NCBI RefSeq assembly: GCF_030651915.1
Contig: NZ_JAUSBV010000008.1
Location: 248,001 to 312,000, forward strand
Reading direction: 5' to 3'
DNA: 64,000 bases
Source: Parvibaculum sp.
Lineage (GTDB): Bacteria; Pseudomonadota; Alphaproteobacteria; Parvibaculales; Parvibaculaceae
Part shown: one piece after another, positions 1 to 64,000 of the stretch
How the letters are laid out: every line of letters starts with the position of its first letter
Position numbering within the stretch: position 1 is the first letter of the stretch
Notes under the pieces: generated by a model
What the model was told of the DNA's origin: nothing
Databases searched by the model: none
What the model saw: the letters and a program-made list of their open reading frames with translations, nothing else
Position numbers and translations under genes: made by a program

Positions 1-621
1 CTGTACCGCACCCTGCTGGGCAACGACGGCGCCGATCAGAAAGGTCAGCAGACAGACCAGCGGCAACGCGTCGAAACCGGCCTTCTCCATGTGATGCATG
101 AAGGGAACGATGCGAAATCGACTCGGATGGACGATGGTGCGGCCGGCGGTGACGACAACGGCACCGACGAAACCGAGCATGCCCAGCGCCTCGCCGCCAA
201 TGGCGCGCACCGCCTCGCCGACCCGGCCGGTGAACTCGATATAAAGCGGCTGCGAAAGATGGATGACGGGTTCGGGCACGCCGCCCCGGCCGATCTTGTC
301 GATCAGGATGCGCTGGGCCTCGCTGATGTTCTTGAGATCGACCGCCAGTCCGCCCGCCCGCAGGAACGTCGCCGTGCGCGCCAGCACGCAGGCGCCCGCC
401 GTGTCGAAACGGCTGATATCCGTGAAATCGATTTCGGCGCGCCGGGCCTCCGGCGGCGCGGCCAGCAGCTTGCGCAATTGCCGGTCGATCGGATCGAGAT
501 GGACAATCGACCAGTCGCCCGCCGCCACGATGCGCAAGGTCCCGGCCTCGACGCCGATCGTGCAGGACGCTGGCGTCGCGGCATCCGGCTCCCGTCCTGC
601 TGAATTATGCGTCCCGGCCAA
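1..621 (-). CDS. MlaE-family ABC lipid-transport permease with N-terminal STAS-like domain (partial)
   Basis: Not well shown in the ORF track, but the minus-strand frame ending at base 1 is open and reads as an MlaE-type permease. The first ~100 residues look like a STAS-type regulatory domain (LDPIDRQLRKLLAAPPEAR, then FTDISRFDTAGA). After that come VHPSRFRIVPFMHHMEKAG and LVCLLTFLIGAVVAQQGAVQ, the usual start of the MlaE membrane domain, and the gene runs off the left edge. Such permeases work with MlaF and MlaD to move phospholipids between the outer and inner membranes. The start is uncertain: no ATG is in frame, and I used a TTG at 621 after a G-rich stretch; a more upstream GTG is possible. 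Confidence 0.72.
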   Translation of the reverse strand, partial: MAGTHNSAGREPDAATPASCTIGVEAGTLRIVAAGDWSIVHLDPIDRQLRKLLAAPPEARRAEIDFTDISRFDTAGACVLARTATFLRAGGLAVDLKNISEAQRILIDKIGRGGVPEPVIHLSQPLYIEFTGRVGEAVRAIGGEALGMLGFVGAVVVTAGRTIVHPSRFRIVPFMHHMEKAGFDALPLVCLLTFLIGAVVAQQGAVQ

Positions 622-817
622 ACCGCCCCCAAAATCCGCCCCGCACCCGTCGATTGACGCACTGTGCCCCCGGGCCCGGCCGACGGCAAGCAATCCCACA
701 CGGGCCTTGCGCGCGCGCGTGCCGCATGGATTTGCCGGCACCGCCGGGCTAGTTTCCTGCTCTGTCCCGGCGGCAGCCGGGCTCAATCCCGGTCCCGACC
801 TTCAGAAAGGTGTTCCC

Positions 818-1216
818 ATGCGTGGTTTCTATGCAGGTTTGACGGCAATCGGTCTGGCGCTTTCGCTGCCGGGCGCGGCGCTCGCCGAGGAGGCCGATCT
901 CGCCGCCGGTGAGAAGCTCTTTGCCCGCTGCAAGGCCTGCCACACGCTCGATGAGGGCGGCAAGAACGGCATCGGCCCCAATCTGCACGGCATTTTCGGC
1001 AGCACGGCCGGAACGCGCGAAGGCGTCACCTATTCCAAGGCCATGAAGGCCAAGGGCGAGGAAGGCCTGGTCTGGACCGATGAAACGCTCTCGACCTATC
1101 TCGAGCGCCCGGCGGCGATGGTGAAGGGCACCAACATGGCTTTTCCCGGCCTGAAAAAGCCCGAGGAACGCGCCAGCCTGATCGCCTATCTGAAGCGCGA
1201 GACCGACGCCGAATAA
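818..1216 (+). CDS. Periplasmic class I cytochrome c
   Basis: A 132-aa secreted haem protein. Residues 1-24 form a signal peptide ending ALA-EE. The haem site is CKACH (around residue 44) and the distal ligand is probably the Met of NMAFPG (around residue 108), the pattern of soluble class I c-type cytochromes (c2/c550 type) that carry electrons in the periplasm. The ORF track extends the frame 185 codons upstream, but that part is arginine/serine-rich with no family match. ATG 818 directly precedes the signal peptide, with AGAAAGG as ribosome-binding site. The upstream neighbour diverges; the gene looks monocistronic. Confidence 0.92.
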   Translation: MRGFYAGLTAIGLALSLPGAALAEEADLAAGEKLFARCKACHTLDEGGKNGIGPNLHGIFGSTAGTREGVTYSKAMKAKGEEGLVWTDETLSTYLERPAAMVKGTNMAFPGLKKPEERASLIAYLKRETDAE

Positions 1217-1393
1217 ACTTCCACATATCGCCATAATTAAGGCGCGCCCGCGCCGGCCCGGCGCTGGAACGAATGCTGCAGCAAAAGCAGTAGCGGCATC
1301 CGTCTTTGTCCCGTAACAAGACAAGGGCGGGGTCGAAAGTTTCAATATGGGGCACCCGTTCCGGCATTTTCCCCGGGGCGGTCGCAGTGAGAC

Positions 1394-3658
1394 ATGAATC
1401 CGACGCCTGCATTCCGCAGACTTTCCGCAATCCTGCCGGGCCTTGTGCTTGTGCTGGGGCTCGCCGTTGCGATCTACGATCCGCGCGGCATGGGCAGTTT
1501 CCTGCAGAATCAGGTCTTCGATCTCTATCAGCAAATCCTGCCGCGCGAAGCGGCACCGGCCGGCCCGCATGCCGTCTATGTCGACATCGACGCCGAAACG
1601 GCCAAGCGCTTCGGCGCATGGCCCTGGCCGCGCAAGCGGCTGGCCCAGCTTGTCGAGCGCGTGCGCGAGGGCGGCGCCACCGCCATCCTGATCGACGCAG
1701 CCCTGTCCGAGCCGGATCCGACCGCCATCCGCGAACTGATGCAACTCTGGGCGCCGCTGCCGGCCGGGGGCGACTTCGCCGGCCTCGCGGGCGCGCTGCA
1801 AAGCCTTCCCGATCATGACCGCGAACTGGCGGCCCAGTTGCGCGCGACGCAGGCCGTCGTTTCCTTCGTGCCGGGAAAGACCGCCTTCGACGGACAGCAC
1901 ATGCCGGCCCGCCCCGCATCGATCGTGCCGCAAGGCGGCGAACCGCGGCACTATATGCATGAATACAAGACCTGGCGCCCGACGCTCGCGCCCTTCGAGG
2001 TCGCCGCCCGCGGCGTCGGCGCGAGCCTGCCGGGTGACGCCGCCACCGGCATCCGGGTGCGCGATCTGCCCCTGCTGGTCAATCTGGACGGCACGCTCTA
2101 TCCCTCCAATGTGCTCGAAACACTGCGCGTGGCGCGCAACGGCAGCGGCTATCGCGCCATTGTCGCCGCGCCCGAATACGGCTTCTCCTTCGAGATGGAG
2201 CCCGGCCTCGAGCGCGTCGAAATCGGCGACACGCCCCTCGTCGCGCAGACGACCAGGGATGGCAGGCTCCGGCTTTATTTCGGCCGCGACGACACACGCA
2301 GCGCCGTGCCGGCCTGGAAGATGCTCGACCGCTCGGCCGATGTGCCGTCGCTCGAAGGACGCATCGCCGTGATCGGCGTCTCGGCGAACGGCGTCGAACG
2401 GATGTTCGACACGCCGGCCGGAACCGCGCTCGCCTCCGGCGCCATCGCCGCCAGCGCCATCGACCAGATCGCCGGCGGCCATTTTCTGGTCCGTCCGGGC
2501 TGGGCGGCCAGTGCCGAACAGCTCACCATTTTCCTCGGCGGCATCTTCGTCATTCTCGTCGTGCGCCGCTTCCGCCTTCGCTGGGGCTTCACACTGACGC
2601 TGCTGCTGATCGCCGGCAGCGCCTACGGGTCCTGGTGGGCATTCGAAACGCATCGCTGGCTGCTCGACCCGGCGCTGGGCGCCGTGACGCTGCTGCTCGC
2701 CTGCTTCACCTGCGCGCTGATGACGCGGCTGCATACCGAGGACGAAATCCGCTTCGTCGAGACGCAGTTCGGCCGCCGTCTCTCCTCATCGGGCCTTGCC
2801 CGCATGAAGGCCAATCCGCGCCTCATCCGCGCCGAGGGCACGCTGCGCGACGTATCCTCCGTTGTCGCGGGCCTGCGCGGATTCAACATCATCGCCGACC
2901 GCTATCTCGAAGATCCAACGGCCTATGCCGATATTCTCAATCGCTTCTTCTCGCCGATGACCAAGATCGTGCAGGACCGCAACGGCATGGTGGATCGCGG
3001 CGTCGGCGACACGCTTTTTGCGGTCTGGAATGCGCCGCTCGATGTCTCCGACCACGCCTCCAAGGGCTGCGATGCCGCCTTGCGCATGGTCGAGAACCTG
3101 GAAGCACTGAACGAATTCCTCGAAGAGGATGCGTTTCGCCAGCATCTGAGCCATGTGCCGCTGAGCCTGTCGATCGGCATCGACACGGGCACCGCGATCA
3201 CGGGCAATATGGGCGCCGTCCAGCGCTTCGACTATGGCGTACTCGGTGAGCCGGTCAGCTTCGCGGCCTATCTGCAACGGAACGCGCGCCATTATGGCCC
3301 GGCGATCATCGTCGGCGAAGGCACGCAGCGCAGCGTCGGCGGCCGTTATGCCCTGCTTGAGATCGACCTTGTGTCGACGCCGCGCCACCCGGAAGGCCGC
3401 CGCGTCTATGCGCTGCTCGGCGATCCGATCATGCGGGCCAATCCGAAATTTCGCGCGCTGCAGGAAGCGCATGCGCTGATCTTCTCGGCCTATCGCAGCC
3501 AGCGCTGGGCCGAGGCGCGGGCCGCCATCGCCGAATGCCGCAAGCTCAATGGCGCGATCCCGACGCTCTACGACTTCTACGAAGCGCGCATCGCCGGCTA
3601 TGAGGCAAACCCGCCCGGTCCGCACTGGAACGGCGCCTTTTTTGCCGGTCGCGTCTAG
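1394..3658 (+). CDS. CHASE2-domain adenylate/guanylate cyclase homologue, catalytic residues degenerate
   Basis: 754 aa. An N-terminal membrane segment (about 13-31) is followed by a periplasmic CHASE2 sensor (about 40-340), three closely spaced membrane segments (about 375-445) and a class III cyclase domain (about 480-700). The overall order is that of CHASE2 adenylate cyclases. Several catalytic positions are altered: the first metal Asp (family FADIRGFT) reads VAGLRGFN; the substrate Lys before GD is Arg (DRGVGDTLFAVW); and the GDAVNLAARL helix reads GEPVSFAAYL, losing the transition-state Asn and Arg. The second metal Asp remains. I infer a sensor with lost or changed cyclase activity. 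The start follows from the N-terminal hydrophobic segment. Confidence 0.88.
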   Translation: MNPTPAFRRLSAILPGLVLVLGLAVAIYDPRGMGSFLQNQVFDLYQQILPREAAPAGPHAVYVDIDAETAKRFGAWPWPRKRLAQLVERVREGGATAILIDAALSEPDPTAIRELMQLWAPLPAGGDFAGLAGALQSLPDHDRELAAQLRATQAVVSFVPGKTAFDGQHMPARPASIVPQGGEPRHYMHEYKTWRPTLAPFEVAARGVGASLPGDAATGIRVRDLPLLVNLDGTLYPSNVLETLRVARNGSGYRAIVAAPEYGFSFEMEPGLERVEIGDTPLVAQTTRDGRLRLYFGRDDTRSAVPAWKMLDRSADVPSLEGRIAVIGVSANGVERMFDTPAGTALASGAIAASAIDQIAGGHFLVRPGWAASAEQLTIFLGGIFVILVVRRFRLRWGFTLTLLLIAGSAYGSWWAFETHRWLLDPALGAVTLLLACFTCALMTRLHTEDEIRFVETQFGRRLSSSGLARMKANPRLIRAEGTLRDVSSVVAGLRGFNIIADRYLEDPTAYADILNRFFSPMTKIVQDRNGMVDRGVGDTLFAVWNAPLDVSDHASKGCDAALRMVENLEALNEFLEEDAFRQHLSHVPLSLSIGIDTGTAITGNMGAVQRFDYGVLGEPVSFAAYLQRNARHYGPAIIVGEGTQRSVGGRYALLEIDLVSTPRHPEGRRVYALLGDPIMRANPKFRALQEAHALIFSAYRSQRWAEARAAIAECRKLNGAIPTLYDFYEARIAGYEANPPGPHWNGAFFAGRV

Positions 3659-3751
3659 GGAGCGGCTGTCCCAATACGGGGCTTGGCGGCAAGACGCTGC
3701 CGCGCCATGATCGCGCTCCGATTCCAGCACGCAACGAGGCCGCCCCTTTCC

Positions 3752-4735
3752 ATGCGCGAGATCGACGTCGACATCGAATCCTGGCCGATCGCGGGCGCCT
3801 TCACGATTTCGCGCGGTTCTAAAACCGAAGCCCGCGTCATCGTCGTGAAGCTGCGCGAAAGCGGGGCGACGGGACGCGGCGAATGCGTGCCCTATGCGCG
3901 CTACGGCGAAACCGAAAAAGACACGCTGGCCGCGATCCGCGCCCTGCAGCCTCAGATTTCCGACGGGCTGACGCGCGAGGATCTGCAACGCGCCATGCCA
4001 CGTGGCGCGGCGCGTAATGCCATCGATTGCGCGATGTGGGACCTCGAGGCGCGGCAGGCGCAATGCCCAGTCTGGAAACTGGCCGGCCTCGACGAACCGA
4101 AACCCGTGACCACCGCCTACACACTGACCCTTGCCGCACCGGACGCGATGCGCGAGGCCGCGCGCGAAAACGCGCACCGCCCGCTGCTGAAGCTGAAACT
4201 TGGCGGCGGGACGGACGATATCGCCCGCGTCGAAGCGGTGCGCAAAGGCGCGCCCAATGCGACGCTGATCGTCGATGCCAATGAAGGCTGGACGGCCGAC
4301 GACGTGATGCCGATGGCGCGCGAACTGGCGCGGCTCGGCGTCGCGCTGATCGAGCAGCCGCTGCCGGCAAAGGACGACGAAGCATTGCGCGACATCAGCA
4401 GCCCGGTGCCGCTCTGCGCCGACGAAAGCGCGCATGGCCTTGAAGGCATGAAGCGGCTTGTCGGCCTCTACGATTTCATCAACGTCAAGCTCGACAAGAC
4501 CGGCGGCCTGACCGAAGCCTTGTCGGTGGTGCGCTGTGCGAAGCTGCGCAAGCTGCGCGTGATGGTGGGCTGTATGGTGGCGACGTCGCTGGCCATGGCA
4601 CCGGCCATGCTGATCGCGCAAAAGGCCGACTATGTCGACCTCGACGGGCCGCTGCTGCTGACCAAAGACCGCGCGCCGGGCCTGCGCTACGAGGGCAGCA
4701 CCGTCCATCCGCCGGAACGAGAGCTGTGGGGCTAG
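3752..4735 (+). CDS. Enolase-superfamily dipeptide epimerase (L-Ala-D/L-Glu epimerase type)
   Basis: About 327 aa. Muconate-lactonizing-enzyme-type member of the enolase superfamily: KxK motif LKLKLGG, metal ligands in DANEGW, EQPL and DES, and the second catalytic lysine in KLDKTGG. This layout matches L-Ala-D/L-Glu epimerases, which recycle murein-derived dipeptides in the cytoplasm. The ORF is open from 3683, but the conserved N-terminus begins at MREIDVDIESWPIAGAF (ATG 3752). The stop codon overlaps by four bases the stop of the convergent oxidoreductase gene. Exact dipeptide specificity cannot be read from the sequence. Confidence 0.85.
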   Translation: MREIDVDIESWPIAGAFTISRGSKTEARVIVVKLRESGATGRGECVPYARYGETEKDTLAAIRALQPQISDGLTREDLQRAMPRGAARNAIDCAMWDLEARQAQCPVWKLAGLDEPKPVTTAYTLTLAAPDAMREAARENAHRPLLKLKLGGGTDDIARVEAVRKGAPNATLIVDANEGWTADDVMPMARELARLGVALIEQPLPAKDDEALRDISSPVPLCADESAHGLEGMKRLVGLYDFINVKLDKTGGLTEALSVVRCAKLRKLRVMVGCMVATSLAMAPAMLIAQKADYVDLDGPLLLTKDRAPGLRYEGSTVHPPERELWG

Positions 4736-5745
4736 ATCTCGAGGACGATCTTGCCGAAATGCGAGGCCCCCGCCATCAACCGCAATGCGTCCTGTGCTTC
4801 GTCGAGGCCAAACCGCTTGTCGATCACCGGGTGAATGTCGTTCTGTTCGATCGCGCGCGTCATATCCTCGAAATGGGCGCGGCTGCCGACCGTGACGCCG
4901 CTGATTTTGAGGTTCTGCGAAAAGATCGCAGCGACGTTTACGTCCTTGCTCAAGCCACTGAGAATGCCGATGACACCGACATGGCCGCCAACACGCGCCG
5001 CCATGATCGACTGCGGAAAGGTGTCCGCGCCGCCGACCTCGACCACGTGATCGACGCCGCGCCCACCGGTCAGCTTGCGCGCTTCCGTTGCCCAGTCGGG
5101 TGTCGTCTTGTAGTTGATGAAATCGTCGGCTCCGAGTTTCCCCGCGCGTTCGAGCTTTTCATCCGATGACGAGGTGACGATGACGCGCGCGCCGGCCGCC
5201 TTTGCGAACTGCAGCGCAAAAATCGAAACGCCACCGGTGCCTTGGACAAGCACCGTGTCGCCGGCTTTCATCCGCCCTTCGACCACCAGCGCGCGCCATG
5301 CGGTCAGCGCGGCGCAGGGAAGACAGGCGATTTCCTCATGGCTGAGATTGGCCGGCGCCTTCGACACGCCTTCGGCGGAGAGACACATATATTCCTGCGC
5401 GCAACCGTCGATCGGTCCGCCCAGCGCCGTGCTTCCGAGCGTTTCGGGCACCGGATCGCCGGACAGCCAGCCCTGAAAGAAACTCGGCGCCACGCGATCG
5501 CCGACCTTCAGGCGACGCACCCCCTCGCCCACTTCCACCACCTCGCCCGAGCCGTCCGAGAGCGGGACGAGCGGCAGCTTGTGACCGGGACCATAGGTTC
5601 CGCTGACGGTCGCGAGGTCGCGATAGTTGAGTGAGGCGGCTTTCATGCGGATGACAACCTGACCCGGGCCGGCCTTCGGAACGGGCCTGTCGGCAAGCTT
5701 CAGATTGTCGATGCCGTAGGCGCCTTGAATTTCCATCGCGCGCAT
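4732..5745 (-). CDS. Zinc-independent MDR family NAD(P)H:quinone oxidoreductase / alcohol dehydrogenase
   Basis: 337 aa medium-chain dehydrogenase/reductase. GroES-like half first (NYRDLATVSGTYG, LSDGSGEVVEVGEGV, VGDRVAPSFFQG), then a Rossmann half with GTGGVSIFALQFAKAAGARVI around residues 168-188. The catalytic-zinc cysteines and the four-Cys structural zinc loop are missing, so a quinone- or enone-reductase-type reaction is more likely than alcohol oxidation. ATG 5745 has GGGAG eight bases upstream. It is the last gene of a minus-strand run with the TauD-like dioxygenase and MFS transporter, which suggests xenobiotic or fatty compound catabolism. Substrate unknown. Confidence 0.85.
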   Translation of the reverse strand: MRAMEIQGAYGIDNLKLADRPVPKAGPGQVVIRMKAASLNYRDLATVSGTYGPGHKLPLVPLSDGSGEVVEVGEGVRRLKVGDRVAPSFFQGWLSGDPVPETLGSTALGGPIDGCAQEYMCLSAEGVSKAPANLSHEEIACLPCAALTAWRALVVEGRMKAGDTVLVQGTGGVSIFALQFAKAAGARVIVTSSSDEKLERAGKLGADDFINYKTTPDWATEARKLTGGRGVDHVVEVGGADTFPQSIMAARVGGHVGVIGILSGLSKDVNVAAIFSQNLKISGVTVGSRAHFEDMTRAIEQNDIHPVIDKRFGLDEAQDALRLMAGASHFGKIVLEI

Positions 5746-5838
5746 GTCGTTTTCTCCCGTTCATTGAATTTTGTTGCTGCAATAACTGGCGCAGAAAAAG
5801 CGGATGTCAAACGGAAGCGATTTGACGCAAGGTCCGGC

Positions 5839-6696
5839 TCAGCGAGGGGTATCGCCCCTGATCTGCGTGCGATGCATGACGCGGCGCTCGCGCCCGTCGA
5901 AACCGTCGCGGCGGTGAATCGCACAGCGATTGTCCCAGATGAGGAGATCGCCGACCGCCCATTGATGCGTCCACGAAAATTCCGGTTTCGCGCAATGCGC
6001 CCACAAGCGGTCGAGAAGTTGCTCGCTTTGCTCGACGGGAAGTCCCTCGAGATAACCGTTGAGACGGCGGCCGAGATAAAGCGCCTTGCCGCCGGTCGCC
6101 GGATGGGTGCGGATCGCCGGATGCTTCGCGCCGGGTGCTGTGCGCACATCGATAACGGCGTCGGCGCCGGCGCGCAACTCGCCGACGCTGGTGGTGCTGG
6201 CGTCGTGATTGCAGATGCGGCCCTCGATAGCGGTACGCAAATCGGCAGGTAGCGTTTCGAGCGCCTTGTACATATTGGCAAAACTCGTGTCGCCGCCGGT
6301 TTTCGGAATTTCGAGCGAATAAAGCACGCTCGCCATCGGCGGCGCCGACACGTAGGACATATCGGTGTGCCACTCGGCTTCCTTATCGCCGAGCGCCCCG
6401 ATGGGTTTGCCGTTTTCGAGCACGTTGGAGATGATCCAGATTTCCGGTCGCGACTTTTCCTGACCGCCCGCCATGTCGGTGGCGCTGGCGGGCGCGATGT
6501 CGAGCTCGCCGAAATGCCGAGAGAACCGGATCAGGTCGTCATCGGAAAGTTTCTGGCCGCGGAAGAGCAGAACGATGTGGTCGTACCAGGCCTGCTGGAT
6601 CGCCATGAAAGCATCGCCCGTCAACGGCTTCGACAGGTCGACGCCGCGAACCTCAGCACCCAGGGCGTGTCGGCTCGGAATGATCTCGATGCTCAT
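5839..6696 (-). CDS. TauD/TfdA-family Fe(II)/2-oxoglutarate dioxygenase
   Basis: 285 aa, full family length. Iron ligands are visible as the H-x-D of EWHTDMSY (around residue 110) and the distal His of DNRCAIHRRDGF (around 260); the following Arg-rich segment (RRVMHRTQIRG) holds the 2-oxoglutarate-binding Arg. Members hydroxylate and cleave taurine, 2,4-D and similar sulfonates or ethers. The N-terminus overlaps the end of the upstream MFS gene by 44 nt, with GAGGAAGAAG as ribosome-binding site inside that gene, so the two are probably translated together and the transporter may import the substrate. I cannot name the substrate. Confidence 0.9.
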   Translation of the reverse strand: MSIEIIPSRHALGAEVRGVDLSKPLTGDAFMAIQQAWYDHIVLLFRGQKLSDDDLIRFSRHFGELDIAPASATDMAGGQEKSRPEIWIISNVLENGKPIGALGDKEAEWHTDMSYVSAPPMASVLYSLEIPKTGGDTSFANMYKALETLPADLRTAIEGRICNHDASTTSVGELRAGADAVIDVRTAPGAKHPAIRTHPATGGKALYLGRRLNGYLEGLPVEQSEQLLDRLWAHCAKPEFSWTHQWAVGDLLIWDNRCAIHRRDGFDGRERRVMHRTQIRGDTPR

Positions 6697-7873
6697 CTTC
6701 TTCCTCTGTTTCCTCGATCAGCGTACCGCCATCCCAGCGCGCCGCAACATAGAGTGCGCCCACAAGACCCAGCGCACCCGCCGCCGCCGACAGCAGATAG
6801 GCCTGCCCACCGTATGCCTGATAGAGCGGCCCGGCAGCCAGCGTCATCGCGCCCATGATAACGCCGGAGGACAGCGCGCCGTAAAGACTTTGTGCGGTCG
6901 CCGCCAGCGACTTCGGCGCCGCCGCCGCCACGAAATACATGGCCCCGAGATGCGCCGCGCAAAAGGTCAGCGCATGGAGAATTTGCAGGCCGAACAATGC
7001 CCAGAGCGGCGGATCGAAAGCCGTGAACGTCCAGCGGAGCATAGCCGCGCCCGCCCCCAGGATCAGCAGCGATGCAGGGCTGAACCGCTTGAGCACCCGC
7101 GCCGAGAAGGCAAAAAGGATGATTTCGGCAATAACGCCGACCGCCCACAGGACGCCGATCAGGTTTTCGCCATAGCCGAGTTGCTGCCAGTTCAGCGTGC
7201 CGAAGGCGTAGTAGACCGCATGGGTCGACTGGACGAGGCTCGCCGTCACCAGTCCAACCAGGAAGACCGGGTGGCGGATAATCGCCAGCGACGCCATGAA
7301 CTGGCCGCCCGGCCGCCGCCGCCGCTTGCGGACTGGCCGTTCCTTAACCAGCAGATGCGCGCCGCCAAGGCCGATGGCGATGGAACCGATCATGCAGGCA
7401 ATGACGATCGAGGCCGGGTTCCATTCGAGAAGCCAGCCGCCGCCGGTCGCCGCGAAGATGAAGGTGATCGAGCACCAGAGCCGGACGCGGCCGTAATCGA
7501 CGCCCTGCTCCTGTGTCGCGCGCATGGCGATGGATTCAACCAGCGGCGTGACCGACGGCCAGAGACACATGAGCAAGGCGGCAACGAGGAAGATCGCCCA
7601 AAAGCTGTCGGTGAAGAGAAAGAGAGAAACGGTGGCCAGCGAGGCCCAGGAAAGCAGAATGGCGACCCCGCGCCGGTTCTCCCAGCGATCGGCAACAAAG
7701 GCGAAGACCGGGCCCGCCGCGATGCGCAGGAACATCGTCGTCGCCAACACCAGCGCGATGTCTTCGGACCCGAGCCCCTTCGACTTCAGCCATACCGGAA
7801 AAAACGGCATGTTGATGCCGCCGAACAGGCATAGCGAGCCATAGAAGATCGACAGGCGGACGGAGAGCGACAT
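6653..7873 (-). CDS. MFS transporter (PPP/HcaT-like family)
   Basis: About 406 aa with about 12 predicted membrane helices in two halves. The short loop DRWENRRG between helices 2 and 3 is the MFS signature A position, and the N-terminus (FYGSLCLFGGINMPFFPVWLKSKGL) resembles the 3-phenylpropionate permease-like family. The C-terminus is an acidic cytosolic tail (EETEEEDEHRDH) whose coding sequence contains the ribosome-binding site and start of the TauD-like gene. The track starts at a GTG at 7900; I prefer ATG 7873 at MSLSVRLSIFYG. Probably imports the substrate of the neighbouring dioxygenase (inference). Confidence 0.85.
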   Translation of the reverse strand: MSLSVRLSIFYGSLCLFGGINMPFFPVWLKSKGLGSEDIALVLATTMFLRIAAGPVFAFVADRWENRRGVAILLSWASLATVSLFLFTDSFWAIFLVAALLMCLWPSVTPLVESIAMRATQEQGVDYGRVRLWCSITFIFAATGGGWLLEWNPASIVIACMIGSIAIGLGGAHLLVKERPVRKRRRRPGGQFMASLAIIRHPVFLVGLVTASLVQSTHAVYYAFGTLNWQQLGYGENLIGVLWAVGVIAEIILFAFSARVLKRFSPASLLILGAGAAMLRWTFTAFDPPLWALFGLQILHALTFCAAHLGAMYFVAAAAPKSLAATAQSLYGALSSGVIMGAMTLAAGPLYQAYGGQAYLLSAAAGALGLVGALYVAARWDGGTLIEETEEEDEHRDHSEPTRPGC

Positions 7874-7958
7874 GATGCGCGGACTTCCCGATGGGAGCAC
7901 CCACTCATAGCGCGGCGGGCCACGCCTCGGGAAGCAGGATGTTTCAGACCCGCAGCAC

Positions 7959-8408
7959 TCAGCCGAGCGAGGGGAAAGTCAGCTTTCGGCGCTCCGTGGC
8001 AGCGACGAGATAATCCCAGATCCGCGCGTCAAGCGGCCCGGCCCAAGCTGCTTTCGACGTCTCGACATACGTCTGCAACTCAACCAGCAGCCCATTGAGC
8101 ACCGCATTGGCCGCATCGAGCGCCTTGACGCGCAACGAAGCGTCGCGGCTGGCCGCCGCATCGGCGAGCATGGCGCTCAAGGCCGCGTCCTCGATCAACT
8201 TCGCCGCCTCGGCAAAAAGCGCCCGCATTTCGGTGTTCTCGGCGACACGAATATCGGCGGCGCGGTCATGCTCCTCGGCCGTCATGAACATCATCATCGC
8301 CATGATGCCGACATTGCCCATCGAATATTCGGCGTTGAGGTGCGGCGCGACATCCATCAGCAACGTACCGAAAAAGCCCTGCATCACCAGATCGACATCG
8401 GGTTTCAT
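7959..8408 (-). CDS. DUF6285-like small protein, coupled to phosphotransferase
   Basis: 149 aa, mostly helical, with no catalytic motif I recognise; MFMTAEEHDRAADIRVAEN and LRVKALDAANAVLNGLLVELQTYVE are the most conserved-looking parts. By memory it matches the DUF6285 type of protein found beside APH-like phosphotransferases and acyl-CoA dehydrogenases. The track's longer ORF (start 8582) lies in the phosphotransferase gene. The true start is ATG 8408, whose ATGA overlaps the phosphotransferase stop, a classic translational coupling. A tight functional partnership with that kinase is inferred; molecular role unknown. Confidence 0.75.
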   Translation of the reverse strand: MKPDVDLVMQGFFGTLLMDVAPHLNAEYSMGNVGIMAMMMFMTAEEHDRAADIRVAENTEMRALFAEAAKLIEDAALSAMLADAAASRDASLRVKALDAANAVLNGLLVELQTYVETSKAAWAGPLDARIWDYLVAATERRKLTFPSLG

Positions 8409-9451
8409 CGACGGGCCTCCTTTGCGAAATCGGCAAGCCGTTTTGCCAGCACCCGGTTGTGAACATCGGTGCAGTACCAGCTCGAAAAGGCCAGAACGGG
8501 ATCGCGATTGGCGCCGGTCTGGTATTCCTTGCCGGCCGAAATCCAGATCGCAAGGCCCTTCAGCGAATTGAAAATCTCCCACCAGCGCATCCGGCCGGGG
8601 TCGATCGTCAATCCGCTTTCCTTTTCCCAGATCGCGAAAGCTTCATCGCGCGCGATCATGCCGCCGGGCCTGTCCGGCCGCTGAAACGCCCAGAGCGGAT
8701 CGGCCGCCCAGGCGACATCTTCGAGCGGGTCGCCGAGATGGCACATTTCCCAATCGAGGATGGCGCGGATCTCGCCTTCCGGATTGAAGAGGAAATTGCC
8801 GGTGCGGTAGTCGCCATGCACGACCGAAATTTTCGGCGGTGGCGGCGGCGGATTGCGCCGGAGCCAGCGGATGGCGGCGCGCGCGACCGGCTGCGGCGCC
8901 AGCTCGTCCTCGTCGATCACCTTTTCCCACTTGTCGAGTTCGCGCTTCCAGCATGCATCGGGCGCGATCGACCCCATGTTGGCGTCGAAGCCGATCTCCT
9001 TCGGGTCGGCGGCGGCGATGTGCCCGAGATGCGTCCAGAACTGACGCCCGAGCGTTTCGGCAAGCGCGCCGTAAGGTTCGGGATTGAAAGGCGAGCCCGC
9101 CGTGCAACCCTCGATCTGCTCCATGACGAAGAACGGCCGGTCGAGCCATTTGAGATCGGTTTCAAGATAAAGCGGCTCCGGCACCGGCAGCCCGGTCGGG
9201 TGGAACGCGCGATAGGCGTTGTATTCGACGTCGCGCTCGGTCTCGATCAGGCTTGCCACCGGATCGCGGCGCAGGATGAGCGGACGTGTCTTCCTGTTTC
9301 CGCCCTCGCGCCAACTGGCGCTCAGGCGGAAAGTCTCGCGGCTGGCGCCGCCATGAATGCGCGAAACGCCGCTGATCTCGATTTGCGACGCCTGCGGCAT
9401 CCTGTGCGCGAGATAGGCGGCGATGCGGGGTGCGAGATCGTCCATCGTCAT
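8405..9451 (-). CDS. APH/ACAD10-like phosphotransferase family protein
   Basis: 348 aa aminoglycoside-phosphotransferase/choline-kinase fold. The N-lobe has RIHGGASRETFRL as the nucleotide loop. The C-lobe has Brenner's motif VVHGDYRTGNFLF (H-x-D-x4-N, around residue 215) and the Mg-binding Asp in ILDWEMCHLGDPLEDV. This subfamily resembles the kinase domain of mammalian ACAD10 and bacterial relatives that phosphorylate hydroxyacyl groups during catabolism of branched or hydroxylated acids. It is joined by ATGA overlaps both to the gene upstream (lipocalin-like) and downstream (DUF6285-like). Antibiotic resistance is unlikely given the context. Confidence 0.88.
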   Translation of the reverse strand: MTMDDLAPRIAAYLAHRMPQASQIEISGVSRIHGGASRETFRLSASWREGGNRKTRPLILRRDPVASLIETERDVEYNAYRAFHPTGLPVPEPLYLETDLKWLDRPFFVMEQIEGCTAGSPFNPEPYGALAETLGRQFWTHLGHIAAADPKEIGFDANMGSIAPDACWKRELDKWEKVIDEDELAPQPVARAAIRWLRRNPPPPPPKISVVHGDYRTGNFLFNPEGEIRAILDWEMCHLGDPLEDVAWAADPLWAFQRPDRPGGMIARDEAFAIWEKESGLTIDPGRMRWWEIFNSLKGLAIWISAGKEYQTGANRDPVLAFSSWYCTDVHNRVLAKRLADFAKEARR

Positions 9452-10557
9452 TTCGCCGGGTCGAGAATGTCTTTGAAGCCCGACGGCGCATGCGGGCCGA
9501 TGATCATCTGTTCGAGAATGCCGGCGCCCTCCCGCGTCGAACCGTCGGGCAGCGTCATCTCGGCCTTGACGAAGGCCTGGATGTGCAGATGCGGCGGCGC
9601 ATAATCCTTGATATCGGCAAGTCTGAATTCCTCATAGCCGAGCGCATTGTCGCCCTTGTGTGCGCCGTGGCTCCATTCCGGGTGCCCGTAACCGAGCCCC
9701 ATCATGTAGAAATTCCATTTGGCCGTGAGATCGATGCGGGTCTTGTCGCCCTTGCGGTTCTCGAAAAAGATCGACGCCGACTTCGCATGCCGCGACCCGG
9801 ACGCGAACTGCAACTCCGAACGCACTCGATCCATTTCCTCCGGCTTCGCGTCCCGACCAAGCGGGCATATGACGCCCGAAAGGTTCCACGGTTCGCCGTG
9901 TTCGTCGTCATTGACGTGGAACAGCGTGATGCGGTCCTCGAAATTGAGCGGCGCCCAGAGCCAGTAGAATTGGAACGGCATCGGCGGCACCATCGGCTGT
10001 GCGTCCTGCGCGCCGACCGGACGCACGCCCCAGGAACGGTCGCGCGTGCCGATAAAGGCGTCGCGCGTGACCTCGATGCGCGTGTCCTTGATCTCGATCC
10101 AGCCTTCCCAGTCGCCATTCTGCGTCATCCGCGTCAGATCCATCAGCAGGCGCGGCCCGTTGCGGCGCGTGAAGCGCGGCTCCTTCAGCGCCGGCGCGCG
10201 GCCATGAAACGTCAGATCGGCCGTGATGCCGTATTCATTGTCGGCGACGCGCACCCGCAGGCATTGCAGCGGCTCGACAACTTCGATGGAGATCGGCCCG
10301 ACATGCGTGTCCAAGCGCTCCATGTTGAGGAAGCGCGAGGCATGGATGTTGCGCTGTACGCCATCGACGATGACGCAGAACGAGGCGTCCATGATGTTGA
10401 GATGCGGATAGACGCCGAGCGCGGCGGCAAAAAACACTTCGCCCTCGCGCGTGTAACCGTTGAAGAAGTAGCGGTCGTAGAAATTGCGGTCGGTGCCCGA
10501 AAAGGCGATGGGCTCCGGTGTTTGATGAATCGGAAAATCGTCCGCCTTGGTGAGCAT
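9448..10557 (-). CDS. Lipocalin-like (AttH/CrtC-type two-domain) protein of unknown function
   Basis: 369 aa, no signal peptide, rich in aromatic residues and beta-strand-like stretches (FQFYWLWAPLNFEDRITLFHVNDDEHGEPW, KWNFYMMGLGYGHPEWSHGAHKGDNAL). The pattern is reminiscent of the two-lobed AttH/CrtC lipocalin-like fold, a weak call made from memory. ATG 10557 follows GAGGGAGG by eight bases. The stop overlaps the start of the phosphotransferase gene (ATGA), so the protein belongs to the same unit as that kinase and the DUF6285-like protein. A role in binding or converting a hydrophobic substrate would suit the P450 and rubredoxin genes just upstream. Confidence 0.7.
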   Translation of the reverse strand: MLTKADDFPIHQTPEPIAFSGTDRNFYDRYFFNGYTREGEVFFAAALGVYPHLNIMDASFCVIVDGVQRNIHASRFLNMERLDTHVGPISIEVVEPLQCLRVRVADNEYGITADLTFHGRAPALKEPRFTRRNGPRLLMDLTRMTQNGDWEGWIEIKDTRIEVTRDAFIGTRDRSWGVRPVGAQDAQPMVPPMPFQFYWLWAPLNFEDRITLFHVNDDEHGEPWNLSGVICPLGRDAKPEEMDRVRSELQFASGSRHAKSASIFFENRKGDKTRIDLTAKWNFYMMGLGYGHPEWSHGAHKGDNALGYEEFRLADIKDYAPPHLHIQAFVKAEMTLPDGSTREGAGILEQMIIGPHAPSGFKDILDPAK

Positions 10558-10731
10558 CGCGCTGGCCTCCCTCGCCGCCCGGCTTCAATGGCCGAGCTTC
10601 GTTCTTGATTGCTTTGCCAGCCAGAATGAACGCCCACTCGGCGGGGGTCAACTTGACAGGAAACCATCGCCGCCATGACGCAACGGAAGCGCAGCCGCCG
10701 GCCAGCGCTATCCGTCAGCAAACGGCGGCGA

Positions 10732-10923
10732 TCAGATCACGATCATCTCGAAATCGGTCTTCGGCGTCCCGCATAGCGGGCAAACCCAATCGTCGGGGAT
10801 TTCGGCCCACCGCGTCCCCGGGGGCAATCCTTCGCCCGGCAAGCCCTCGGCTTCGTCATAGATGAAGCCGCAGGTTACGCACTGCCATGTTTTGTAAGCG
10901 CCGCTCGCGTCCTTGCCGACCAT
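10732..10923 (-). CDS. Rubredoxin
   Basis: 63 aa one-iron electron carrier. The two cysteine pairs are CVTCGFIYDEAEG and CPLCGTPKTDFE, separated by the usual loop LPPGTRWAEIPDDWV, so all four Fe ligands are intact. ATG 10923 has a G-rich ribosome-binding site. It lies 27 nt after the P450 gene on the same strand and is probably cotranscribed with it. Rubredoxins usually feed alkane hydroxylases (AlkB) or act in oxidative-stress defence; no alkB is in the window, so either the P450 or a distant enzyme is the partner. Confidence 0.93.
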   Translation of the reverse strand: MVGKDASGAYKTWQCVTCGFIYDEAEGLPGEGLPPGTRWAEIPDDWVCPLCGTPKTDFEMIVI

Positions 10924-10950
10924 AGCCCCCCCTTTTTACCCGTCGCTCCG

Positions 10951-12222
10951 TCAGTGCATCCGGTAACGGATGGGCACCGATTTCGGACCGCAGACGAAAT
11001 TTGCCTCCATCAGCTTCGGCATACCCGACAATTCCAGCGATTCAAGGCGTGGCAGAAGTTCGTCCCAGAGAATGCGCATCTCCATTCGCGCCAGATGCTG
11101 GCCGAGGCAGACATGCGCACCGTAGCCGAAGGCGACATGCTTGTTGGGCGACCGGTCCACCTTGAAAGAGAACGGATCGGCAAACACATCCTCGTCGCGA
11201 TTGCCCGACGGATAGGACAGCATCATCCAGTCGCCCTTGGCGATCCTGGTTCCGCGCAGTTCGGCATCGGCGGTGGCGCTGCGCATAAAATGCTTCACCG
11301 GCGTCACCCAGCGAATCGACTCTTCCAGATAGCTCGGGATGAGACCGGGATCCTTCTTGAGCATGACGAACTGATCGGGATTTTCTGCCAGCGCCCACAA
11401 ACCGCCCGAGGTGGTGTTCGATGTCGTGTCGTGGCCGGCGGTCGCCGCGATGATGTAGTAGGACATCGCCTCAAGATGACCGAGCGGCTTCTCCTGGATC
11501 GTACCATTGGCAATGACGCTGGCGAGATCGTCGCGCGGGCAGGCGCGGCGGTCTTCAGTCATGGCGTTGAAGTATTCGATGAACTCACCGACGGTGGCTC
11601 CGATCTGTGCCAGTGCGGCATCGGCATCCTTGATCTCGACGCCACTCCGGTTGAGGTCCGGATCGGCGCTGCCGAACAGCTCCTGCGTCAATTTGAGCAT
11701 GCGCGGTTCATCGGCCTCCGGCACGCCGAGCACTTCCATGATCACATGCAACGGATAGAGAAAAGCGACGTCGCGTGCGAAATCGCACTGGCCGCCCATA
11801 TCGGCCATGCGGTCGATGAAGCCCTTGGCGATCTCGCGGATGCGCGCCTCAAGCCGCTTCAGGTTCTGCGGCATGAACCAGGATTGTGTCAGCCGCCGGT
11901 AGTTCATGTGATCGGGGTTGTCCATCTGCACCAGCGAGCGCACCAGATGCGGCGAACCGCCCATCAGCTCGCGCACCTTCTGGTCGACATCGATCGGCGT
12001 CAGCGTGGTTGCGCGGTCGCCATTGTGGAAGAGCTCGTTCTGCCGTTCGACCTCCAGAATGTCGGCATGCTTCGTGACGACCCAAAAGGGATCGAAATTC
12101 TCCGGCTGCGCCTGTGCCAGCGGCATCTCGCGCCGCAGAAAGGCAAACGCATCGTCGACGCGTTTGCCGTCCGCATAGGCTTTCGGATCGATAATGGTCT
12201 GCGCGATATCCTGGGGGATCAT
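10951..12222 (-). CDS. Cytochrome P450, CYP108-like
   Basis: 423 aa soluble bacterial P450. I-helix oxygen-activation motif AGHDTTSNT (around 255), K-helix ExxR as ESIR, and the haem-binding loop FGYGAHVCLGQHLARMEM (Cys around 370). The C-terminal FVCGPKSVPIRY and other stretches resemble P450terp (CYP108A1), which hydroxylates alpha-terpineol; this is from memory and substrate identity is not shown. The track's frame starts at 12324; I use ATG 12222 (MIPQDIAQTII), preceded by AGGAAA, because the P450 family begins there. A rubredoxin gene follows, and a promoter with an inverted repeat precedes it. Confidence 0.93.
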   Translation of the reverse strand: MIPQDIAQTIIDPKAYADGKRVDDAFAFLRREMPLAQAQPENFDPFWVVTKHADILEVERQNELFHNGDRATTLTPIDVDQKVRELMGGSPHLVRSLVQMDNPDHMNYRRLTQSWFMPQNLKRLEARIREIAKGFIDRMADMGGQCDFARDVAFLYPLHVIMEVLGVPEADEPRMLKLTQELFGSADPDLNRSGVEIKDADAALAQIGATVGEFIEYFNAMTEDRRACPRDDLASVIANGTIQEKPLGHLEAMSYYIIAATAGHDTTSNTTSGGLWALAENPDQFVMLKKDPGLIPSYLEESIRWVTPVKHFMRSATADAELRGTRIAKGDWMMLSYPSGNRDEDVFADPFSFKVDRSPNKHVAFGYGAHVCLGQHLARMEMRILWDELLPRLESLELSGMPKLMEANFVCGPKSVPIRYRMH

Positions 12223-12251
12223 GTTTGTGTTTCCTGTCGAACTTCCTAAAT

Positions 12252-12268
12252 CCATAGCGATGCTATGG
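12252..12268. promoter_or_regulatory. Inverted repeat, possible operator of the P450 gene
   Basis: CCATAGC-gat-GCTATGG: 7-bp perfect arms around a 3-nt centre, 30-46 nt before the P450 start and overlapping the candidate -10. The rest of the divergent 12223-12531 gap also holds a short TTGCGCAA palindrome but no gene that I can support. Confidence 0.45.
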
Positions 12269-12288
12269 CTATTTGGTGCGGCAATCAA
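12260..12288 (-). promoter_or_regulatory. Candidate P450 promoter
   Basis: On the minus strand TTGATT (12288-12283) is followed after 17 nt by TAGCAT (12265-12260), about 38 nt before the P450 start. The -10 hexamer lies within an inverted repeat (12252-12268), so a repressor bound there would block RNA polymerase. Prediction from sequence only. Confidence 0.45.
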
Positions 12289-12531
12289 AGGAGCAAGTGA
12301 TCGCGCAATGTCCGACTTGCGCAACGTTATAAACTCAGGTTCTGCCGCTTGCTCGCGGTTCCGGTACCGATAGCCGCCACCGGTCTACGCAAACCCGAGA
12401 TAAACCGGATGCATCCCGAGGATACCGCGACGTAATTCGATTGCGCATGCCTTGCATTCACCGTTCAATTCACACGCCGGCGGGATTGTGACCGGCAGTC
12501 ATTCGACGTCGCGCGAAGAGAGGGTCTGGCC

Positions 12532-13500
12532 ATGAAAATATTCGTCACAGGCGCGTCGGGATTTGTCGGCGGCGCGGCAGCCCGGCAGCTTTCTGGAGAT
12601 CACGAGGTTCTGGCGCTGTCGCGCTCGGAAAAATCCGATGCCATCATCAAGGCACTGGGTGCGGCACCCGTTCGCGGCGACCTGAAAAGCATCGACGCGG
12701 CGATGCTACGCGGCGTCGATGCCGTGGTGCATTGCGCGGCCAAGGTCGAGACCTGGGGCCCGATGAAGGAATTCATCGACATCAACGTGACGGGCACCGA
12801 GCGGCTGCTGAAGGCGGCGCGCGATGCAGGCGCCAAACGCTTCGTTCACATCGGCACCGAGGCGGCACTTTTTTACGGGCAGGCGATGAACGACCTCGAT
12901 GAGACGGCGCCATTGGCCTTCACCTCGCCGCTGCCCTACCCGCGCAGCAAGGCGCTGGCCGAACGCGCGGTGCGCGCGGCCAATGACGACGGTTTCACGA
13001 CCATTGTGCTGCGCCCTCGCTTCATCTGGGGACCTGGCGACCAGACATTGCTGCCCGCCTTGCAGGCGATGGTCAAAGCCGGCCGCTTCACCTGGATCGA
13101 CAAGGGACGTGCACTCACCGACACGGTGCATGTCGACAATGTGGTGCATGCGATCCGCCTCGCGCTGACACAAGGCAAAGGCGGCGAGGCCTATTTCATC
13201 ACCGATGGCGGCGAGCCGATCTCGTTCCGCGACATGATGACGAAAATGGCGGCCACCATCGATTTGAAGCTGCCCGACAAGAACATGCCGGGCTGGCTCG
13301 CACGCGGCGCCGCAAAGCTTCTCGACCTCATCTGGCGCCTGACGCTGCGCCGGACGCCACCGCCCATCGACCCGCATACGGCGGCGCTGCTGTCGCGTAA
13401 TTGCACGCTGAAAATCGACAAGGCGCGGCGCGATCTCGGCTATGAGCCGGTCATTGCGCGCGAGGCCGGCATCGCGGCGCTGATGCAGGCCGGACGTTGA
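12532..13500 (+). CDS. NAD(P)-dependent epimerase/dehydratase (3-beta-HSD-like extended SDR)
   Basis: 322 aa extended short-chain dehydrogenase. Nucleotide motif TGASGFVGG at residue 7, the HCAAKVETWG strand, and catalytic YPRSK (YxxxK, around residue 143) followed by LRPRFIWGPGD. This resembles the 3-beta-hydroxysteroid dehydrogenase/isomerase-type SDRs that oxidise sterols or terpenoid alcohols. It diverges from the P450 gene across a 309-nt promoter region, so both could be controlled together and act on the same hydroxylated substrate (inference). The start is the first ATG. Confidence 0.88.
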   Translation: MKIFVTGASGFVGGAAARQLSGDHEVLALSRSEKSDAIIKALGAAPVRGDLKSIDAAMLRGVDAVVHCAAKVETWGPMKEFIDINVTGTERLLKAARDAGAKRFVHIGTEAALFYGQAMNDLDETAPLAFTSPLPYPRSKALAERAVRAANDDGFTTIVLRPRFIWGPGDQTLLPALQAMVKAGRFTWIDKGRALTDTVHVDNVVHAIRLALTQGKGGEAYFITDGGEPISFRDMMTKMAATIDLKLPDKNMPGWLARGAAKLLDLIWRLTLRRTPPPIDPHTAALLSRNCTLKIDKARRDLGYEPVIAREAGIAALMQAGR

Positions 13501-13568
13501 CGCCGCATTGCGCGCGGGCCTGATTTGCCCGATGCTTCGGCGGCAGGCATATGGCGGAGGAAAATCAC

Positions 13569-13946
13569 ATGCGGCTCTGGTTGGCCATCGGCGCGCTGAG
13601 CGGGCTCGTTTCGGTGGCGCTTGGCGCCTTCGCGGCGCATGGGCTGCAAGCGCGTGTCGGCCCGGCGGAACTGGCCGCCTTTGAAACCGGCGCGCGCTAC
13701 CAGATGTATCATGCACTGGCGCTGTTCGCTGTCGCCTGGGCTGCGGCGCAAGGCGGCGGCACCTTCGCGCAGGCGGCCGGCTGGGCCTTCCTCATCGGCA
13801 CGATCCTCTTTTCCGGCTCGCTCTACTATCTCGGCCTTACCGGCAGCCGCATGCTGGTACTGGTGACGCCGATTGGCGGCATTGGCTTTCTGGCCGGCTG
13901 GCTCGCGCTTGCCCTCTCGGCCTGGACCATGAAGAGCGGAGCCTGA
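13569..13946 (+). CDS. DUF423 family inner-membrane protein (YgdD-like)
   Basis: 125 aa with four predicted membrane helices. The N-terminal pattern LGAFAAHGLQ followed by YQMYHALALFAVAW and LFSGSLYYLGLTG is that of DUF423 proteins, whose function is unknown. The track starts at 13551, but GGAGG lies eight bases before ATG 13569, which is the better start. It sits 68 nt after the epimerase gene on the same strand and may share its transcript. Confidence 0.9.
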   Translation: MRLWLAIGALSGLVSVALGAFAAHGLQARVGPAELAAFETGARYQMYHALALFAVAWAAAQGGGTFAQAAGWAFLIGTILFSGSLYYLGLTGSRMLVLVTPIGGIGFLAGWLALALSAWTMKSGA

Positions 13947-13964
13947 GCCGCCACCTCTTGTAAT

Positions 13965-13986
13965 AAAATAGACTGCAGTCTATTTT
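13965..13986. promoter_or_regulatory. 22-bp perfect palindrome, probable operator
   Basis: Eleven-base arms, left arm AAAATAGACTG, meet without a spacer. It sits 37-58 nt before the FAD oxidoreductase start and 19 nt after the DUF423 stop. The absence of any loop makes an RNA terminator unlikely. The length and TAGAC/GTCTA half-sites resemble a dimeric-repressor site such as those of TetR-family proteins; the regulator is not in this window. Confidence 0.6.
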
Positions 13987-14022
13987 CCTGCCGGGGCCGA
14001 GGGTCGAGGCGGAGGCGAGAGC

Positions 14023-15519
14023 ATGGGTGAACGGATTCTGGTGGTTGGCGGCGGCATCGCCGGTCTGTCGACCGTGCTGGCGCTGGCCCGCGCGGGCCGC
14101 GAAGTAACGATCCTCGAACGCGACCCGCCCCCGCCCGAGACCTCGGCCGACGAAGCCTTCGATCATTGGGAGCGCAAGGGCGTCGGCCATCTGCGTCACA
14201 GCCATGCATTCCTGGCACGACTGCACATGCTGATCCGCGACAATTATCCCGAGTTGATGAAAGATCTGCTGGCGGCCGGCTGCCGCGAGCTCGTCTTCGC
14301 CGACAATCTCTCTCACGCAATGCGCGCGCGCTACGTTCCGGCGCCGGGCGACAAGGACATGACGATCCTGACCAGCCGCCGTACGACGCTGGAACTGGTG
14401 ATGCGCCGCTATGCGGCACGCCAGCCCGGCATCCGCTTTGAGACCGGCGCGCTGGTGCGCGGTCTTCTGACCGACCGCGAAGACGGCAAGCTTCGCGTCA
14501 CCGGCGTCACGGTGGAGCAAAACGGCGCGCGGCGCGACTGGCCAGCCGATATCGTGATCGATGCTGCCGGAAAGAACAGTCAGGCCATCGACTGGCTCAA
14601 CGAGGCAGGCGCCGGCATCCCGGAAGAAAACGAGCGCGCGGGAATCCTCTATTTCACGCGACACTACCGGCTGCGGGACGGCGTTACGGAGCCCGAACGC
14701 GGCAAGGTACCCGGCGCAGGCGATCTCGGTTTTATCAAATATGGCGTGTTCCCCGCCGACAATGGCTGCTTCTCGATCACGCTGGCGGTGCCGGAGATCG
14801 AGATCGAAATACGCAAGGCCGTCGTGCGCCCCGAAATCTTCGACGGCATCTGTGCACAATTGCCGGGTATCGCCCGCTGGACCTCGCCCGAGACATCGCG
14901 ATCCGTCAGCCGCGTCTTCGGCATGGGCGAACTGATCAGCCGCTGGCGGCATCTGGCCGTGAAGGACGAGCCGCGTGTGCTCGGCTTTTTCCCGATCGGC
15001 GACAGTGTTATCCGCACCAATCCACTCTATGGACGCGGCTGCTCTTTCGCTGCCATCGCCGCCGAGGCGTTGCGCGATGCACTCGACCTGCCGGAAGCTG
15101 CCACGCGCGCCGTCTACTACCACAAGCGCCTCGCCGTCGATCTGCGTCAGTACTATGACGACATGGTCAAGCAGGATCTGTCAGCTATCAAGCGGGCGCG
15201 CAATGCGATCGATCCTGACTACAAACCGGGACTGAAGGCGCGGCTTATCAAGAGTTTTGCCGAAGACGCGATCACACCGGCGCTGCGCGGCGACGTCGAA
15301 TTGTTGCGCACTTTCATGCGCGCCTTTCATATGGTTGATCGTCCGAACCTGTGGCTGCGCGATCCGCGCAATATCGCCAAGATTCTGTTCACCTGGGCGC
15401 GCGGCAAGAAGCGCAATGCCGCGTATTATCCACCGAAACTCGGGCCCGATCGCGGCGAAATGCTGACGTCACTCGGACTGTCGCCAACCGCCGACGCGGA
15501 ACGGCTGAAGGCCGCATAG
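14023..15519 (+). CDS. FAD-dependent oxidoreductase (monooxygenase-like)
   Basis: 498 aa. N-terminal Rossmann motif VVGGGIAGLSTVLALARAG with the acidic end ILERD binds FAD ADP. A second FAD motif, GDSVIRTNPLYGRGCSFA around residue 325, matches the GD-motif of group A flavoprotein monooxygenases and geranylgeranyl-reductase-like enzymes. The substrate cannot be read out. The gene is followed 38 nt later by the epoxide hydrolase; an epoxidase/reductase plus hydrolase pair would be a coherent catabolic step (inference). A 22-bp palindrome precedes it. Confidence 0.85.
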   Translation: MGERILVVGGGIAGLSTVLALARAGREVTILERDPPPPETSADEAFDHWERKGVGHLRHSHAFLARLHMLIRDNYPELMKDLLAAGCRELVFADNLSHAMRARYVPAPGDKDMTILTSRRTTLELVMRRYAARQPGIRFETGALVRGLLTDREDGKLRVTGVTVEQNGARRDWPADIVIDAAGKNSQAIDWLNEAGAGIPEENERAGILYFTRHYRLRDGVTEPERGKVPGAGDLGFIKYGVFPADNGCFSITLAVPEIEIEIRKAVVRPEIFDGICAQLPGIARWTSPETSRSVSRVFGMGELISRWRHLAVKDEPRVLGFFPIGDSVIRTNPLYGRGCSFAAIAAEALRDALDLPEAATRAVYYHKRLAVDLRQYYDDMVKQDLSAIKRARNAIDPDYKPGLKARLIKSFAEDAITPALRGDVELLRTFMRAFHMVDRPNLWLRDPRNIAKILFTWARGKKRNAAYYPPKLGPDRGEMLTSLGLSPTADAERLKAA

Positions 15520-15557
15520 AAATCAAGCTTCCCTCCAAGCAGGAAAGAAACAGGGCG

Positions 15558-16529
15558 ATGAAATTTCCCGAGCCGCACTATGTCGAGACAAACGGCATCC
15601 GGATGGCCGTTTATGAGCAAGGCCCGAAAGACGGCGTGCCCATCGTGATGTGCCACGGGTTTCCGGAACTTGGCTACTCATGGCGTCATCAGCTTCCAGC
15701 CGTCGCGGGCGCGGGCTTCCGTGCCCTCGCGCCGGACCAGCGCGGCTACGGCAATACCGGCGGCCCGAAGGGGTCGGACGCAGTGCCGCTCTACGACATC
15801 GCCCATCTGACGGACGATCTGGCGGGGATGCTTGACGCTCTCGGCATCGACAAGGCCGTCTTCGCCGGACACGACTGGGGTGGCATGGTCACCTGGCAGA
15901 TGGCGCTGCGCCACCCGGACCGCGTCGCCGGCGTCATCGGCGTCAACACGCCCTTCATTCCGCGCGGTCCCATCGACCCGATCGCCGGAATGCGAATGGT
16001 TTTCGGCGAAGACATGTACATCGTCTATTTCCAGAAATTTGGCGTCGCGGAAAAGATTTTCGATACCGATGTCGCTCGCTCGATGCGCTTCTGGTACCGC
16101 AAGAGCGCGATGAAGCTCGCCGACTTCGATGCCCTGCCCGCCGACCAGAAGAACCTGTCGTTCCTGAAGTCCTTCGACGCCGACGAAAGCACCTGGCTCG
16201 GTACGCAGTTACTCAACAAGGAAGAGCTCGACTACTACACCCGGGCCTTCAAGAAGTCGGGCTTCGAAGGCGGCATCAACTGGTACCGCAACTTCACGCG
16301 CAACTGGCAACTGACCGAAGGTCAGACCGAAAAGATCGACGTTCCCTGCCTGATGATTTCGGCCGCCGACGACATCGTGCTCCGCCCCGAACTGACGGCC
16401 GGCATGGAGAACTACATCCCCGATCTCGAAAAGCACGTAATCGCCGATTGCGGCCACTGGACTCAATCGGAGAAGCCGGACGAGTTGAACCGGCTGATGG
16501 TCGATTGGCTGAAGCGTCGTTTCAGCTGA
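15558..16529 (+). CDS. Alpha/beta-hydrolase, epoxide hydrolase type
   Basis: 323 aa. Oxyanion motif HGFPE (around residue 33), nucleophile Asp in GHDWGGMVTW (around 105) and the catalytic His in CGHWTQSEKP (around 299). The Asp nucleophile and the cap-domain tyrosines (YYTRAF, WYRNF) are typical of soluble epoxide hydrolases, which open epoxides to diols. The frame extends upstream in the track to 15351, inside the preceding gene. ATG 15558 begins the conserved EPHYVETNGIRMAVYEQG. Likely cotranscribed with the FAD oxidoreductase. Confidence 0.9.
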   Translation: MKFPEPHYVETNGIRMAVYEQGPKDGVPIVMCHGFPELGYSWRHQLPAVAGAGFRALAPDQRGYGNTGGPKGSDAVPLYDIAHLTDDLAGMLDALGIDKAVFAGHDWGGMVTWQMALRHPDRVAGVIGVNTPFIPRGPIDPIAGMRMVFGEDMYIVYFQKFGVAEKIFDTDVARSMRFWYRKSAMKLADFDALPADQKNLSFLKSFDADESTWLGTQLLNKEELDYYTRAFKKSGFEGGINWYRNFTRNWQLTEGQTEKIDVPCLMISAADDIVLRPELTAGMENYIPDLEKHVIADCGHWTQSEKPDELNRLMVDWLKRRFS

Positions 16530-16575
16530 ATCTCGCACGGATGTGACTTGCCGCCTGCCCCGAAAATGGCCAGAA

Positions 16576-16599
16576 TGACCAAATTGTAACAATCGGTCA
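16576..16599. promoter_or_regulatory. Imperfect 24-bp palindrome, possible operator
   Basis: TGACC...GGTCA outer arms enclose ATTGT-a-ACAAT; only a few inner positions break the symmetry. It sits 25-48 nt before the 125-aa membrane-protein gene, after the epoxide hydrolase stop. Size and spacing fit a dimeric repressor site. Confidence 0.45.
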
Positions 16600-16623
16600 G
16601 TCCGGCCTCGGGGGAGGACAGGC

Positions 16624-17001
16624 ATGGAATGGATGGAGCGTATCCTCGCCGATCCCGCCTTGCCGCACGCCTTTCTCGGCTGGCTGATCTTGGTCAATTC
16701 ACTGGCGGTGTTCTTTTTCTTCCGGCATTGCGCGGCGCGGGCGATTCTGGCCGCCTGGCTGGCCAATCTTCTGCTCCTCGACATGGTGCGCGCCAACGGC
16801 GTGACGTCTCTGAGCCATATGCTGCTCTGGACGCCGCTGCTCGCCTGGCTAGTCTGGCGCAATCCGGCGTTCGACTTGCGCTCACCCCTCGGACTGTGGC
16901 TGGTCGTGGTCTTCGCCTCGGACCTCGTGGCTATCTCCGTCGGTTATGTCTCGCTCTTTCAAGAGAATACGAACGGACCGCCAATACTCGCGGGCCTGTG
17001 A
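16624..17001 (+). CDS. Small integral membrane protein, unknown function
   Basis: 125 aa with three or four hydrophobic segments (AFLGWLILVNSLAVFFFFRH, AILAAWLANLLLLDMV, MLLWTPLLAWLVW, LGLWLVVVFASDLVAISVGYV). No family recognised. ATG 16624 follows GGGGGAGG closely, a strong ribosome-binding site. Preceded by an imperfect 24-bp palindrome and followed after 44 nt by the SnoaL-like gene. Confidence 0.75.
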   Translation: MEWMERILADPALPHAFLGWLILVNSLAVFFFFRHCAARAILAAWLANLLLLDMVRANGVTSLSHMLLWTPLLAWLVWRNPAFDLRSPLGLWLVVVFASDLVAISVGYVSLFQENTNGPPILAGL

Positions 17002-17045
17002 AAGCCTGCTAGACTGTGAGTTCGGCTTTCAGATCCGGCACCTGC

Positions 17046-17456
17046 ATGACATTTGCCCGCGACCGTGCTGCCCTGCTGTTTGCAAACGAAACCTTCTATC
17101 GCGCCTTTGCAGGCCGCGACATGACGCTGATGGGCGCGCTCTGGGCCGATGTCGAACAGGTGACGTGCCTGCATCCGGGCTGGCCACCCGTCGAGGGGCG
17201 CGATGCAGTGCTGCAAAGCTGGCATGCGATCCTGACCGGACCGGCAAGCCCCAACATCGAGTGCTTGCGGGCACGCGCCAGCCTTCACGGCGACACGGGC
17301 ATCGTCATCTGCTACGAGCGCATCGGCCCGGACTACCTGCTGGCGACCAACATCTTCATTCGCAGCGGCGAGGGCTGGCTGATCGTCCATCACCAGTCGG
17401 GCACGGCGCCGGACCCCGACGAAGAGACCGCGACGCCCCGGCAACGCCTGAACTGA
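17046..17456 (+). CDS. SnoaL-like / NTF2-fold protein
   Basis: 136 aa. The order of FYRAFAGRDMTLMGALWADVEQVTCLHPGWPPVEGRDAVL, then the inner strands and a C-terminal FIRSGEGWLIVHHQSG is that of SnoaL_3-type NTF2-like proteins, small cone-shaped domains that can be isomerases, hydrolases or ligand binders. Catalytic identity cannot be assigned. The track opens at a GTG 30 nt upstream; ATG 17046 (MTFARDRAALLFANE) is more consistent with the family. It ends 176 nt before the glycosyltransferase gene. Confidence 0.8.
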   Translation: MTFARDRAALLFANETFYRAFAGRDMTLMGALWADVEQVTCLHPGWPPVEGRDAVLQSWHAILTGPASPNIECLRARASLHGDTGIVICYERIGPDYLLATNIFIRSGEGWLIVHHQSGTAPDPDEETATPRQRLN

Positions 17457-17506
17457 TGCTTGAATTGGGGCCCGGAATACCCCTCGCTTACATTTTTGTT
17501 AGCGGG

Positions 17507-17535
17507 TTGTTGCCTTGCCCCTATGCCGTTATGAT
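17507..17535 (+). promoter_or_regulatory. Candidate sigma-70 promoter of the glycosyltransferase cluster
   Basis: TTGTTG, exactly 17 nt, then TATGAT (17530-17535), 98 nt before the glycosyltransferase start. This is the best-matching promoter I see in the intergenic region. A small GC stem (CGCCGC/GCGGCG) and the palindrome at 17563-17574 lie just downstream. Confidence 0.5.
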
Positions 17536-17562
17536 CCGCCGCGCTTTAATGCGGCGCAGTAT

Positions 17563-17574
17563 GGGGTATACCCC
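17563..17574. promoter_or_regulatory. GGGGTATACCCC palindrome in the glycosyltransferase leader
   Basis: Perfect 12-bp palindrome 28 nt after the candidate -10 and 59 nt before the start codon. A related but imperfect GGGG...TACCCC pair lies at about 17467-17482, upstream of the -35. Two such elements flanking a promoter could be operator sites. Confidence 0.4.
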
Positions 17575-17632
17575 CTCCGGCCATCCGGACGCCGCCTTCG
17601 GCGCGCATCAAATAGAGACCGAGGAAATCTGT

Positions 17633-18991
17633 ATGTCGCAGGCGCTGGAGCGCAATGAGACGGATAACGCGCTGGCCGGGCCCGCGAAAAAATCCACAAC
17701 CGACGCACCGAAGCTCGCCGCCATTTCCGGCGACCGGCCGCTGCGCATCCTGCTGCCGAGCTATCGCTCGAACCCGACCACCGGCGGCCAGGGCGTCTAT
17801 ATGCGCCACATTGCCAAGGCACTGGTCGAACTCGGCCATCAAGTCGACGTGATCTCGGGTCCCCCCTATCCCGAAATCGACCCGCGCGTGAAGCTGATCA
17901 AGCTTCCCTCGCTCGACCTTTACGCCAATCCGCACCCGATCAAATCGATCCGGCCCTGGATGTTGGCCTCACCGATCGATCTTTTTGAATGGTGGAGCCA
18001 TGCGACCGGCGGTTTCTCCGAGCCCTACACCTTTTGCGCGCGCATGGCGCGCTACGTGCGCGGTACCATCGCGGATTACGATGTCTGCCACGACAATCAG
18101 ACGCTTGGCTGGGGCCTGCTGAAACTCCGCGATATGGGCCTGCCTATCGTCGGAACGATCCATCATCCGATCACAATGGACCGTCGTATCGATATCCAGC
18201 ATGCGAAAACACTATCGCTGAAGCTGCTGAAGCGGCGCTGGTACTCCTTCCTCAACATGCAGATCAAGGTGGCGCGGCAGCTCGACCCGCTGATCGTCGT
18301 CTCCGAGAGCACACGACGCGACGTTGTGCGCGAATTCGGCGTCGACGCGTCGAAAACGCGCCTCGTTCTGCACGGCATCGACCATCTGCAATTTCGCCCG
18401 ATGCCGCATGTGAAGCGGCGTGATGACCTGATCGTTGCCTGCGCCAGCGCCGACGTCCCACTGAAGGGTCTGATCTACTTGATCCGCGCCTATGCCGAAC
18501 TCCTGAAAACACGGCCTAACCTCAGGTTGAAAGTGATCGGGCGTTTGCGTGAAGGAAACACGACGGACGAACTCCGCGCTTTCGGTATCATGGACAAGGT
18601 GGAGTTCGTGACGGGGGTCACCGACGAGGATATCACCACGATCTACAACGAGGCGACCATCGCCGTGTCGCCCTCGGTCTATGAAGGCTTCGGCTTCCCC
18701 TGCGGTGAGGCCATGTCATGCGGGACGCCCGTCATCGCGACCGATGGCGGCTCGCTGCCCGAAGTCGTCGGCGATGCCGGCATCATTGTGCCGCATTCCA
18801 ATCCGCCGGCGCTCGCGCGCGCCATTGCCGCGATGCTCGACGATCCGGACATGCGGGCGCGCTACGGCGAGGCCGGGCGCGAGCGCATCCTCGCCAAATT
18901 CAAATGGGAACGTGCGGCGCGTGAATGCGTCGAGATATACAGGCAGACAATCGCAGATGCAGACCATCGACTTGAACGTGCTCGGGCTTAG
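17633..18991 (+). CDS. GT4-family (GT-B fold) glycosyltransferase
   Basis: 452 aa. N-terminal acceptor domain starts at LRILLPSYRSNPTTGGQGVYMRHIAKALVELG, with the glycine-rich GGQG loop; the C-terminal donor domain carries the EX7E motif as EGFGFPCGE (around residue 351), the signature of retaining GT4 enzymes. The first ~35 residues are a polar leader. The track's ORF is open from 16946, but ATG 17633 has GAGGAAAT upstream. The next gene begins inside its last 35 nt, so the four cluster genes are probably made together. Donor and acceptor are unknown; a sugar-modified lipid or surface glycan is likely. Confidence 0.9.
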   Translation: MSQALERNETDNALAGPAKKSTTDAPKLAAISGDRPLRILLPSYRSNPTTGGQGVYMRHIAKALVELGHQVDVISGPPYPEIDPRVKLIKLPSLDLYANPHPIKSIRPWMLASPIDLFEWWSHATGGFSEPYTFCARMARYVRGTIADYDVCHDNQTLGWGLLKLRDMGLPIVGTIHHPITMDRRIDIQHAKTLSLKLLKRRWYSFLNMQIKVARQLDPLIVVSESTRRDVVREFGVDASKTRLVLHGIDHLQFRPMPHVKRRDDLIVACASADVPLKGLIYLIRAYAELLKTRPNLRLKVIGRLREGNTTDELRAFGIMDKVEFVTGVTDEDITTIYNEATIAVSPSVYEGFGFPCGEAMSCGTPVIATDGGSLPEVVGDAGIIVPHSNPPALARAIAAMLDDPDMRARYGEAGRERILAKFKWERAARECVEIYRQTIADADHRLERARA

Positions 18992-19673
18992 GGACGGCCA
19001 GCGCGCGCTCGACCTCGGTTGTGGCGCCGGCAGGCATGTCCATGCCATGTATTACCACGCCGAATGCCACGTGGTCGGGATCGATCTCGGCTTCGAGGAC
19101 GTGAAGCGCACGCGCGACGGCTTCGGCACCTGCCCCGACATGGACCCCGAAACAAGGCGCGCCTTCTCGCTGTCGGTCGGCAATGCGCTGTCGCTGCCCT
19201 TTCCCGATGCGAGTTTCGACAAGATCGTTTGCTCCGAAGTGCTGGAACACATCCCGGACTACAAGCAGGCGGTCGCCGAAATCGACCGCATCCTGAAGCC
19301 CGGCGGCACACTTGCCATCAGCGTGCCCCGCTTCTTCCCCGAATGGGTGTGCTGGAAGCTTTCCGACGATTATCACAACGAACCGGGCGGCCATGTCCGC
19401 ATCTTTCAGGAGAGCGAACTGAAAGATGCCGTCGAGAAACGCGGACTCTCCTTCTTCCATCGTCATTTCGCGCATGGCCTGCATTCGCCTTACTGGTGGT
19501 TGAAATGCGCCGTCGGCGTGAAGCGTGAGGATGTGCGCCTCGTCAATCTCTACAAGCGCTTTCTCGAATGGGACATTCTCGAGGGCCCGTGGCTGACACG
19601 GACACTTGAAAAGCTCGCCGGACCGCTGATGGGCAAGAGCGTCGTTCTCTATTTCACCAAGGGAGCGGCGTGA
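18957..19673 (+). CDS. Class I SAM-dependent methyltransferase (Methyltransf_11 type)
   Basis: 238 aa. SAM-binding motif I ALDLGCGAGRHVHAM near residue 20, acidic ribose contact VVGIDLG, motif with GNALSLPFPDASFDKIVCSEVLEHI, and ILKPGGTLAISVPRF. The rest has aromatic and basic residues suited to a bulky substrate. ATG 18957 lies 35 nt before the glycosyltransferase stop. Its own stop forms TGATG with the next start. Probable O- or N-methylation of the product of the adjacent glycosyltransferase (inference). Confidence 0.9.
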   Translation: MQTIDLNVLGLRDGQRALDLGCGAGRHVHAMYYHAECHVVGIDLGFEDVKRTRDGFGTCPDMDPETRRAFSLSVGNALSLPFPDASFDKIVCSEVLEHIPDYKQAVAEIDRILKPGGTLAISVPRFFPEWVCWKLSDDYHNEPGGHVRIFQESELKDAVEKRGLSFFHRHFAHGLHSPYWWLKCAVGVKREDVRLVNLYKRFLEWDILEGPWLTRTLEKLAGPLMGKSVVLYFTKGAA

Positions 19674-20758
19674 TGGTGCATCTGACCTGGGGCGACCCGG
19701 TCCCGGATGATTTTTTCGCAGGCTCGCAAGCGCGCATTATGGAGTTGCAGCGCGATAACGGCGCAATCCCCTGGTATGACGGCGGCGTCATCGACCCGTG
19801 GAACCACACCGAAGCCGCGATGGGCCTGACCGTGCTCGGCGAAATCGAGCATGCGCGCCGCGCCTTCCGCTATCTCACCGAGACGCAGTTGAAGGACGGA
19901 TCGTGGTGGGGCCAGCTCGGTTCCGCCGTTCCCTTCGACGACGACGAACAACGCTTCACCGGCGAGGAACACGAAGCGGGCCATCACATCCGCGACACCA
20001 ATTTCGCCGCTTACATCGCGACCGGTGCCTGGCATCACTATCTCGTCACGCGCGACCGCAAATGGCTGGCAGGCATCTGGCCGCATGTGAAGGCCGCGAT
20101 CTCCTTTGTGCTGGCGCATCAGAGCCCGCATGGCGACATCCGCTGGTCGGCCGCCGATCCGCACACGCCGGAGGACGACGCGCTGATCACCGGCTGTTCC
20201 TCGATTTACAAGAGCCTCGAATGCGCCGCCCACATCGCACGCGAACTGGGCGAACCGTCGCGCGACTGGCTGGCCGCACGCGCCCGTCTCGGCGAGGCGC
20301 TGCGCGACAAGCCGCACCGCTTCGATCGCACCTGGGAGCCGAAGGACCGCTATTCGATGGACTGGTACTACCCCGTCCTCGCCGGCGTCGTCACCGGCGA
20401 AGCGGCCCGGAAGCGCCTCGACTGGAAATGGGACATCTTCGTCGCCGACGGCAAGGGCTGCCGCTGCGTGCTCGACCAACCCTGGGTGACGGTCGCCGAA
20501 AGCGCAGAGCTGACCATGGCGCTGCTGGTCGCCGGACGGCGCAAGGAAGCCGAGGCGATGCTCTCCTGGCAGCACCAATGGCGCGCCGATTGCGGCGCCT
20601 ACTGGATGGGCTATCAGTTCGAGGACGATGTAGCCTGGCCGGCCGAGAAGCCGGCATGGACGGCCGCCGCCGTTATCCTGGCGACCGACGCCGTGACCGG
20701 CATGACGCCTGCCGCCCGCCTCTTCGCCGAGCGCACGCTAGCCGAGGCGGCGGAGTAG
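19673..20758 (+). CDS. Alpha/alpha-barrel protein (prenyltransferase/six-hairpin glycosidase-like)
   Basis: 361 aa with repeated helical hairpins and conserved acidic or aromatic patches (DPWNHTEAAMGLTVLGE, DTNFAAYIATGAWHHYL, DDALITGCSSIYKSLECA, DDVAWPAEKPAWTAAAVI). This resembles the (alpha/alpha)6 barrels that are often labelled 'prenyltransferase' or six-hairpin glycosidases. No catalytic pair can be assigned safely. ATG 19673 overlaps the upstream stop (TGATG); the GTG at 19670 is the alternative. The 3' end overlaps the convergent methyltransferase by 21 nt. Confidence 0.8.
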   Translation: MVHLTWGDPVPDDFFAGSQARIMELQRDNGAIPWYDGGVIDPWNHTEAAMGLTVLGEIEHARRAFRYLTETQLKDGSWWGQLGSAVPFDDDEQRFTGEEHEAGHHIRDTNFAAYIATGAWHHYLVTRDRKWLAGIWPHVKAAISFVLAHQSPHGDIRWSAADPHTPEDDALITGCSSIYKSLECAAHIARELGEPSRDWLAARARLGEALRDKPHRFDRTWEPKDRYSMDWYYPVLAGVVTGEAARKRLDWKWDIFVADGKGCRCVLDQPWVTVAESAELTMALLVAGRRKEAEAMLSWQHQWRADCGAYWMGYQFEDDVAWPAEKPAWTAAAVILATDAVTGMTPAARLFAERTLAEAAE

Positions 20759-21400
20759 CCTGAGGCTCTTCACGGCCTTCTCGTCCTCAAACAGCTTCGA
20801 AGCCAGCGCCATCTTGTAAATCTCGTAGGGCGGCCGGCCGCCGTCCTTCGGATCGGGGAAGACGTCGTGAATGGCGAGGATGCCACCCGGCATCACGCGC
20901 GGCGCCCAGAGGCGGTAGTCTGTCAGCGCCGGTTCCATGCCGTGGCCGCCATCGATGAACACCATCGCCAGCGGCGTCGCCCAGCCCTTCGAGGCGACTT
21001 CGGACGGTGCCACAAGCGGCACCACCGTGTCTTCAAGCTTCGCCAGGCGCATCGTCCGGCGGAACAGCGGAAAGGTGTTGAGGCGGCCGGTCTCGGCATC
21101 ATGGAGCGCCGCGTCGTGATGCTCCCAGCCCTGCTGGTTCTCCTCCGAGCCGTAGTGATGGTCGAGCGCGTAGAGGACGGCGTTGTTGGCCTGGCAGGCG
21201 GCGCCAATATAGACCGTCGACTTGCCGCAATAGGAGCCGATCTCGAGCACCGGGCCGCGCCGCGAGGCTTCCAGCGCCGCCTCATGCAGCGCCCAACCCT
21301 CTTCCGCGTCCATGAAACCCTTGACCGTCTCGATATCGATGGGGAGTTCGCGCGCCAAAATCCGGTCCTTTCGCCTCGCCGGAACGCCCGGCCCCGCCAT
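20738..21400 (-). CDS. Class I SAM-dependent methyltransferase (Methyltransf_24 type)
   Basis: 220 aa. Motif I is VLEIGSYCGKSTVYIGAA, followed by LYALDHHYGSEENQQGWEHHD, VFIDGGHGMEPALTDYRLW and PGGILAIHDVFPDP, the pattern of Methyltransf_24/cephalosporin-hydroxylase-like O-methyltransferases with a metal-binding Asp/His set. It is on the opposite strand to the glycosyltransferase unit and overlaps its last gene by 21 nt. I treat it as part of the same functional cluster because of this tight convergent packing (inference). Confidence 0.88.
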   Translation of the reverse strand: MAGPGVPARRKDRILARELPIDIETVKGFMDAEEGWALHEAALEASRRGPVLEIGSYCGKSTVYIGAACQANNAVLYALDHHYGSEENQQGWEHHDAALHDAETGRLNTFPLFRRTMRLAKLEDTVVPLVAPSEVASKGWATPLAMVFIDGGHGMEPALTDYRLWAPRVMPGGILAIHDVFPDPKDGGRPPYEIYKMALASKLFEDEKAVKSLRLLRRLG

Positions 21401-21485
21401 CTCTAGCCTCTCGCAAGGGCGCGAAGCAAACGGTTAAGCAATGCCTCCGATAATGACCCGGCAAGCCTCACCCGGAGCCACATCC

Positions 21486-22034
21486 ATGAGCCAGCCCGCC
21501 TACGCCCCGGAACCGGACGACTACGATGCCATCGAGCAGGCCGTGCGCGAGACCCCGCGCGGCCGCTGGTTTCTGGAGGAATTCGCCCGCCGCCACGCAG
21601 CCGGCGCCGCCGAGGTCGTTGGCGCGATCGAGAAACTGGCGCGGGAAACCGATGCGGGGCTCCGGCTCGGCTTCGTCTACCACGAGGCACAGGAACTCGC
21701 CCGCGCGCTGGCCGAAGCACAAGCGGGATTTGCCGAGGTTGGACCTGACGAACCCGCCACCGATCCTGCCGCCATCGCCGATGCCGCGGCCCGCGCCGCC
21801 ACCGACATTGCAAGCGCCGCAGGACGGCTGCAGGAAATCGCCGAGGTGTTGCGCGGCAAGGGCGCCGACGCCGACCTCTGCGACGAGATCGAGACCCATG
21901 CCAGCGGCATCTTCATGGCTGCGGCCTATGAGGAACTGACCGGCAAGCGCATCGCCGTCGTCGCAAATGCCCTCGATCGTATCGAGGAACGCCTCGCCCG
22001 CCTCATCGAACGCTGGGAGAACGAGGTCCGCTAG
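21486..22034 (+). CDS. CheZ-like protein with altered active site
   Basis: 182 aa, helical throughout. The N-terminal AIEQAVRETPRGRWFLEEFARRH pattern is common to an alphaproteobacterial family, and the C-terminal helix AAAYEELTGKRIAVVANALDRIEERL aligns with the CheZ phosphatase motif FQDLTGQVI. The catalytic Asp and Gln of CheZ appear here as Glu and Lys, so CheY-phosphatase activity is doubtful. There are no chemotaxis genes in the window. The stop overlaps that of the convergent threonine dehydratase-like gene. ATG 21486 is chosen because the conserved region starts just after it. Confidence 0.65.
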   Translation: MSQPAYAPEPDDYDAIEQAVRETPRGRWFLEEFARRHAAGAAEVVGAIEKLARETDAGLRLGFVYHEAQELARALAEAQAGFAEVGPDEPATDPAAIADAAARAATDIASAAGRLQEIAEVLRGKGADADLCDEIETHASGIFMAAAYEELTGKRIAVVANALDRIEERLARLIERWENEVR

Positions 22035-23011
22035 CCGGCGAGGACACGCGCAAACGCCACCGGATCGGCATTGCCGCCGCTCAGCACCAGTGCCACCGAC
22101 TTCCCTCGGGCATCGTACCGCCCGGCCAGCACCGCCGCCAGCGCCACGGCGCCACCGGGCTCTACCACCAGTTTCAAATCCTCGAAAGCGAAACGCATCG
22201 CGACCGCTACTTCCGTGTCGCTCACCGCCAGACCGCCCGCAAGACGCACGGAATTGATCGCGAAGGTGAGTTCGCCCGGCATCGGTGCCAGCAGCGCATC
22301 GCAAAAAGACTTGCCACCCGCTTCGTTGCCGAGTCGCTGCCCCGCAGCCAGCGAGCGCGCGTGATCGTCGAAGCCTTGCGGTTCGACGCACCAGACTTTC
22401 GCATCGGGCATGGTGGCGCCGAGCGCCAGCGCCGTGCCGGCGGCCAGACCCCCGCCGCCCGCCGGCACCAACACCGCGTCGAGCGCAACACCAAGCCGCG
22501 CCGCGTCTTCGGCAATCTCGAGCCCCACGGTGCCCTGCCCCGCAATGATCTCTGGATCGTCATAGGGCAGCACGACGACCGCGCCGCGTTCGGCAGCGAT
22601 CCGCGCCCCGATCTCTTCCCGGACCTCCGTCGCGCGGTCATAGAGCACGACATCCGCGCCGAAGCCGCGTGTGCGTTCGATCTTGAGGCGCGGTGCGTCC
22701 GACGGCATGACAATGAGCGCCGGAAGGCCGAGCATCCGCGCCGCCGCTGCAACGCCTTGCGCGTGATTGCCCGATGACCAGGCGACGACGCCACCGCGCC
22801 GCTCAGTCGCCGAAAGCTGCGACAAGCAGTTCCAGGCGCCGCGAAACTTGAACGATCCGGTTCGCTGCAGCACTTCCGGCTTGACGAAAACCCGGCCACC
22901 ACACCGCGCATCGAGCGCCGTGCATTCAAGCAACGGCGTCCGAACCGCAACGCTGGCAATGCGTGCCGCCGCAGCGCGAACATCCTCGGCACCGGGCAAA
23001 CGCGCCGTCAC
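22031..23011 (-). CDS. PLP-dependent threonine/serine dehydratase-like enzyme
   Basis: 326 aa fold-type II PLP enzyme. The Schiff-base lysine is in TGSFKFRGA (around residue 50), substrate-binding SSGNHAQGVA, and the phosphate-binding PAGGGGLAAG loop. Length and lack of a C-terminal ACT domain fit catabolic-type threonine ammonia-lyase or serine racemase-like enzymes. I start at GTG 23011 rather than the track's 23047: GTGA overlaps the stop of the upstream histidine phosphatase gene, implying coupling. Confidence 0.88.
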   Translation of the reverse strand: MTARLPGAEDVRAAAARIASVAVRTPLLECTALDARCGGRVFVKPEVLQRTGSFKFRGAWNCLSQLSATERRGGVVAWSSGNHAQGVAAAARMLGLPALIVMPSDAPRLKIERTRGFGADVVLYDRATEVREEIGARIAAERGAVVVLPYDDPEIIAGQGTVGLEIAEDAARLGVALDAVLVPAGGGGLAAGTALALGATMPDAKVWCVEPQGFDDHARSLAAGQRLGNEAGGKSFCDALLAPMPGELTFAINSVRLAGGLAVSDTEVAVAMRFAFEDLKLVVEPGGAVALAAVLAGRYDARGKSVALVLSGGNADPVAFARVLAG

Positions 23012-23610
23012 GCCGAAAGATCGAGATTGACGCAACCGACGCTCCATTGCGCCGCGCCGTTGACATCGCGGTGACTGAGCCGGGTGATCGACAACGGCGT
23101 AACTTCAACGCGCAAAGCCGTCGCAAGGTCGATCCCAAGTGCATGGGCGATTGCCGCCCGAACCGCACCGGCATGCGCGACCGAAACAAGCGTATGACCG
23201 GCATAATGCGCCGTCAGTCGATCGATACCCGCCGCCACGCGCGCCGCCATCTCGGCAAAGCTCTCGCCCTCCGGCGGACGAATGTCGGCGGGCCGCGACC
23301 AGTCAAGTGTCCGGTTGGCGGCGAAGACATCGTTGAAGCTCATACCCTGCCAGCGCCCGTAGTGCTGATCGATGAAATCGCCGACCGCTACCGGATCGAC
23401 GCCGGGCTTCAGCGCCAGCGCCGTCGTACGTGTGCGCGTCAGCGGCGACGATAGCCAGACCGCGACGGAAGGCAGCCGCCGCGCGATCACCGATGCCTGC
23501 ACCGGATCGACCGGCTCGGCGGCGACATCGAGGTGACCGTAATAGCGGCTTTCACGTCCCTGCAACGGCGCATGGACGATCCATATCCATTCGGTGCGTA
23601 TTCCGGACAT
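23008..23610 (-). CDS. Histidine phosphatase superfamily protein, lacking the RHG arginine
   Basis: 200 aa phosphoglycerate-mutase-like fold. The N-terminal motif, normally (V/I)RHxP or RHG, reads WIVHAPLQG: the catalytic His is kept but the preceding Arg is Val. YYGHLDV, LSSPLTRTRTTA and the second His of SVAHAGAVRA are as expected. The missing phosphate-binding Arg suggests weak or altered phosphatase activity. The stop overlaps the start of the PLP enzyme gene. Substrate unknown. Confidence 0.78.
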   Translation of the reverse strand: MSGIRTEWIWIVHAPLQGRESRYYGHLDVAAEPVDPVQASVIARRLPSVAVWLSSPLTRTRTTALALKPGVDPVAVGDFIDQHYGRWQGMSFNDVFAANRTLDWSRPADIRPPEGESFAEMAARVAAGIDRLTAHYAGHTLVSVAHAGAVRAAIAHALGIDLATALRVEVTPLSITRLSHRDVNGAAQWSVGCVNLDLSA

Positions 23611-24579
23611 CTAGAGCCAGCCGCGCTGCTTGAAGAAGAGGTAGGGCCCAACGGCCGAGGCGACCATCATGACGAGCGCCATCGGATAGCCCCAGGGCCA
23701 GGCAAGTTCGGGCATGAATTCGAAGTTCATGCCGTAGATGCTGGCGATCAGCGTCGGCGGCAGAAAAACGACGGCGGCGACCGAGAAGATCTTGATGATA
23801 CCGCTCTGCTCGTTGCTGATCAGGCCCAGCGTCGCGTTGAGGATGAAGCTGGTATTGTTGGCGATGAAGCTCGCATGGTCGCTGAGCGCCGTCAGATCGC
23901 GCGCCGTCGTCTTGAAGGCACGCTCGGTCGCTTTCGGCCGCTTTTCCGTCGCAGGCCGCGCGATGAAACTGACCAGCCGACCGAAACTGACCAGGCTTTC
24001 CCGCACTTGCGAAGTCAATGCATGGCTGCGGCCGATGCGGCGCAAAATCTCGTTGTAGTTGCGCTTCGTCTTCCCGCCTTCATGTGGGAAGACCTCTCCC
24101 GACAGCGTGTCGATGTCGGATTGCACGCGCTCCAGAATATCGGCGACACGATCGACGATGGCATCGAGCAACCCGGCCAGAACTTCCTCGCCGGTCGCAC
24201 AAGGCACGCTGTGACGTCGTGCCTCGGAGGCATAGTGGCGAAAGGGTGTCGGCTCTGCATAGCGCAGCGTCAACAATCGATGACCGGCAAGAACGAAGGT
24301 AACAGGCACAACCAGCGGCCTCGGCGTATCCGCTTGGGTGACCATCGCCGCCGTCATGTAGACGACGTCATCCTCGAGATAGAGGCGGCTTGACACCTCG
24401 ATCTCCTGCATATCAGCCTCGGTCGGCACATCGAGATTCAACTTCACGTCGACAAAGGCAAGTTCGTCATCCGTCGGCTGGAGCAGATCGATCCACACTG
24501 CGTCGGTCGGGATCGTCTCGCCGGTAGCGACCGGAACGGGGGTAAGTGCGCCGTTGACGGGCACATAGGCTGTAATCAT
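23611..24579 (-). CDS. corA: CorA-family Mg2+/Co2+ transport protein
   Basis: 322 aa. A large soluble N-terminal domain (helices to about residue 255) is followed by two C-terminal membrane helices; the first ends in the signature YGMNFEFMPEL, the second is MALVMMVASAVGPYLFF. CorA pentamers form a channel for Mg2+ uptake in the inner membrane. The track begins at 24618; ATG 24579 has GGAAGG a few bases upstream and gives the usual family length. Its stop abuts the histidine phosphatase start. Confidence 0.92.
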   Translation of the reverse strand: MITAYVPVNGALTPVPVATGETIPTDAVWIDLLQPTDDELAFVDVKLNLDVPTEADMQEIEVSSRLYLEDDVVYMTAAMVTQADTPRPLVVPVTFVLAGHRLLTLRYAEPTPFRHYASEARRHSVPCATGEEVLAGLLDAIVDRVADILERVQSDIDTLSGEVFPHEGGKTKRNYNEILRRIGRSHALTSQVRESLVSFGRLVSFIARPATEKRPKATERAFKTTARDLTALSDHASFIANNTSFILNATLGLISNEQSGIIKIFSVAAVVFLPPTLIASIYGMNFEFMPELAWPWGYPMALVMMVASAVGPYLFFKQRGWL

Positions 24580-24887
24580 CGGACCTTCCGCATCGGTTCT
24601 TGCGACCGCGTCGATCATGCCTACTCAAACCACCCGCGACAATCCGTCCCGCCATGCTCCATTAAGGTTTCATGAACCCTTTCGTCCTTGACTTCAGGAG
24701 CCAAATGGCCCAATTAACGGCCATCTGCCTTCGTGTGCGCGCTCTGCGCTGCCTTTTCGGCATCGCCTAACCCCGAAGCAGCAGACCCTTTCCTCGATTC
24801 CAAGCGCGTTGGAACGCGGCAAGACCCCGCGTGAAGTGACGGCCATAATGGCCGGCGCACGACGTTTGACTTGTGAGATTGTTACTT
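24580..24887 (+). promoter_or_regulatory. Intergenic promoter/leader region of corA and rhlE
   Basis: 308 nt between divergent corA and the helicase gene, with no ORF that I can support. A TTGACT -35-like hexamer occurs at 24688 without a clear -10. A long imperfect hairpin (GCTGC...GCAGC, 24748-24782, with inner TTCGG/CCGAA pairing) and GGCCAT-a-ATGGCC (24841-24853) suggest a structured 5' leader for the helicase mRNA. Confidence 0.4.
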
Positions 24888-26201
24888 ATGACCACGAAGA
24901 CCTTCGCGGATCTCGGCGTTGCCGAGCCGCTCTGCCGCGCTCTTGAAGCGCAGAACTACACCACTCCAACCCCCATTCAGGCCCAATCCATTCCGGCGCT
25001 CCTTCAGGGCCGCGATCTGCTGGGCCTTGCCCAGACCGGCACCGGAAAGACGGCGGCTTTTGTGCTTCCGATCCTGCAGCGTCTGGCCGCCAATCAGACC
25101 AAGCGCCCTGCCAAAGGCGCACATGTCGTGATTCTCGCGCCGACGCGCGAGCTCGCGGTTCAGATCGGCCAGAGCGTTGAAACCTATGGCCAGAACCTGA
25201 AGCTCCGCCACACCGTCATTTTCGGCGGCGTCAATCAGTTCCGTCAGGTGAAAGCCCTGGCTGGCGGCGTCGACATTCTGGTCGCGACGCCCGGCCGACT
25301 GCTTGATCTGATGAACCAGCGCCATGCCGATCTCCGTCAGGCCTCCGTACTGGTTCTGGACGAAGCAGACCGCATGCTCGACATGGGCTTCATCCACGAC
25401 GTCAAGAAGATCGTCGCGGTATTGCCGAAGACACGCCAGTCGCTGCTGTTCTCCGCCACCATGCCCTCGAACATCGAGCATCTGGCAGCTGAAATCCTCA
25501 ACGAGCCGGTACGCGTCGAAGTTCGGCCTGAGGTTATCACCGTCGACAAGGTCGACCAGCGCGTGCTGCATGTCGATGGCAAGCGCAAGCGCGAGCTTCT
25601 GGCAAAGCTGCTGGACGACAGCGAGTTGAGTCGCGTCATCGTTTTCACGCGCACCAAGCATTGCGCCAACCGCGTCAGCGAACAGCTCGAAAAGACGGGC
25701 ATCGCCGCCGAAGCCATTCACGGCAACAAATCGCAGGGCGCCCGCCAACGTGCCCTCGAACAGTTCCGCAATGGCAAGGCACGTGTGCTGGTTGCGACCG
25801 ACATTGCCGCGCGCGGCATCGATGTCACCGGAATCACGCATGTCATCAACTATGAATTGCCGAACGAGCCCGAAAGCTACGTTCATCGCATCGGCCGCAC
25901 CGCGCGCGCCGGCAAGAGCGGCATCGCAATCTCCTTCTGCGACTCTTCCGAGCGTTCGCATCTGAGAAGCATTGAAAAGCTGACCAAGCGGCCGCTCACC
26001 GTGGTCGCAACCACGGAATGGCTTGGCGATCAGGTCGCCGTGCCGATGAATGAGCCGTCGGACAACCGCCCAGCCCGCAATGGCCCGCGCGGCCCCCGGC
26101 ATCAGCCCGGCAAGCCGCGCCACTTCGGCAAGCCCGGTGCCGGCCGCGGCCGCCCGCAGAGCGGCCAGAAGCAGAGCCGCCGCCACGCCGCAGCACAGTA
26201 G
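24888..26201 (+). CDS. rhlE: DEAD-box RNA helicase, RhlE type
   Basis: 437 aa. Q-motif region GVAEPLCRALEAQNYTTPTPIQAQ, Walker A AQTGTGKTAAF, PTRELAVQ, DEADRMLDMGF, SATM, then helicase C motifs VFTRTKHC, ATDIAARGIDV and HRIGRTARAGK. The C-terminal ~60 residues are basic and Gly/Pro/Arg-rich, an RNA-binding tail typical of RhlE. Such helicases act in ribosome assembly, RNA decay and cold adaptation. ATG 24888 is used; the GTG at 24873 in the track is less likely. A terminator follows. Confidence 0.95.
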   Translation: MTTKTFADLGVAEPLCRALEAQNYTTPTPIQAQSIPALLQGRDLLGLAQTGTGKTAAFVLPILQRLAANQTKRPAKGAHVVILAPTRELAVQIGQSVETYGQNLKLRHTVIFGGVNQFRQVKALAGGVDILVATPGRLLDLMNQRHADLRQASVLVLDEADRMLDMGFIHDVKKIVAVLPKTRQSLLFSATMPSNIEHLAAEILNEPVRVEVRPEVITVDKVDQRVLHVDGKRKRELLAKLLDDSELSRVIVFTRTKHCANRVSEQLEKTGIAAEAIHGNKSQGARQRALEQFRNGKARVLVATDIAARGIDVTGITHVINYELPNEPESYVHRIGRTARAGKSGIAISFCDSSERSHLRSIEKLTKRPLTVVATTEWLGDQVAVPMNEPSDNRPARNGPRGPRHQPGKPRHFGKPGAGRGRPQSGQKQSRRHAAAQ

Positions 26202-26239
26202 AGCGGCGACCGCACAACAGCGGACAATTCTTTGCTATC

Positions 26240-26278
26240 GAAAATCGCCGCCTCGGGTCACTCTGAGGCGGTGTTTTC
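26240..26278 (+). terminator. Rho-independent terminator after rhlE
   Basis: CCGCCTC (26248-26254), 10-nt loop, GAGGCGG (26265-26271), then a TGTTTTC tract. Preceding AAAA can pair with the T-run to lengthen the stem. It lies 47 nt after the helicase stop and ends 18 nt before the lipoprotein gene. Confidence 0.8.
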
Positions 26279-26295
26279 ATATCCGGTCGATCGTC

Positions 26296-27135
26296 ATGCC
26301 GAAACGCCGTCAGAATTTTTTGTCCCCGGCCATCCTACTTCTGCTTGTCGCTTGCGGCACACCCGCACCCGCCGACCGCAAGGAAAGCGCCGAGGCGATG
26401 GCGACCGGCAATATGGTCCCCGCCTACCTCCAGACACGGCAATTCGACCTCTACAGCCTCAGCCGCACAAACGACCCGCAGGACCTGCTCGTCGTCTATA
26501 TCGAGGGCGACGGGCTCGCATGGCTGCGCATCGACGAGGCGTCGCCTGATCCGACACCCGTGACGCCGACGGCGCTCAGACTGGCGCTGGCGGACGGCGC
26601 GCCGGCGGTTGCTTATCTTGCCCGCCCTTGCCAGTTCACGGATGAAGCCCACAGGCGCAATTGCCGTACCGCCTTTTGGACAAGCCACCGCTACGGCGAA
26701 GACGTCGTCGCGGCGACAAACGAGGCGCTCGATATGCTGAAGCGGCGCACGGGCGCACAACGCCTCGGCCTTGTCGGCTTTTCGGGTGGCGGCGCTATCG
26801 CCGCGCTCGTCGCGGCACGGCGAGGCGATGTGGCGTGGCTGAAAACGGTGGCGGCACCGCTCGATACCGACGCCTTTGCGCGCCACCACGGCGTGGCACC
26901 GCTGACCCAATCGTTGAACCCGGCAGACATTGCCGCGACGCTTGCCAGCCTGCCCCAGCTTCATCTTGCCGGCGCCGACGACAGGATTGTGCCTGCTGCG
27001 ACCGGCAACGCGTACATGACACGCCTTCGGGATTCGCGCTGCGCCTCGCTGCGTATCCTGCCCGGCACCGGCCATCATGACGGTTGGGAAACGAGGTGGC
27101 CCGACCTTGCCCAGGAAACGCCAATCTGTCGCTAA
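26296..27135 (+). CDS. Alpha/beta-hydrolase lipoprotein
   Basis: 279 aa. N-terminal KRRQNFLSPAILLLLVACG is a lipoprotein signal with lipobox LVAC, so the protein is probably anchored in a membrane by Cys 20. The hydrolase core shows the nucleophile elbow GFSGGGAI, an acid in GADDRIVP and the terminal His in GTGHHDGW, a plausible Ser-Asp-His triad. The track frame begins inside rhlE; ATG 26296 precedes the signal peptide. Substrate unknown. Confidence 0.82.
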   Translation: MPKRRQNFLSPAILLLLVACGTPAPADRKESAEAMATGNMVPAYLQTRQFDLYSLSRTNDPQDLLVVYIEGDGLAWLRIDEASPDPTPVTPTALRLALADGAPAVAYLARPCQFTDEAHRRNCRTAFWTSHRYGEDVVAATNEALDMLKRRTGAQRLGLVGFSGGGAIAALVAARRGDVAWLKTVAAPLDTDAFARHHGVAPLTQSLNPADIAATLASLPQLHLAGADDRIVPAATGNAYMTRLRDSRCASLRILPGTGHHDGWETRWPDLAQETPICR

Positions 27136-27155
27136 CATCGACCACGCATCGATCA

Positions 27156-27174
27156 GATGCCTCGCACGGGCATC
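27156..27174. terminator. Hairpin between convergent genes
   Basis: GATGCC-7 nt-GGCATC lies 20 nt after the lipoprotein gene. There is no T-tract, so intrinsic termination is uncertain. Confidence 0.3.
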
Positions 27175-27230
27175 ACAGACCCGTTGGCCGACAGCACTGA
27201 ACGGCGGCGCCCGGTTTCATGCCGGGAAAT

Positions 27231-29234
27231 TCAGCCCTTGATGAGATTCAAGATGCTCAGCAGCATCGGTTCGAGCCGTCTCGCGCCGGCCGGGCTCAAA
27301 TGGTCGTCATCCACATAAAGCGCCATCTGGTGTTCTGACCCACGGCAGACCTCCGCGTCGCACAACACCAGATGCGGATAAAACACGCTCACGCCTTCCA
27401 TACGCTCAAGCTCGGCGAGAACGGGTAAAACACCAAGCTGGCGCCGGTCGAAATCAGCCCGCGCGTTGACGATATCGCCAGTTCTCCCTTTCATGGCGGC
27501 CTTGACGAAGGCGGCCGGCAGATTGACATCAAGCTCGGGCACAGGCCCGACGATGATAACGCGCTTGCCCGAGGCGCGAATTTTCTCAACGGTTTCGACA
27601 AGAAGCCGCCCAAAGGTTTCACGGTTTGCGTCTTGATCGTTCTCGACAAACCGGGGCAGACTCGTCGGACGTTCGTTTGGAGACGGCGTTCCCTCCGCGT
27701 AAAGCCCCCAGCGGCCAATCAGAACCACATCCGAAATGTCGGGATCGTGAAGGAGCCTTTCGACTTCGCTCGGTCCTGCAAGGCAGTTTCGAAATTGCCG
27801 CCCTTGCCCTTCAAGGCCGAAGAGCGGCACGCAACCGCCGCGCCCGATATTGAAACCCGATAGCTCCGCCGCCGTTGCCAATTGAGCGACCAGCGGCGCG
27901 ATCGTCGCCTTGTGAGAATCACCCCACAGCATGAAAGAAGGTGTCGCAGTCGGCGCGCCGATGGCGCAATCGGCGGCCGTGCGCGCCCGAACGCCTTCCT
28001 CGCCAAAACTGCACAATCCACCCGAAACCACCCGCGTGGGCGTCGCACGTGCCAGCGCCGCAACTTCCGGCGCCAGCCGGCCCGGGAGACCTTTCCCGTC
28101 GACGATCAATTCTCTTGCGCCCAGGCACAGCAAAATGGCGGCAAGTCCGCCGGCGAAGACGACTTTGCGCGTCACCGGTGGACCGGCATTGCGCGCCGGC
28201 TGCTCCACGAAGCGGTAGGTGAGCGCCGAAAGACCAAAAGCGACGATGAGAAGGCCCACGCGGTGCCAGACTTCAAGCGATGCGCCGAATTCATATTCGG
28301 CGAAGGCAAGCAAAGGCCAGTGCCACAGGTAGAGCGAATAGGAGACCTTGCCCACATAGACGACCGGACGCTGCGAGAGCAGGCGTGCCGTCGCCGTTGA
28401 TCCGGAATTCATGGAGGAATGAATGAGAAGCATGGTACCGACGACCGGTACCAGTGCAGCGAAACCGGGAAATGGCGTCCGCTCGGAATAGAACAGAACC
28501 GCAAAGATGATCAGCGCAAGACCCGCCGTGCCCAGAACCTCGTTGATGCGCCGATGTTGGACGACGGGAACGAGTCCCATGGCGAGTGCAACACCACCCA
28601 TGAGTTCAAACGCGCGCGAATGTGGAAGATAGAAGGCCCATCGGGCTTGTGTGGCCACGCCCCACATCGAGACGGCGAGGGAGGCGGCGAACAAGGCGAC
28701 GAAGATCGGCGTTCTCCATGGCCGCAACTGCCGCGCGAACAGTAGGAGAGCGAATGGCGCGACCAGATAAAATTGCTCTTCGACACCGAGTGACCATGTG
28801 TGCAGCAACGGCTGCGTCTCGGCGGCCGGTGCGAAATAGCCGGCCTGATGGGAAAAATGGAAATTCGAAAAGAAAGCCATCGCGGCAATGATCGATCGGC
28901 CGAACAACACGTAGTCGGCCGGGGCAAGAAGAACCGCACCCGCAGCCGCGGAAGCCGCTATTACCAGGAACAGGGCGGGAAAGATGCGCCGTATACGCCG
29001 TTCGTAGAAACGGGCGAGGTTGAACTTTTTTTCCGCCTCCTCCTTCAGGATAATGGAAGCAATCAGGTAGCCCGAGATGACGAAGAAGATGTCCACCCCC
29101 ACGAAACCGCCAGGCATGATACCAACTTTGGCGTGGAAGATGATCACAGCAAGAACCGCAACAGCCCTCAGCCCGTCGATGTCCGGCCTCCATGCGAGTG
29201 CCGAACCTTGATGTTGCCAAACTCTCTTCGTCAT
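27231..29234 (-). CDS. AT3 acyltransferase fused to SGNH domain (OafA/YrhL family)
   Basis: 667 aa. Ten or so membrane helices form the acyltransferase-3 domain; it opens with WRPDIDGLRAVAVLAVIIFHA, containing the usual R/H catalytic region, followed by VGVDIFFVISGYLI. The C-terminal ~250 residues are an extracytoplasmic SGNH domain: LWGDSHKA (GDSH, around 435) and DDDHLSPAG (DxxH, around 640). These enzymes O-acetylate surface glycans such as lipopolysaccharide or capsule. I use ATG 29234; the track's 29279 has no clear ribosome-binding site. Confidence 0.92.
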   Translation of the reverse strand: MTKRVWQHQGSALAWRPDIDGLRAVAVLAVIIFHAKVGIMPGGFVGVDIFFVISGYLIASIILKEEAEKKFNLARFYERRIRRIFPALFLVIAASAAAGAVLLAPADYVLFGRSIIAAMAFFSNFHFSHQAGYFAPAAETQPLLHTWSLGVEEQFYLVAPFALLLFARQLRPWRTPIFVALFAASLAVSMWGVATQARWAFYLPHSRAFELMGGVALAMGLVPVVQHRRINEVLGTAGLALIIFAVLFYSERTPFPGFAALVPVVGTMLLIHSSMNSGSTATARLLSQRPVVYVGKVSYSLYLWHWPLLAFAEYEFGASLEVWHRVGLLIVAFGLSALTYRFVEQPARNAGPPVTRKVVFAGGLAAILLCLGARELIVDGKGLPGRLAPEVAALARATPTRVVSGGLCSFGEEGVRARTAADCAIGAPTATPSFMLWGDSHKATIAPLVAQLATAAELSGFNIGRGGCVPLFGLEGQGRQFRNCLAGPSEVERLLHDPDISDVVLIGRWGLYAEGTPSPNERPTSLPRFVENDQDANRETFGRLLVETVEKIRASGKRVIIVGPVPELDVNLPAAFVKAAMKGRTGDIVNARADFDRRQLGVLPVLAELERMEGVSVFYPHLVLCDAEVCRGSEHQMALYVDDDHLSPAGARRLEPMLLSILNLIKG

Positions 29235-29471
29235 TGGGGGTCCCACGAGACAAGCGACGTACAATTTTGGGCGAAGCACGCCGGAATATCCATCGCTGTT
29301 TCATCCGCAAACCGCTGGTTGCGGTCGGTTCGCGCCCGGGACGAAAACGCCGTCCAAAAACCCTCTTGGTGCACCCTGATCGTCTCGCTCGGCAGCGCCG
29401 TCTTCGGCAGACGCCATGCACCCGCAGCGAACCGCACAGGCTGTTACCTCTCATATTTCGGAATTGAGAAC

Positions 29472-29490
29472 GCTGCCAAAAATAGGCAGC
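29472..29490 (-). terminator. Hairpin downstream of tRNA-Lys
   Basis: On the minus strand GCTGCC-7 nt-GGCAGC begins 19 nt past the tRNA CCA end. The T-run is in the loop, followed by GTTCTC, so termination is only probable. Confidence 0.4.
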
Positions 29491-29508
29491 GCAGGTCCCG
29501 GACTTGCT

Positions 29509-29584
<76 letters not shown>

Positions 29585-29740
29585 GCCGTGCCGCCGGACA
29601 TAGCGCCGGGGGCGACCGGTGGAAACCACCATCCCGGCCACGTGTGACGTGGGGGAGCGGTGCCTATAGCAAAGGAAAGAGGACCTGTCCAGCAGCCCTC
29701 TCCACCGACCAAAGGCGGCGCCCCGAAAGGTCGGCCGTTG

Positions 29741-30889
29741 TCACCAGAAGGCGCTGGGCCCGCGTGAGATTTCGACGTTGCGATGGATATAAACACTCAT
29801 CAGCAAGCCCAAAGCGAACATCAGAGACAGCATGGCCGTGCCGCCATAGGACACCAGCGGCAATGGCACGCCGACGACGGGCAGCAACCCCATCACCATC
29901 GCGGAATTGATGAAAACATAGAGAAAGAACGTCATCGACACGCCGATAGCCAGCAACCGGCCAAACTGGTTGCGGCACTGCATCGCCACATTGAGCGAGA
30001 ACATCAGCACGATGAAATAGAGCACCAGCAACACAAGCCCGCCCACAAGGCCAAGCTCCTCACCCAGCATCGTGAAAATGAAGTCGGTATGCTTTTCGGG
30101 CAGGAAATTGAGTTGGCTTTGCGTGCCCTCCATAAACCCTTTGCCAAAAACCCCGCCGGCACCGAGGGCGATCTTGGATTGCAGAATGTGATAGCCCGCG
30201 CCCAAGGGATCGCGCTCCGGATCGAGAAAAGTAAAAACGCGATTCTTCTGGTAGTCATGCAGCCGGCTCCAGACGACCGGCACGGTCGCGAGCACGATGA
30301 TTCCGGACAAGATGAAATAGCGCCAGCGCAATCCAGCCGCGAAGAACAGGATCGCACCTGACGCCACCAGGAGGATCGCGGTACCAAGATCAGGCTGCAG
30401 GACAACAAGGCCGACCGGCACAGCAATCAATAAAACCGGGATGACGAGATTGCGCAGCCGCGACACTTCCTCAAGCGTCAACCCGTGAAAATAGCGCGCC
30501 AACGCCATCAGCAGCGTCACCTTCATCACTTCGGACGGTTGCACCTGGACAAATCCGAGATTGAGCCAGCGCTGGGCGCCCATGCCGGTGAAACCCACAA
30601 TCTCGACCGCAACCAACATGGCAAGCGCTACGCCGTACAGCGGATAGGCGAGCCGCATCCAGAGACGCAGATCGATCATCGCAACAATCAATAAAATGCA
30701 AACGCCAACTCCGAAACGCAACGCCTGCCTGTAGGCCCATGGCGAAAAACTGCCCTCGGCGACCGAGTAAAGCATCGCGAATCCGATCGACGCGATCAGC
30801 ACCAGCAACAACAAGAATCCCCAATTGAACTCAATGAGCTTGTCGGTGAGTCGCATTTCACGACCGGTGAAGCGCCTGAGATCGAGCAT
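29741..30889 (-). CDS. rodA: RodA peptidoglycan glycosyltransferase (SEDS family)
   Basis: 382 aa with about ten membrane helices. Characteristic SEDS segments include GAQRWLNLGFVQVQPSEVMKV, LVVLQPDLGTAI, and the C-terminal PVVGVPLPLVSYGGTAMLSLM. RodA polymerises glycan strands during cell elongation together with PBP2. The ATG shares one base with the stop of mrdA (TGATG), so synthesis of the pair is coupled. It is the last gene of the mreB-mreC-mreD-mrdA-rodA set. Confidence 0.97.
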   Translation of the reverse strand: MLDLRRFTGREMRLTDKLIEFNWGFLLLLVLIASIGFAMLYSVAEGSFSPWAYRQALRFGVGVCILLIVAMIDLRLWMRLAYPLYGVALAMLVAVEIVGFTGMGAQRWLNLGFVQVQPSEVMKVTLLMALARYFHGLTLEEVSRLRNLVIPVLLIAVPVGLVVLQPDLGTAILLVASGAILFFAAGLRWRYFILSGIIVLATVPVVWSRLHDYQKNRVFTFLDPERDPLGAGYHILQSKIALGAGGVFGKGFMEGTQSQLNFLPEKHTDFIFTMLGEELGLVGGLVLLVLYFIVLMFSLNVAMQCRNQFGRLLAIGVSMTFFLYVFINSAMVMGLLPVVGVPLPLVSYGGTAMLSLMFALGLLMSVYIHRNVEISRGPSAFW

Positions 30890-32775
30890 CAGCCTTCCCT
30901 CGTCTTGCCGTCAGCGCGCGATGGCACCGTGGCTTGTGGCCGTTCGGGGTTGCGGATCAAAACTTCGCGCATGATGTCGCGTGCGACAGGTGCGGCGGCA
31001 CCTGATCCCGATCCGCCATGCTCGATGATGACAGACATGGCATACCGGGGGGCATGAACGGGCGCATAGCAGACAAAGAGCGCATGATCGCGAAACCGCC
31101 ACTCGAGTTGGTCGTTTCGCAACACGCCGGTCGACCGCTCGGCGCGGCTGATCCGCCGAACCTGCGCCGTACCGGTCTTGCCGGCGAGCTCCATCCCCGG
31201 ATCTGGAATCCGCGAGCGAAACGCCGTGCCGCCCGCTTCATTCGAAACGGCGTTCATGCCGTCACAGGCGACTTTCAATGCCGCTTCGCTGACACCAATC
31301 GCTGCGGGTCGCGGCGTCGGCAACAATTGTCCGCCAATGGCGCGAGTCAGTCGAGGCTTTACGGCGTAGCCGCCATTGGCAAGCCGCGCCGTCATCACAG
31401 CGAGTTGCAGCGGCGTCGCAAGCAAATAGCCCTGACCAATGCCGGCAATCACCGTTTCGCCCTGGTGCCACGGCTCGCCGCGCGTCGCGCGCTTCCAGTC
31501 GGGTGTCGGCACGAGGCCTGCTTTTTCACCTGGCACTTCGAACCCGTAGGTCTCACCCAGACCGAACTTCCGCGACATCTCGGCAATGGCATTGATGCCG
31601 ATACGCCGTGCGACATCATAGAAGAAGACGTCGCAGGAATACTTGATCGCCTGATGCATGTTCATGGCGCCGTGCCCGCCCTTCTTCCAGCAATGGAAGA
31701 CGTGACTTCCCAGCGAATAATGCCCCGGGCACACGACGCGCTGCGCGGGGTTGATTCCCGCCTCAACAGCTGCTGCCGCCACCACCATCTTGAACGTCGA
31801 ACCGGGCGGGTACATGCCGGCCAGCGACTTGTTGATGAGCGGCTTGTATTCATTGTCGACCAGCGCACGCCATTGCTCGTTGCTCAGGCCCATATTGAAC
31901 TGGTTCGGGTCATAGGCGGGCGCCGATACAAAGGACAGCACGTCGCCAGAATGAATGTCCATGACGACGGAACCCGCAGACTCACCCTTCAGCCGGTCCC
32001 ACGCAAACCTTTGAATATCCATATCGAGCGTCAGGACGACCTCGTCGCCCGGTTTGCCGGGGTCTTTGGCAAGCTCGCGGATCACGCGACCATAGGCGTT
32101 GACTTCGACATGGCTGGAGCCCGCCGTTCCGCGCAGCTCCTTGTCGTAGGTTTTTTCGATCCCTTCCTTGCCGATACGAAAACCCGGCAGACGCAGCAAC
32201 TGCCGATCGGTCTGCGCGTCGGACATGTCCTTCTCGGATACGGCCGCAACATAGCCCATGATGTGCGCGAGTTCCTCGCCATAGGCATAGTCGCGCGTCT
32301 CGCCGACATCGGGAATGATCCCTGCGAGATCTGGTTCGTTGATATTGACCTGCGCAAATTGGTCCCAGGTCAATCCTTCGGCGACGGTCACCGGCATGAA
32401 GCGCGGCGAACGCTGCACATCGCGCAGAATCCGCCTGCGGGTAAAATCGTTGATCTCGACGATCCGCGACAACCTGTCGAGCGTCGCCTCGATATCCGGT
32501 GTTTGTTCGGAGATCATCATCGCGCGGTAGTTCTGGCGATTGGACGCCAGCACGCGCCCGTAACGGTCGACAATATTGCCCCTGAGCGGCGCCAGAAGCC
32601 GCATGCTGACCCGGTTTTCTTCGGCCAGCATCGTGTATTGGTCCGACTTCAGAACTTGCAGATAGTACATGCGCCCGGCGAGCACCACGAAAGCAACGCC
32701 TTGAATCCCGCCCAACAGCGCCGCGCGCCGCGTGAAGGTCTGATATCGATTGCTGTCGCGTCCGCTTATTTGCAT
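30889..32775 (-). CDS. mrdA: Penicillin-binding protein 2
   Basis: 628 aa class B PBP. A single N-terminal membrane anchor (ALLGGIQGVAFVVLAGRMYYL) is followed by the pedestal domain and a transpeptidase domain with SxxK as PPGSTFKM (around 330), SxN position SCDVFFY, and GKTGTAQ (around 535). It crosslinks peptidoglycan made by RodA in the elongasome. The start MQISGRDSNRYQTF lies 23 nt after mreD's stop. The C-terminal tail is short and polar. Confidence 0.96.
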   Translation of the reverse strand: MQISGRDSNRYQTFTRRAALLGGIQGVAFVVLAGRMYYLQVLKSDQYTMLAEENRVSMRLLAPLRGNIVDRYGRVLASNRQNYRAMMISEQTPDIEATLDRLSRIVEINDFTRRRILRDVQRSPRFMPVTVAEGLTWDQFAQVNINEPDLAGIIPDVGETRDYAYGEELAHIMGYVAAVSEKDMSDAQTDRQLLRLPGFRIGKEGIEKTYDKELRGTAGSSHVEVNAYGRVIRELAKDPGKPGDEVVLTLDMDIQRFAWDRLKGESAGSVVMDIHSGDVLSFVSAPAYDPNQFNMGLSNEQWRALVDNEYKPLINKSLAGMYPPGSTFKMVVAAAAVEAGINPAQRVVCPGHYSLGSHVFHCWKKGGHGAMNMHQAIKYSCDVFFYDVARRIGINAIAEMSRKFGLGETYGFEVPGEKAGLVPTPDWKRATRGEPWHQGETVIAGIGQGYLLATPLQLAVMTARLANGGYAVKPRLTRAIGGQLLPTPRPAAIGVSEAALKVACDGMNAVSNEAGGTAFRSRIPDPGMELAGKTGTAQVRRISRAERSTGVLRNDQLEWRFRDHALFVCYAPVHAPRYAMSVIIEHGGSGSGAAAPVARDIMREVLIRNPERPQATVPSRADGKTREG

Positions 32776-32798
32776 GTGTCACGCCCCATCGTTCTGCC

Positions 32799-33332
32799 TC
32801 AGCTTCCCGGCAAAACGCGCGCCTGAACCCGTCCAAAAATCATAGCGAAGATCGGGAAGATCGCCACCGTCAAAACCATGTGTTGCATCAATGAAGATGG
32901 GGGAACCGGCCTCCCGTAGTATATCGACACAACCGCCCAAGAAATCGCGCCGGTGAACACCGCAACAACAAGAAAACCGAACCAGAAGACCGCAAAGGGA
33001 GCGTTGACCACAAGCGGCCGCTGCGAGATCACAACGGCATAGATGAGAACATAGACAAACGCCCAGAGCCCGATAATGCCGCCTGACAAAAGATCGAAGA
33101 CAAGGCCGACTGTGAAAACCGCCAGAGGCGGAAACATTTCGGGTCGCACGATCGCCCAGTAATATATCGCCATCAGCGCAAATGCTGGCGTCAACGAGGA
33201 ACCGAAAATGCGGCCAAGCGGCACAAAAGAAAGCAGGACGCAAACAAGCCCCATGACAAACGGCGCAACGACCATGAAGACGCGGCCCGCGCGGGCGGCC
33301 GGTGTCGGCGAATAGGGCTCGAGACGGACCAT
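32799..33332 (-). CDS. mreD: Rod shape-determining protein MreD
   Basis: 177 aa with five or six membrane helices and little else, the normal size and composition of MreD (FPPLAVFTVGLVFDLLSGGIIGLWAFVYVL is the best-conserved part). The membrane partner of MreC. It starts three bases after the mreC stop and is followed closely by mrdA. Identification rests on position as much as on sequence. Confidence 0.93.
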   Translation of the reverse strand: MVRLEPYSPTPAARAGRVFMVVAPFVMGLVCVLLSFVPLGRIFGSSLTPAFALMAIYYWAIVRPEMFPPLAVFTVGLVFDLLSGGIIGLWAFVYVLIYAVVISQRPLVVNAPFAVFWFGFLVVAVFTGAISWAVVSIYYGRPVPPSSLMQHMVLTVAIFPIFAMIFGRVQARVLPGS

Positions 33333-33335
33333 GCG

Positions 33336-34259
33336 CTACTCCGTTCCGGTCGAATTCGCGGCAGCCGAGGCCGCCGAATCGGCGCTGGACGAAATCGGCG
33401 GGCCCTTCAGCACGTCGGGTGGATCTTGCCGCTCGACCTGCGAAGGGAATTCGTATTGAAGGACTCGCACAAAATTGAGTCGCCCCCGGTCGGCGAATGT
33501 CTGAACACGCAAGTTACCATCACTGGTTTGTATGACGAGACCAACCGGCAGACCTTGCGGGATGAGCCCGCCGTCGCCTGACGTAACAACCCGGTCACCC
33601 GGCGAGATGGCGCTGATATTCGTCAGATATTCAAGGCGCGGCCACTCGGTATTGTCGCCCGCCAGTACCGCCTTGTAGTGCGCCGGCTCGATCACGACAG
33701 GGATACGGCTGTTGAGGTCGGTCAGCAGCAGCACACGGCTCGCCTTTGGGCCGGTCGACACGATGCGTCCGACCAGACCATCCGTATCGACGACGGCCTG
33801 TCCACTCTTTGCACCCTGCTCGCGCCCGACATTGACCAGAACGGTATCGACAAAGGGACCACCCGCATCCGAAACGGCGCGACCGGTTACATAGTTGATG
33901 GATGGATCGATCTGGACATTGAGCAACGCTTCGTAGCGCGCAACGCGCGCCTCGAGGTTGAGCGCCATCTCCTTCCAGGCGAGCAAGCGCGCATTCTCGG
34001 CCCTCAGCCGTTCGTTCTCGTCAAACACATAGGCATATTCGTCGGTGCGTTCGATCACGCGCCGTGCGGCGGCCACTGGCCGCGATGCGACCTCCAGCAG
34101 CGGCGCAGCCAGATCCGTAACGACCTGTCGCGCCCGATCGAAGACATAAGTTTCGGCACGGCCGAGCAGGAGCAGTGCGGCAGCCAGCGTCAGCATGAAG
34201 ACAAGCGAGATTCTATGGGAAAACTCGCGGAACGGCAGCGCTGTCCGGTTCGGGTCCAT
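33336..34259 (-). CDS. mreC: Rod shape-determining protein MreC
   Basis: 307 aa. N-terminal membrane anchor (LVFMLTLAAALLLLGRA), a coiled-coil stretch (about 65-105, DENERLRAENARLLAWKEMALNLEARV) and a beta-rich periplasmic core with INYVTGRAVSDAGGPFVDTVLVNVG and DGLVGRIV. MreC organises PBP2 and RodA in the periplasm. The C-terminal tail is polar, Ser/Ala/Pro-rich. It lies 81 nt after mreB. Confidence 0.95.
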   Translation of the reverse strand: MDPNRTALPFREFSHRISLVFMLTLAAALLLLGRAETYVFDRARQVVTDLAAPLLEVASRPVAAARRVIERTDEYAYVFDENERLRAENARLLAWKEMALNLEARVARYEALLNVQIDPSINYVTGRAVSDAGGPFVDTVLVNVGREQGAKSGQAVVDTDGLVGRIVSTGPKASRVLLLTDLNSRIPVVIEPAHYKAVLAGDNTEWPRLEYLTNISAISPGDRVVTSGDGGLIPQGLPVGLVIQTSDGNLRVQTFADRGRLNFVRVLQYEFPSQVERQDPPDVLKGPPISSSADSAASAAANSTGTE

Positions 34260-34340
34260 TACAACTTATTGCTCTCTCGTTGCCGGCCGGCCCACCTTGC
34301 TTCTACCTTTCGCGTTCCATGAATGGAACAGGCTTGCGCC

Positions 34341-35432
<1,092 letters not shown>

Positions 35433-35471
35433 CTACGAATTTCAGAGCTTCGCCACTTAGGGTGGCTTTTT

Positions 35472-35479
35472 GGTTAATG
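35472..35479 (-). promoter_or_regulatory. CtrA half-site (TTAACC) before mreB
   Basis: Minus strand TTAACCAA, about 95 nt before the mreB start, one base short of the TTAACCAT form of CtrA sites. Confidence 0.3.
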
Positions 35480-35681
35480 CGTCGTCAAAAATTACCGCCG
35501 CACGTCCGGCGCCGACGGCAAGCGTCAAAAACAATCAGGAAGACACCCTCATCGATTCTTCAGCCTACGAATGTCGTGGGTCGAAACTGTGGCGAGATCG
35601 CAACTGGAAACGGCACCAATGGCCTCGATACGCGCAACAACTCCCGCTACCGGCATCGCGCCAATCGCAGCGGCCGGAAAA

Positions 35682-35696
35682 TTAAGAGCGCGTTAA
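35682..35696. promoter_or_regulatory. Full CtrA-type site TTAA-N7-TTAA
   Basis: TTAA-gagcgcg-TTAA matches the alphaproteobacterial CtrA consensus exactly. It is 301 nt upstream of mreB and 86 nt past the LysR gene stop, in the only long intergenic region ahead of the elongation genes. Confidence 0.5.
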
Positions 35697-35781
35697 GGCC
35701 AACCCGTCCCGCATCTGCACGGGATTCTTATGCCAGAACGTGACGAAAACGCAATGGCAAAGACAGAATTTTCGCGGCTTT

Positions 35782-36744
35782 TCAATGGTTTGAAGAGGTT
35801 TGGGGCGGCAGCTCCATAACCTCCTGCATGCGCCCTTCGAGCGCACCGCGACGACGCTTGACGGCCTCCACGACGAACTCCATGACGGCGCGAACATGAG
35901 CAAGCTGCGCGAGGTCGTTGCGGGCAAGCAGCCACATTTCCAGCGCGCCGAGCATGTCGGGGCCAAAGATGCGCTCGAGCCCTTCGTCCGAGTCGGCAAG
36001 AATACAAGGCAAGGCGGCAAAGCCGAGTCCGTTCCGCGCCGCCTCGGTGCGTGTCGCAACACTGGACGATCGCAGTGTCACATTCGCCGACTTCTCCGCC
36101 CGCGAGAACCACCACACCGGCCCGAGCGGCGTTTCCGCGCGCGGGAACCCGATCAGATCGTGACCGGCGATGTCGGCCATCTGGCGCGGATGCCCGCGTT
36201 CTTCGAGATAGGCCGGCGCAGCGTAAAGCCCGTAGGCCATGTCGCCGACCTTGCGCATCAGCATGTCGCCCTGCGTCGGACGGGCGAGCCGCAGCGCCAC
36301 ATCGACATCCTTGAGCGGATTGCCGATACGCGGCGCAGCACCGGCCGCTGCGAGGCGCGGATCGGTGACGATTTCGAGCTCGAGCCCCGGATAGGCGTGG
36401 CAAAAGGATGAAAGCCCCGGCGCCAACAAAGCCGCGGCCACCACATCGCTGGCCGCCAGCCGGACAATGCCTTCAGCGCCGCTGCCGCCGGCGGCGGCGA
36501 AATCGCGCGGCAGGGCGGACAACCGCCGGTCGACGGGTTCGAGCGTCTCGACCAGCTTTTCTCCTGCAGCTGTAAGGCGATAGCCGGTCCGCTCGCGTTC
36601 GAACAGGCGCGCGCCGAGATCGTCCTCCAGCGAGGCGATGCGCCGGAGGACGGTGGTCGTATTGACCCCGAGCTGCTGCCCGGCGCCGGACAGGCTGCCG
36701 GCCGCCGCAACCGCCAGAAAGTACCGTAAATCATCCCAATTCAT
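35782..36744 (-). CDS. LysR-family transcriptional regulator
   Basis: 320 aa. N-terminal winged helix MNWDDLRYFLAVAAAGSLSGAGQQLGVNTTTVLRRIASLEDDLGARLFERERTGYRLT (residues 1-60), then a periplasmic-binding-like effector domain. This type (VNTTTVLRRI instead of vs.saVSrqI) is common in alphaproteobacteria; effector and targets unknown. ATG 36744 is the conserved family start, the track's 36879 being an extension. A Pho box lies 160 nt upstream, in the inverse orientation. It has no obvious adjacent divergent target. Confidence 0.9.
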   Translation of the reverse strand: MNWDDLRYFLAVAAAGSLSGAGQQLGVNTTTVLRRIASLEDDLGARLFERERTGYRLTAAGEKLVETLEPVDRRLSALPRDFAAAGGSGAEGIVRLAASDVVAAALLAPGLSSFCHAYPGLELEIVTDPRLAAAGAAPRIGNPLKDVDVALRLARPTQGDMLMRKVGDMAYGLYAAPAYLEERGHPRQMADIAGHDLIGFPRAETPLGPVWWFSRAEKSANVTLRSSSVATRTEAARNGLGFAALPCILADSDEGLERIFGPDMLGALEMWLLARNDLAQLAHVRAVMEFVVEAVKRRRGALEGRMQEVMELPPQTSSNH

Positions 36745-36903
36745 ACACTTAGCCCCCGCCACCAGACCGAAACCGAGGTTTGCGTGAACAGCATAGGGGT
36801 CTTGCATCGCCATTAAAATGCGAAAAAGCAACGGTCGACTTGCGGGAAAAGGGTATGTCGGAGGCAATTGTGACAGCACAGCGGAGCAACGGTTTACCCC
36901 CCT

Positions 36904-36932
36904 CTGTCACAAAACTGTCATAAAACTGTCAT
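36904..36932 (+). promoter_or_regulatory. Triple tandem Pho box
   Basis: Three 7-mers, CTGTCAC, CTGTCAT and CTGTCAT, each separated by AAAA: two overlapping perfect Pho boxes at 11-nt spacing. The array ends one base before the stop codon (as read on +) of the Na/Ca exchanger gene. An isolated CTGTCAC on the minus strand (36876-36870) lies just to the left. Confidence 0.8.
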
Positions 36933-36933
36933 A

Positions 36934-37884
36934 TCAGGCCAGCAGGAACGCCACATAGGCCGCATAGCCGACCAGCAGACATGTCGCCTCCACCCGCCCG
37001 AGCCGTGCCCCGGTGAAGGCGAAGAAGAGAAAGACCAGCGTCGCCGCGCCCATGACCCAGATGTCGAAAGAGGCGATGTCGGCCGGCACCGTGATCGGCT
37101 TGACGATGGCAACCGTGCCGGCGATGCCGAGCACGTTGAAGATGTTGCTGCCGACCACATTGCCGATGGCGATCTCCGATTTGCGTCGGAAGGCGGCAAG
37201 CACCGAGGTCGCCAGCTCCGGCAGCGAGGTGCCGACGGCGACGACGGTCAGACCGATGACCGAGTCGGAGATGCCGAAAGTATCGGCGAGCGTGACGGCA
37301 CTGTCGACCAGCAGCGAGGCGCCGGCGACCAGCGCAACAAGACCGCCCAGCGCCATGACGAGTTCGATCAACAGGCCGAAACGCGGACCCGCCTGCAGGA
37401 AGGCTGCTTCGGCCGCATGCAGATCGGCGGTGCCGTCCTGGCACTTGCGGTCGGCGCGATAGGTGTAGACGAGGTAGGCGGCCAGCAACAGCAGGAAGAC
37501 GATGCCGACGCCGCGCGACAGGAAGCCGTAGACGCAGACGGCGATCATCACCGCGGCGGCGGCCAGCATCATCGAGCCGTCGCGTTTCAGCACCCCCCGC
37601 TCCACCGTCATCGGATAGACGAGACCGGCAATGCCGATGATCAGCAGGATATTGGCGATGTTGGAGCCGACGACATTGCCGACCGCGATGCCGGGATAGC
37701 CGCGAAAGGCACCTTCAAGACTGGCAACGAGTTCCGGCGAGGAGGTGCCGAAACCGACCAGCGTCAACCCGATCAGGAAGGGGGAAACGCCGAGCCGCGT
37801 CGCAAGCCCCGCCGCACCCTTGACCAGAAACTCCGCGCCGCCCAGCAGCAGCAACAGCCCGAGAACCAGAAACAGCAGCGTCAA
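36934..37884 (-). CDS. Na+/Ca2+ exchanger family protein (CaCA, YrbG-like)
   Basis: 316 aa with about ten membrane helices in two inverted halves. Both alpha-repeats are intact: GFGTSSPELVASLEGAFRGYPGIAVGNVVGSNIANI and AVGTSLPELATSVLAAFRRKSEIAIGNVVGSNIFNV, whose Glu and Asn residues bind Ca2+. It exchanges calcium for sodium or protons at the inner membrane. The stop lies next to the triple Pho box. Confidence 0.94.
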   Translation of the reverse strand: MTLLFLVLGLLLLLGGAEFLVKGAAGLATRLGVSPFLIGLTLVGFGTSSPELVASLEGAFRGYPGIAVGNVVGSNIANILLIIGIAGLVYPMTVERGVLKRDGSMMLAAAAVMIAVCVYGFLSRGVGIVFLLLLAAYLVYTYRADRKCQDGTADLHAAEAAFLQAGPRFGLLIELVMALGGLVALVAGASLLVDSAVTLADTFGISDSVIGLTVVAVGTSLPELATSVLAAFRRKSEIAIGNVVGSNIFNVLGIAGTVAIVKPITVPADIASFDIWVMGAATLVFLFFAFTGARLGRVEATCLLVGYAAYVAFLLA

Positions 37885-38005
37885 TCGCCAACTCCTTCAT
37901 GTCCCGTGCGCGCTTCACGGATAACACAACCACGCGTCTGACGTGCAAGAGATAGAGTGTTTGCAAGCAGTCCGCGAGCCCCGGCGGAAAATAAATAAAG
38001 AGGGC

Positions 38006-39205
38006 TCAACCCGAGACCGGTTTTACAAGACCGGCCGCCTGCTTCGCCCTTGCGCGTGCCTCGTCGACATTCGCGGCCCGCGCCAGCGCCACGCCCATGC
38101 GGCGCTTGGTGAAGGCCTCGGGCTTGCCGAAAAGCCGGACCTCGGTGCCCGGCAGCGCCAGCGCCTGATCGAGACCTTCAAAGGCGATGCCCTTTTCGTC
38201 GCGCCCGCCATAGATGACGGCGCTGGCGCCCGGCGATGCCATCTCGACCGAAACCGGGAGACCGAGCACGGCGCGCGCATGCAGCGCGAACTCGCTCTGA
38301 TATTGGGTCACCAGCGTGACGAGACCGGTGTCGTGCGGACGCGGGCTGACTTCCGAAAACCAGACCTTGTCGCCCTTGACGAACAGCTCGACGCCGAAAA
38401 TCCCCCTGCCCCCCAAGGCATCCGTCACTTTTTTGGCGATCGCGCGCGATGCAGACAGCGCCTTTTCGCTCATCGGTTGCGGCTGCCAGCTCTCGACATA
38501 GTCGCCCTTGACCTGGCGGTGACCGACCGGCGCGCAGAACTGCGTCTCGACGCCGCCGCCCTGTCCCTTCGCGCGCACGGTCAGCAGCGTGATCTCGTAG
38601 TCGAAATCGATCATGCCCTCGACAATGACGCGCGGCGCCTCGACGCGGCTGCCCGACATCGCATGATCCCAGGCCTTCTGCACGCCACCCGGCGCTTCCA
38701 GAAGACTCTGGCCTTTGCCCGACGACGACATGACCGGCTTGACGAAACAGGGAAAGCCGATGCCGCCATCAATGGCAGCTTTCAGTTCAGCGGCGCTGGA
38801 GGCAAAGGCATAGGGCGAGACCGGCAGGCCAAGCTCCTCGGCGGCCAGACGGCGAATGCCCTCGCGGTTCATGGTGAGTTGTGTCGCCCGCGCCGTCGGG
38901 ATCACTTCGGCGAGCCCTTCGGCCTCGATCTTCGCCAGCTCCGCTGTCGCGATCGCCTCGATCTCGGGAATGACGATATGCGGGCGCTCTTTTTCGATCA
39001 GCGCGCGCAGCGCCCCGGCGTCGGTCATCGCGATCACGTGGCTGCGATGCGCCACCTGGTGCGCCGGCGCGTCGGCGTAGCGGTCGACCGCGATCACCTC
39101 GACGCCGTAACGCTGCAACTCGATAGCGACTTCCTTGCCAAGCTCGCCCGAGCCCAGCAGCATGACCCGCGTGGCCGACGGGGAAAGCGGCGTGCCGATG
39201 CGCAT
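38006..39205 (-). CDS. purT: Formate-dependent GAR transformylase 2 (PurT)
   Basis: 399 aa ATP-grasp enzyme. N-terminal [22 protein letters not shown], central [19 protein letters not shown] (ATP loop), metal region [15 protein letters not shown] and the C-terminal HARAVLGLP. PurT makes formyl-GAR in purine synthesis from free formate instead of formyl-tetrahydrofolate. ATG 39205 has AAGGAGG; the track's 39301 start lies in the ArsR operator. Downstream 37885-38005 holds no gene. Confidence 0.96.
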
Positions 39206-39249
39206 GAGGCCTCCTTGAACCGTTAGGGCGGCGGGTCTAGCACGGATCG

Positions 39250-39274
39250 GCGGGCCTTGTGCAGCCCGCTTTTT
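39250..39274 (+). terminator. Terminator-like hairpin upstream of the arsR gene
   Basis: GCGGGC-8 nt-GCCCGC then TTTTT, reading toward arsR, eight bases before the operator palindrome. No plus-strand gene precedes it; it may stop stray transcription from entering the zinc-responsive unit. Confidence 0.6.
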
Positions 39275-39281
39275 GATGATA

Positions 39282-39305
39282 ACAATTGAATATATATTCA
39301 ATTGT
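39282..39305. promoter_or_regulatory. 24-bp perfect palindrome, ArsR/SmtB-type operator
   Basis: Twelve-base arms beginning ACAATTGAATAT with no spacer. The core TGAA-N6-TTCA is the classical ArsR/SmtB binding motif. It lies 11-34 nt before the regulator's start, in a place to block its promoter. Confidence 0.75.
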
Positions 39306-39315
39306 ATGGTTCATC

Positions 39316-39657
39316 ATGGCCACGCCGAAAACCGCCAGTGCCGCCCCGCCGCTGCCCGACCTCCCGCTCGACGACGACAAGACGGTGGAGCTGGCCGACA
39401 TGTTCAAGATGCTGGGCGATCCGAGCCGCTTGCGCATCGTGACAGCAACACTTGCCGGCCCGCGCGCCGTCGGCGAGATCGCCGCCGCGCTCGGCCTCTC
39501 GGTCTCTCTGGTCAGCCATCATTTGCGCCTGCTGCGCGCGACAAGGCTGGTCAGCGCCGAGCGGCGCGGCAAGCAGGTTTTCTACCGGGTGCATGACCAG
39601 CATGTCGCACGCGTCATTGCCGACATGATCGCGCATGTGAACGAGGACGCGGAATAA
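39316..39657 (+). CDS. ArsR/SmtB-family zinc-sensing repressor
   Basis: 113 aa winged-helix. Helix pair VGEIAAALGLSVSLVSHHLRLLR reads DNA. The C-terminal helix has DQH-x10-H-x2-E (in VHDQHVARVIADMIAHVNE), matching the alpha-5 zinc site of SmtB/CzrA; the alpha-3 CxC arsenic/cadmium site is absent. Hence it should release its operator when Zn2+ is high. ATG 39316 is preferred to the TTG at 39286, which is inside the operator. It is followed by a CDF exporter gene. Confidence 0.92.
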   Translation: MATPKTASAAPPLPDLPLDDDKTVELADMFKMLGDPSRLRIVTATLAGPRAVGEIAAALGLSVSLVSHHLRLLRATRLVSAERRGKQVFYRVHDQHVARVIADMIAHVNEDAE

Positions 39658-39750
39658 ACCCGGCTCCGTTTCAGTCCACTTATCCCCGCTCTCCCGCCCC
39701 GTGAGAGAATAGGCATAGGCACCAATCTCCAATGAATATCGGAATTCAAG

Positions 39751-40659
39751 ATGACCGTGCATCGGCATAGCGACCATCAACACGACCACAGCCACGCCAA
39801 TGAGCGCCGGGTGTTCTTCGCCATGTGGCTGACCGGCACCTTCATGATTGTCGAGTTCGCCGGCGGCATCCTGTCGGGCTCGCTGGCGCTGATCGCCGAT
39901 GCCGGCCACATGCTGACCGATACCGGCGCGCTGATGCTGGCATGGCTCGCAACGCGGCTGGCACGCAAGCCCGCCGATATCGCCCGCTCCTATGGCTACG
40001 GACGCGCCGAAACGCTGGCCGCCTTCACCAACGGCATTGTGATGCTGGTGCTGGTCGGCTGGATCCTTTTCGAGGCGGCAACGCGCATCATGGAACCGCG
40101 CGACATTCTGGCCGGGCCGATGCTGGCCGTCGCCATTGCCGGGCTTGCCGTCAACATCGTCGCGCTGAAACTACTGCATGGCGGCGACGGCAATCTCAAC
40201 ATGCGCGGAGCGGCGCTGCATGTGATGGGCGACCTCCTGGGCTCGGTCGCCGCGATCGCGGCCGCCATCGTCATCCTGACGACCGGCTTCATGGCCATCG
40301 ACCCGATCCTCTCGGTGCTGGTGGCGCTGCTGATCCTCCGAAGCGCCGCCTCGATCATCCGCGAGGCCGCGCATGTGCTGATGGAAGGTTCGCCCGAAGG
40401 CGCGGACGGCGTCGGGATTGCCGGCGACCTGATGGCGGAAGTGCCGGGGCTGGCCGACGTCCATCATGTCCATGCCTGGTCGCTGGCGTCCGATCGCAAG
40501 GTGGCGACGCTGCATGCCCGCCTCGCCCCAGACACCGACCCCGGCGTGGCACTCGCCGCCATCAAGGCGCGGCTCGCCAGCCGCTTCGGCATCGGCCATG
40601 CGACGGTGCAGATCGAGGCGGCCGATTGCCCCGACGATGCGGACCATCGCGGGCACTGA
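39751..40659 (+). CDS. CDF-family zinc exporter (ZitB/CzcD-like)
   Basis: 302 aa with six membrane helices and a C-terminal cytosolic domain. Zinc site residues appear as ADAGHMLTD (helix 2) and HVMGDLLGS (helix 5), the HxxxD pairs typical of Zn2+-selective members; a histidine-rich start (HRHSDHQHDHSH) probably captures metal. It expels Zn2+ in exchange for protons. An imperfect TGAA-N8-TTCA site lies just before its start, so it may have its own ArsR site besides readthrough from the regulator gene. Confidence 0.94.
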   Translation: MTVHRHSDHQHDHSHANERRVFFAMWLTGTFMIVEFAGGILSGSLALIADAGHMLTDTGALMLAWLATRLARKPADIARSYGYGRAETLAAFTNGIVMLVLVGWILFEAATRIMEPRDILAGPMLAVAIAGLAVNIVALKLLHGGDGNLNMRGAALHVMGDLLGSVAAIAAAIVILTTGFMAIDPILSVLVALLILRSAASIIREAAHVLMEGSPEGADGVGIAGDLMAEVPGLADVHHVHAWSLASDRKVATLHARLAPDTDPGVALAAIKARLASRFGIGHATVQIEAADCPDDADHRGH

Positions 40660-40727
40660 AATAACCCGCGCCATTCATGTTGCGGTGCGGTATGATGCGG
40701 GTCAGACGATCAAAAAAGGGGCCAATC

Positions 40728-41438
40728 ATGCCGTTTTCGGCCGACGGAGCACGGACACTTCTGTCCTGGGCTGGCGAGCTGCGCGTCTTTGCGGAACTGG
40801 GCGCGCTGGCGCCGGCGCTGCCGGCCCTGCTTGGCGCGCCGCGCGGCGACGGTCATGCGGTGCTGGTGCTGCCCGGCATGCTGACCGGCGACGAGGCGAC
40901 CTTTGTCATCCGCCGCTATCTCGACGAACTGGGCTACACGACGCATCCCTGGAACCAGGGCCACAACTGGGGCCCGAGCCGGGCGCTGCACGCGGCTTTG
41001 CGCGAACGGCTGCGCGAATTGTCGGCGCGCTATGGCCGCCGCGTCAGCCTTGTCGGCTGGAGCCTGGGCGGCATTTATGCGCGCGAGCTCGCGCGGGAAT
41101 ATCCGCAACTGGTGCGCCAGGTCGTGACGCTGGGCAGCCCCTTCGGCGCCGAGAACGGCCCGGACGGATATGACGGCGGCGAAAAAGCCGCCCGCCGCCG
41201 CATCGCCCCGCCGGTGCCCTGCACCGCCATCTATTCGAAAAGCGACGGCGTGGTTTCGTGGCAGGACTGCCGCGAAATAGAAGGTCCGCAGGCGGAGAAT
41301 ATCGAGGTGACGGCCACCCATCTCGGCATGGGCGTCAACCCGATGGTGCTCTGGGCGATCGCCGACCGGCTGGCGCAGTCGGAAAGCAATTGGACGCCGT
41401 TCGACCGCACCGGCTGGCACGGGGTGGTTTACGGGTGA
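40728..41438 (+). CDS. Alpha/beta-hydrolase, lipase-like
   Basis: 236 aa. Core strand VLVLPGMLTGDEAT, nucleophile elbow VGWSLGGIYA (GxSxG, around 123), and likely acid and base in SKSDGVVSW and TATHLGMG. The MLTGDEATFVIRRYLDELGY region resembles cytosolic esterase/PGAP1-like hydrolases. ATG 40728 has AGGG upstream; the track's 40677 is an extension. The 171 nt downstream show no gene. Confidence 0.82.
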   Translation: MPFSADGARTLLSWAGELRVFAELGALAPALPALLGAPRGDGHAVLVLPGMLTGDEATFVIRRYLDELGYTTHPWNQGHNWGPSRALHAALRERLRELSARYGRRVSLVGWSLGGIYARELAREYPQLVRQVVTLGSPFGAENGPDGYDGGEKAARRRIAPPVPCTAIYSKSDGVVSWQDCREIEGPQAENIEVTATHLGMGVNPMVLWAIADRLAQSESNWTPFDRTGWHGVVYG

Positions 41439-41609
41439 GGCGACCAGCCGCACCTCCCCTCCCGAGATCCTCATTGCCGGGCTTGTATGGGCATGACGAT
41501 GTTTGGGAACAGTGAACGAACCGCAGCCGCATAATTGCCGCACCCCCAGATACCGGCTTTCGCGCGGGTGACATCGGTGCTGTAGTGTTCTCCCAAAAGG
41601 GAGGCACCT

Positions 41610-42047
41610 ATGAGCCTGACAGAACAAGAAAAACAACTGATCGAACATTCCATCGAACGCGTGGCGGAAGTGGCCGGCGATCCGTCTCGTCAGGTCTATG
41701 CGCGGCTCTTTGCGCAGTCGCCGGAGATGGAGGCGCTGTTCGTGCTGGACACCGACGGCAATGCGCGCGGCCACATGTTGTCGGAATCGCTCGATTGCAT
41801 ATTCGATTTTCTGGGACCGCGCGCCTATGCGCCGGTGCTGATCCAGAGCGAACTGACCAATCACAGCAATGTCGGCGTGCCGCCGCGCGTCTTCGCGACG
41901 TTCTTCACGGTGGTCATGGAGACATTTCGCGAATTACTGGACGCGGAATGGACGGCGGAAACGGACGCCGCCTGGGCAACGCTGCTCGGCGAGCTCGACG
42001 CGGTGGTGGCGGAGCAAGCGAAGAAATACGGCATGGAAGTGGTTTAG
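41610..42047 (+). CDS. Globin-like protein
   Basis: 145 aa all-helical. The order IERVAEVAGDPSRQVYARLFAQSPEMEALF, the middle NHSNVGVPPRVFATFFTVVMETFRELL and the C-terminal AAWATLLGELDAVVAEQ fits a single-domain globin; the His of ELTNHSNVGV is the likely proximal haem ligand. Distal residues cannot be placed safely. GGGAGG precedes ATG 41610. Role unknown: oxygen or NO handling are options. Confidence 0.75.
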   Translation: MSLTEQEKQLIEHSIERVAEVAGDPSRQVYARLFAQSPEMEALFVLDTDGNARGHMLSESLDCIFDFLGPRAYAPVLIQSELTNHSNVGVPPRVFATFFTVVMETFRELLDAEWTAETDAAWATLLGELDAVVAEQAKKYGMEVV

Positions 42048-42070
42048 AGGCCGCATCCTCTCCCTAAGTA

Positions 42071-42106
42071 CGTCATGGCCCGCTTCATGCGGGCCATCCA
42101 CGTCTT
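42071..42106 (+). repeat. 36-nt palindromic repeat, copy 1
   Basis: CGTCATGGCCCGC...CCATCCACGTCTT with internal hairpin GGCCCGC/GCGGGCC. It resembles the common dispersed palindromic repeats of alphaproteobacteria (from memory) and is an inverted partner of 42126-42161. Confidence 0.75.
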
Positions 42107-42125
42107 TGCAGCCATTCAGACAAGG

Positions 42126-42161
42126 AAGACGTGGACGGCCCGGACAAGCCGGGCCGTGACG
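42126..42161 (-). repeat. 36-nt palindromic repeat, copy 2 (inverted)
   Basis: Reverse complement reads CGTCACGGCCCGGC...CCGTCCACGTCTT, differing from copy 1 at a handful of sites. The internal hairpin GGCCCGG/CCGGGCC is followed on the plus strand by eight Ts, so the pair can also act as a terminator for the globin gene. Confidence 0.75.
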
Positions 42162-42170
42162 ATTTTTTTT
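42126..42170 (+). terminator. Strong hairpin plus T8
   Basis: GGCCCGG-acaa-CCGGGCC and then TGACGA followed by TTTTTTTT (42163-42170). Would terminate the globin transcript. Confidence 0.65.
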
Positions 42171-42183
42171 AGTTCTGCTTCCC

Positions 42184-42867
42184 CTACCCCCTGACCCCCG
42201 CGATCTTCGCCGCCGCCTCGAAACCGATACGCGGGCTCGACAGCAGCGGCACGGAGAGCGCGCCGCTGCGATCGGCGGCGGGCGCCATCGAAGCTTGCGC
42301 CAGCACCAGCACATCGACATCGCGCGCCGCATCGGCGAGGCGGCCTGCGATGCCACCGTAATAATCGTCGAGACGGCCTTCGCGGAAGGCCGCCCAGACG
42401 TCGTCGAACAGGAACTCGCGAACCCGGACATCGCGGCCGACCCGTGCCGCCGAGCTTTCAATCAGCGCCCGGGTGGGCGCGAGCGTCGGCGCCAGCGCCG
42501 CGCAGACGCCGATGACGCGGCCGGCCAGAACCGCCGCATCGGCCATCGGCCGGTCGATGCGCATGATCGGGATTTCAGCCTCCCCGGCTGCCGCTTCGGC
42601 GGCCGGCCCCAGCGTCGAGCAGGTGCAGACGACGACGCGCGCGCCACCTTCGGCGAGCGCCAGCAGCGCCTCCTGCGTGCGCAGGCTGACGGCGGCGGTG
42701 AGGCCGCCCGCCTTCTCGGTGGCGCAGAGAAGATCCTCGCGCACCGCATGGGTGAGCGCGACGCCGGGCGCAAGCTCGCGCGCCAACGCGTCGAAAGTGT
42801 CGATATGGACGGCGGCCGTGTGCAGGAAGGCGATGGCGGCGCCGTGATGTCGTAATGATGGAGGCAT
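42184..42867 (-). CDS. Asp/Glu racemase-superfamily protein with a single catalytic Cys
   Basis: 227 aa. The N-terminal Cys motif VVVCTCSTLGP (around 83) is intact, but the C-terminal motif, usually (G/A)CT, reads LVLAQASMAP with no cysteine. The fold is that of aspartate/glutamate racemase, hydantoin racemase and arylmalonate decarboxylase. With one Cys, a two-base racemisation is unlikely. ATG 42867 (MPPSLRHHGAAIAFLHT) follows the ilvC terminator. Function unknown. Confidence 0.75.
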   Translation of the reverse strand: MPPSLRHHGAAIAFLHTAAVHIDTFDALARELAPGVALTHAVREDLLCATEKAGGLTAAVSLRTQEALLALAEGGARVVVCTCSTLGPAAEAAAGEAEIPIMRIDRPMADAAVLAGRVIGVCAALAPTLAPTRALIESSAARVGRDVRVREFLFDDVWAAFREGRLDDYYGGIAGRLADAARDVDVLVLAQASMAPAADRSGALSVPLLSSPRIGFEAAAKIAGVRG

Positions 42868-42880
42868 GGGCCTCTCCTCA

Positions 42881-42915
42881 AAGAAAAAGGCCCTCCGCGA
42901 TCTTCGCGGAGGGCC
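42881..42915 (-). terminator. Intrinsic terminator of the ilv genes
   Basis: Minus strand GGCCCTCCGCGA-aga-TCGCGGAGGGCC followed by TTTTTCTTT: a 12-bp perfect stem and U-tract, 33 nt after the ilvC stop. One of the clearest terminators in the window. Confidence 0.93.
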
Positions 42916-42947
42916 CCATGTTTCGTCGGGCTGAGTGCGAGATCGCG

Positions 42948-44275
<1,328 letters not shown>

Positions 44276-44282
44276 CTTTCTC

Positions 44283-44795
44283 CTACATCGCCTCGGGACC
44301 GCGGGCGATCGCCACCACGCCGGTCCGCGACACATCCACGAGGCCGAGCGGCCTCATCAATCCGATAAAGGCGTCGATCTTGGTCGGCGCGCCCGTCACC
44401 TCGAAAATGAAGGAGGTGTGGGTCGTGTCGATGACGCGGGCGCGGAAGGCATCGGCCAGCCTGAGCGCCTCGACGCGGCGTTCGCCGGTGCCCGCCACCT
44501 TGACCAGCGCCATTTCGCGCTCGACCGAATTGGCCTCGACAGTGAGGTCCATCACGCGGTGGACCGGCACCAGCCGGTCGAGCTGCGCCTTGATCTGCTC
44601 GATCACCATCGGCGTGCCGACCGTGACGATGGTGATGCGCGAGGTGTGCTCGGCCTGGTCGACTTCGGCCACCGTCAGGCTTTCGATATTGTAGCCCCGG
44701 CCCGAAAACAGCCCGATGACGCGCGCCAGCACGCCCGCCTCGTTGTCGACGAGGACGGCGATGGTGTGCCGTTCGATGGTCTCATCCTTCTTCAT
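44283..44795 (-). CDS. ilvN: Acetolactate synthase small (regulatory) subunit
   Basis: 170 aa, the long IlvN/IlvH type. N-terminal ACT domain HTIAVLVDNEAGVLARVIGLFSGRGYNIESLTV binds valine for feedback inhibition; the rest (VHRVMDLT, EREMALVKV) is the C-terminal ACT-like domain. ATG 44795 begins the family-conserved MKKDETIERHT; the track's 44900 start is in ilvB's end. It lies 58 nt after ilvB. Confidence 0.96.
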   Translation of the reverse strand: MKKDETIERHTIAVLVDNEAGVLARVIGLFSGRGYNIESLTVAEVDQAEHTSRITIVTVGTPMVIEQIKAQLDRLVPVHRVMDLTVEANSVEREMALVKVAGTGERRVEALRLADAFRARVIDTTHTSFIFEVTGAPTKIDAFIGLMRPLGLVDVSRTGVVAIARGPEAM

Positions 44796-44853
44796 GCGCG
44801 TCTCTGTATTGTGTCCGGGGCCTCGGGGGAAGCTTATTTTGGCGTTTTCCCCG

Positions 44854-46608
44854 TCAAACCAGCATTTTGCCCTCTTCGGAGACGGTGGCGCCCTCGGCAT
44901 CGTCGCCCAGGATCATCTCGTTATGCGCCGCCCCCGAGGGGATCATCGGATAGCAATTCTCGAACTTGTCGACCACGCAGTCGAGGATGACCGGACCCGG
45001 CACCTCGATCATCCGCTTGATCGCGTCGTCAAGCTCGGAAGGCTTCGAGGCGCGGATGCCGGTCGCGCCATAGGCTTCGGCCAGCTTGACGAAATCGGGC
45101 AGCGAATCCGAATAGGAATGCGAATAGCGGCCCTCATGCAGCAGCTCCTGCCACTGCCGGACCATGCCCATATATTCGTTGTTGATGATGAAAATCTTGA
45201 CCGGCAGCATGAACTGAACGGCGGTCGAGAGTTCCTGAATGCACATCTGGATCGAGGCTTCGCCGGCGATGTCGATGACCAGCGCGTCCGGGTGCGCGAT
45301 CTGCACGCCGATGGCGGCCGGAAAGCCATAGCCCATCGTGCCGAGACCGCCCGACGTCATCCAGCGATTGGGCTGCTCGAACGGGAAGTGCTGCGCCGCC
45401 CACATCTGATGCTGGCCGACTTCGGTGGTGATGTAGGTCTCGCGATGCTTCGACAGCTCGTAGAGACGCTGGATCGCCTGTTGCGGCTTGATGATGTCGT
45501 CATTGGTCTTGAAGCTGAGCGACTTGCGCGCCCGCCACGCTTCGATCTGCTTCCACCAGGCCGACAGCGCGTCCTTGTCGGGACGGCGTGCCTTCGACTT
45601 CCAGATGCGCAGCATGTCTTCGAGCACATGGGCGCAATCGCCGATGATGCCGATATCGACACGAACGTTCTTGTTGATCGACGAGGCGTCGATATCGACA
45701 TGGATCTTTTTCGAATGCGGCGCGAAGGCGTCGAGACGGCCCGTGACGCGGTCGTCGAAGCGCGCGCCGATATTGATCAGCACGTCGCAATCATGCATCG
45801 CATTGTTGGCCTCGAAGGTGCCATGCATGCCGAGCATGCCGAGCCACTGCTTGTCCGACGCCGGATAGGCGCCGAGCCCCATCAGGGTGGAGGTGATCGG
45901 ATAGCCGGTCAGGCGCACGAATTCGCGCAGCAGCTGGCTGGCAACCGTGCCGGAATTGATGATGCCGCCGCCGGTGTAGAAAACCGGCTTCTTGGCATTG
46001 GCGATCAGGTCGACCGCCTGCTTGATCTTCTCGATGTCGCCCTTGACCTTCGGCCGGTAGGTGCGGTGAACGACATTCTGCGGGCCGGTATATTCGCCCT
46101 TCTGGAACTGGACGTCCTTCGGGATGTCGATGACGACCGGGCCCGGACGGCCGTGGGTCGCGACATAGAAAGCCTCGTGCATGACGCGCGTCAGCTCCTG
46201 CGGCGACTTCACCAGCCAGTTGTGCTTGGTGCAATGACGCGTGATGCCGACCGTGTCGCATTCCTGGAAGGCGTCGGAGCCGATCAGATGCGTGGCGACC
46301 TGCCCGGTGAGACAGACGATCGGGATCGAATCCATCAAGGCATCGGTGAGGCCGGTGACCGCATTGGTGGCGCCGGGGCCGGAGGTGACAAGGACGACGC
46401 CGGGCTTGCCGGTCGAGCGCGCATAGCCTTCGGCCGCATGCACTGCGCCCTGCTCGTGACGAACGAGGATGTGGCGGATCTTGTTCTGCTGGAACAGCGC
46501 ATCGTAGATCGGCAGCACGGCGCCGCCGGGATAGCCGAAAATCGTGTCCACGCCCTGATCGACCAGCGCCTTGATGACGATTTCCGCGCCTGTCAGTTCC
46601 TGAGCCAT
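44854..46608 (-). CDS. ilvB: Acetolactate synthase large (catalytic) subunit
   Basis: 584 aa ThDP enzyme. Catalytic-Glu region FGYPGGAVLPIYD, FAD/substrate region VTSGPGATNAVTGL, and the ThDP motif GEASIQMCIQEL...INNEYMGMVRQWQ. GEAS replaces the usual GDGS, which I recall as common in alphaproteobacteria. Makes acetolactate from two pyruvates as the first shared step of branched-chain amino-acid synthesis. ATG 46608 (MAQELTGAEIVIKAL) is the family start. Upstream 122 nt carry a small hairpin but no convincing attenuator. Confidence 0.97.
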   Translation of the reverse strand: MAQELTGAEIVIKALVDQGVDTIFGYPGGAVLPIYDALFQQNKIRHILVRHEQGAVHAAEGYARSTGKPGVVLVTSGPGATNAVTGLTDALMDSIPIVCLTGQVATHLIGSDAFQECDTVGITRHCTKHNWLVKSPQELTRVMHEAFYVATHGRPGPVVIDIPKDVQFQKGEYTGPQNVVHRTYRPKVKGDIEKIKQAVDLIANAKKPVFYTGGGIINSGTVASQLLREFVRLTGYPITSTLMGLGAYPASDKQWLGMLGMHGTFEANNAMHDCDVLINIGARFDDRVTGRLDAFAPHSKKIHVDIDASSINKNVRVDIGIIGDCAHVLEDMLRIWKSKARRPDKDALSAWWKQIEAWRARKSLSFKTNDDIIKPQQAIQRLYELSKHRETYITTEVGQHQMWAAQHFPFEQPNRWMTSGGLGTMGYGFPAAIGVQIAHPDALVIDIAGEASIQMCIQELSTAVQFMLPVKIFIINNEYMGMVRQWQELLHEGRYSHSYSDSLPDFVKLAEAYGATGIRASKPSELDDAIKRMIEVPGPVILDCVVDKFENCYPMIPSGAAHNEMILGDDAEGATVSEEGKMLV

Positions 46609-46625
46609 CGGTCCGGTCCTTGCGA

Positions 46626-46642
46626 GGCCCCGGGAAGGGGCC
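46626..46642 (-). promoter_or_regulatory. Hairpin in the ilvB leader
   Basis: GGCCCC-5 nt-GGGGCC, 18 nt before the ilvB start, no T-tract. It could affect initiation; a leader peptide with branched-chain codons is not evident. Confidence 0.3.
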
Positions 46643-46730
46643 AGAAACAACAAAGCGGCACGCGCAATGCCCGGAATCCGGACGTTTTCAAGCGCATCGC
46701 CGCCGAAAGCGCGGGCAACCTAACCGCGCC

Positions 46731-47675
46731 TCAGGACCGGGTCAACCCCAAATCGTCAATAAATGAAAAGATTTCTGCATTAATACTTTCCGAATCTTGC
46801 GTATGGAAGGCCATCCACGCAATCATTTGAGTCCGGAACCAGGTTTCCTGCCGTTTGGCATAGGCCCGCGTTTCGGCCTGTCCGGCCGTAATGGCCTCTT
46901 CGAGCAGCAGGGCGCCGACGAGATGGCCCATCAGCGGGCGCAGGCCGAGCGCCTTCATGGCCGGCAGCGCAGGGTCGAGCGCGAGGGCGGCCATGGCGGC
47001 CGCCTCCTCAAGCGCGCCCTCTTCGACCATGCGCGCAAAGCGAGCGTCGCAGCGCGCCCTGAGCCAGTCGCGATCGGGCATCAGCACGATTTTGGCGAAA
47101 CGCCCCGTCACCAGCGGCACCGGCGGCACTTGCTGCCATTCGCTCAAGGGCCGGCCGGTGGCGCGCGCCACTTCGACACCGCGGGCAATGCGCTGGCGAT
47201 CTGACGGGCGGATGGTGGCGGCCAGTGCCGGATCGGCTTCGGCCAGCAGCGCATGTGCACCCTCGCCCGCTGCCGCGACCTCGGCGCGCACCTCGCGGCG
47301 CAGATCGGGCGGGATCGCCGGGATCGGCGCCAGACCTTCGACAAGCGCCCGGAAATAGAGGCCGGTGCCGCCGACGACGATGGGCACCCGGCCCCGCCTC
47401 GCAATCTCGCCCATGACGCGGGCGGCCTCGACCGCCCAGCGCCCGGCCGAGAGCGGCGCGTCTGCCGCCGTGACGCCGTAAAGATGATGTGGCACAAGCG
47501 CTTCTTCGGCTTCGGAGGGCCGCGCCGTCAGCACCCGCATTTCGCGATAAAGCTGCATCGAATCGGCATTGACGATCTCACCGCCGAGCCTTTCGGCCAG
47601 CGCCAGCGCCAGCGCGGACTTGCCGCTGGCGGTCGGCCCTGCAATAAGAACGGCGCGATCGACTTCGAGACTCAA
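46731..47675 (-). CDS. miaA: tRNA dimethylallyltransferase
   Basis: 314 aa. P-loop VLIAGPTASGKSALALAL near residue 8, NADSMQLYREMRVLTARPS, VGGTGLYFRALVEGL and RQRIARGVEVA. MiaA isopentenylates A37 of tRNAs that read UNN codons. The frame is open from 47759, but that would overlap divergent serB. TTG 47675 follows AAGGAA and leaves 27 nt between the two genes. C-terminal Arg/Lys-rich part RQETWFRTQMIAW is normal. Confidence 0.93.
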   Translation of the reverse strand: MSLEVDRAVLIAGPTASGKSALALALAERLGGEIVNADSMQLYREMRVLTARPSEAEEALVPHHLYGVTAADAPLSAGRWAVEAARVMGEIARRGRVPIVVGGTGLYFRALVEGLAPIPAIPPDLRREVRAEVAAAGEGAHALLAEADPALAATIRPSDRQRIARGVEVARATGRPLSEWQQVPPVPLVTGRFAKIVLMPDRDWLRARCDARFARMVEEGALEEAAAMAALALDPALPAMKALGLRPLMGHLVGALLLEEAITAGQAETRAYAKRQETWFRTQMIAWMAFHTQDSESINAEIFSFIDDLGLTRS

Positions 47676-47702
47676 GAGACGGGTTCCTTTCCGGTTTTCG
47701 CG

Positions 47703-48590
47703 ATGAAATACGTCCTGACGCTGATAGGCAACACGGCAACGCCGCTTTCGCAAGCGCATGTCGACGCGGCGCGCGGCCTGCTACCGGCGCCGGCGCTCGC
47801 CGACTGGCTTGCGGAAGGTGTCGCCTGCGACATCGCTTTCGAAACGCCGAATCCAAGGCCGGCCGAACTGGCGGCGCGCGCGGCGCTGAAGGACGTGAAG
47901 ATCGACCTCGCCGTGCAGCCCGTCGGCAGCCGCCGCAAGAAGCTGCTAGTCGCCGACATGGATTCGACCATCATCCAGCAGGAATGCATCGACGAGCTGG
48001 CCGCCGAACTCGGGATCAAACCGCAGATCGCCGCCATCACCGAACGCGCCATGAAGGGCGAGATCGAATTCGAGCCGGCGCTGCGCGAGCGCGTGGCGCT
48101 GTTGAAGGGCCTCGACGTTGCGGCGCTCGACAGGGTCTATCGCAGCCGCATCGTCGAAACGCCGGGCGGCCGCGCGCTGACAGCAACCATGCGCGCCCAT
48201 GGCGCGGCCTGCGCGCTGGTCTCGGGCGGCTTCAGCTTTTTTACCGGGCGTGTTGCCGCCGCCGTCGGTTTCGACGTCAATCAAGCAAACGAACTGCTGT
48301 TTGAAAACGGCAAGCTGACCGGCGCCGTGCAGGAACCGATCCTCGGCCGCCAGGCCAAGATCGAGGCGCTGGTGAAACTGCGCGGCGAGATGAACCTCGG
48401 CCATCACGAAACGATGGCGGTGGGCGACGGCGCCAACGATCTCGGCATGATCGGCGAAGCGGGCCTCGGCGTTGCTTTTCACGCCAAGCCCGTGGTCGCC
48501 GAAGCGGCCGATGCGCGCATCGATCATGGCGACCTGACGGCGCTGCTCTATCTGCAGGGCTACCGGAAAGACGAAATCAGGCTGGGCTGA
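47703..48590 (+). CDS. serB: Phosphoserine phosphatase
   Basis: 295 aa. After an N-terminal ACT-like segment comes the HAD domain: motif I VADMDSTIIQQE (around 85), motif II VSGGFSFF, and motif III/IV KIEAL...VGDGANDLGMI. Dephosphorylates phosphoserine as the last step of serine synthesis. The track's long frame starts on the other strand's miaA; ATG 47703 starts the conserved KYVLTLIGN. Ends 4 nt from the convergent protease gene. Confidence 0.96.
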   Translation: MKYVLTLIGNTATPLSQAHVDAARGLLPAPALADWLAEGVACDIAFETPNPRPAELAARAALKDVKIDLAVQPVGSRRKKLLVADMDSTIIQQECIDELAAELGIKPQIAAITERAMKGEIEFEPALRERVALLKGLDVAALDRVYRSRIVETPGGRALTATMRAHGAACALVSGGFSFFTGRVAAAVGFDVNQANELLFENGKLTGAVQEPILGRQAKIEALVKLRGEMNLGHHETMAVGDGANDLGMIGEAGLGVAFHAKPVVAEAADARIDHGDLTALLYLQGYRKDEIRLG

Positions 48591-48594
48591 CGCA

Positions 48595-50049
48595 CTATTG
48601 CCCACCGAGCCGGAGCGCGACGAAGCGCATATCGCCGCCGCTCGACAGACGCAACAGCACCGTGTTGCGCCCCGCCTTCTCCTCGGACGCGACGATCCGC
48701 TCGACATCGGCGGGCGTGGCCACGTCGCGCTGCGCGACCTGCAGGATGACATCGCCCGGACGGACGCCTTTTTCGGCCGCCGCGCTCGCCGGATCGACAT
48801 CGCTGACGAGAACGCCCTGGGTCTGTGCATCCACATTGAAGCCTTGCCGCGTCTCGGCGGTCAGCGCCGTCAGACTGAGCCCCAGCACGACCGTCCGGGC
48901 GGGTCCGGGCGCCGTTTCGGCCGGCACGGCGGCGGGCGTCTCCTCGGATTCGTCGAGCCGCGCAACCTGGACCTTCACGCCGAGCGTGCGGCCGCCGCGA
49001 AAGATTTCGACATCGACCGTCTTGCCGACATCGGTTTCGGCAACGACGCGCGGCAGATCGCGCATGGCACCGATGTTGCGGCCATCGAAACTCAGCACGA
49101 CATCGCCAGGCTCGATGCCCGCCATGGCGGCCGGGCCGTCTTCATTGATGCCGGCGATCAGCGCGCCGCGCGCCGGCGTGAGGCCGAGGCTGTCGGCGAT
49201 CTCGGGCGTCACCGTCTGGATGCGCACGCCGATCCAGCCGCGCCGCGTTTCGCCATGTTCGAGGATCTGCTCGACGACCGGCCGCACCGTCGATGTCGGC
49301 ACGGCAAAGCCGATGCCGACCGAGGCGCCGGACGGCGAAATGATCGCCGAATTGACGCCGACCACGCGGCCCTCCATGTCGAACAGCGGCCCGCCGGAAT
49401 TGCCCCGGTTGATCGAGGCGTCGGTCTGGATGAAATCGTCGTAATTGCCGGCGTGAATGTCGCGGTTGAGCGCCGAGATGATGCCGGCCGTGACCGTGCC
49501 GCCAAGGCCGAAGGGATTGCCGATCGCAATCACCCAGTCGCCGACCCGGGCCTTGCTGCTGTCGCCGAGTTCGACGAAGGGCAGCGGCGTCTTGCTTTCG
49601 ACCTTGAGCACGGCGATATCGGTTTTCGGATCGCGCCCCGTCAGCACCGCCGGCAGGGTGGTGCCGTCCATGAAGATGACCTCGATCCGGTCGGCGCCGT
49701 CGATCACGTGATTGTTGGTGACGATGACACCCGAGGGGTCGATCACGAAACCCGAACCGAGCGACTGCACGCGCTGCGGCCGCTGGCCTTGCTGCTCCAT
49801 GAACTCCTTGAAGAAATCGTTGAGCGGCGAGCCCTCCGGCACACCGGGAATGGACTGCGGGCCGGTGCCGAGAAGCTGCGATGTCGAGATGTTGACGACG
49901 GCCGGCGACAGGCGTTCGGCAAGATTGGCGAAGCTGTCGGGCGCCGCTTGCGCCTGCGCCGCCGAAGCCAGCAGCGGCACCATCAGCAACGCCACCGCCA
50001 CGCCGCGCATGAAGTCGCGCCGCGCCCGTCCTGTACCGGTCCCTGCCAT
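48595..50049 (-). CDS. degP: Periplasmic serine protease, Do/DegP family
   Basis: 484 aa. Signal peptide (VAVALLMVPLLASAAQAQA), trypsin-like domain with His in VTNNHVID, Asp in KTDIAVLK and Ser in INRGNSGGPLF, then two PDZ domains (GWIGVRIQTV... and GVLVSDVDPAS...). DegP degrades or refolds damaged envelope proteins. The start is the ATG of MAGTGTGRARRD, with a twin-arginine-like short basic patch before the hydrophobic core. It is downstream of hflK-hflC-DUF2065, so the whole set looks like an envelope protein quality-control unit. Confidence 0.95.
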   Translation of the reverse strand: MAGTGTGRARRDFMRGVAVALLMVPLLASAAQAQAAPDSFANLAERLSPAVVNISTSQLLGTGPQSIPGVPEGSPLNDFFKEFMEQQGQRPQRVQSLGSGFVIDPSGVIVTNNHVIDGADRIEVIFMDGTTLPAVLTGRDPKTDIAVLKVESKTPLPFVELGDSSKARVGDWVIAIGNPFGLGGTVTAGIISALNRDIHAGNYDDFIQTDASINRGNSGGPLFDMEGRVVGVNSAIISPSGASVGIGFAVPTSTVRPVVEQILEHGETRRGWIGVRIQTVTPEIADSLGLTPARGALIAGINEDGPAAMAGIEPGDVVLSFDGRNIGAMRDLPRVVAETDVGKTVDVEIFRGGRTLGVKVQVARLDESEETPAAVPAETAPGPARTVVLGLSLTALTAETRQGFNVDAQTQGVLVSDVDPASAAAEKGVRPGDVILQVAQRDVATPADVERIVASEEKAGRNTVLLRLSSGGDMRFVALRLGGQ

Positions 50050-50140
50050 CGAAACGCCACTCCCCTCGGCCGATCCGCCGCCCCGTCCGGGGCAGCGCCG
50101 CCTTCATTGTGAGACGGATTATGGACGAATTGAGGCGTCC

Positions 50141-50332
50141 TCAGCCGCGCACCAGCCAGACGATGAAAACACCGGCGGCAAGCGCCACAAGCCCGGCCAT
50201 CCGCAGCGCCTGTTCCGGCTGCACGGAAAGCGCCGCCAGCGCCCGCCGCATCGGCTCCGGAAAGGCTGCATAGGCCAGCCCCTCAAGCGCAATCGCCAGA
50301 CCGAGCGCCGTGACGAGATCGGTCCAGTCCAC
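50141..50332 (-). CDS. DUF2065 small membrane protein
   Basis: 63 aa, two hydrophobic segments (LVTALGLAIALEGLAYAAF and ALRMAGLVALAAGVFIVWLV) separated by PEPMRRALAALSVQP, typical of DUF2065. It starts four bases after hflC and is followed by the DegP gene after about 90 nt. DUF2065 genes commonly sit between hflC and degP in proteobacteria (from memory); function unknown. Confidence 0.9.
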   Translation of the reverse strand: MDWTDLVTALGLAIALEGLAYAAFPEPMRRALAALSVQPEQALRMAGLVALAAGVFIVWLVRG

Positions 50333-50335
50333 GGG

Positions 50336-51214
50336 TCAGCGCCGGACGCGCCCGGCCTCGGCGCCGAAATAGCGGAAGAACTCGCCATCCGGCGTCACGA
50401 TCATCGTCGTGTTGTCGCCTTTCAGGCCCTCGCGATAGGCCTGCATCGAGCGGTAAAAGGCGAAGAACTCGGTATCGCGCGAATAGGCCTCGGCATAGAT
50501 GTTGTTGCGCATCGCATCGCCCTCGCCGCGGGCCAGCTGCCCATCGCGTTCGGCCTCGGCGATGATGACCGTCGATTCACGATCGGCACGGGCACGGATA
50601 CGCTGCGCCTCCTCGTTGCCTTGCGCACGGATTTCAGCCGCTTCGCGCTCGCGCTCGGTCTGCATACGCTGATAGATCGCCATGCTGTTCTGTTCCGGCA
50701 GGTCGGCGCGGCGGATACGGACATCCACCACCTCGATGCCGAATTGCTGGGTGGCGTTGTTGAACGCTGCCTGGATGTTCTTCATCAGACCGGCGCGATT
50801 GTCGCGCACCAGTTCTTCCAGCGTATGATCGCCGAGCACGTTCCTGAGCGACGAGATGAAGTTCGGCTGCAGCCGCTGGGTCGCGTTGCGCGGATCGCCG
50901 ACCGACTGATAGAAGCGCAACGAGTCGACGATGCGATAACGCGCAAAGGCATCGACCACCAGGCGCTTGCGGTCCTTGGCGATGATTTCCTCGGCCGGCG
51001 AGTCGAGATTGAGAATGCGCTTGTCGATATAGACGACATTCTGGATGACCGGCAGCTTCCAGTGCAGGCCCGGTTCCGTGATGACCTGACGCGGGTCGCC
51101 GAACTGCAGCACGATCGCCTGCTGCGTCATGCTGACCGTGAAGGCGGAAAGATAAAGCACGACCGCGATAATGAGCGCGGTGATGCCGACGCCTATGGCT
51201 ATCGACCTGTTCAT
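50336..51214 (-). CDS. hflC: HflC, prohibitin-like regulator of FtsH
   Basis: 292 aa. One N-terminal membrane anchor (IAIGVGITALIIAVVLYLSAF), then the SPFH/PHB domain (QQAIVLQFGDPRQVITEPGLHWKLP) and a charged coiled coil (REREAAEIRAQGNEEAQRIRARADRE). HflC pairs with HflK in the periplasmic complex that controls the FtsH protease. Its ATG overlaps hflK's stop (ATGA). Confidence 0.96.
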   Translation of the reverse strand: MNRSIAIGVGITALIIAVVLYLSAFTVSMTQQAIVLQFGDPRQVITEPGLHWKLPVIQNVVYIDKRILNLDSPAEEIIAKDRKRLVVDAFARYRIVDSLRFYQSVGDPRNATQRLQPNFISSLRNVLGDHTLEELVRDNRAGLMKNIQAAFNNATQQFGIEVVDVRIRRADLPEQNSMAIYQRMQTEREREAAEIRAQGNEEAQRIRARADRESTVIIAEAERDGQLARGEGDAMRNNIYAEAYSRDTEFFAFYRSMQAYREGLKGDNTTMIVTPDGEFFRYFGAEAGRVRR

Positions 51215-52380
51215 CGGCCACCTCCCGTCGTCGCGCCCGGGGCGGGCGCGGCTGCCGGTGCCCTCGGCTTCAGCTCATTGAGCGGAAGATAGGGCAACAC
51301 GCTTTGCGCGCCCTGCGCACCGTCCATAAGCACCTTGTTCATACCGCCAAGAACTTCCTGCATGGTTTCGAGATAGATGCGCCGCCGCGTCACATCCGTC
51401 GCCTTTTTGTATTCCTCGTAGATCGAGACGAAACGTCCCGCCTCGCCCTGCGCCTCGGCGACGATCTGTTCGCGATAGGCCTCGGCGGCCTGCGTGATCT
51501 GCGCCGCATCGCCGCGCGCACGCGGGATGACGGTGTTGGCATAGGTCTCGGCCTGGTTGCGCAACCGCTCCTGGTCGGCGCGCGCCGCTTGCACGTCGCG
51601 GAAGGCGTCGAGCACCTGTGCCGGCGGATCGACTTTCTGCAATCTCACTTCGGTGATTTCGATGCCCGCACCATAGCTGTCGAGCGTCGCCTGCAGTCCG
51701 GCGCGCACCTGATTCTGCACCTCGGCACGGCCGACGGTCTGCAGCACTTCGATCTGCGACTGGCCGACCGCCTCACGCATCATGCTTTCGGCGACGGCTT
51801 TCACCGCCCGGTCGGGATCTTCGACATTGAAAAGAAAGGAATGCGCGCTGTTGATACGCCACTGCACCGAGAAGCCGATATCGACGATGTTTTCGTCGCC
51901 GGTCAGCATCAGGCTTTCTTCCGGCACCGCGATCGCCGAACTGCCTGCCACGCGGATGCCGATGTCGACGGTCGTAATGTTGGTGACGGCCGGCGTGTAG
52001 ACCGTTTCGATCGGGAACGGAAATTTCATGTGGAGGCCGGGCTCGACCGTGCGCACCAGCTTGCCGAAACGCAGCACAATGCCCTGCTCATTGACATTGA
52101 CGCGGAAGAACGAGCTGTAGGCAATGAGACCGAGAATCACGAGGCCGATCAGGATAAACGGCCCTGAACCGCCGCCGGCACCAACGCGGGTCCCGCCACC
52201 ACCACCGCCGCCACCGGGAAACATCTGCCGGAACTTCTCTTGCGCGCGCCGGATCAGCTCATCAAGGTCGGGCGGTTGATTGCCGCCGCCGGAAGGCCCC
52301 TGCCCCCACGGACCCCGATTACCGCCACCGCCGCCCTGCCAGCCGCCACCGCCGCCACCGTTCTGATTGCTCCAGGGCAT
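51211..52380 (-). CDS. hflK: HflK, prohibitin-like regulator of FtsH
   Basis: 389 aa. A glycine/proline-rich cytosolic start (NQNGGGGGGWQGGGGGNRGPW), one membrane segment (GPFILIGLVILGLIAYSSFF), then the SPFH domain (NEQGIVLRFGKLVRTVEPGLHMKFPF) and coiled coil. The C-terminus is Pro/Ala-rich. Partner of HflC. Heads a minus-strand unit with hflC, DUF2065 and degP; a 183-nt gap separates it from divergent mrp. Confidence 0.96.
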   Translation of the reverse strand: MPWSNQNGGGGGGWQGGGGGNRGPWGQGPSGGGNQPPDLDELIRRAQEKFRQMFPGGGGGGGGTRVGAGGGSGPFILIGLVILGLIAYSSFFRVNVNEQGIVLRFGKLVRTVEPGLHMKFPFPIETVYTPAVTNITTVDIGIRVAGSSAIAVPEESLMLTGDENIVDIGFSVQWRINSAHSFLFNVEDPDRAVKAVAESMMREAVGQSQIEVLQTVGRAEVQNQVRAGLQATLDSYGAGIEITEVRLQKVDPPAQVLDAFRDVQAARADQERLRNQAETYANTVIPRARGDAAQITQAAEAYREQIVAEAQGEAGRFVSIYEEYKKATDVTRRRIYLETMQEVLGGMNKVLMDGAQGAQSVLPYLPLNELKPRAPAAAPAPGATTGGGR

Positions 52381-52563
52381 CCATATTCCTTCGATTGCTT
52401 CGTGAGAGACCGGTTGGAAACACCACTATCGGGGGTTATATGACAGACACCATGTCCGCGCAACGCGAACCGGACGCAGCGCAACCCGAAATGCGGGGAT
52501 CGCACGAATTCTCCGTCGCACGCGGCCATAACCGTCACATATGGGCAAACAGGCAAATTATCC

Positions 52564-53709
52564 ATGAGCAGCATAACCCGAGACGATGTTGCCGCCGCGT
52601 TGTCGGTCGTCATCGACGACGAGACGGGCAAGGATGTCGTCACCGCCGGCATATTGCAGGGACTGGTCGTGCGCGAGGGACATGTCGGCTTTTCGCTTGA
52701 GGTCGATCCTGCCAGGGGCGCGGCAAAGGAACCGCTGCGCCAGGCTTGCGAGGCCGCTGTGAAATGCCTGCCCGGCGTGCTGAGTGTAACGGCGGTTTTG
52801 ACGGCACATCGTGGCGGCGCGGCGGCGCAACGCCCCGCACATGGACATGCACATGACGATCGGCCAAAGCAGCCGCGCGCGGCGCAGCAGGGTCCGTTGC
52901 GCATTCCCGGCGTCACGGCGATCGTCGCCGTGGCGAGCGGCAAGGGCGGCGTCGGTAAATCGACGGTCGCAATCAATCTCGCGCTGGCCCTGTCGAAGCT
53001 CGGCCGCCGCGTCGGCCTGCTCGACGCCGATATCTACGGACCTTCCATCCCGCGCATGATGGGCATCAAGGGCAAGCCCGAGACCCGGGACGGCAAGAAG
53101 CTGCTGCCGATGGAGAACTACGGCATCAAGACAATGTCGATCGGCTATCTCGTCGACGAGGACACGCCGATGATCTGGCGCGGGCCAATGGTGCAATCGG
53201 CGCTGACGCAAATGATGATGGATGTCGAGTGGGGCGAACTCGATGTGCTGGTCGTCGACATGCCGCCAGGCACTGGCGACGCGCAACTCACCATGGCGCA
53301 ACGCGTGCCCCTGACAGGTGCCGTCGTCGTCTCAACGCCGCAGGAAATCGCGCTGATCGACGCCCGCAAGGGCTATGCGATGTTCGAGAAGACGCATGTG
53401 CCTGTTTTCGGCATCGTCGAGAACATGGCCTATTTCATCAGTCCGGGGTCGGGTGAGAAGTCCTACATCTTCGGCGAAGGCGGTGCGCGGCGTATGGCCG
53501 AGAAACTCGGCTGCGACTTCCTCGGTGAAGTGCCGCTCCACATGACGATCCGCGAGACATCCGATAGTGGCCGGCCCGTAGTCGCCACCGCACCGGACAG
53601 TCCGGAAGCAAAACCATTCCTCGACATCGCCGCGCGCGTCGCCGCCCATATCGACCGCGCCCTTGCCGACACGGCGCGCAAGGCGCCGGTCATTTCCATC
53701 GAGGACTGA
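52564..53709 (+). CDS. mrp: Mrp/ApbC-type Fe-S cluster carrier, without the CxxC
   Basis: 381 aa. N-terminal MIP18-like DUF59 part, a linker with several His (HGHAHDDRPKQP), then P-loop VASGKGGVGKST (around 122), DADIYGPSIPRM, and PPGTGDAQLT. The usual cluster-binding CPxC reads ISPGSGEKSYIF: both Cys are replaced. I recall alphaproteobacterial Mrp proteins often lacking it. It normally transfers Fe-S clusters. Divergent from hflK. Confidence 0.93.
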   Translation: MSSITRDDVAAALSVVIDDETGKDVVTAGILQGLVVREGHVGFSLEVDPARGAAKEPLRQACEAAVKCLPGVLSVTAVLTAHRGGAAAQRPAHGHAHDDRPKQPRAAQQGPLRIPGVTAIVAVASGKGGVGKSTVAINLALALSKLGRRVGLLDADIYGPSIPRMMGIKGKPETRDGKKLLPMENYGIKTMSIGYLVDEDTPMIWRGPMVQSALTQMMMDVEWGELDVLVVDMPPGTGDAQLTMAQRVPLTGAVVVSTPQEIALIDARKGYAMFEKTHVPVFGIVENMAYFISPGSGEKSYIFGEGGARRMAEKLGCDFLGEVPLHMTIRETSDSGRPVVATAPDSPEAKPFLDIAARVAAHIDRALADTARKAPVISIED

Positions 53710-53710
53710 A

Positions 53711-53743
53711 ACGAAAACGGCCGGCCCCTCGCGGAGCCGGCCA
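53711..53743 (-). terminator. Terminator between mrp and the secreted-protein gene
   Basis: Stem GGCCGGC/GCCGGCC; on the minus strand it is followed by GTTTTCGTTTC, so it serves best the minus-strand secreted-protein gene. Overlaps mrp's trailing region. Confidence 0.65.
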
Positions 53744-53766
53744 TTCCGATAGACCGCCTGAAGGTT

Positions 53767-54102
53767 TCAGCGGCCCGCGACCAGCGTCGCAGTTTCTTTC
53801 GAGCCATCGGGTGCCGTCAGCTCCCATGTCTCGCCGATGTCGCGCGATTGAGCCGCCACGCAATAGGGCTCGTCGCCACCGAGGAAGCAGGCCGTATCGC
53901 CGTCAATCTCATAGGTGCCTTCCGCGGTGCTGCCATCCGGCAGCTTCTGCGAATAGGCCCCGCCCGCGTCGATATAGACCGAGCGCTCGCCGGCGGCGCC
54001 AACCACGTTGACGGTGTTGCCATAGAAATTGGCGAACGGATCGGCGAGAGCCGCTCCGGTGAACGCAAACAACGCAACGAGTACACTCACAAATAGACGC
54101 AT
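53767..54102 (-). CDS. Small secreted protein of unknown function
   Basis: 111 aa. Signal peptide MRLFVSVLVALFAFTGAALA-DP with a type I site, mature part of about 90 residues containing DACFLGGDEPYCVAAQS-like Cys pair (TACFLGGDEPYC), which may form a disulfide. No known domain. ATG 54102 follows AGGGAGGAC; the track's 54204 is an extension. Divergent from nothing; the next gene lies upstream on the same strand. Confidence 0.78.
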   Translation of the reverse strand: MRLFVSVLVALFAFTGAALADPFANFYGNTVNVVGAAGERSVYIDAGGAYSQKLPDGSTAEGTYEIDGDTACFLGGDEPYCVAAQSRDIGETWELTAPDGSKETATLVAGR

Positions 54103-54221
54103 TCTGTCCTCCCTATCTTCAGATCGATCACCGTGTACCCCAAAGGCGGCGCATGTTTGCACGGCCTCTGGCATGCGGAAAGGTACATTCCGGAACCGGA
54201 ACATACTTTTCCATCATCCCG

Positions 54222-55139
54222 TTACTTGTTGAGGAAGTTGAGCGGCAGCCCGGCCACCGGCCAGTCCATCGACACGAGCCTTCCGCTCGAAGACAGCGTG
54301 ATATAGGCCGTCTTCAAGTCCTTGCCGCCGAAACAGATATTGGTGGTGATGAAATCGTCGGTCGGCGTGTGCGTCACCTTCGAGCCGTCGGGCGAGATCG
54401 TGGTGATGCCCGCATTGAAAATCGTCGCCACACAGATATTGCCCTCCGCATCGACCGCAAGACTGTCGAAGAAACAGAGCTGCGGTCCCGATGCCACGAA
54501 CCGGCCGGGCAGCGGACCCGGTTGCGGCGCAACTTCGCCCGGCCCCTTGATGTCGAAGGCCCAGAGACGGCCGGGGATCGTGTCGGCGACATATACGGTC
54601 TTCTCGTCGGGCGAGAGGCCGACGCCGTTGGGCGAGGTGATCGGGAAAACGACTTCCTTGATCATCGAGCCGTCGATTTTTGCGTAGTAGAGGCCGCCGC
54701 GATCCTGTGTGCGGCCACGTCCCTTGCCGAGATCGGTGAACCAGAAGCCGCCCGACTTGTCGAATACGATGTCGTTGGGCCCGTTCAGCGGAATGCCGTT
54801 GCACTCCTTGTAGAGCACCTTGAACGCACCGGTCTTGAGGTCGACACGCTCGATGCGTCCGCCGGAGTAATTGGCAGGTGCGTCGCCCGGCACAAGCGCA
54901 CCGTTGACCTCGTGGAACTCGAAACCGCCGTCGTTGCAGACATAACAGGCGCCATCGGGACCGATCGCCGCGCCGTTCGGCCCGCCGCCGAGCTCCGCGA
55001 TCACTTCGACCTTCCCAGCTGCCGTAACGCGCGTCAGCGTCCCGCGCGCGATCTCGACCAGCACGATGCTGCCGTCCGGCATCGCAATCGGACCTTCCGG
55101 AAACCGCAAGCCGTCGGCGACAAGTTTCATCGCAGTCAT
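54222..55139 (-). CDS. SMP-30/gluconolactonase-family lactonase
   Basis: 305 aa six-bladed beta-propeller. Metal ligands are likely Glu of RFPEGPIA (around 15), Asn of NGPNDIVFD (around 121), and Asp of FDSLAVDAEGN (around 225). Such enzymes hydrolyse sugar or aromatic lactones. No signal peptide, so cytoplasmic. Starts MTAMKLVADGLRF; the second ATG MKLVADG is a possible alternative. Its 85-nt upstream region holds no gene. Confidence 0.88.
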   Translation of the reverse strand: MTAMKLVADGLRFPEGPIAMPDGSIVLVEIARGTLTRVTAAGKVEVIAELGGGPNGAAIGPDGACYVCNDGGFEFHEVNGALVPGDAPANYSGGRIERVDLKTGAFKVLYKECNGIPLNGPNDIVFDKSGGFWFTDLGKGRGRTQDRGGLYYAKIDGSMIKEVVFPITSPNGVGLSPDEKTVYVADTIPGRLWAFDIKGPGEVAPQPGPLPGRFVASGPQLCFFDSLAVDAEGNICVATIFNAGITTISPDGSKVTHTPTDDFITTNICFGGKDLKTAYITLSSSGRLVSMDWPVAGLPLNFLNK

Positions 55140-55224
55140 ATCAATCCTCCCTGATGTTCCGTCTGATGCGGAATTCTTGTGGGCCGCATTCTGTCAACGC
55201 GCGGCGGGTTCCGCAATGGCTCGT

Positions 55225-56064
55225 TCAATCAAGCCTCTGCCGGTGAAACGCCAGATGATCGCCGATGAATGTCTGGATGAAATAGTAGGAGTGATCGTGG
55301 CCAGGCTGGCGGCGCAACGTCAGCTTCTGCTTCACGGCCGCGCAAGCCGCCTCAAAAAGTTCCGGCTTCAGTTCCTTCTCGAGGAAATTATCGGCGAGCC
55401 CCTGATCGATCAGGATGTCGTCATAGCGCCCCAGCGCCGCGCCGCCCTCCATCAGCAGCGAAGCATCATGCGCCGCCCATTGCGCGCGATCCGGCCCGAG
55501 ATAGGCGCCGAGGGCCTTTTCACCCCAGGGACAGCGAGTCGGCGAAACGATGGGCGCAAAGGCCGAAACCGAACGGAAGAGGTCGGGATGCTTCAAGGCA
55601 AGCGTCAGCGCCCCGTGCCCGCCCATCGAATGACCGCAAATGCCGAGCCGCGCCGCATCGACCGGAAAATTCTCGGTCAGCGCCGCATGCAGATCGCGGA
55701 CGATGTAGCTCTCCATTCTGAAATGCGGCGCCCATGGCTTTTCGGTCGCATCGATGTAGAAACCCGCGCCCTGTCCGAGATCGTAGGCTTCGCAATCGGC
55801 GACACCCGGACCCCGCGGGCTGGTGTCCGGCGCGACAACCGCCAGCCCGAGCTTCGATGCATGTGCATAGGCGCCGGCCTTCACGGTGAAGTTTTCTTCC
55901 GTGCAGGTCAGGCCTGCGAGAAAAATCACCGCCGGGAATGGCCCCTTGCCATCCGGCACATAGACCGAAAAGCGCATCGGCGTGCCCGTCGCCACCGAGG
56001 CATGACGATGGATGCCGAGCGTGCCGGCGAAACAGCGATGCGTTTCGAGCGTTTCGACAGCCAT
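55225..56064 (-). CDS. fghA: S-formylglutathione hydrolase
   Basis: 279 aa esterase-D-like serine hydrolase. Nucleophile elbow GHSMGGHGAL (around 147) and substrate-pocket patterns FLAGLTCTEENF and GFYIDATEKPW are diagnostic. Cleaves S-formylglutathione to formate and glutathione. ATG 56064 overlaps the stop of the dehydrogenase gene (TGATG); the track's TTG is one codon earlier. Together the two complete glutathione-linked formaldehyde oxidation. Confidence 0.95.
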   Translation of the reverse strand: MAVETLETHRCFAGTLGIHRHASVATGTPMRFSVYVPDGKGPFPAVIFLAGLTCTEENFTVKAGAYAHASKLGLAVVAPDTSPRGPGVADCEAYDLGQGAGFYIDATEKPWAPHFRMESYIVRDLHAALTENFPVDAARLGICGHSMGGHGALTLALKHPDLFRSVSAFAPIVSPTRCPWGEKALGAYLGPDRAQWAAHDASLLMEGGAALGRYDDILIDQGLADNFLEKELKPELFEAACAAVKQKLTLRRQPGHDHSYYFIQTFIGDHLAFHRQRLD

Positions 56065-57173
56065 CAATAAACCACGACGGAACGGATCGACTTGCCTTCA
56101 TGCATCAGGTCGAAACCCTTGTTGATCTCTTCGAGCGGCATTGTGTGGGTGATCAGATTGTCGATGTCGACCTTGCCGTCCATGTACCAGTCGACAATGC
56201 GCGGCACGTCGGTGCGCCCGCGCGCGCCACCAAAGGCCGTCCCCTTCCAGACGCGGCCGGTAACGAGCTGAAACGGCCGTGTCGAGATTTCCTGTCCGGC
56301 GCCGGCGACACCGATGATGATGCTCTCGCCCCAGCCGCGATGGCAGCATTCGAGGGCCTGGCGCATCGTGTTGACGTTGCCGATGCATTCGAAGCTGTAA
56401 TCGGCGCCGCCGCCGGTCAGTTCGACGATATGGCCAACCACATCGCCCTTCACTTCCCTGGGATTGACGAAATGCGTCATGCCGAATTGCCGCGCGAGAC
56501 TTTCGCGTGCCGGGTTGATGTCGACGCCGACAATCATGTTGGCGCCGACCATGCGCGCGCCCTGAATGACGTTGAGGCCGATGCCGCCAAGTCCGAAGAC
56601 GACGACATTGGCGCCCGCCTCCACTTTCGCCGTGAAGATCACCGCCCCGAGACCCGTTGTCACGCCGCAGCCGATGTAACAGATCTTGTCGAACGGCGCG
56701 TCCTTGCGCACTTTCGCCAGCGCGATTTCCGGCAGCACGGTGTAATTGGCAAAGGTCGAGCAGCCCATGTAATGCAGCACCGGCTTGCCCTTGTACGAAA
56801 AGCGGCTGGTGCCGTCGGGCATCACGCCCTTGCCCTGCGTCGCGCGGATCGAGGTGCAGAGATTGGTCTTGTGGCTGGTGCAGCTTTTGCACTCGCGGCA
56901 TTCGGGCGTGTAGAGCGGGATCACATGGTCGCCGACCGCGAGCGACTTGACGCCGGGTCCGACCTCGACGACGACGCCCGCGCCCTCATGGCCGAGGATC
57001 GCCGGAAAGGCGCCTTCGGGGTCTTCGCCCGACAGCGTGAACGCATCGGTGTGGCAAATGCCGGTGGCCTTGATCTCGACCAGCACCTCGCCCGCTTTCG
57101 GCCCGTCGAGCTGTACCGTTTCGATTTCGAGCGGTTTGCCCGCCTCGAATGCCACCGCCGCACGCACATCCAT
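56064..57173 (-). CDS. frmA: S-(hydroxymethyl)glutathione dehydrogenase / class III alcohol dehydrogenase
   Basis: 369 aa zinc MDR enzyme. Catalytic zinc ligands in GICHTDAF and GHEGAG, structural-zinc loop [20 protein letters not shown] motif [20 protein letters not shown], and the class III marker [15 protein letters not shown]. Oxidises the formaldehyde-glutathione adduct. Directly upstream of fghA on the same strand. Formate produced could feed PurT (loose link, inference). Confidence 0.97.
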
Positions 57174-57250
57174 ATGTCGTCTCCGTTGGGAAATCTGCTT
57201 ATGAATTTCAGAGCGTCATTGTGAGCCGGGCGGCCCGGCGACGCAATTGC

Positions 57251-57763
57251 TCAGACCCGCTCCAGCACAACGAAGGAACAATCGGCGCTGTCCTTCTCTC
57301 CCGCCACGCGTCGCTCGCGAGAGGTCTCGCGCCATTGCCGGCGATCGAAGGCTGGAAAACTGACATCGCCCTCAGGCGATGCATGAACTTCGGTGATATA
57401 GAGCCGCGTCGCATGATCGAACGTCTCGGCATAGAGCTCCGCGCCGCCGATCACCATAATCTCATCCACGCCACTTGCCGTCGCAATTTCGCGCCCGCGC
57501 ACGAGCGCCGCCGCCGCCGACGTCGTGACCTCCGCGCCATCCGCCGCATAGGCCGCATTGCGCGTGACGACGATGTTCGGACGGCCCGGCAACGGCTTCT
57601 TCGGCAATGATTCCCATGTCTTGCGGCCCATGATGACGGGCTTTCCCATCGTCACCCGCTTGAAGAACGCCATGTCGCCCGTGAGCCGCCACGGCAAGCC
57701 ATTGTCGCGGCCGATGACGCCATTGTCGGCAATGGCAACGACGAAGCAGACATGAGCGCCCAT
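57251..57763 (-). CDS. folA: Dihydrofolate reductase
   Basis: 170 aa. N-terminal VAIADNGVIGRDNGLPWRLTGDMAFFKRVT, substrate Asp in GDM, NADPH motif MGRKTWESLPKKPLPGRPNIVVTRN, and IGGAELYAETF. Regenerates tetrahydrofolate after thymidylate synthesis. ATG 57763 overlaps the stop of a 53-aa ORF (TGATG); the track starts one codon earlier at a GTG. Belongs to the thyA-small ORF-folA unit. Confidence 0.97.
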   Translation of the reverse strand: MGAHVCFVVAIADNGVIGRDNGLPWRLTGDMAFFKRVTMGKPVIMGRKTWESLPKKPLPGRPNIVVTRNAAYAADGAEVTTSAAAALVRGREIATASGVDEIMVIGGAELYAETFDHATRLYITEVHASPEGDVSFPAFDRRQWRETSRERRVAGEKDSADCSFVVLERV

Positions 57764-57924
57764 CACACCACCCGGCTTTCAAAAAGCGCCGTGAAATCCG
57801 GCGCGCGCAAGGCTTCCGGATCGAGCGGCCTCAGACTGACCAGTATGGCGAACATCGCGAAGGCGGCGAGCAGCAGCACCGCGATCGTCAGCCCGAAGAG
57901 CAGCATCCGCCGACGCGTCCGCAT
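57763..57924 (-). CDS. 53-aa single-pass membrane protein between thyA and folA
   Basis: Too short for the ORF track. It reads [20 protein letters not shown] then AFAMFAILVSLRPLDPEALR and a polar C-terminus ending ALFESRVV: a basic start, one hydrophobic helix (about 8-29) and a 24-residue tail. Its ATG overlaps thyA's stop and its TGA overlaps folA's ATG, both as TGATG. This double coupling argues that it is a real gene. Function unknown; perhaps a membrane anchor or regulator for the two folate enzymes. Confidence 0.8.
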   Translation of the reverse strand: MRTRRRMLLFGLTIAVLLLAAFAMFAILVSLRPLDPEALRAPDFTALFESRVV

Positions 57925-58718
57925 CAGACCGCGACAGGCGCGGCGATATGCGGATGCGCCTCGTAGCCTTCGAGCCGGAAATCGTCATAGGTGAAATCGA
58001 AAAGGCTCGTCACATCGGGATTGATGTGCATGACAGGCAGCTTTTTCGGCTCTCGTGAGAGCTGTTTGTCCGCCTGTTCCAGATGATTGAGATAGAGATG
58101 CGCGTCGCCGAAGGTGTGGATAAATTCGCCGGGTTTGAGGCCGGTCACCTGCGCCACCATCATCGTCAGCAGCGCATAGGAAGCGATGTTGAATGGCACG
58201 CCGAGGAAGATGTCGGCCGAGCGCTGGTAGAGCTGGCAGGAGAGCTTGCCTTCAGCCACATAGAACTGGAACAGGCAATGGCAGGGCGGCAGCGCCATGT
58301 GGTCGACATCGGCGACATTCCAGGCCGAGACGATCAACCGCCGCGAATCCGGATTGTTTTTGATCTGCTCCAGCAGGTTCCTGATCTGGTCAATCTTGGT
58401 GCCGTCGGGTGCCGGCCATGAGCGCCACTGGTGGCCATAGACCGGTCCAAGATCGCCATTGGCGTCCGCCCAGTCGTCCCAAATGCTGACGCCGTTGGCT
58501 TTCAGATAGGCGATGTTGGTGTCGCCGGCGAGAAACCACAGCAATTCATGCACGATCGACTTCAGATGCAGCTTCTTGGTCGTCACCAGCGGAAAACCTT
58601 GCGCAAGGTCGAAGCGCATCTGATGGCCGAATATGCTGCGCGTGCCGGTGCCGGTGCGGTCGGTCTTGGTCACGCCCGTGTCGCGCGCAAGGCGCATGAG
58701 GTCGAGATATTGTTTCAT
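57924..58718 (-). CDS. thyA: Thymidylate synthase
   Basis: 264 aa, the normal ThyA size. Catalytic Cys in [13 protein letters not shown] (around 146), dUMP phosphate Arg set in [17 protein letters not shown] and [13 protein letters not shown], and [20 protein letters not shown]. Makes dTMP using methylene-tetrahydrofolate. The track's 649-aa frame extends far upstream with antisense-like Arg/Gly sequence; ATG 58718 is the conserved start. First gene of the unit with the small ORF and folA. Confidence 0.97.
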
Positions 58719-58880
58719 CGCTGGTCCTGAGATTCGGCTGACCAGTCTAACCCCGGCGAAGCCCCGCCGCCACCGCGCGGCAATCCCCGTCACAAGCCTG
58801 TGATTTGATACGGAAAATCTGGCGGCGATGCCCCGCCCGCGCCAGAATGCCCGCAAAACGGCAAGGGGCAAGGGACCACC

Positions 58881-60044
58881 ATGAAACGCATAATGCTCGG
58901 CATCGGCGCGGCGCTCGTGCTCGCCGCCATCCTCTTCCTGGAGGTCTTGCCCGGTTTCGTCGAGGGCCAGATCAACCGCCTGGTCGATGTCGGCCCCCTC
59001 GAAGTGACCGAAGAGGCCGCCCGCCATCACCAGCGGCTGAATGTCGTCGATCTCCATGCCGACACGCTGCTCTGGGCGAGAGACCCGCTGGCGCGCGCCA
59101 GCCGCGGCCATGTCGACCTGCCCCGCCTTGTCGACGGCAATGTGACGCTGCAGGTTTTTTCGGTGGTGACGAAAGTCCCCCGCAGCCAGCGCCACACCGG
59201 CACGGATGCGAATTCCGACGTCATCACCCTGCTGGCGATGGCGCAGCGCTGGCCGGCCCGCACCTGGGACAGCCTCTTCGAGCGCGCGCTCTATCAGGCC
59301 GAAAAGCTGCACCGCGCCGAGGCGGCCGCGCCGGGTGAGCTGCGCATCATCCGCACCGCCGCCGACATCGATGCGCTGCTCGCCGCGCGCGCGGGGAACC
59401 GCCCGGTCGGCGGGTTGCTCGCCACCGAAGGCTCGCACCCGCTCGAAGGCCAGCTCGAAAACATCGAGACGCTTTACGACGCCGGCTACCGGATGATGGG
59501 CTTGCAGCATTTCTTCGACAACGAGCTCGGCGGCTCGTTGCACGGACTTTCGTCGGGCGGCCTCACCGAATTCGGCAGGCAAGCCGTGCGCGAGATGGAG
59601 CGCCTCGGCATCATTGTCGATGTGGCCCATTCCTCCCATGCGGTCGTCGAGGATGTGCTCGACATCGCCACCCGGCCCATCGTCATTTCCCACACCGGCA
59701 TCAAGGGCGCCTGCAACAGCCCGCGCAACATCGACGACGCCTTGATGAAGCGCGTCGCGGAAGCCGGCGGCCTGATCGGTATGGGCTACTGGAAAAGCGC
59801 CATCTGCGATCCGGCGCCCGAAGGCATCGTCCGCGCCATCCGTTATGCGATCGACGAGCTCGGCGTCGATCACGTCGCGCTCGGTTCGGACTACGACGGC
59901 GCCGTGCCGGTCGCTTTCGACACCTCGGAACTGGCGTTGCTGACCGGCGCCATGCGCGACGCCGATTTCACCGAAGAGGAAATCGAAAAGGTGATGGGCG
60001 GCAATGCGCTCCGCCTCTTCCGCGAATTGCTGCCGGCGGGATAG
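58881..60044 (+). CDS. Membrane dipeptidase (renal dipeptidase family, M19)
   Basis: 387 aa. N-terminal anchor ([22 protein letters not shown]) then the amidohydrolase barrel: zinc ligands in [10 protein letters not shown], bridging Glu in [10 protein letters not shown], His in DVAHSSH and [15 protein letters not shown], Asp in LGSDYDGA. Splits dipeptides and sometimes beta-lactam-like substrates outside or in the periplasm. Diverges from thyA; ends three bases before the convergent DUF1287 gene. Confidence 0.93.
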
Positions 60045-60047
60045 GCC

Positions 60048-60650
60048 TCACGCCGGCAGATAGCGGAAGCGGCCATTGACCGGGAAGCGCTCGAGAATAT
60101 CGGCATATTCGGCGCCGCCGCCGATATTGTGGATGACGAACAGGCGCGCCGCGCCCCGCACCCGCCTGTCCGACACCACCGAAATATGCGGCAGCCGCCC
60201 GCCGATCGTCTGCGTCACCAGATCGCCGGGCGCCAGCGCTTCCTCCGCCGCCAGTTCCGCCCCTTGCCGCCGGAGGAATGTCGCGAGGTTGGGCACCCGC
60301 CGATGGTCGATATTGCGGTCGGGCCGGGTCAGGCCCCAATTGGCCGGATAGGCGGCGAAATTCTCGGCCATGTCCTCATGCACGAGGCGCTGCAGATCGG
60401 TGCCCAGCGCAGCGCGATAAGCCCGCACGACAACATCCGTACAGACACCGCGTTCCGGTTCCACATCGCCGCCCGGATAGCCAATGCGGCGATAGGCGCC
60501 GTCATAGACCGTCGTGACGCCGATCTGCGCCCGCGCCGCCTCGACGAGCTTCACCGCCGCCTCCGCCGGCTCGGCCGCCAGCCGCGCCGGAAGTGCCAGC
60601 ACCGGCGGCAGCGTGGCCAGCCCGAAAACCACCGAACGGCGCGAAATCAT
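60048..60650 (-). CDS. DUF1287 family secreted protein
   Basis: 200 aa. A twin-arginine-like start (MISRRSVVFGLATLPPVLALPARLAAEP) suggests export, and the core has GVCTDVVVRAYRAALGTDL, then PGDLVTQTIGGRLPHISVVSD and FVIHNIGGGAEYADIL. The Cys-Asp and His positions look like an NlpC/P60-related cysteine hydrolase site, but DUF1287 activity is unknown to me. ATG 60650 is chosen over the track's 60716. Divergent from ssrA. Confidence 0.88.
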   Translation of the reverse strand: MISRRSVVFGLATLPPVLALPARLAAEPAEAAVKLVEAARAQIGVTTVYDGAYRRIGYPGGDVEPERGVCTDVVVRAYRAALGTDLQRLVHEDMAENFAAYPANWGLTRPDRNIDHRRVPNLATFLRRQGAELAAEEALAPGDLVTQTIGGRLPHISVVSDRRVRGAARLFVIHNIGGGAEYADILERFPVNGRFRYLPA

Positions 60651-60733
60651 GCATTTCCCCTTCAAATCCTGCCTGCCGGAAGGTTCGCCGCCGATTTCGC
60701 CGGAATTGAGGTTCAAATAAGGAATTTCCCGCC

Positions 60734-60739
60734 TATATT
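60734..60739 (+). promoter_or_regulatory. Candidate -10 box of ssrA
   Basis: TATATT lies 21 nt or less before the likely 5' end of the tmRNA precursor. No good -35 at 17 nt; TTCAAA at 60712 (16-nt gap) is the nearest. Confidence 0.4.
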
Positions 60740-60749
60740 AGAAGGGCCG

Positions 60750-61075
60750 GTGGGTTCTCCCGCTCGGCTATGGCGATAAACGGACTGTGGAATAAGCCAT
60801 TCGGACCCGGGGGCAGTACCCGGCGCCTCCACCAAATTCTCCCTGTCGCGGCAGGGGCTCTGGGGGCGAAACAGGATCGACGAGGGTGTAAAGACAGTTT
60901 TTTTGCCCGGCATGGTTCCGCCGTCATCGGGCCGTTTTATAGTTGCCAACGACAACTATGCTGAGGCGCGTCTCGCTGCTTAATGCAGTGCGATAGCTTC
61001 AAATCAAGTCCCTGGCTTTAGCCGGTCAGGGCGGGGTTCGGGGGTACCTGGCAACAGAAACCCCCACTTTTTGTC
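60750..61075 (+). ncRNA. ssrA: Two-piece (circularly permuted) tmRNA
   Basis: The acceptor piece comes first and ends CGCCTCC-ACCA at 60834; a 27-nt spacer follows; the coding piece starts GGGGGCGAAACAGGATCGACG at 60862. GGGGGCG and CGCCTCC pair over seven bases and give a G3-U70 wobble, the alanine identity element. The tag frame (60945-60983) encodes ANDNYAEARLAA and TAA. A hairpin GGGGGT/ACCCCC with ACTTTTTG at about 61036-61072 ends the transcript. tmRNA frees stalled ribosomes and marks the product for proteolysis. Outer ends are approximate. None of this appears in the ORF track. Confidence 0.95.
61036..61074 (+). terminator. ssrA terminator
   Basis: GGGGGT...ACCCCC arms with a loop of about 14 nt, then ACTTTTTG. 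Close to where the coding piece of tmRNA should end. Confidence 0.7.
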
Positions 61076-61244
61076 CACATCCAGACTGCCAGCCCAAAAG
61101 AGCGGTGTCGCGCACGCCACACTTGCAAAATCTCGCAGCGCCGCACGGCGCGAAGCGCCGCTTCGTCTGGATTTAACGGCCAATCGCTGATTGAATCGGG
61201 CGGTTCGAAAAAAGCGCGACTCACGCGCCCTCCGGGAGCTGACC

Positions 61245-61712
61245 TTGGCCGAAGATCTGATGCGATACGACATGCTGGCGCAGGAAGCGCTGAAAGGCGT
61301 CGTGCGCCGCGCGCTTCGCATCGCCCGCGACCAGGGCTTGCCGGGCGAGCACCACTTCTACATTTCGTTCCGCACCGGTGCGCCCGGCGTCGATATATCG
61401 CCGAAGCTCAAGTCGCAATATCCGGAAGAAATGACCATCGTCCTGCAGCATCAATTCTGGAATCTCGAAGTCAGCGAGGAACGCTTCTCGGTCGACCTCA
61501 CCTTCAACAAGATTCCTGAAAAGCTTGTCGTGCCTTTCTCGGCCGTGCAGGGCTTCTTCGATCCGAGCGTCCAGTTCGGCTTGCAGTTCCAGGTCGACGG
61601 CGCGGCGGCGAAGCCGGCGGTGGCCGAGGCCTCGAACCCCGCCGAGCCCGAACCGAAAAAGCCCGAAGGCGACGGCGAAGTCGTTAGCCTCGACGCCTTC
61701 CGGAAGAAATGA
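61245..61712 (+). CDS. sspB: SspB, ClpXP adaptor for ssrA-tagged proteins
   Basis: 155 aa alpha-type SspB. The core LMRYDMLAQEALKGVVRRALRIARDQGLPGEHHFYISF and the YPEEMTIVLQHQFWNLEV strand form the tag-binding dimer; a flexible Pro/Glu-rich linker leads to the C-terminal [11 protein letters not shown] that docks on ClpX. The TTG at 61245 follows GGGAG and places the conserved (x)AEDLMRYD start; the track's 61191 is less likely. It follows ssrA directly, and its stop overlaps the next start (ATGA). Confidence 0.95.
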   Translation: MAEDLMRYDMLAQEALKGVVRRALRIARDQGLPGEHHFYISFRTGAPGVDISPKLKSQYPEEMTIVLQHQFWNLEVSEERFSVDLTFNKIPEKLVVPFSAVQGFFDPSVQFGLQFQVDGAAAKPAVAEASNPAEPEPKKPEGDGEVVSLDAFRKK

Positions 61713-62071
61713 GCGGCCTGCTCTATCCGATCGTCAAGGCAGCGCTCTCCGGCATCATCATCATGCTCGTTTCCGAAATCGCCCGGCGCTATGCGGCTTT
61801 GGGCGCCTTGATTGCGTCCCTGCCGCTGATTTCGCTTCTCGCCATCATCTGGCTCTGGAACGACACGGCGGACACCGAGCGCATTGCCGCCCATGCCGAA
61901 GCCACCTTCTGGTATGTCCTGCCGACCCTGCCGATGTTTCTGGCGCTGCCGCTGATGCTCCGAAGCGGCATGGATTTCTGGGCAGCGTTGGGCATCGCCT
62001 GTGCGCTGACCGTCGCGCTCTATCTGGCCGCAATCTGGATTGCGGCCACCTTCTTCGGCGTGAAACTTTGA
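61709..62071 (+). CDS. DUF3147 membrane protein
   Basis: 120 aa with four predicted helices; [29 protein letters not shown] is the family pattern of DUF3147. Function unknown. The ATGA overlap with sspB shows it is translated with it, so it may have a role in envelope stress linked to proteolysis (inference). Confidence 0.85.
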
Positions 62072-62156
62072 GAGCGCTGTCCCGCGCCTTGGCGCTGCCC
62101 GCCCCCGCGTGCTAAACCGGCGCCCATCGAAATTCCTGCCTGCTGGAGCACGCCCG

Positions 62157-63557
62157 ATGGCCAATACCCCCAAAACCCGCACCGAAACCGACACATTCGG
62201 ACCCATCGAGGTCGCGGCCGACCGCTATTGGGGCGCGCAGGCCCAGCGCAGCCTCGGCAATTTCAAGATCGGCTGGGAAAAGCAGCCCCTGCCCGTGGTC
62301 CGTGCCCTTGGCATCGTCAAGCGCGCCGCCGCCGAAACCAATATGGAACTCGGCAACCTCGATCCCGCCATCGGCAAGGCCGTGGTGCAGGCCGCGCAGG
62401 AAGTGATTGAGGGCAAGCTCGACGATCACTTCCCCCTCGTCGTCTGGCAGACCGGCTCCGGCACCCAGTCCAACATGAACGCCAACGAAGTGATCTCGAA
62501 CCGCGCCATCGAAATCATGGGCGGCGAGATGGGCTCGAAAAAGCCGGTCCATCCCAACGACCACGTCAACATGAGTCAGTCGTCGAACGACACTTATCCG
62601 ACGGCCATGCATGTCGCCTGCGCGGAGGAAATCCACCACCGCCTGCTCCCGGCGCTGCAGAAGCTGCGCAATGCCTTGAACGACAAGGCTCAGGCCTGGA
62701 ACCACATCGTCAAGATCGGCCGCACCCACACCCAGGATGCGACGCCGCTGACGCTCGGCCAGGAATTTTCCGGCTACACCGCACAGGTCGAAAACGGCAT
62801 CGCCCGCATCGAGCAGACACTGCCGAAGCTGATGGAACTGGCCCAGGGCGGCACCGCTGTCGGTACCGGCCTCAACGCCCCCATCGGCTTTGCCGAAAAT
62901 GTCGCCGACAAGATCGCCGCCATCACACGTCTGCCGTTCAAGACCGCGCCCAACAAGTTCGAGGCGTTGGCCGCCCATGACGCGATGGTCTTCAGCCATG
63001 GCGCGATCAACACGGTCGCCGCTTCGCTCTTCAAGATCGCCAACGACATTCGCTTGCTCGGCTCCGGCCCGCGTTCGGGCCTTGGCGAACTGGCGCTGCC
63101 TGAAAATGAGCCCGGCTCCTCGATCATGCCGGGCAAGGTCAATCCGACCCAGTGCGAAGCGCTGACGCAGGTCTGCGTGCAGATTTTCGGCAATCATTCA
63201 GCGCTGACTTTCGCCGGTTCGCAGGGCCATTTCGAACTGAACGTCTACAACCCCGTCATGGCCTACAATTTCCTGCAATCCGTGCGCCTGATGGCCGATG
63301 CCGCCGTGAGCTTCACCGACAATTGCGTCGTGGGCATCGAGCCCCGCGAAGACAACATCAAGGCGGCGCTCGAACGCTCGCTGATGCTGGTCACCGCGCT
63401 CGCCCCGAAGATCGGCTACGACAACGCCGCGAAGATCGCCAAGACCGCGCACAAGAACGGCACCACCTTGCGCGAGGAAGCGGTTGGGGGCGGCTATGTG
63501 ACCGAAGCGGAATTCGACGCCATCGTGCGCCCTGAAAAAATGATCGGCCCGGAATAA
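62157..63557 (+). CDS. fumC: Class II fumarate hydratase
   Basis: 466 aa. Signature [15 protein letters not shown] (around 318), substrate region [18 protein letters not shown] and the catalytic-His part [14 protein letters not shown]. Oxygen-stable interconversion of fumarate and malate in the TCA cycle. ATG 62157 has GGAG nine bases before; the track extends 16 codons upstream without ribosome-binding site. Followed by the RHH gene after 17 nt. Confidence 0.97.
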
Positions 63558-63574
63558 ACGACATCGAACGCATC

Positions 63575-63811
63575 ATGACCGACGAGATCAAACGCTCCGT
63601 CACCATCGCCGGTCACCGCACCAGCATCTCGCTGGAGCGGCCCTTCTGGGACTTGCTGAAGGAACTGGCCTGCTCGGAAAAGACCTCGGTCAACGATCTG
63701 GTGCGCCGGATCGACGCCGAACGCGGTGGCAAGGGCACGCTCTCGGCCGCCGTCCGCCTCTATGTGCTGGAAGGCATGCGCAGACGCAGCGACGGCAGCT
63801 GCACAACCTGA
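63575..63811 (+). CDS. Ribbon-helix-helix domain protein
   Basis: 78 aa. SVTIAGHRTSISLERPFWDLLKELACSEKTSVNDLVRRIDAERGGKGTLSAAVRLYVLEGM is the RHH_4-type pattern of alphaproteobacterial small proteins, with the ribbon in TIAGHRTSISLE. Probably DNA-binding, although no target is visible. Next to fumC on the same strand, likely cotranscribed. The stop abuts the convergent gene. Confidence 0.88.
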   Translation: MTDEIKRSVTIAGHRTSISLERPFWDLLKELACSEKTSVNDLVRRIDAERGGKGTLSAAVRLYVLEGMRRRSDGSCTT

Positions 63812-64000
63812 TTACTGCGTGAAAGCCGGGCGCGTCGGCGGTGGCGGCGGCGGAGCGGTGCGCGTTTCCGCAGGCATGCCCATCAGTTCGCGCAATTCGC
63901 GGCTCGCCCCACCGGCTTCTTCCAGACTCTCAGCCAGCAGCCGCGCCGCGACGAATGCTTGCAATTCGAGCGTCTGCGTCTTTGTGTCGATCGTGCCGCC
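63812..64000 (-). CDS. Unknown protein, C-terminal part only
   Basis: Runs off the right edge; 62 residues visible. A helical part (QTLELQAFVAARLLAESLEEAGGASRELRELMGMP) followed by a proline run (APPPPPPTRPAFTQ) and stop TAA. Too short to classify. Convergent with the RHH gene, without a gap. Confidence 0.6.
   Translation of the reverse strand, partial: GGTIDTKTQTLELQAFVAARLLAESLEEAGGASRELRELMGMPAETRTAPPPPPPTRPAFTQ

Follow-up and report, generated by a model that had tools for sequence, protein, structure and literature searches.

What is made by a compact locus in the alphaproteobacterium Parvibaculum, where a GT4 glycosyltransferase, two methyltransferases and an alpha-alpha-barrel protein are packed together? 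The locus lies in a window of 64,000 nucleotides, that is, the whole stretch of DNA analyzed here. A sequence-only reading had described four ORFs with overlapping junctions, and the coordinates bore this out. As shown in the table, manT and pmeT3 overlap by 35 nt (18957-18991), pmeT3 and mmpH are joined by TGATG (TGA at 19671-19673, ATG at 19673-19675), and mmpH and meT1 are convergent, with their ends overlapping by 21 nt (20738-20758). For pmeT3, the ATG at 18957 is preferred as the start, with an in-frame ATG at 18951 also possible; the exact start of meT1 is uncertain.

Coordinates of the four-gene locus in the window and of a co-occurring gene elsewhere in the same genome
Feature	Position	Strand	Basis
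GT4 ORF (manT)	17633-18991	+	Pfam PF00534/PF13439
First methyltransferase ORF (pmeT3)	18957-19673	+	Pfam Methyltransf_11
Barrel protein ORF (mmpH)	19673-20758	+	phmmer and fold match to 7qsj
Second methyltransferase ORF (meT1)	21400-20738	-	Pfam Methyltransf_24
Hexapeptide acyltransferase (outside the window)	G000:C5:381597-382316	-	Phyletic profile

The earlier reading knew of no described pathway with such a gene set, but the mycobacterial cluster for 3-O-methylmannose polysaccharide (MMP) contains exactly these four genes; in M. hassiacum, manT-pmeT3-mmpH-meT1 correspond to MHAS_04402 to 04405 (PMC9883506). MMP of M. hassiacum consists of 11-14 alpha-1,4-linked 3-O-methylmannoses with a 1-O-methylated reducing end (PMC9883506). 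It is a small, cytoplasmic polysaccharide thought to carry fatty acids, and its purpose is debated between fatty-acid handling and cold adaptation. Chemically, MMP is known only from mycobacteria and, in an acetylated form (AMMP), from Streptomyces. No report of proteobacterial MMP was found in the open-access literature, where the published surveys that we found cover Actinobacteria only; an earlier report elsewhere is possible.

The one-for-one match of the four genes, in the same order as those of the mycobacterial MMP enzymes, indicates that Parvibaculum and many other, often marine, proteobacteria probably make MMP too. We consider it highly likely that the four genes serve to synthesize and recycle an MMP-type methylmannose polysaccharide in the cytoplasm of Parvibaculum, a product and a role that we infer from the genes. 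The basis of this assignment is the orthology of ManT, MmpH and MeT1, the gene order, the catalytic residues, the co-occurrence of the genes and the supply of GDP-mannose. It is thus a known system in new hosts, with one candidate new part, an acyltransferase.

Enzymes encoded by the locus

ManT matched 7qsg (M. hassiacum ManT) best by a wide margin in phmmer (E 4e-102, residues 28-441). Its His142, Lys240, Glu313 and Glu321 correspond to H177, K278, E351 and E359 of the window protein and are invariant in 105 sequences, and the product is a predicted GT4 alpha-(1->4)-mannosyltransferase whose donor would be GDP-mannose. A ManC encoded in the same genome (TIGR01479, 662 bits) indicated that this donor is supplied. 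The best phmmer match of MeT1, again by a wide margin, was 6g7d, which we take to be M. hassiacum MeT1 (E 1e-57, residues 24-218), with 6g80 and 6h40 also matched. D141-GGH144 and H169-D170 are invariant, and D141, H144, H169 and D170 presumably form the metal site; meT1 is predicted to encode the MMP reducing-end 1-O-methyltransferase. pMeT3 matched Methyltransf_11 (E 3e-22, Pfam), and the nearest folds to its AF2 model (pLDDT 91) were the sugar O-methyltransferases RebM and AtmM. Its position matches that in the M. hassiacum and Nonomuraea clusters, and it is linked to MmpH in all loci but a few. We regard it as a class I SAM methyltransferase and a putative 3-O-methyltransferase, a regiospecificity that is putative in mycobacteria as well (PMC9883506).

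The barrel protein had only a sub-threshold GH95 match in Pfam. In phmmer, its best match by a wide margin was 7qsj, the solved M. hassiacum MmpH (E 1.3e-83, about 41% identity), and its AF2 model (pLDDT 91) superposed on 7qsj with TM scores of 0.88/0.92 (E 6e-33; next best fold E 6e-9). Asp47, Glu262, Glu265 and Trp315 of MmpH correspond to D42, E277, E280 and W330 in the window (numbered from GTG 19670) and are invariant in 118 sequences, indicating that the catalytic base Glu262 and the candidate acid Asp47 are both kept. The subsite-lining Trp49, Asn101, Met215, Tyr219, Glu262, Glu265 and Trp315 are conserved or nearly so. By sequence and model, the mmpH product is predicted to be an (alpha/alpha)6-barrel MMP endomannosidase. 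GH15 and GH125 glycosidases share its fold and the position of the catalytic base, but they have 8-13% sequence identity to M. hassiacum MmpH, and the GH125 relatives are exo-acting (PMC9883506).

Asp50 of MmpH is replaced by Asn in the window, in almost all Alphaproteobacteria and in the actinobacterium Nonomuraea, while it is Asp elsewhere. Which Asp acts as the catalytic acid was not settled in the structure paper, in which the activity of M. hassiacum D50A was drastically reduced, to a nearly dead enzyme (PMC9883506). The natural Asn would be in keeping with Asp47 acting as the acid, more than with a loss of function. As a marker of Alphaproteobacteria alone the replacement was rejected, because Nonomuraea carries Asn and one alphaproteobacterial genome (G076) carries Asp.

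The sequence-only reading had proposed a methylated glycoconjugate, perhaps a polyprenyl- or hopanoid-linked sugar, with the barrel as a cyclase, transferase or hydrolase. The barrel is indeed weakly similar to squalene-hopene cyclases (sequence E about 1e-3, fold E 2e-7), which like MmpH are alpha-alpha barrels. However, the E value for MmpH was lower by about 80 orders of magnitude in the sequence comparison and by about 25 in the fold comparison, and Asp47 and Glu262 are conserved; a hopanoid, squalene-hopene or terpene cyclase or a prenyltransferase was therefore rejected. None of the cluster proteins has a signal peptide or, by hydropathy, a strong membrane segment. With proteins that look cytosolic and a barrel whose nearest relative in both sequence and fold is MmpH, nothing points to a polyprenyl or hopanoid acceptor, and a lipid-linked sugar has a negligible probability. 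The methylated glycan and the hydrolase survive from that proposal; the lipid acceptor, the cyclase and the transferase do not.

By orthology to M. hassiacum, MmpH would cut mature MMP into primers of 4-5 and 7-8 units. MeT1 would cap the newly made reducing ends, ManT would add mannose from GDP-mannose at the non-reducing ends, and pMeT3 would methylate every added mannose at O3. The outcome would be two daughter chains, and hence a partially conservative replication of the polymer.

The Parvibaculum cluster shares with the mycobacterial one the four genes, their order, the catalytic residues of MmpH and ManT and the MmpH fold. In contrast, its host is an alphaproteobacterium, its product is a predicted one, and a co-occurring hexapeptide acyltransferase is encoded elsewhere in the genome. 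Further differences, the MmpH identity of about 41% to M. hassiacum and the change of Asp50 to Asn within the alphaproteobacterial clade, would also suit a related cytosolic methylated alpha-glycan made by the same enzyme logic but differing in sugar, linkage or methyl position. The same applies to position 293 of ManT (guanine contact), which is variable across the set although Asp293 is kept in the window protein, and to the regiospecificity of pMeT3, putative in every host. On the other hand, the MmpH subsite residues are otherwise conserved or nearly so, and all four enzymes, the MMP-specific MeT1 included, are kept together. We therefore judge such a different polymer to be unlikely.

Co-inheritance of the four genes

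Of 41 loci from relatives, 39 had the complete order ManT, MeT3, MmpH and convergent MeT1, and the remaining two were truncated by the end of a contig; among 80 named loci, the order was complete in 62. This indicates that the arrangement is not due to chance. The Nonomuraea locus likewise has the same four-gene order with a convergent MeT1. Among 385 Alphaproteobacteria, the genomes with MmpH and those with MeT1 were the identical 34. A loss of MeT1 where it is not adjacent was rejected, because the gene was found elsewhere in the genome in 8/8 such bacteria. Furthermore, the divergences of the four families correlate (r 0.68-0.82). Rare co-occurrence in other genomes had been named beforehand as a result that would refute the sequence-only reading; the search across genomes found near-perfect co-occurrence instead, and the genes form one unit. 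The cluster is spread patchily in Alpha-, Gamma- and Deltaproteobacteria and also occurs in some haloarchaea, with two weak phylum matches (E about 1e-3) and G349 (E 3e-4) counted as unrelated barrels.

Across the flanks of 117 loci, the four families alone recurred; the window operon has no fifth gene, and the genes on either side of it are not widely shared among the loci. A hydrolase gene at 15351-16529 was present in 27 loci, but in only 7 of the 80 named loci. A 3-O-methylmannan can also be a surface glycan, as in the O-chain of alpha-1,2-linked 3-O-methylmannose of the alphaproteobacterium Oligotropha carboxidovorans (PMC9883506), and the genes might accordingly decorate, for example, an O-antigen. 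Nevertheless, the neighbourhoods of the 117 loci show no recurring transporter, flippase, ligase or acceptor-priming gene, the proteins look cytosolic, and the polymer-specific endo-hydrolase is always kept, which makes surface decoration very improbable.

A candidate acyltransferase and the meaning of the new hosts

A phyletic profile pointed to a hexapeptide acyltransferase, present in 28 of 34 MMP-positive Alphaproteobacteria (including Parvibaculum) and in none of 351 MMP-negative ones. It was also found in 13 of 14 further bacterial MMP-positive genomes (one of them, G771, known beforehand to have it), and full-length matches in the phylum sample occurred in MMP-positive genomes only. The gene is usually far from the cluster; its neighbours in Alphaproteobacteria, where unlinked, included nothing conserved that points to MMP, and no homologue lies between Nonomuraea MmpH and MeT1. 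Among solved structures, the encoded protein is closest to maltose and galactoside O-acetyltransferases, and it may O-acetylate or otherwise acylate the MMP-type polymer.

The predicted backbone is that of Streptomyces griseus AMMP, and an acetyltransferase-like gene tracks the proteobacterial cluster; the enzyme acetylating AMMP is not named in the open-access literature that we found. Mycobacterial 6-O-methylglucose lipopolysaccharide (MGLP) is likewise a cytosolic, polymethylated, lipid-binding polysaccharide, and Rv3034c of its cluster is suspected of acylating it. Unlike MMP, MGLP is glucose-based and has its own glycosyltransferase, branching and priming enzymes.

In Parvibaculum, MMP may bind long acyl-CoA or fatty acids, a plausible role for an organism that degrades alkanes and surfactants. 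We propose, at evenly balanced confidence, that MMP-type polysaccharides are widespread unrecognised cytosolic acyl carriers in Proteobacteria (Parvibaculum, OCS116, Halieaceae, SAR86, SAR324, syntrophs) and in some haloarchaea, and that the proteobacterial version needs the fifth, usually unlinked hexapeptide O-acyltransferase to yield an acylated MMP, possibly the missing enzyme type behind acetylated MMP.

MMP has so far been studied as a mycobacterial speciality, and its complete, co-inherited cluster is now found in environmental and marine proteobacteria. The natural Asp50-to-Asn change in MmpH bears on which Asp is the catalytic acid, and the phyletic profile names a specific candidate for an acylation step lacking an assigned enzyme. 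The new hosts include a non-pathogenic organism that degrades alkanes and surfactants and whose type strain has been sequenced; in them, the role of MMP becomes testable in cells that lack the mycobacterial envelope and perhaps also MGLP.

Identity and layout of the four genes

The four proteins of the cluster were compared by sequence with all PDB chains. The opposed methyltransferase matched only 6g7d (E 1e-57), which we take to be MeT1 from a 2019 paper, and the barrel protein best matched 7qsj (E 1.3e-83; runner-up, 1e-3), titled 'Methylmannose polysaccharide hydrolase (MmpH)' and derived from M. hassiacum. The GT4 protein best matched 7qsg (E 4e-102; runner-up, 4e-25), which is generically named in its PDB file, but whose numbering and residues agree with the ManT structure of Maranha et al. 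2023 (PMC9883506). No close solved relative of the remaining methyltransferase was found among the PDB chains; its position in the cluster matches that of the putative pMeT3. The same study described the 3-O-methylmannose polysaccharide (MMP) cluster, in which MHAS_04402 to 04405 encode, in that sequence, ManT (an alpha-1,4-mannosyltransferase), pMeT3 (the presumed 3-O-methyltransferase), MmpH (an endomannosidase cutting mature MMP into primers), and MeT1 (the reducing-end capping enzyme). The window has the same gene order as M. hassiacum, as does an actinobacterial Nonomuraea locus, where MeT1 is likewise convergent. The sequence-only reading had known no described pathway with this set; the MMP cluster is such a pathway, and the suggested polyprenyl- or hopanoid-linked sugar is unsupported. 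By its genes, the cluster is assigned to the MMP pathway.

The sequence confirms all four ORFs, as well as the overlap of 35 nt, the TGATG junction, and the convergent overlap of 21 nt. GC content of the cluster (63.7%) equals that of the window (63.4%), giving no mark of recent foreign origin. None of the four proteins reached the cut-off of a curated NCBIfam model, so databases will give them generic names.

Features of the MMP cluster, its neighbors, and associated genes
Feature	Location	Strand	Remark
ManT	window 17633-18991	+	
pMeT3	window 18957-19673	+	
MmpH	window 19673-20758	+	
MeT1	window 21400-20738	-	
FAD-dependent oxidoreductase	window 14023-15519		weakly similar to geranylgeranyl reductase and monooxygenase models
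Alpha/beta hydrolase (epoxide hydrolase-like)	window 15351-16529		upstream of cluster; relatives near cluster in 27 loci, 7 named
Acyltransferase, window's genome	G000:C5:381597-382316	-	other contig than cluster
Acyltransferase family, other loci	L184, L190; L151:6899-7699; L162-L164		
B12-binding radical SAM protein	L157:3867-5504; L151:7704-9275	+; +	adjoins acyltransferase, between MmpH and MeT1
manT-pmeT3-mmpH cluster, Natrinema gari	L138 3850-6999		

Predicted structures and active sites

Structure prediction of the barrel protein, proposed in the sequence-only reading, gave an AlphaFold2 model (pLDDT 91) with the fold of MmpH 7qsj (TM 0.88/0.92, E 6e-33; second-best fold only E 6e-9). 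The pMeT3 model (pLDDT 91) was a class I methyltransferase nearest to RebM and AtmM, which are natural-product sugar O-methyltransferases. ManT His142, Lys240, Glu313, and Glu321 (M. hassiacum numbering) were invariant (105 sequences), and MeT1 retained D141-GGH144 and H169-D170. Among 118 MmpH sequences, Asp47, Trp49, Met215, Tyr219, Glu262, Glu265, and Trp315 were invariant, and Asn101 almost so. Whether Asp47 or Asp50 is the MmpH general acid was left undecided (PMC9883506). Asp50 is Asn in the window and in 54 sequences of the MmpH set, which lie in the alphaproteobacterial clade by the tree; with Nonomuraea carrying Asn as well, the tree requires two changes at this position. If the Asn50 enzymes are active, Asp47 would be the better general-acid candidate.

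Co-inheritance and distribution

At least 589 relatives turned up when the genome contigs of GTDB were scanned. The four genes were complete in a single order in 62 of the 80 best-matching loci, supporting the conserved neighborhood for which a search had been suggested; the others were mostly cut by contig ends or had MeT1 elsewhere. Among nine genomes without MeT1 near the cluster, it was located elsewhere in all eight bacteria (8/8) and was not found in the ninth, the haloarchaeon. ORF clustering around 117 loci showed the four families as the sole ones common throughout, and the pairwise divergences of the four proteins were correlated (r 0.68-0.82). In a quick tree of the concatenated proteins, Deltaproteobacteria formed a single clade and Alphaproteobacteria almost did, with genome G076 outlying and one Pseudomonadota-only record inside. 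Therefore, inheritance within classes looks mainly vertical.

MmpH occurred in 23 of 25 Parvibaculum genomes (the two without it being 74% and 88% complete), in 5/399 of the phylum sample, including the window's genome, and in 11/146 genomes of the haloarchaeal class. In 385 evenly drawn Alphaproteobacteria, MmpH was present in 34, a further match at E 3e-4 being discounted, and MeT1 in the identical 34, spanning 12 family codes (naive Fisher p 2e-49, which ignores relatedness). The best 80 relatives include OCS116, Halieaceae, Luminiphilus, SAR86, Zhongshania, Endozoicomonas, Microbulbifer, SAR324, Syntrophaceae, Smithella, and the haloarchaeon Natrinema gari, in whose genome neither MeT1 nor an acyltransferase homologue was found. 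The accessible literature, whose surveys cover Actinobacteria only, gives no report of the MMP pathway in Proteobacteria.

A candidate fifth component and the host

A hexapeptide-repeat acyltransferase of one family adjoins the cluster in 23 examined loci. These comprise deltaproteobacterial and SAR324 loci, several from Gammaproteobacteria, and three from Alphaproteobacteria; three of the 23 carry an unlinked MeT1 gene, and there the acyltransferase adjoins MeT1. At a cut-off of E 1e-30, it was found in 28/34 MMP-positive versus 0/351 other genomes of the same 385 Alphaproteobacteria (naive p 5e-37); the positive genomes represent 10 of the 12 family codes. Another 15 cluster-bearing genomes were searched, and 13 had the gene, a small SAR86 genome and the haloarchaeon giving no match. 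Full-length matches in the phylum sample were confined to MMP-positive genomes; the remaining ones (E about 1e-20 to 1e-24) mostly covered the hexapeptide region of ordinary acetyltransferases. The gene is usually unlinked to the MMP cluster, yet its presence tracks the cluster across Proteobacteria. The solved structures closest to it are those of maltose and galactoside O-acetyltransferases, and its D-W-H122 motif is almost invariant (65 relatives). Acetylated MMP is known in Streptomyces griseus (PMC9883506), and Rv3034c is suspected in acylation of the related MGLP (PMC4555173). From these observations together, we propose the protein as a candidate MMP O-acyltransferase. In several deltaproteobacterial loci, a neighboring B12-binding radical SAM protein may add a further modification.

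The acyltransferase and the Asp50 substitution make the window system a variant of the MMP pathway. The host is a Parvibaculum, and GDP-mannose pyrophosphorylase is encoded in the window's genome (TIGR01479, 662 bits). Several cluster holders have names suggesting that they use hydrocarbons or fatty acids (Zhongshania aliphaticivorans, Aestuariicella hydrocarbonica, Smithella, Parvibaculum), and a link of the cluster to such a lifestyle is possible from these names. Growth of Parvibaculum lavamentivorans is supported by alkanes, alkanoates, and surfactants, and by none of the sugars tried (PMC3368416), a range that would suit a fatty-acyl-binding polysaccharide.
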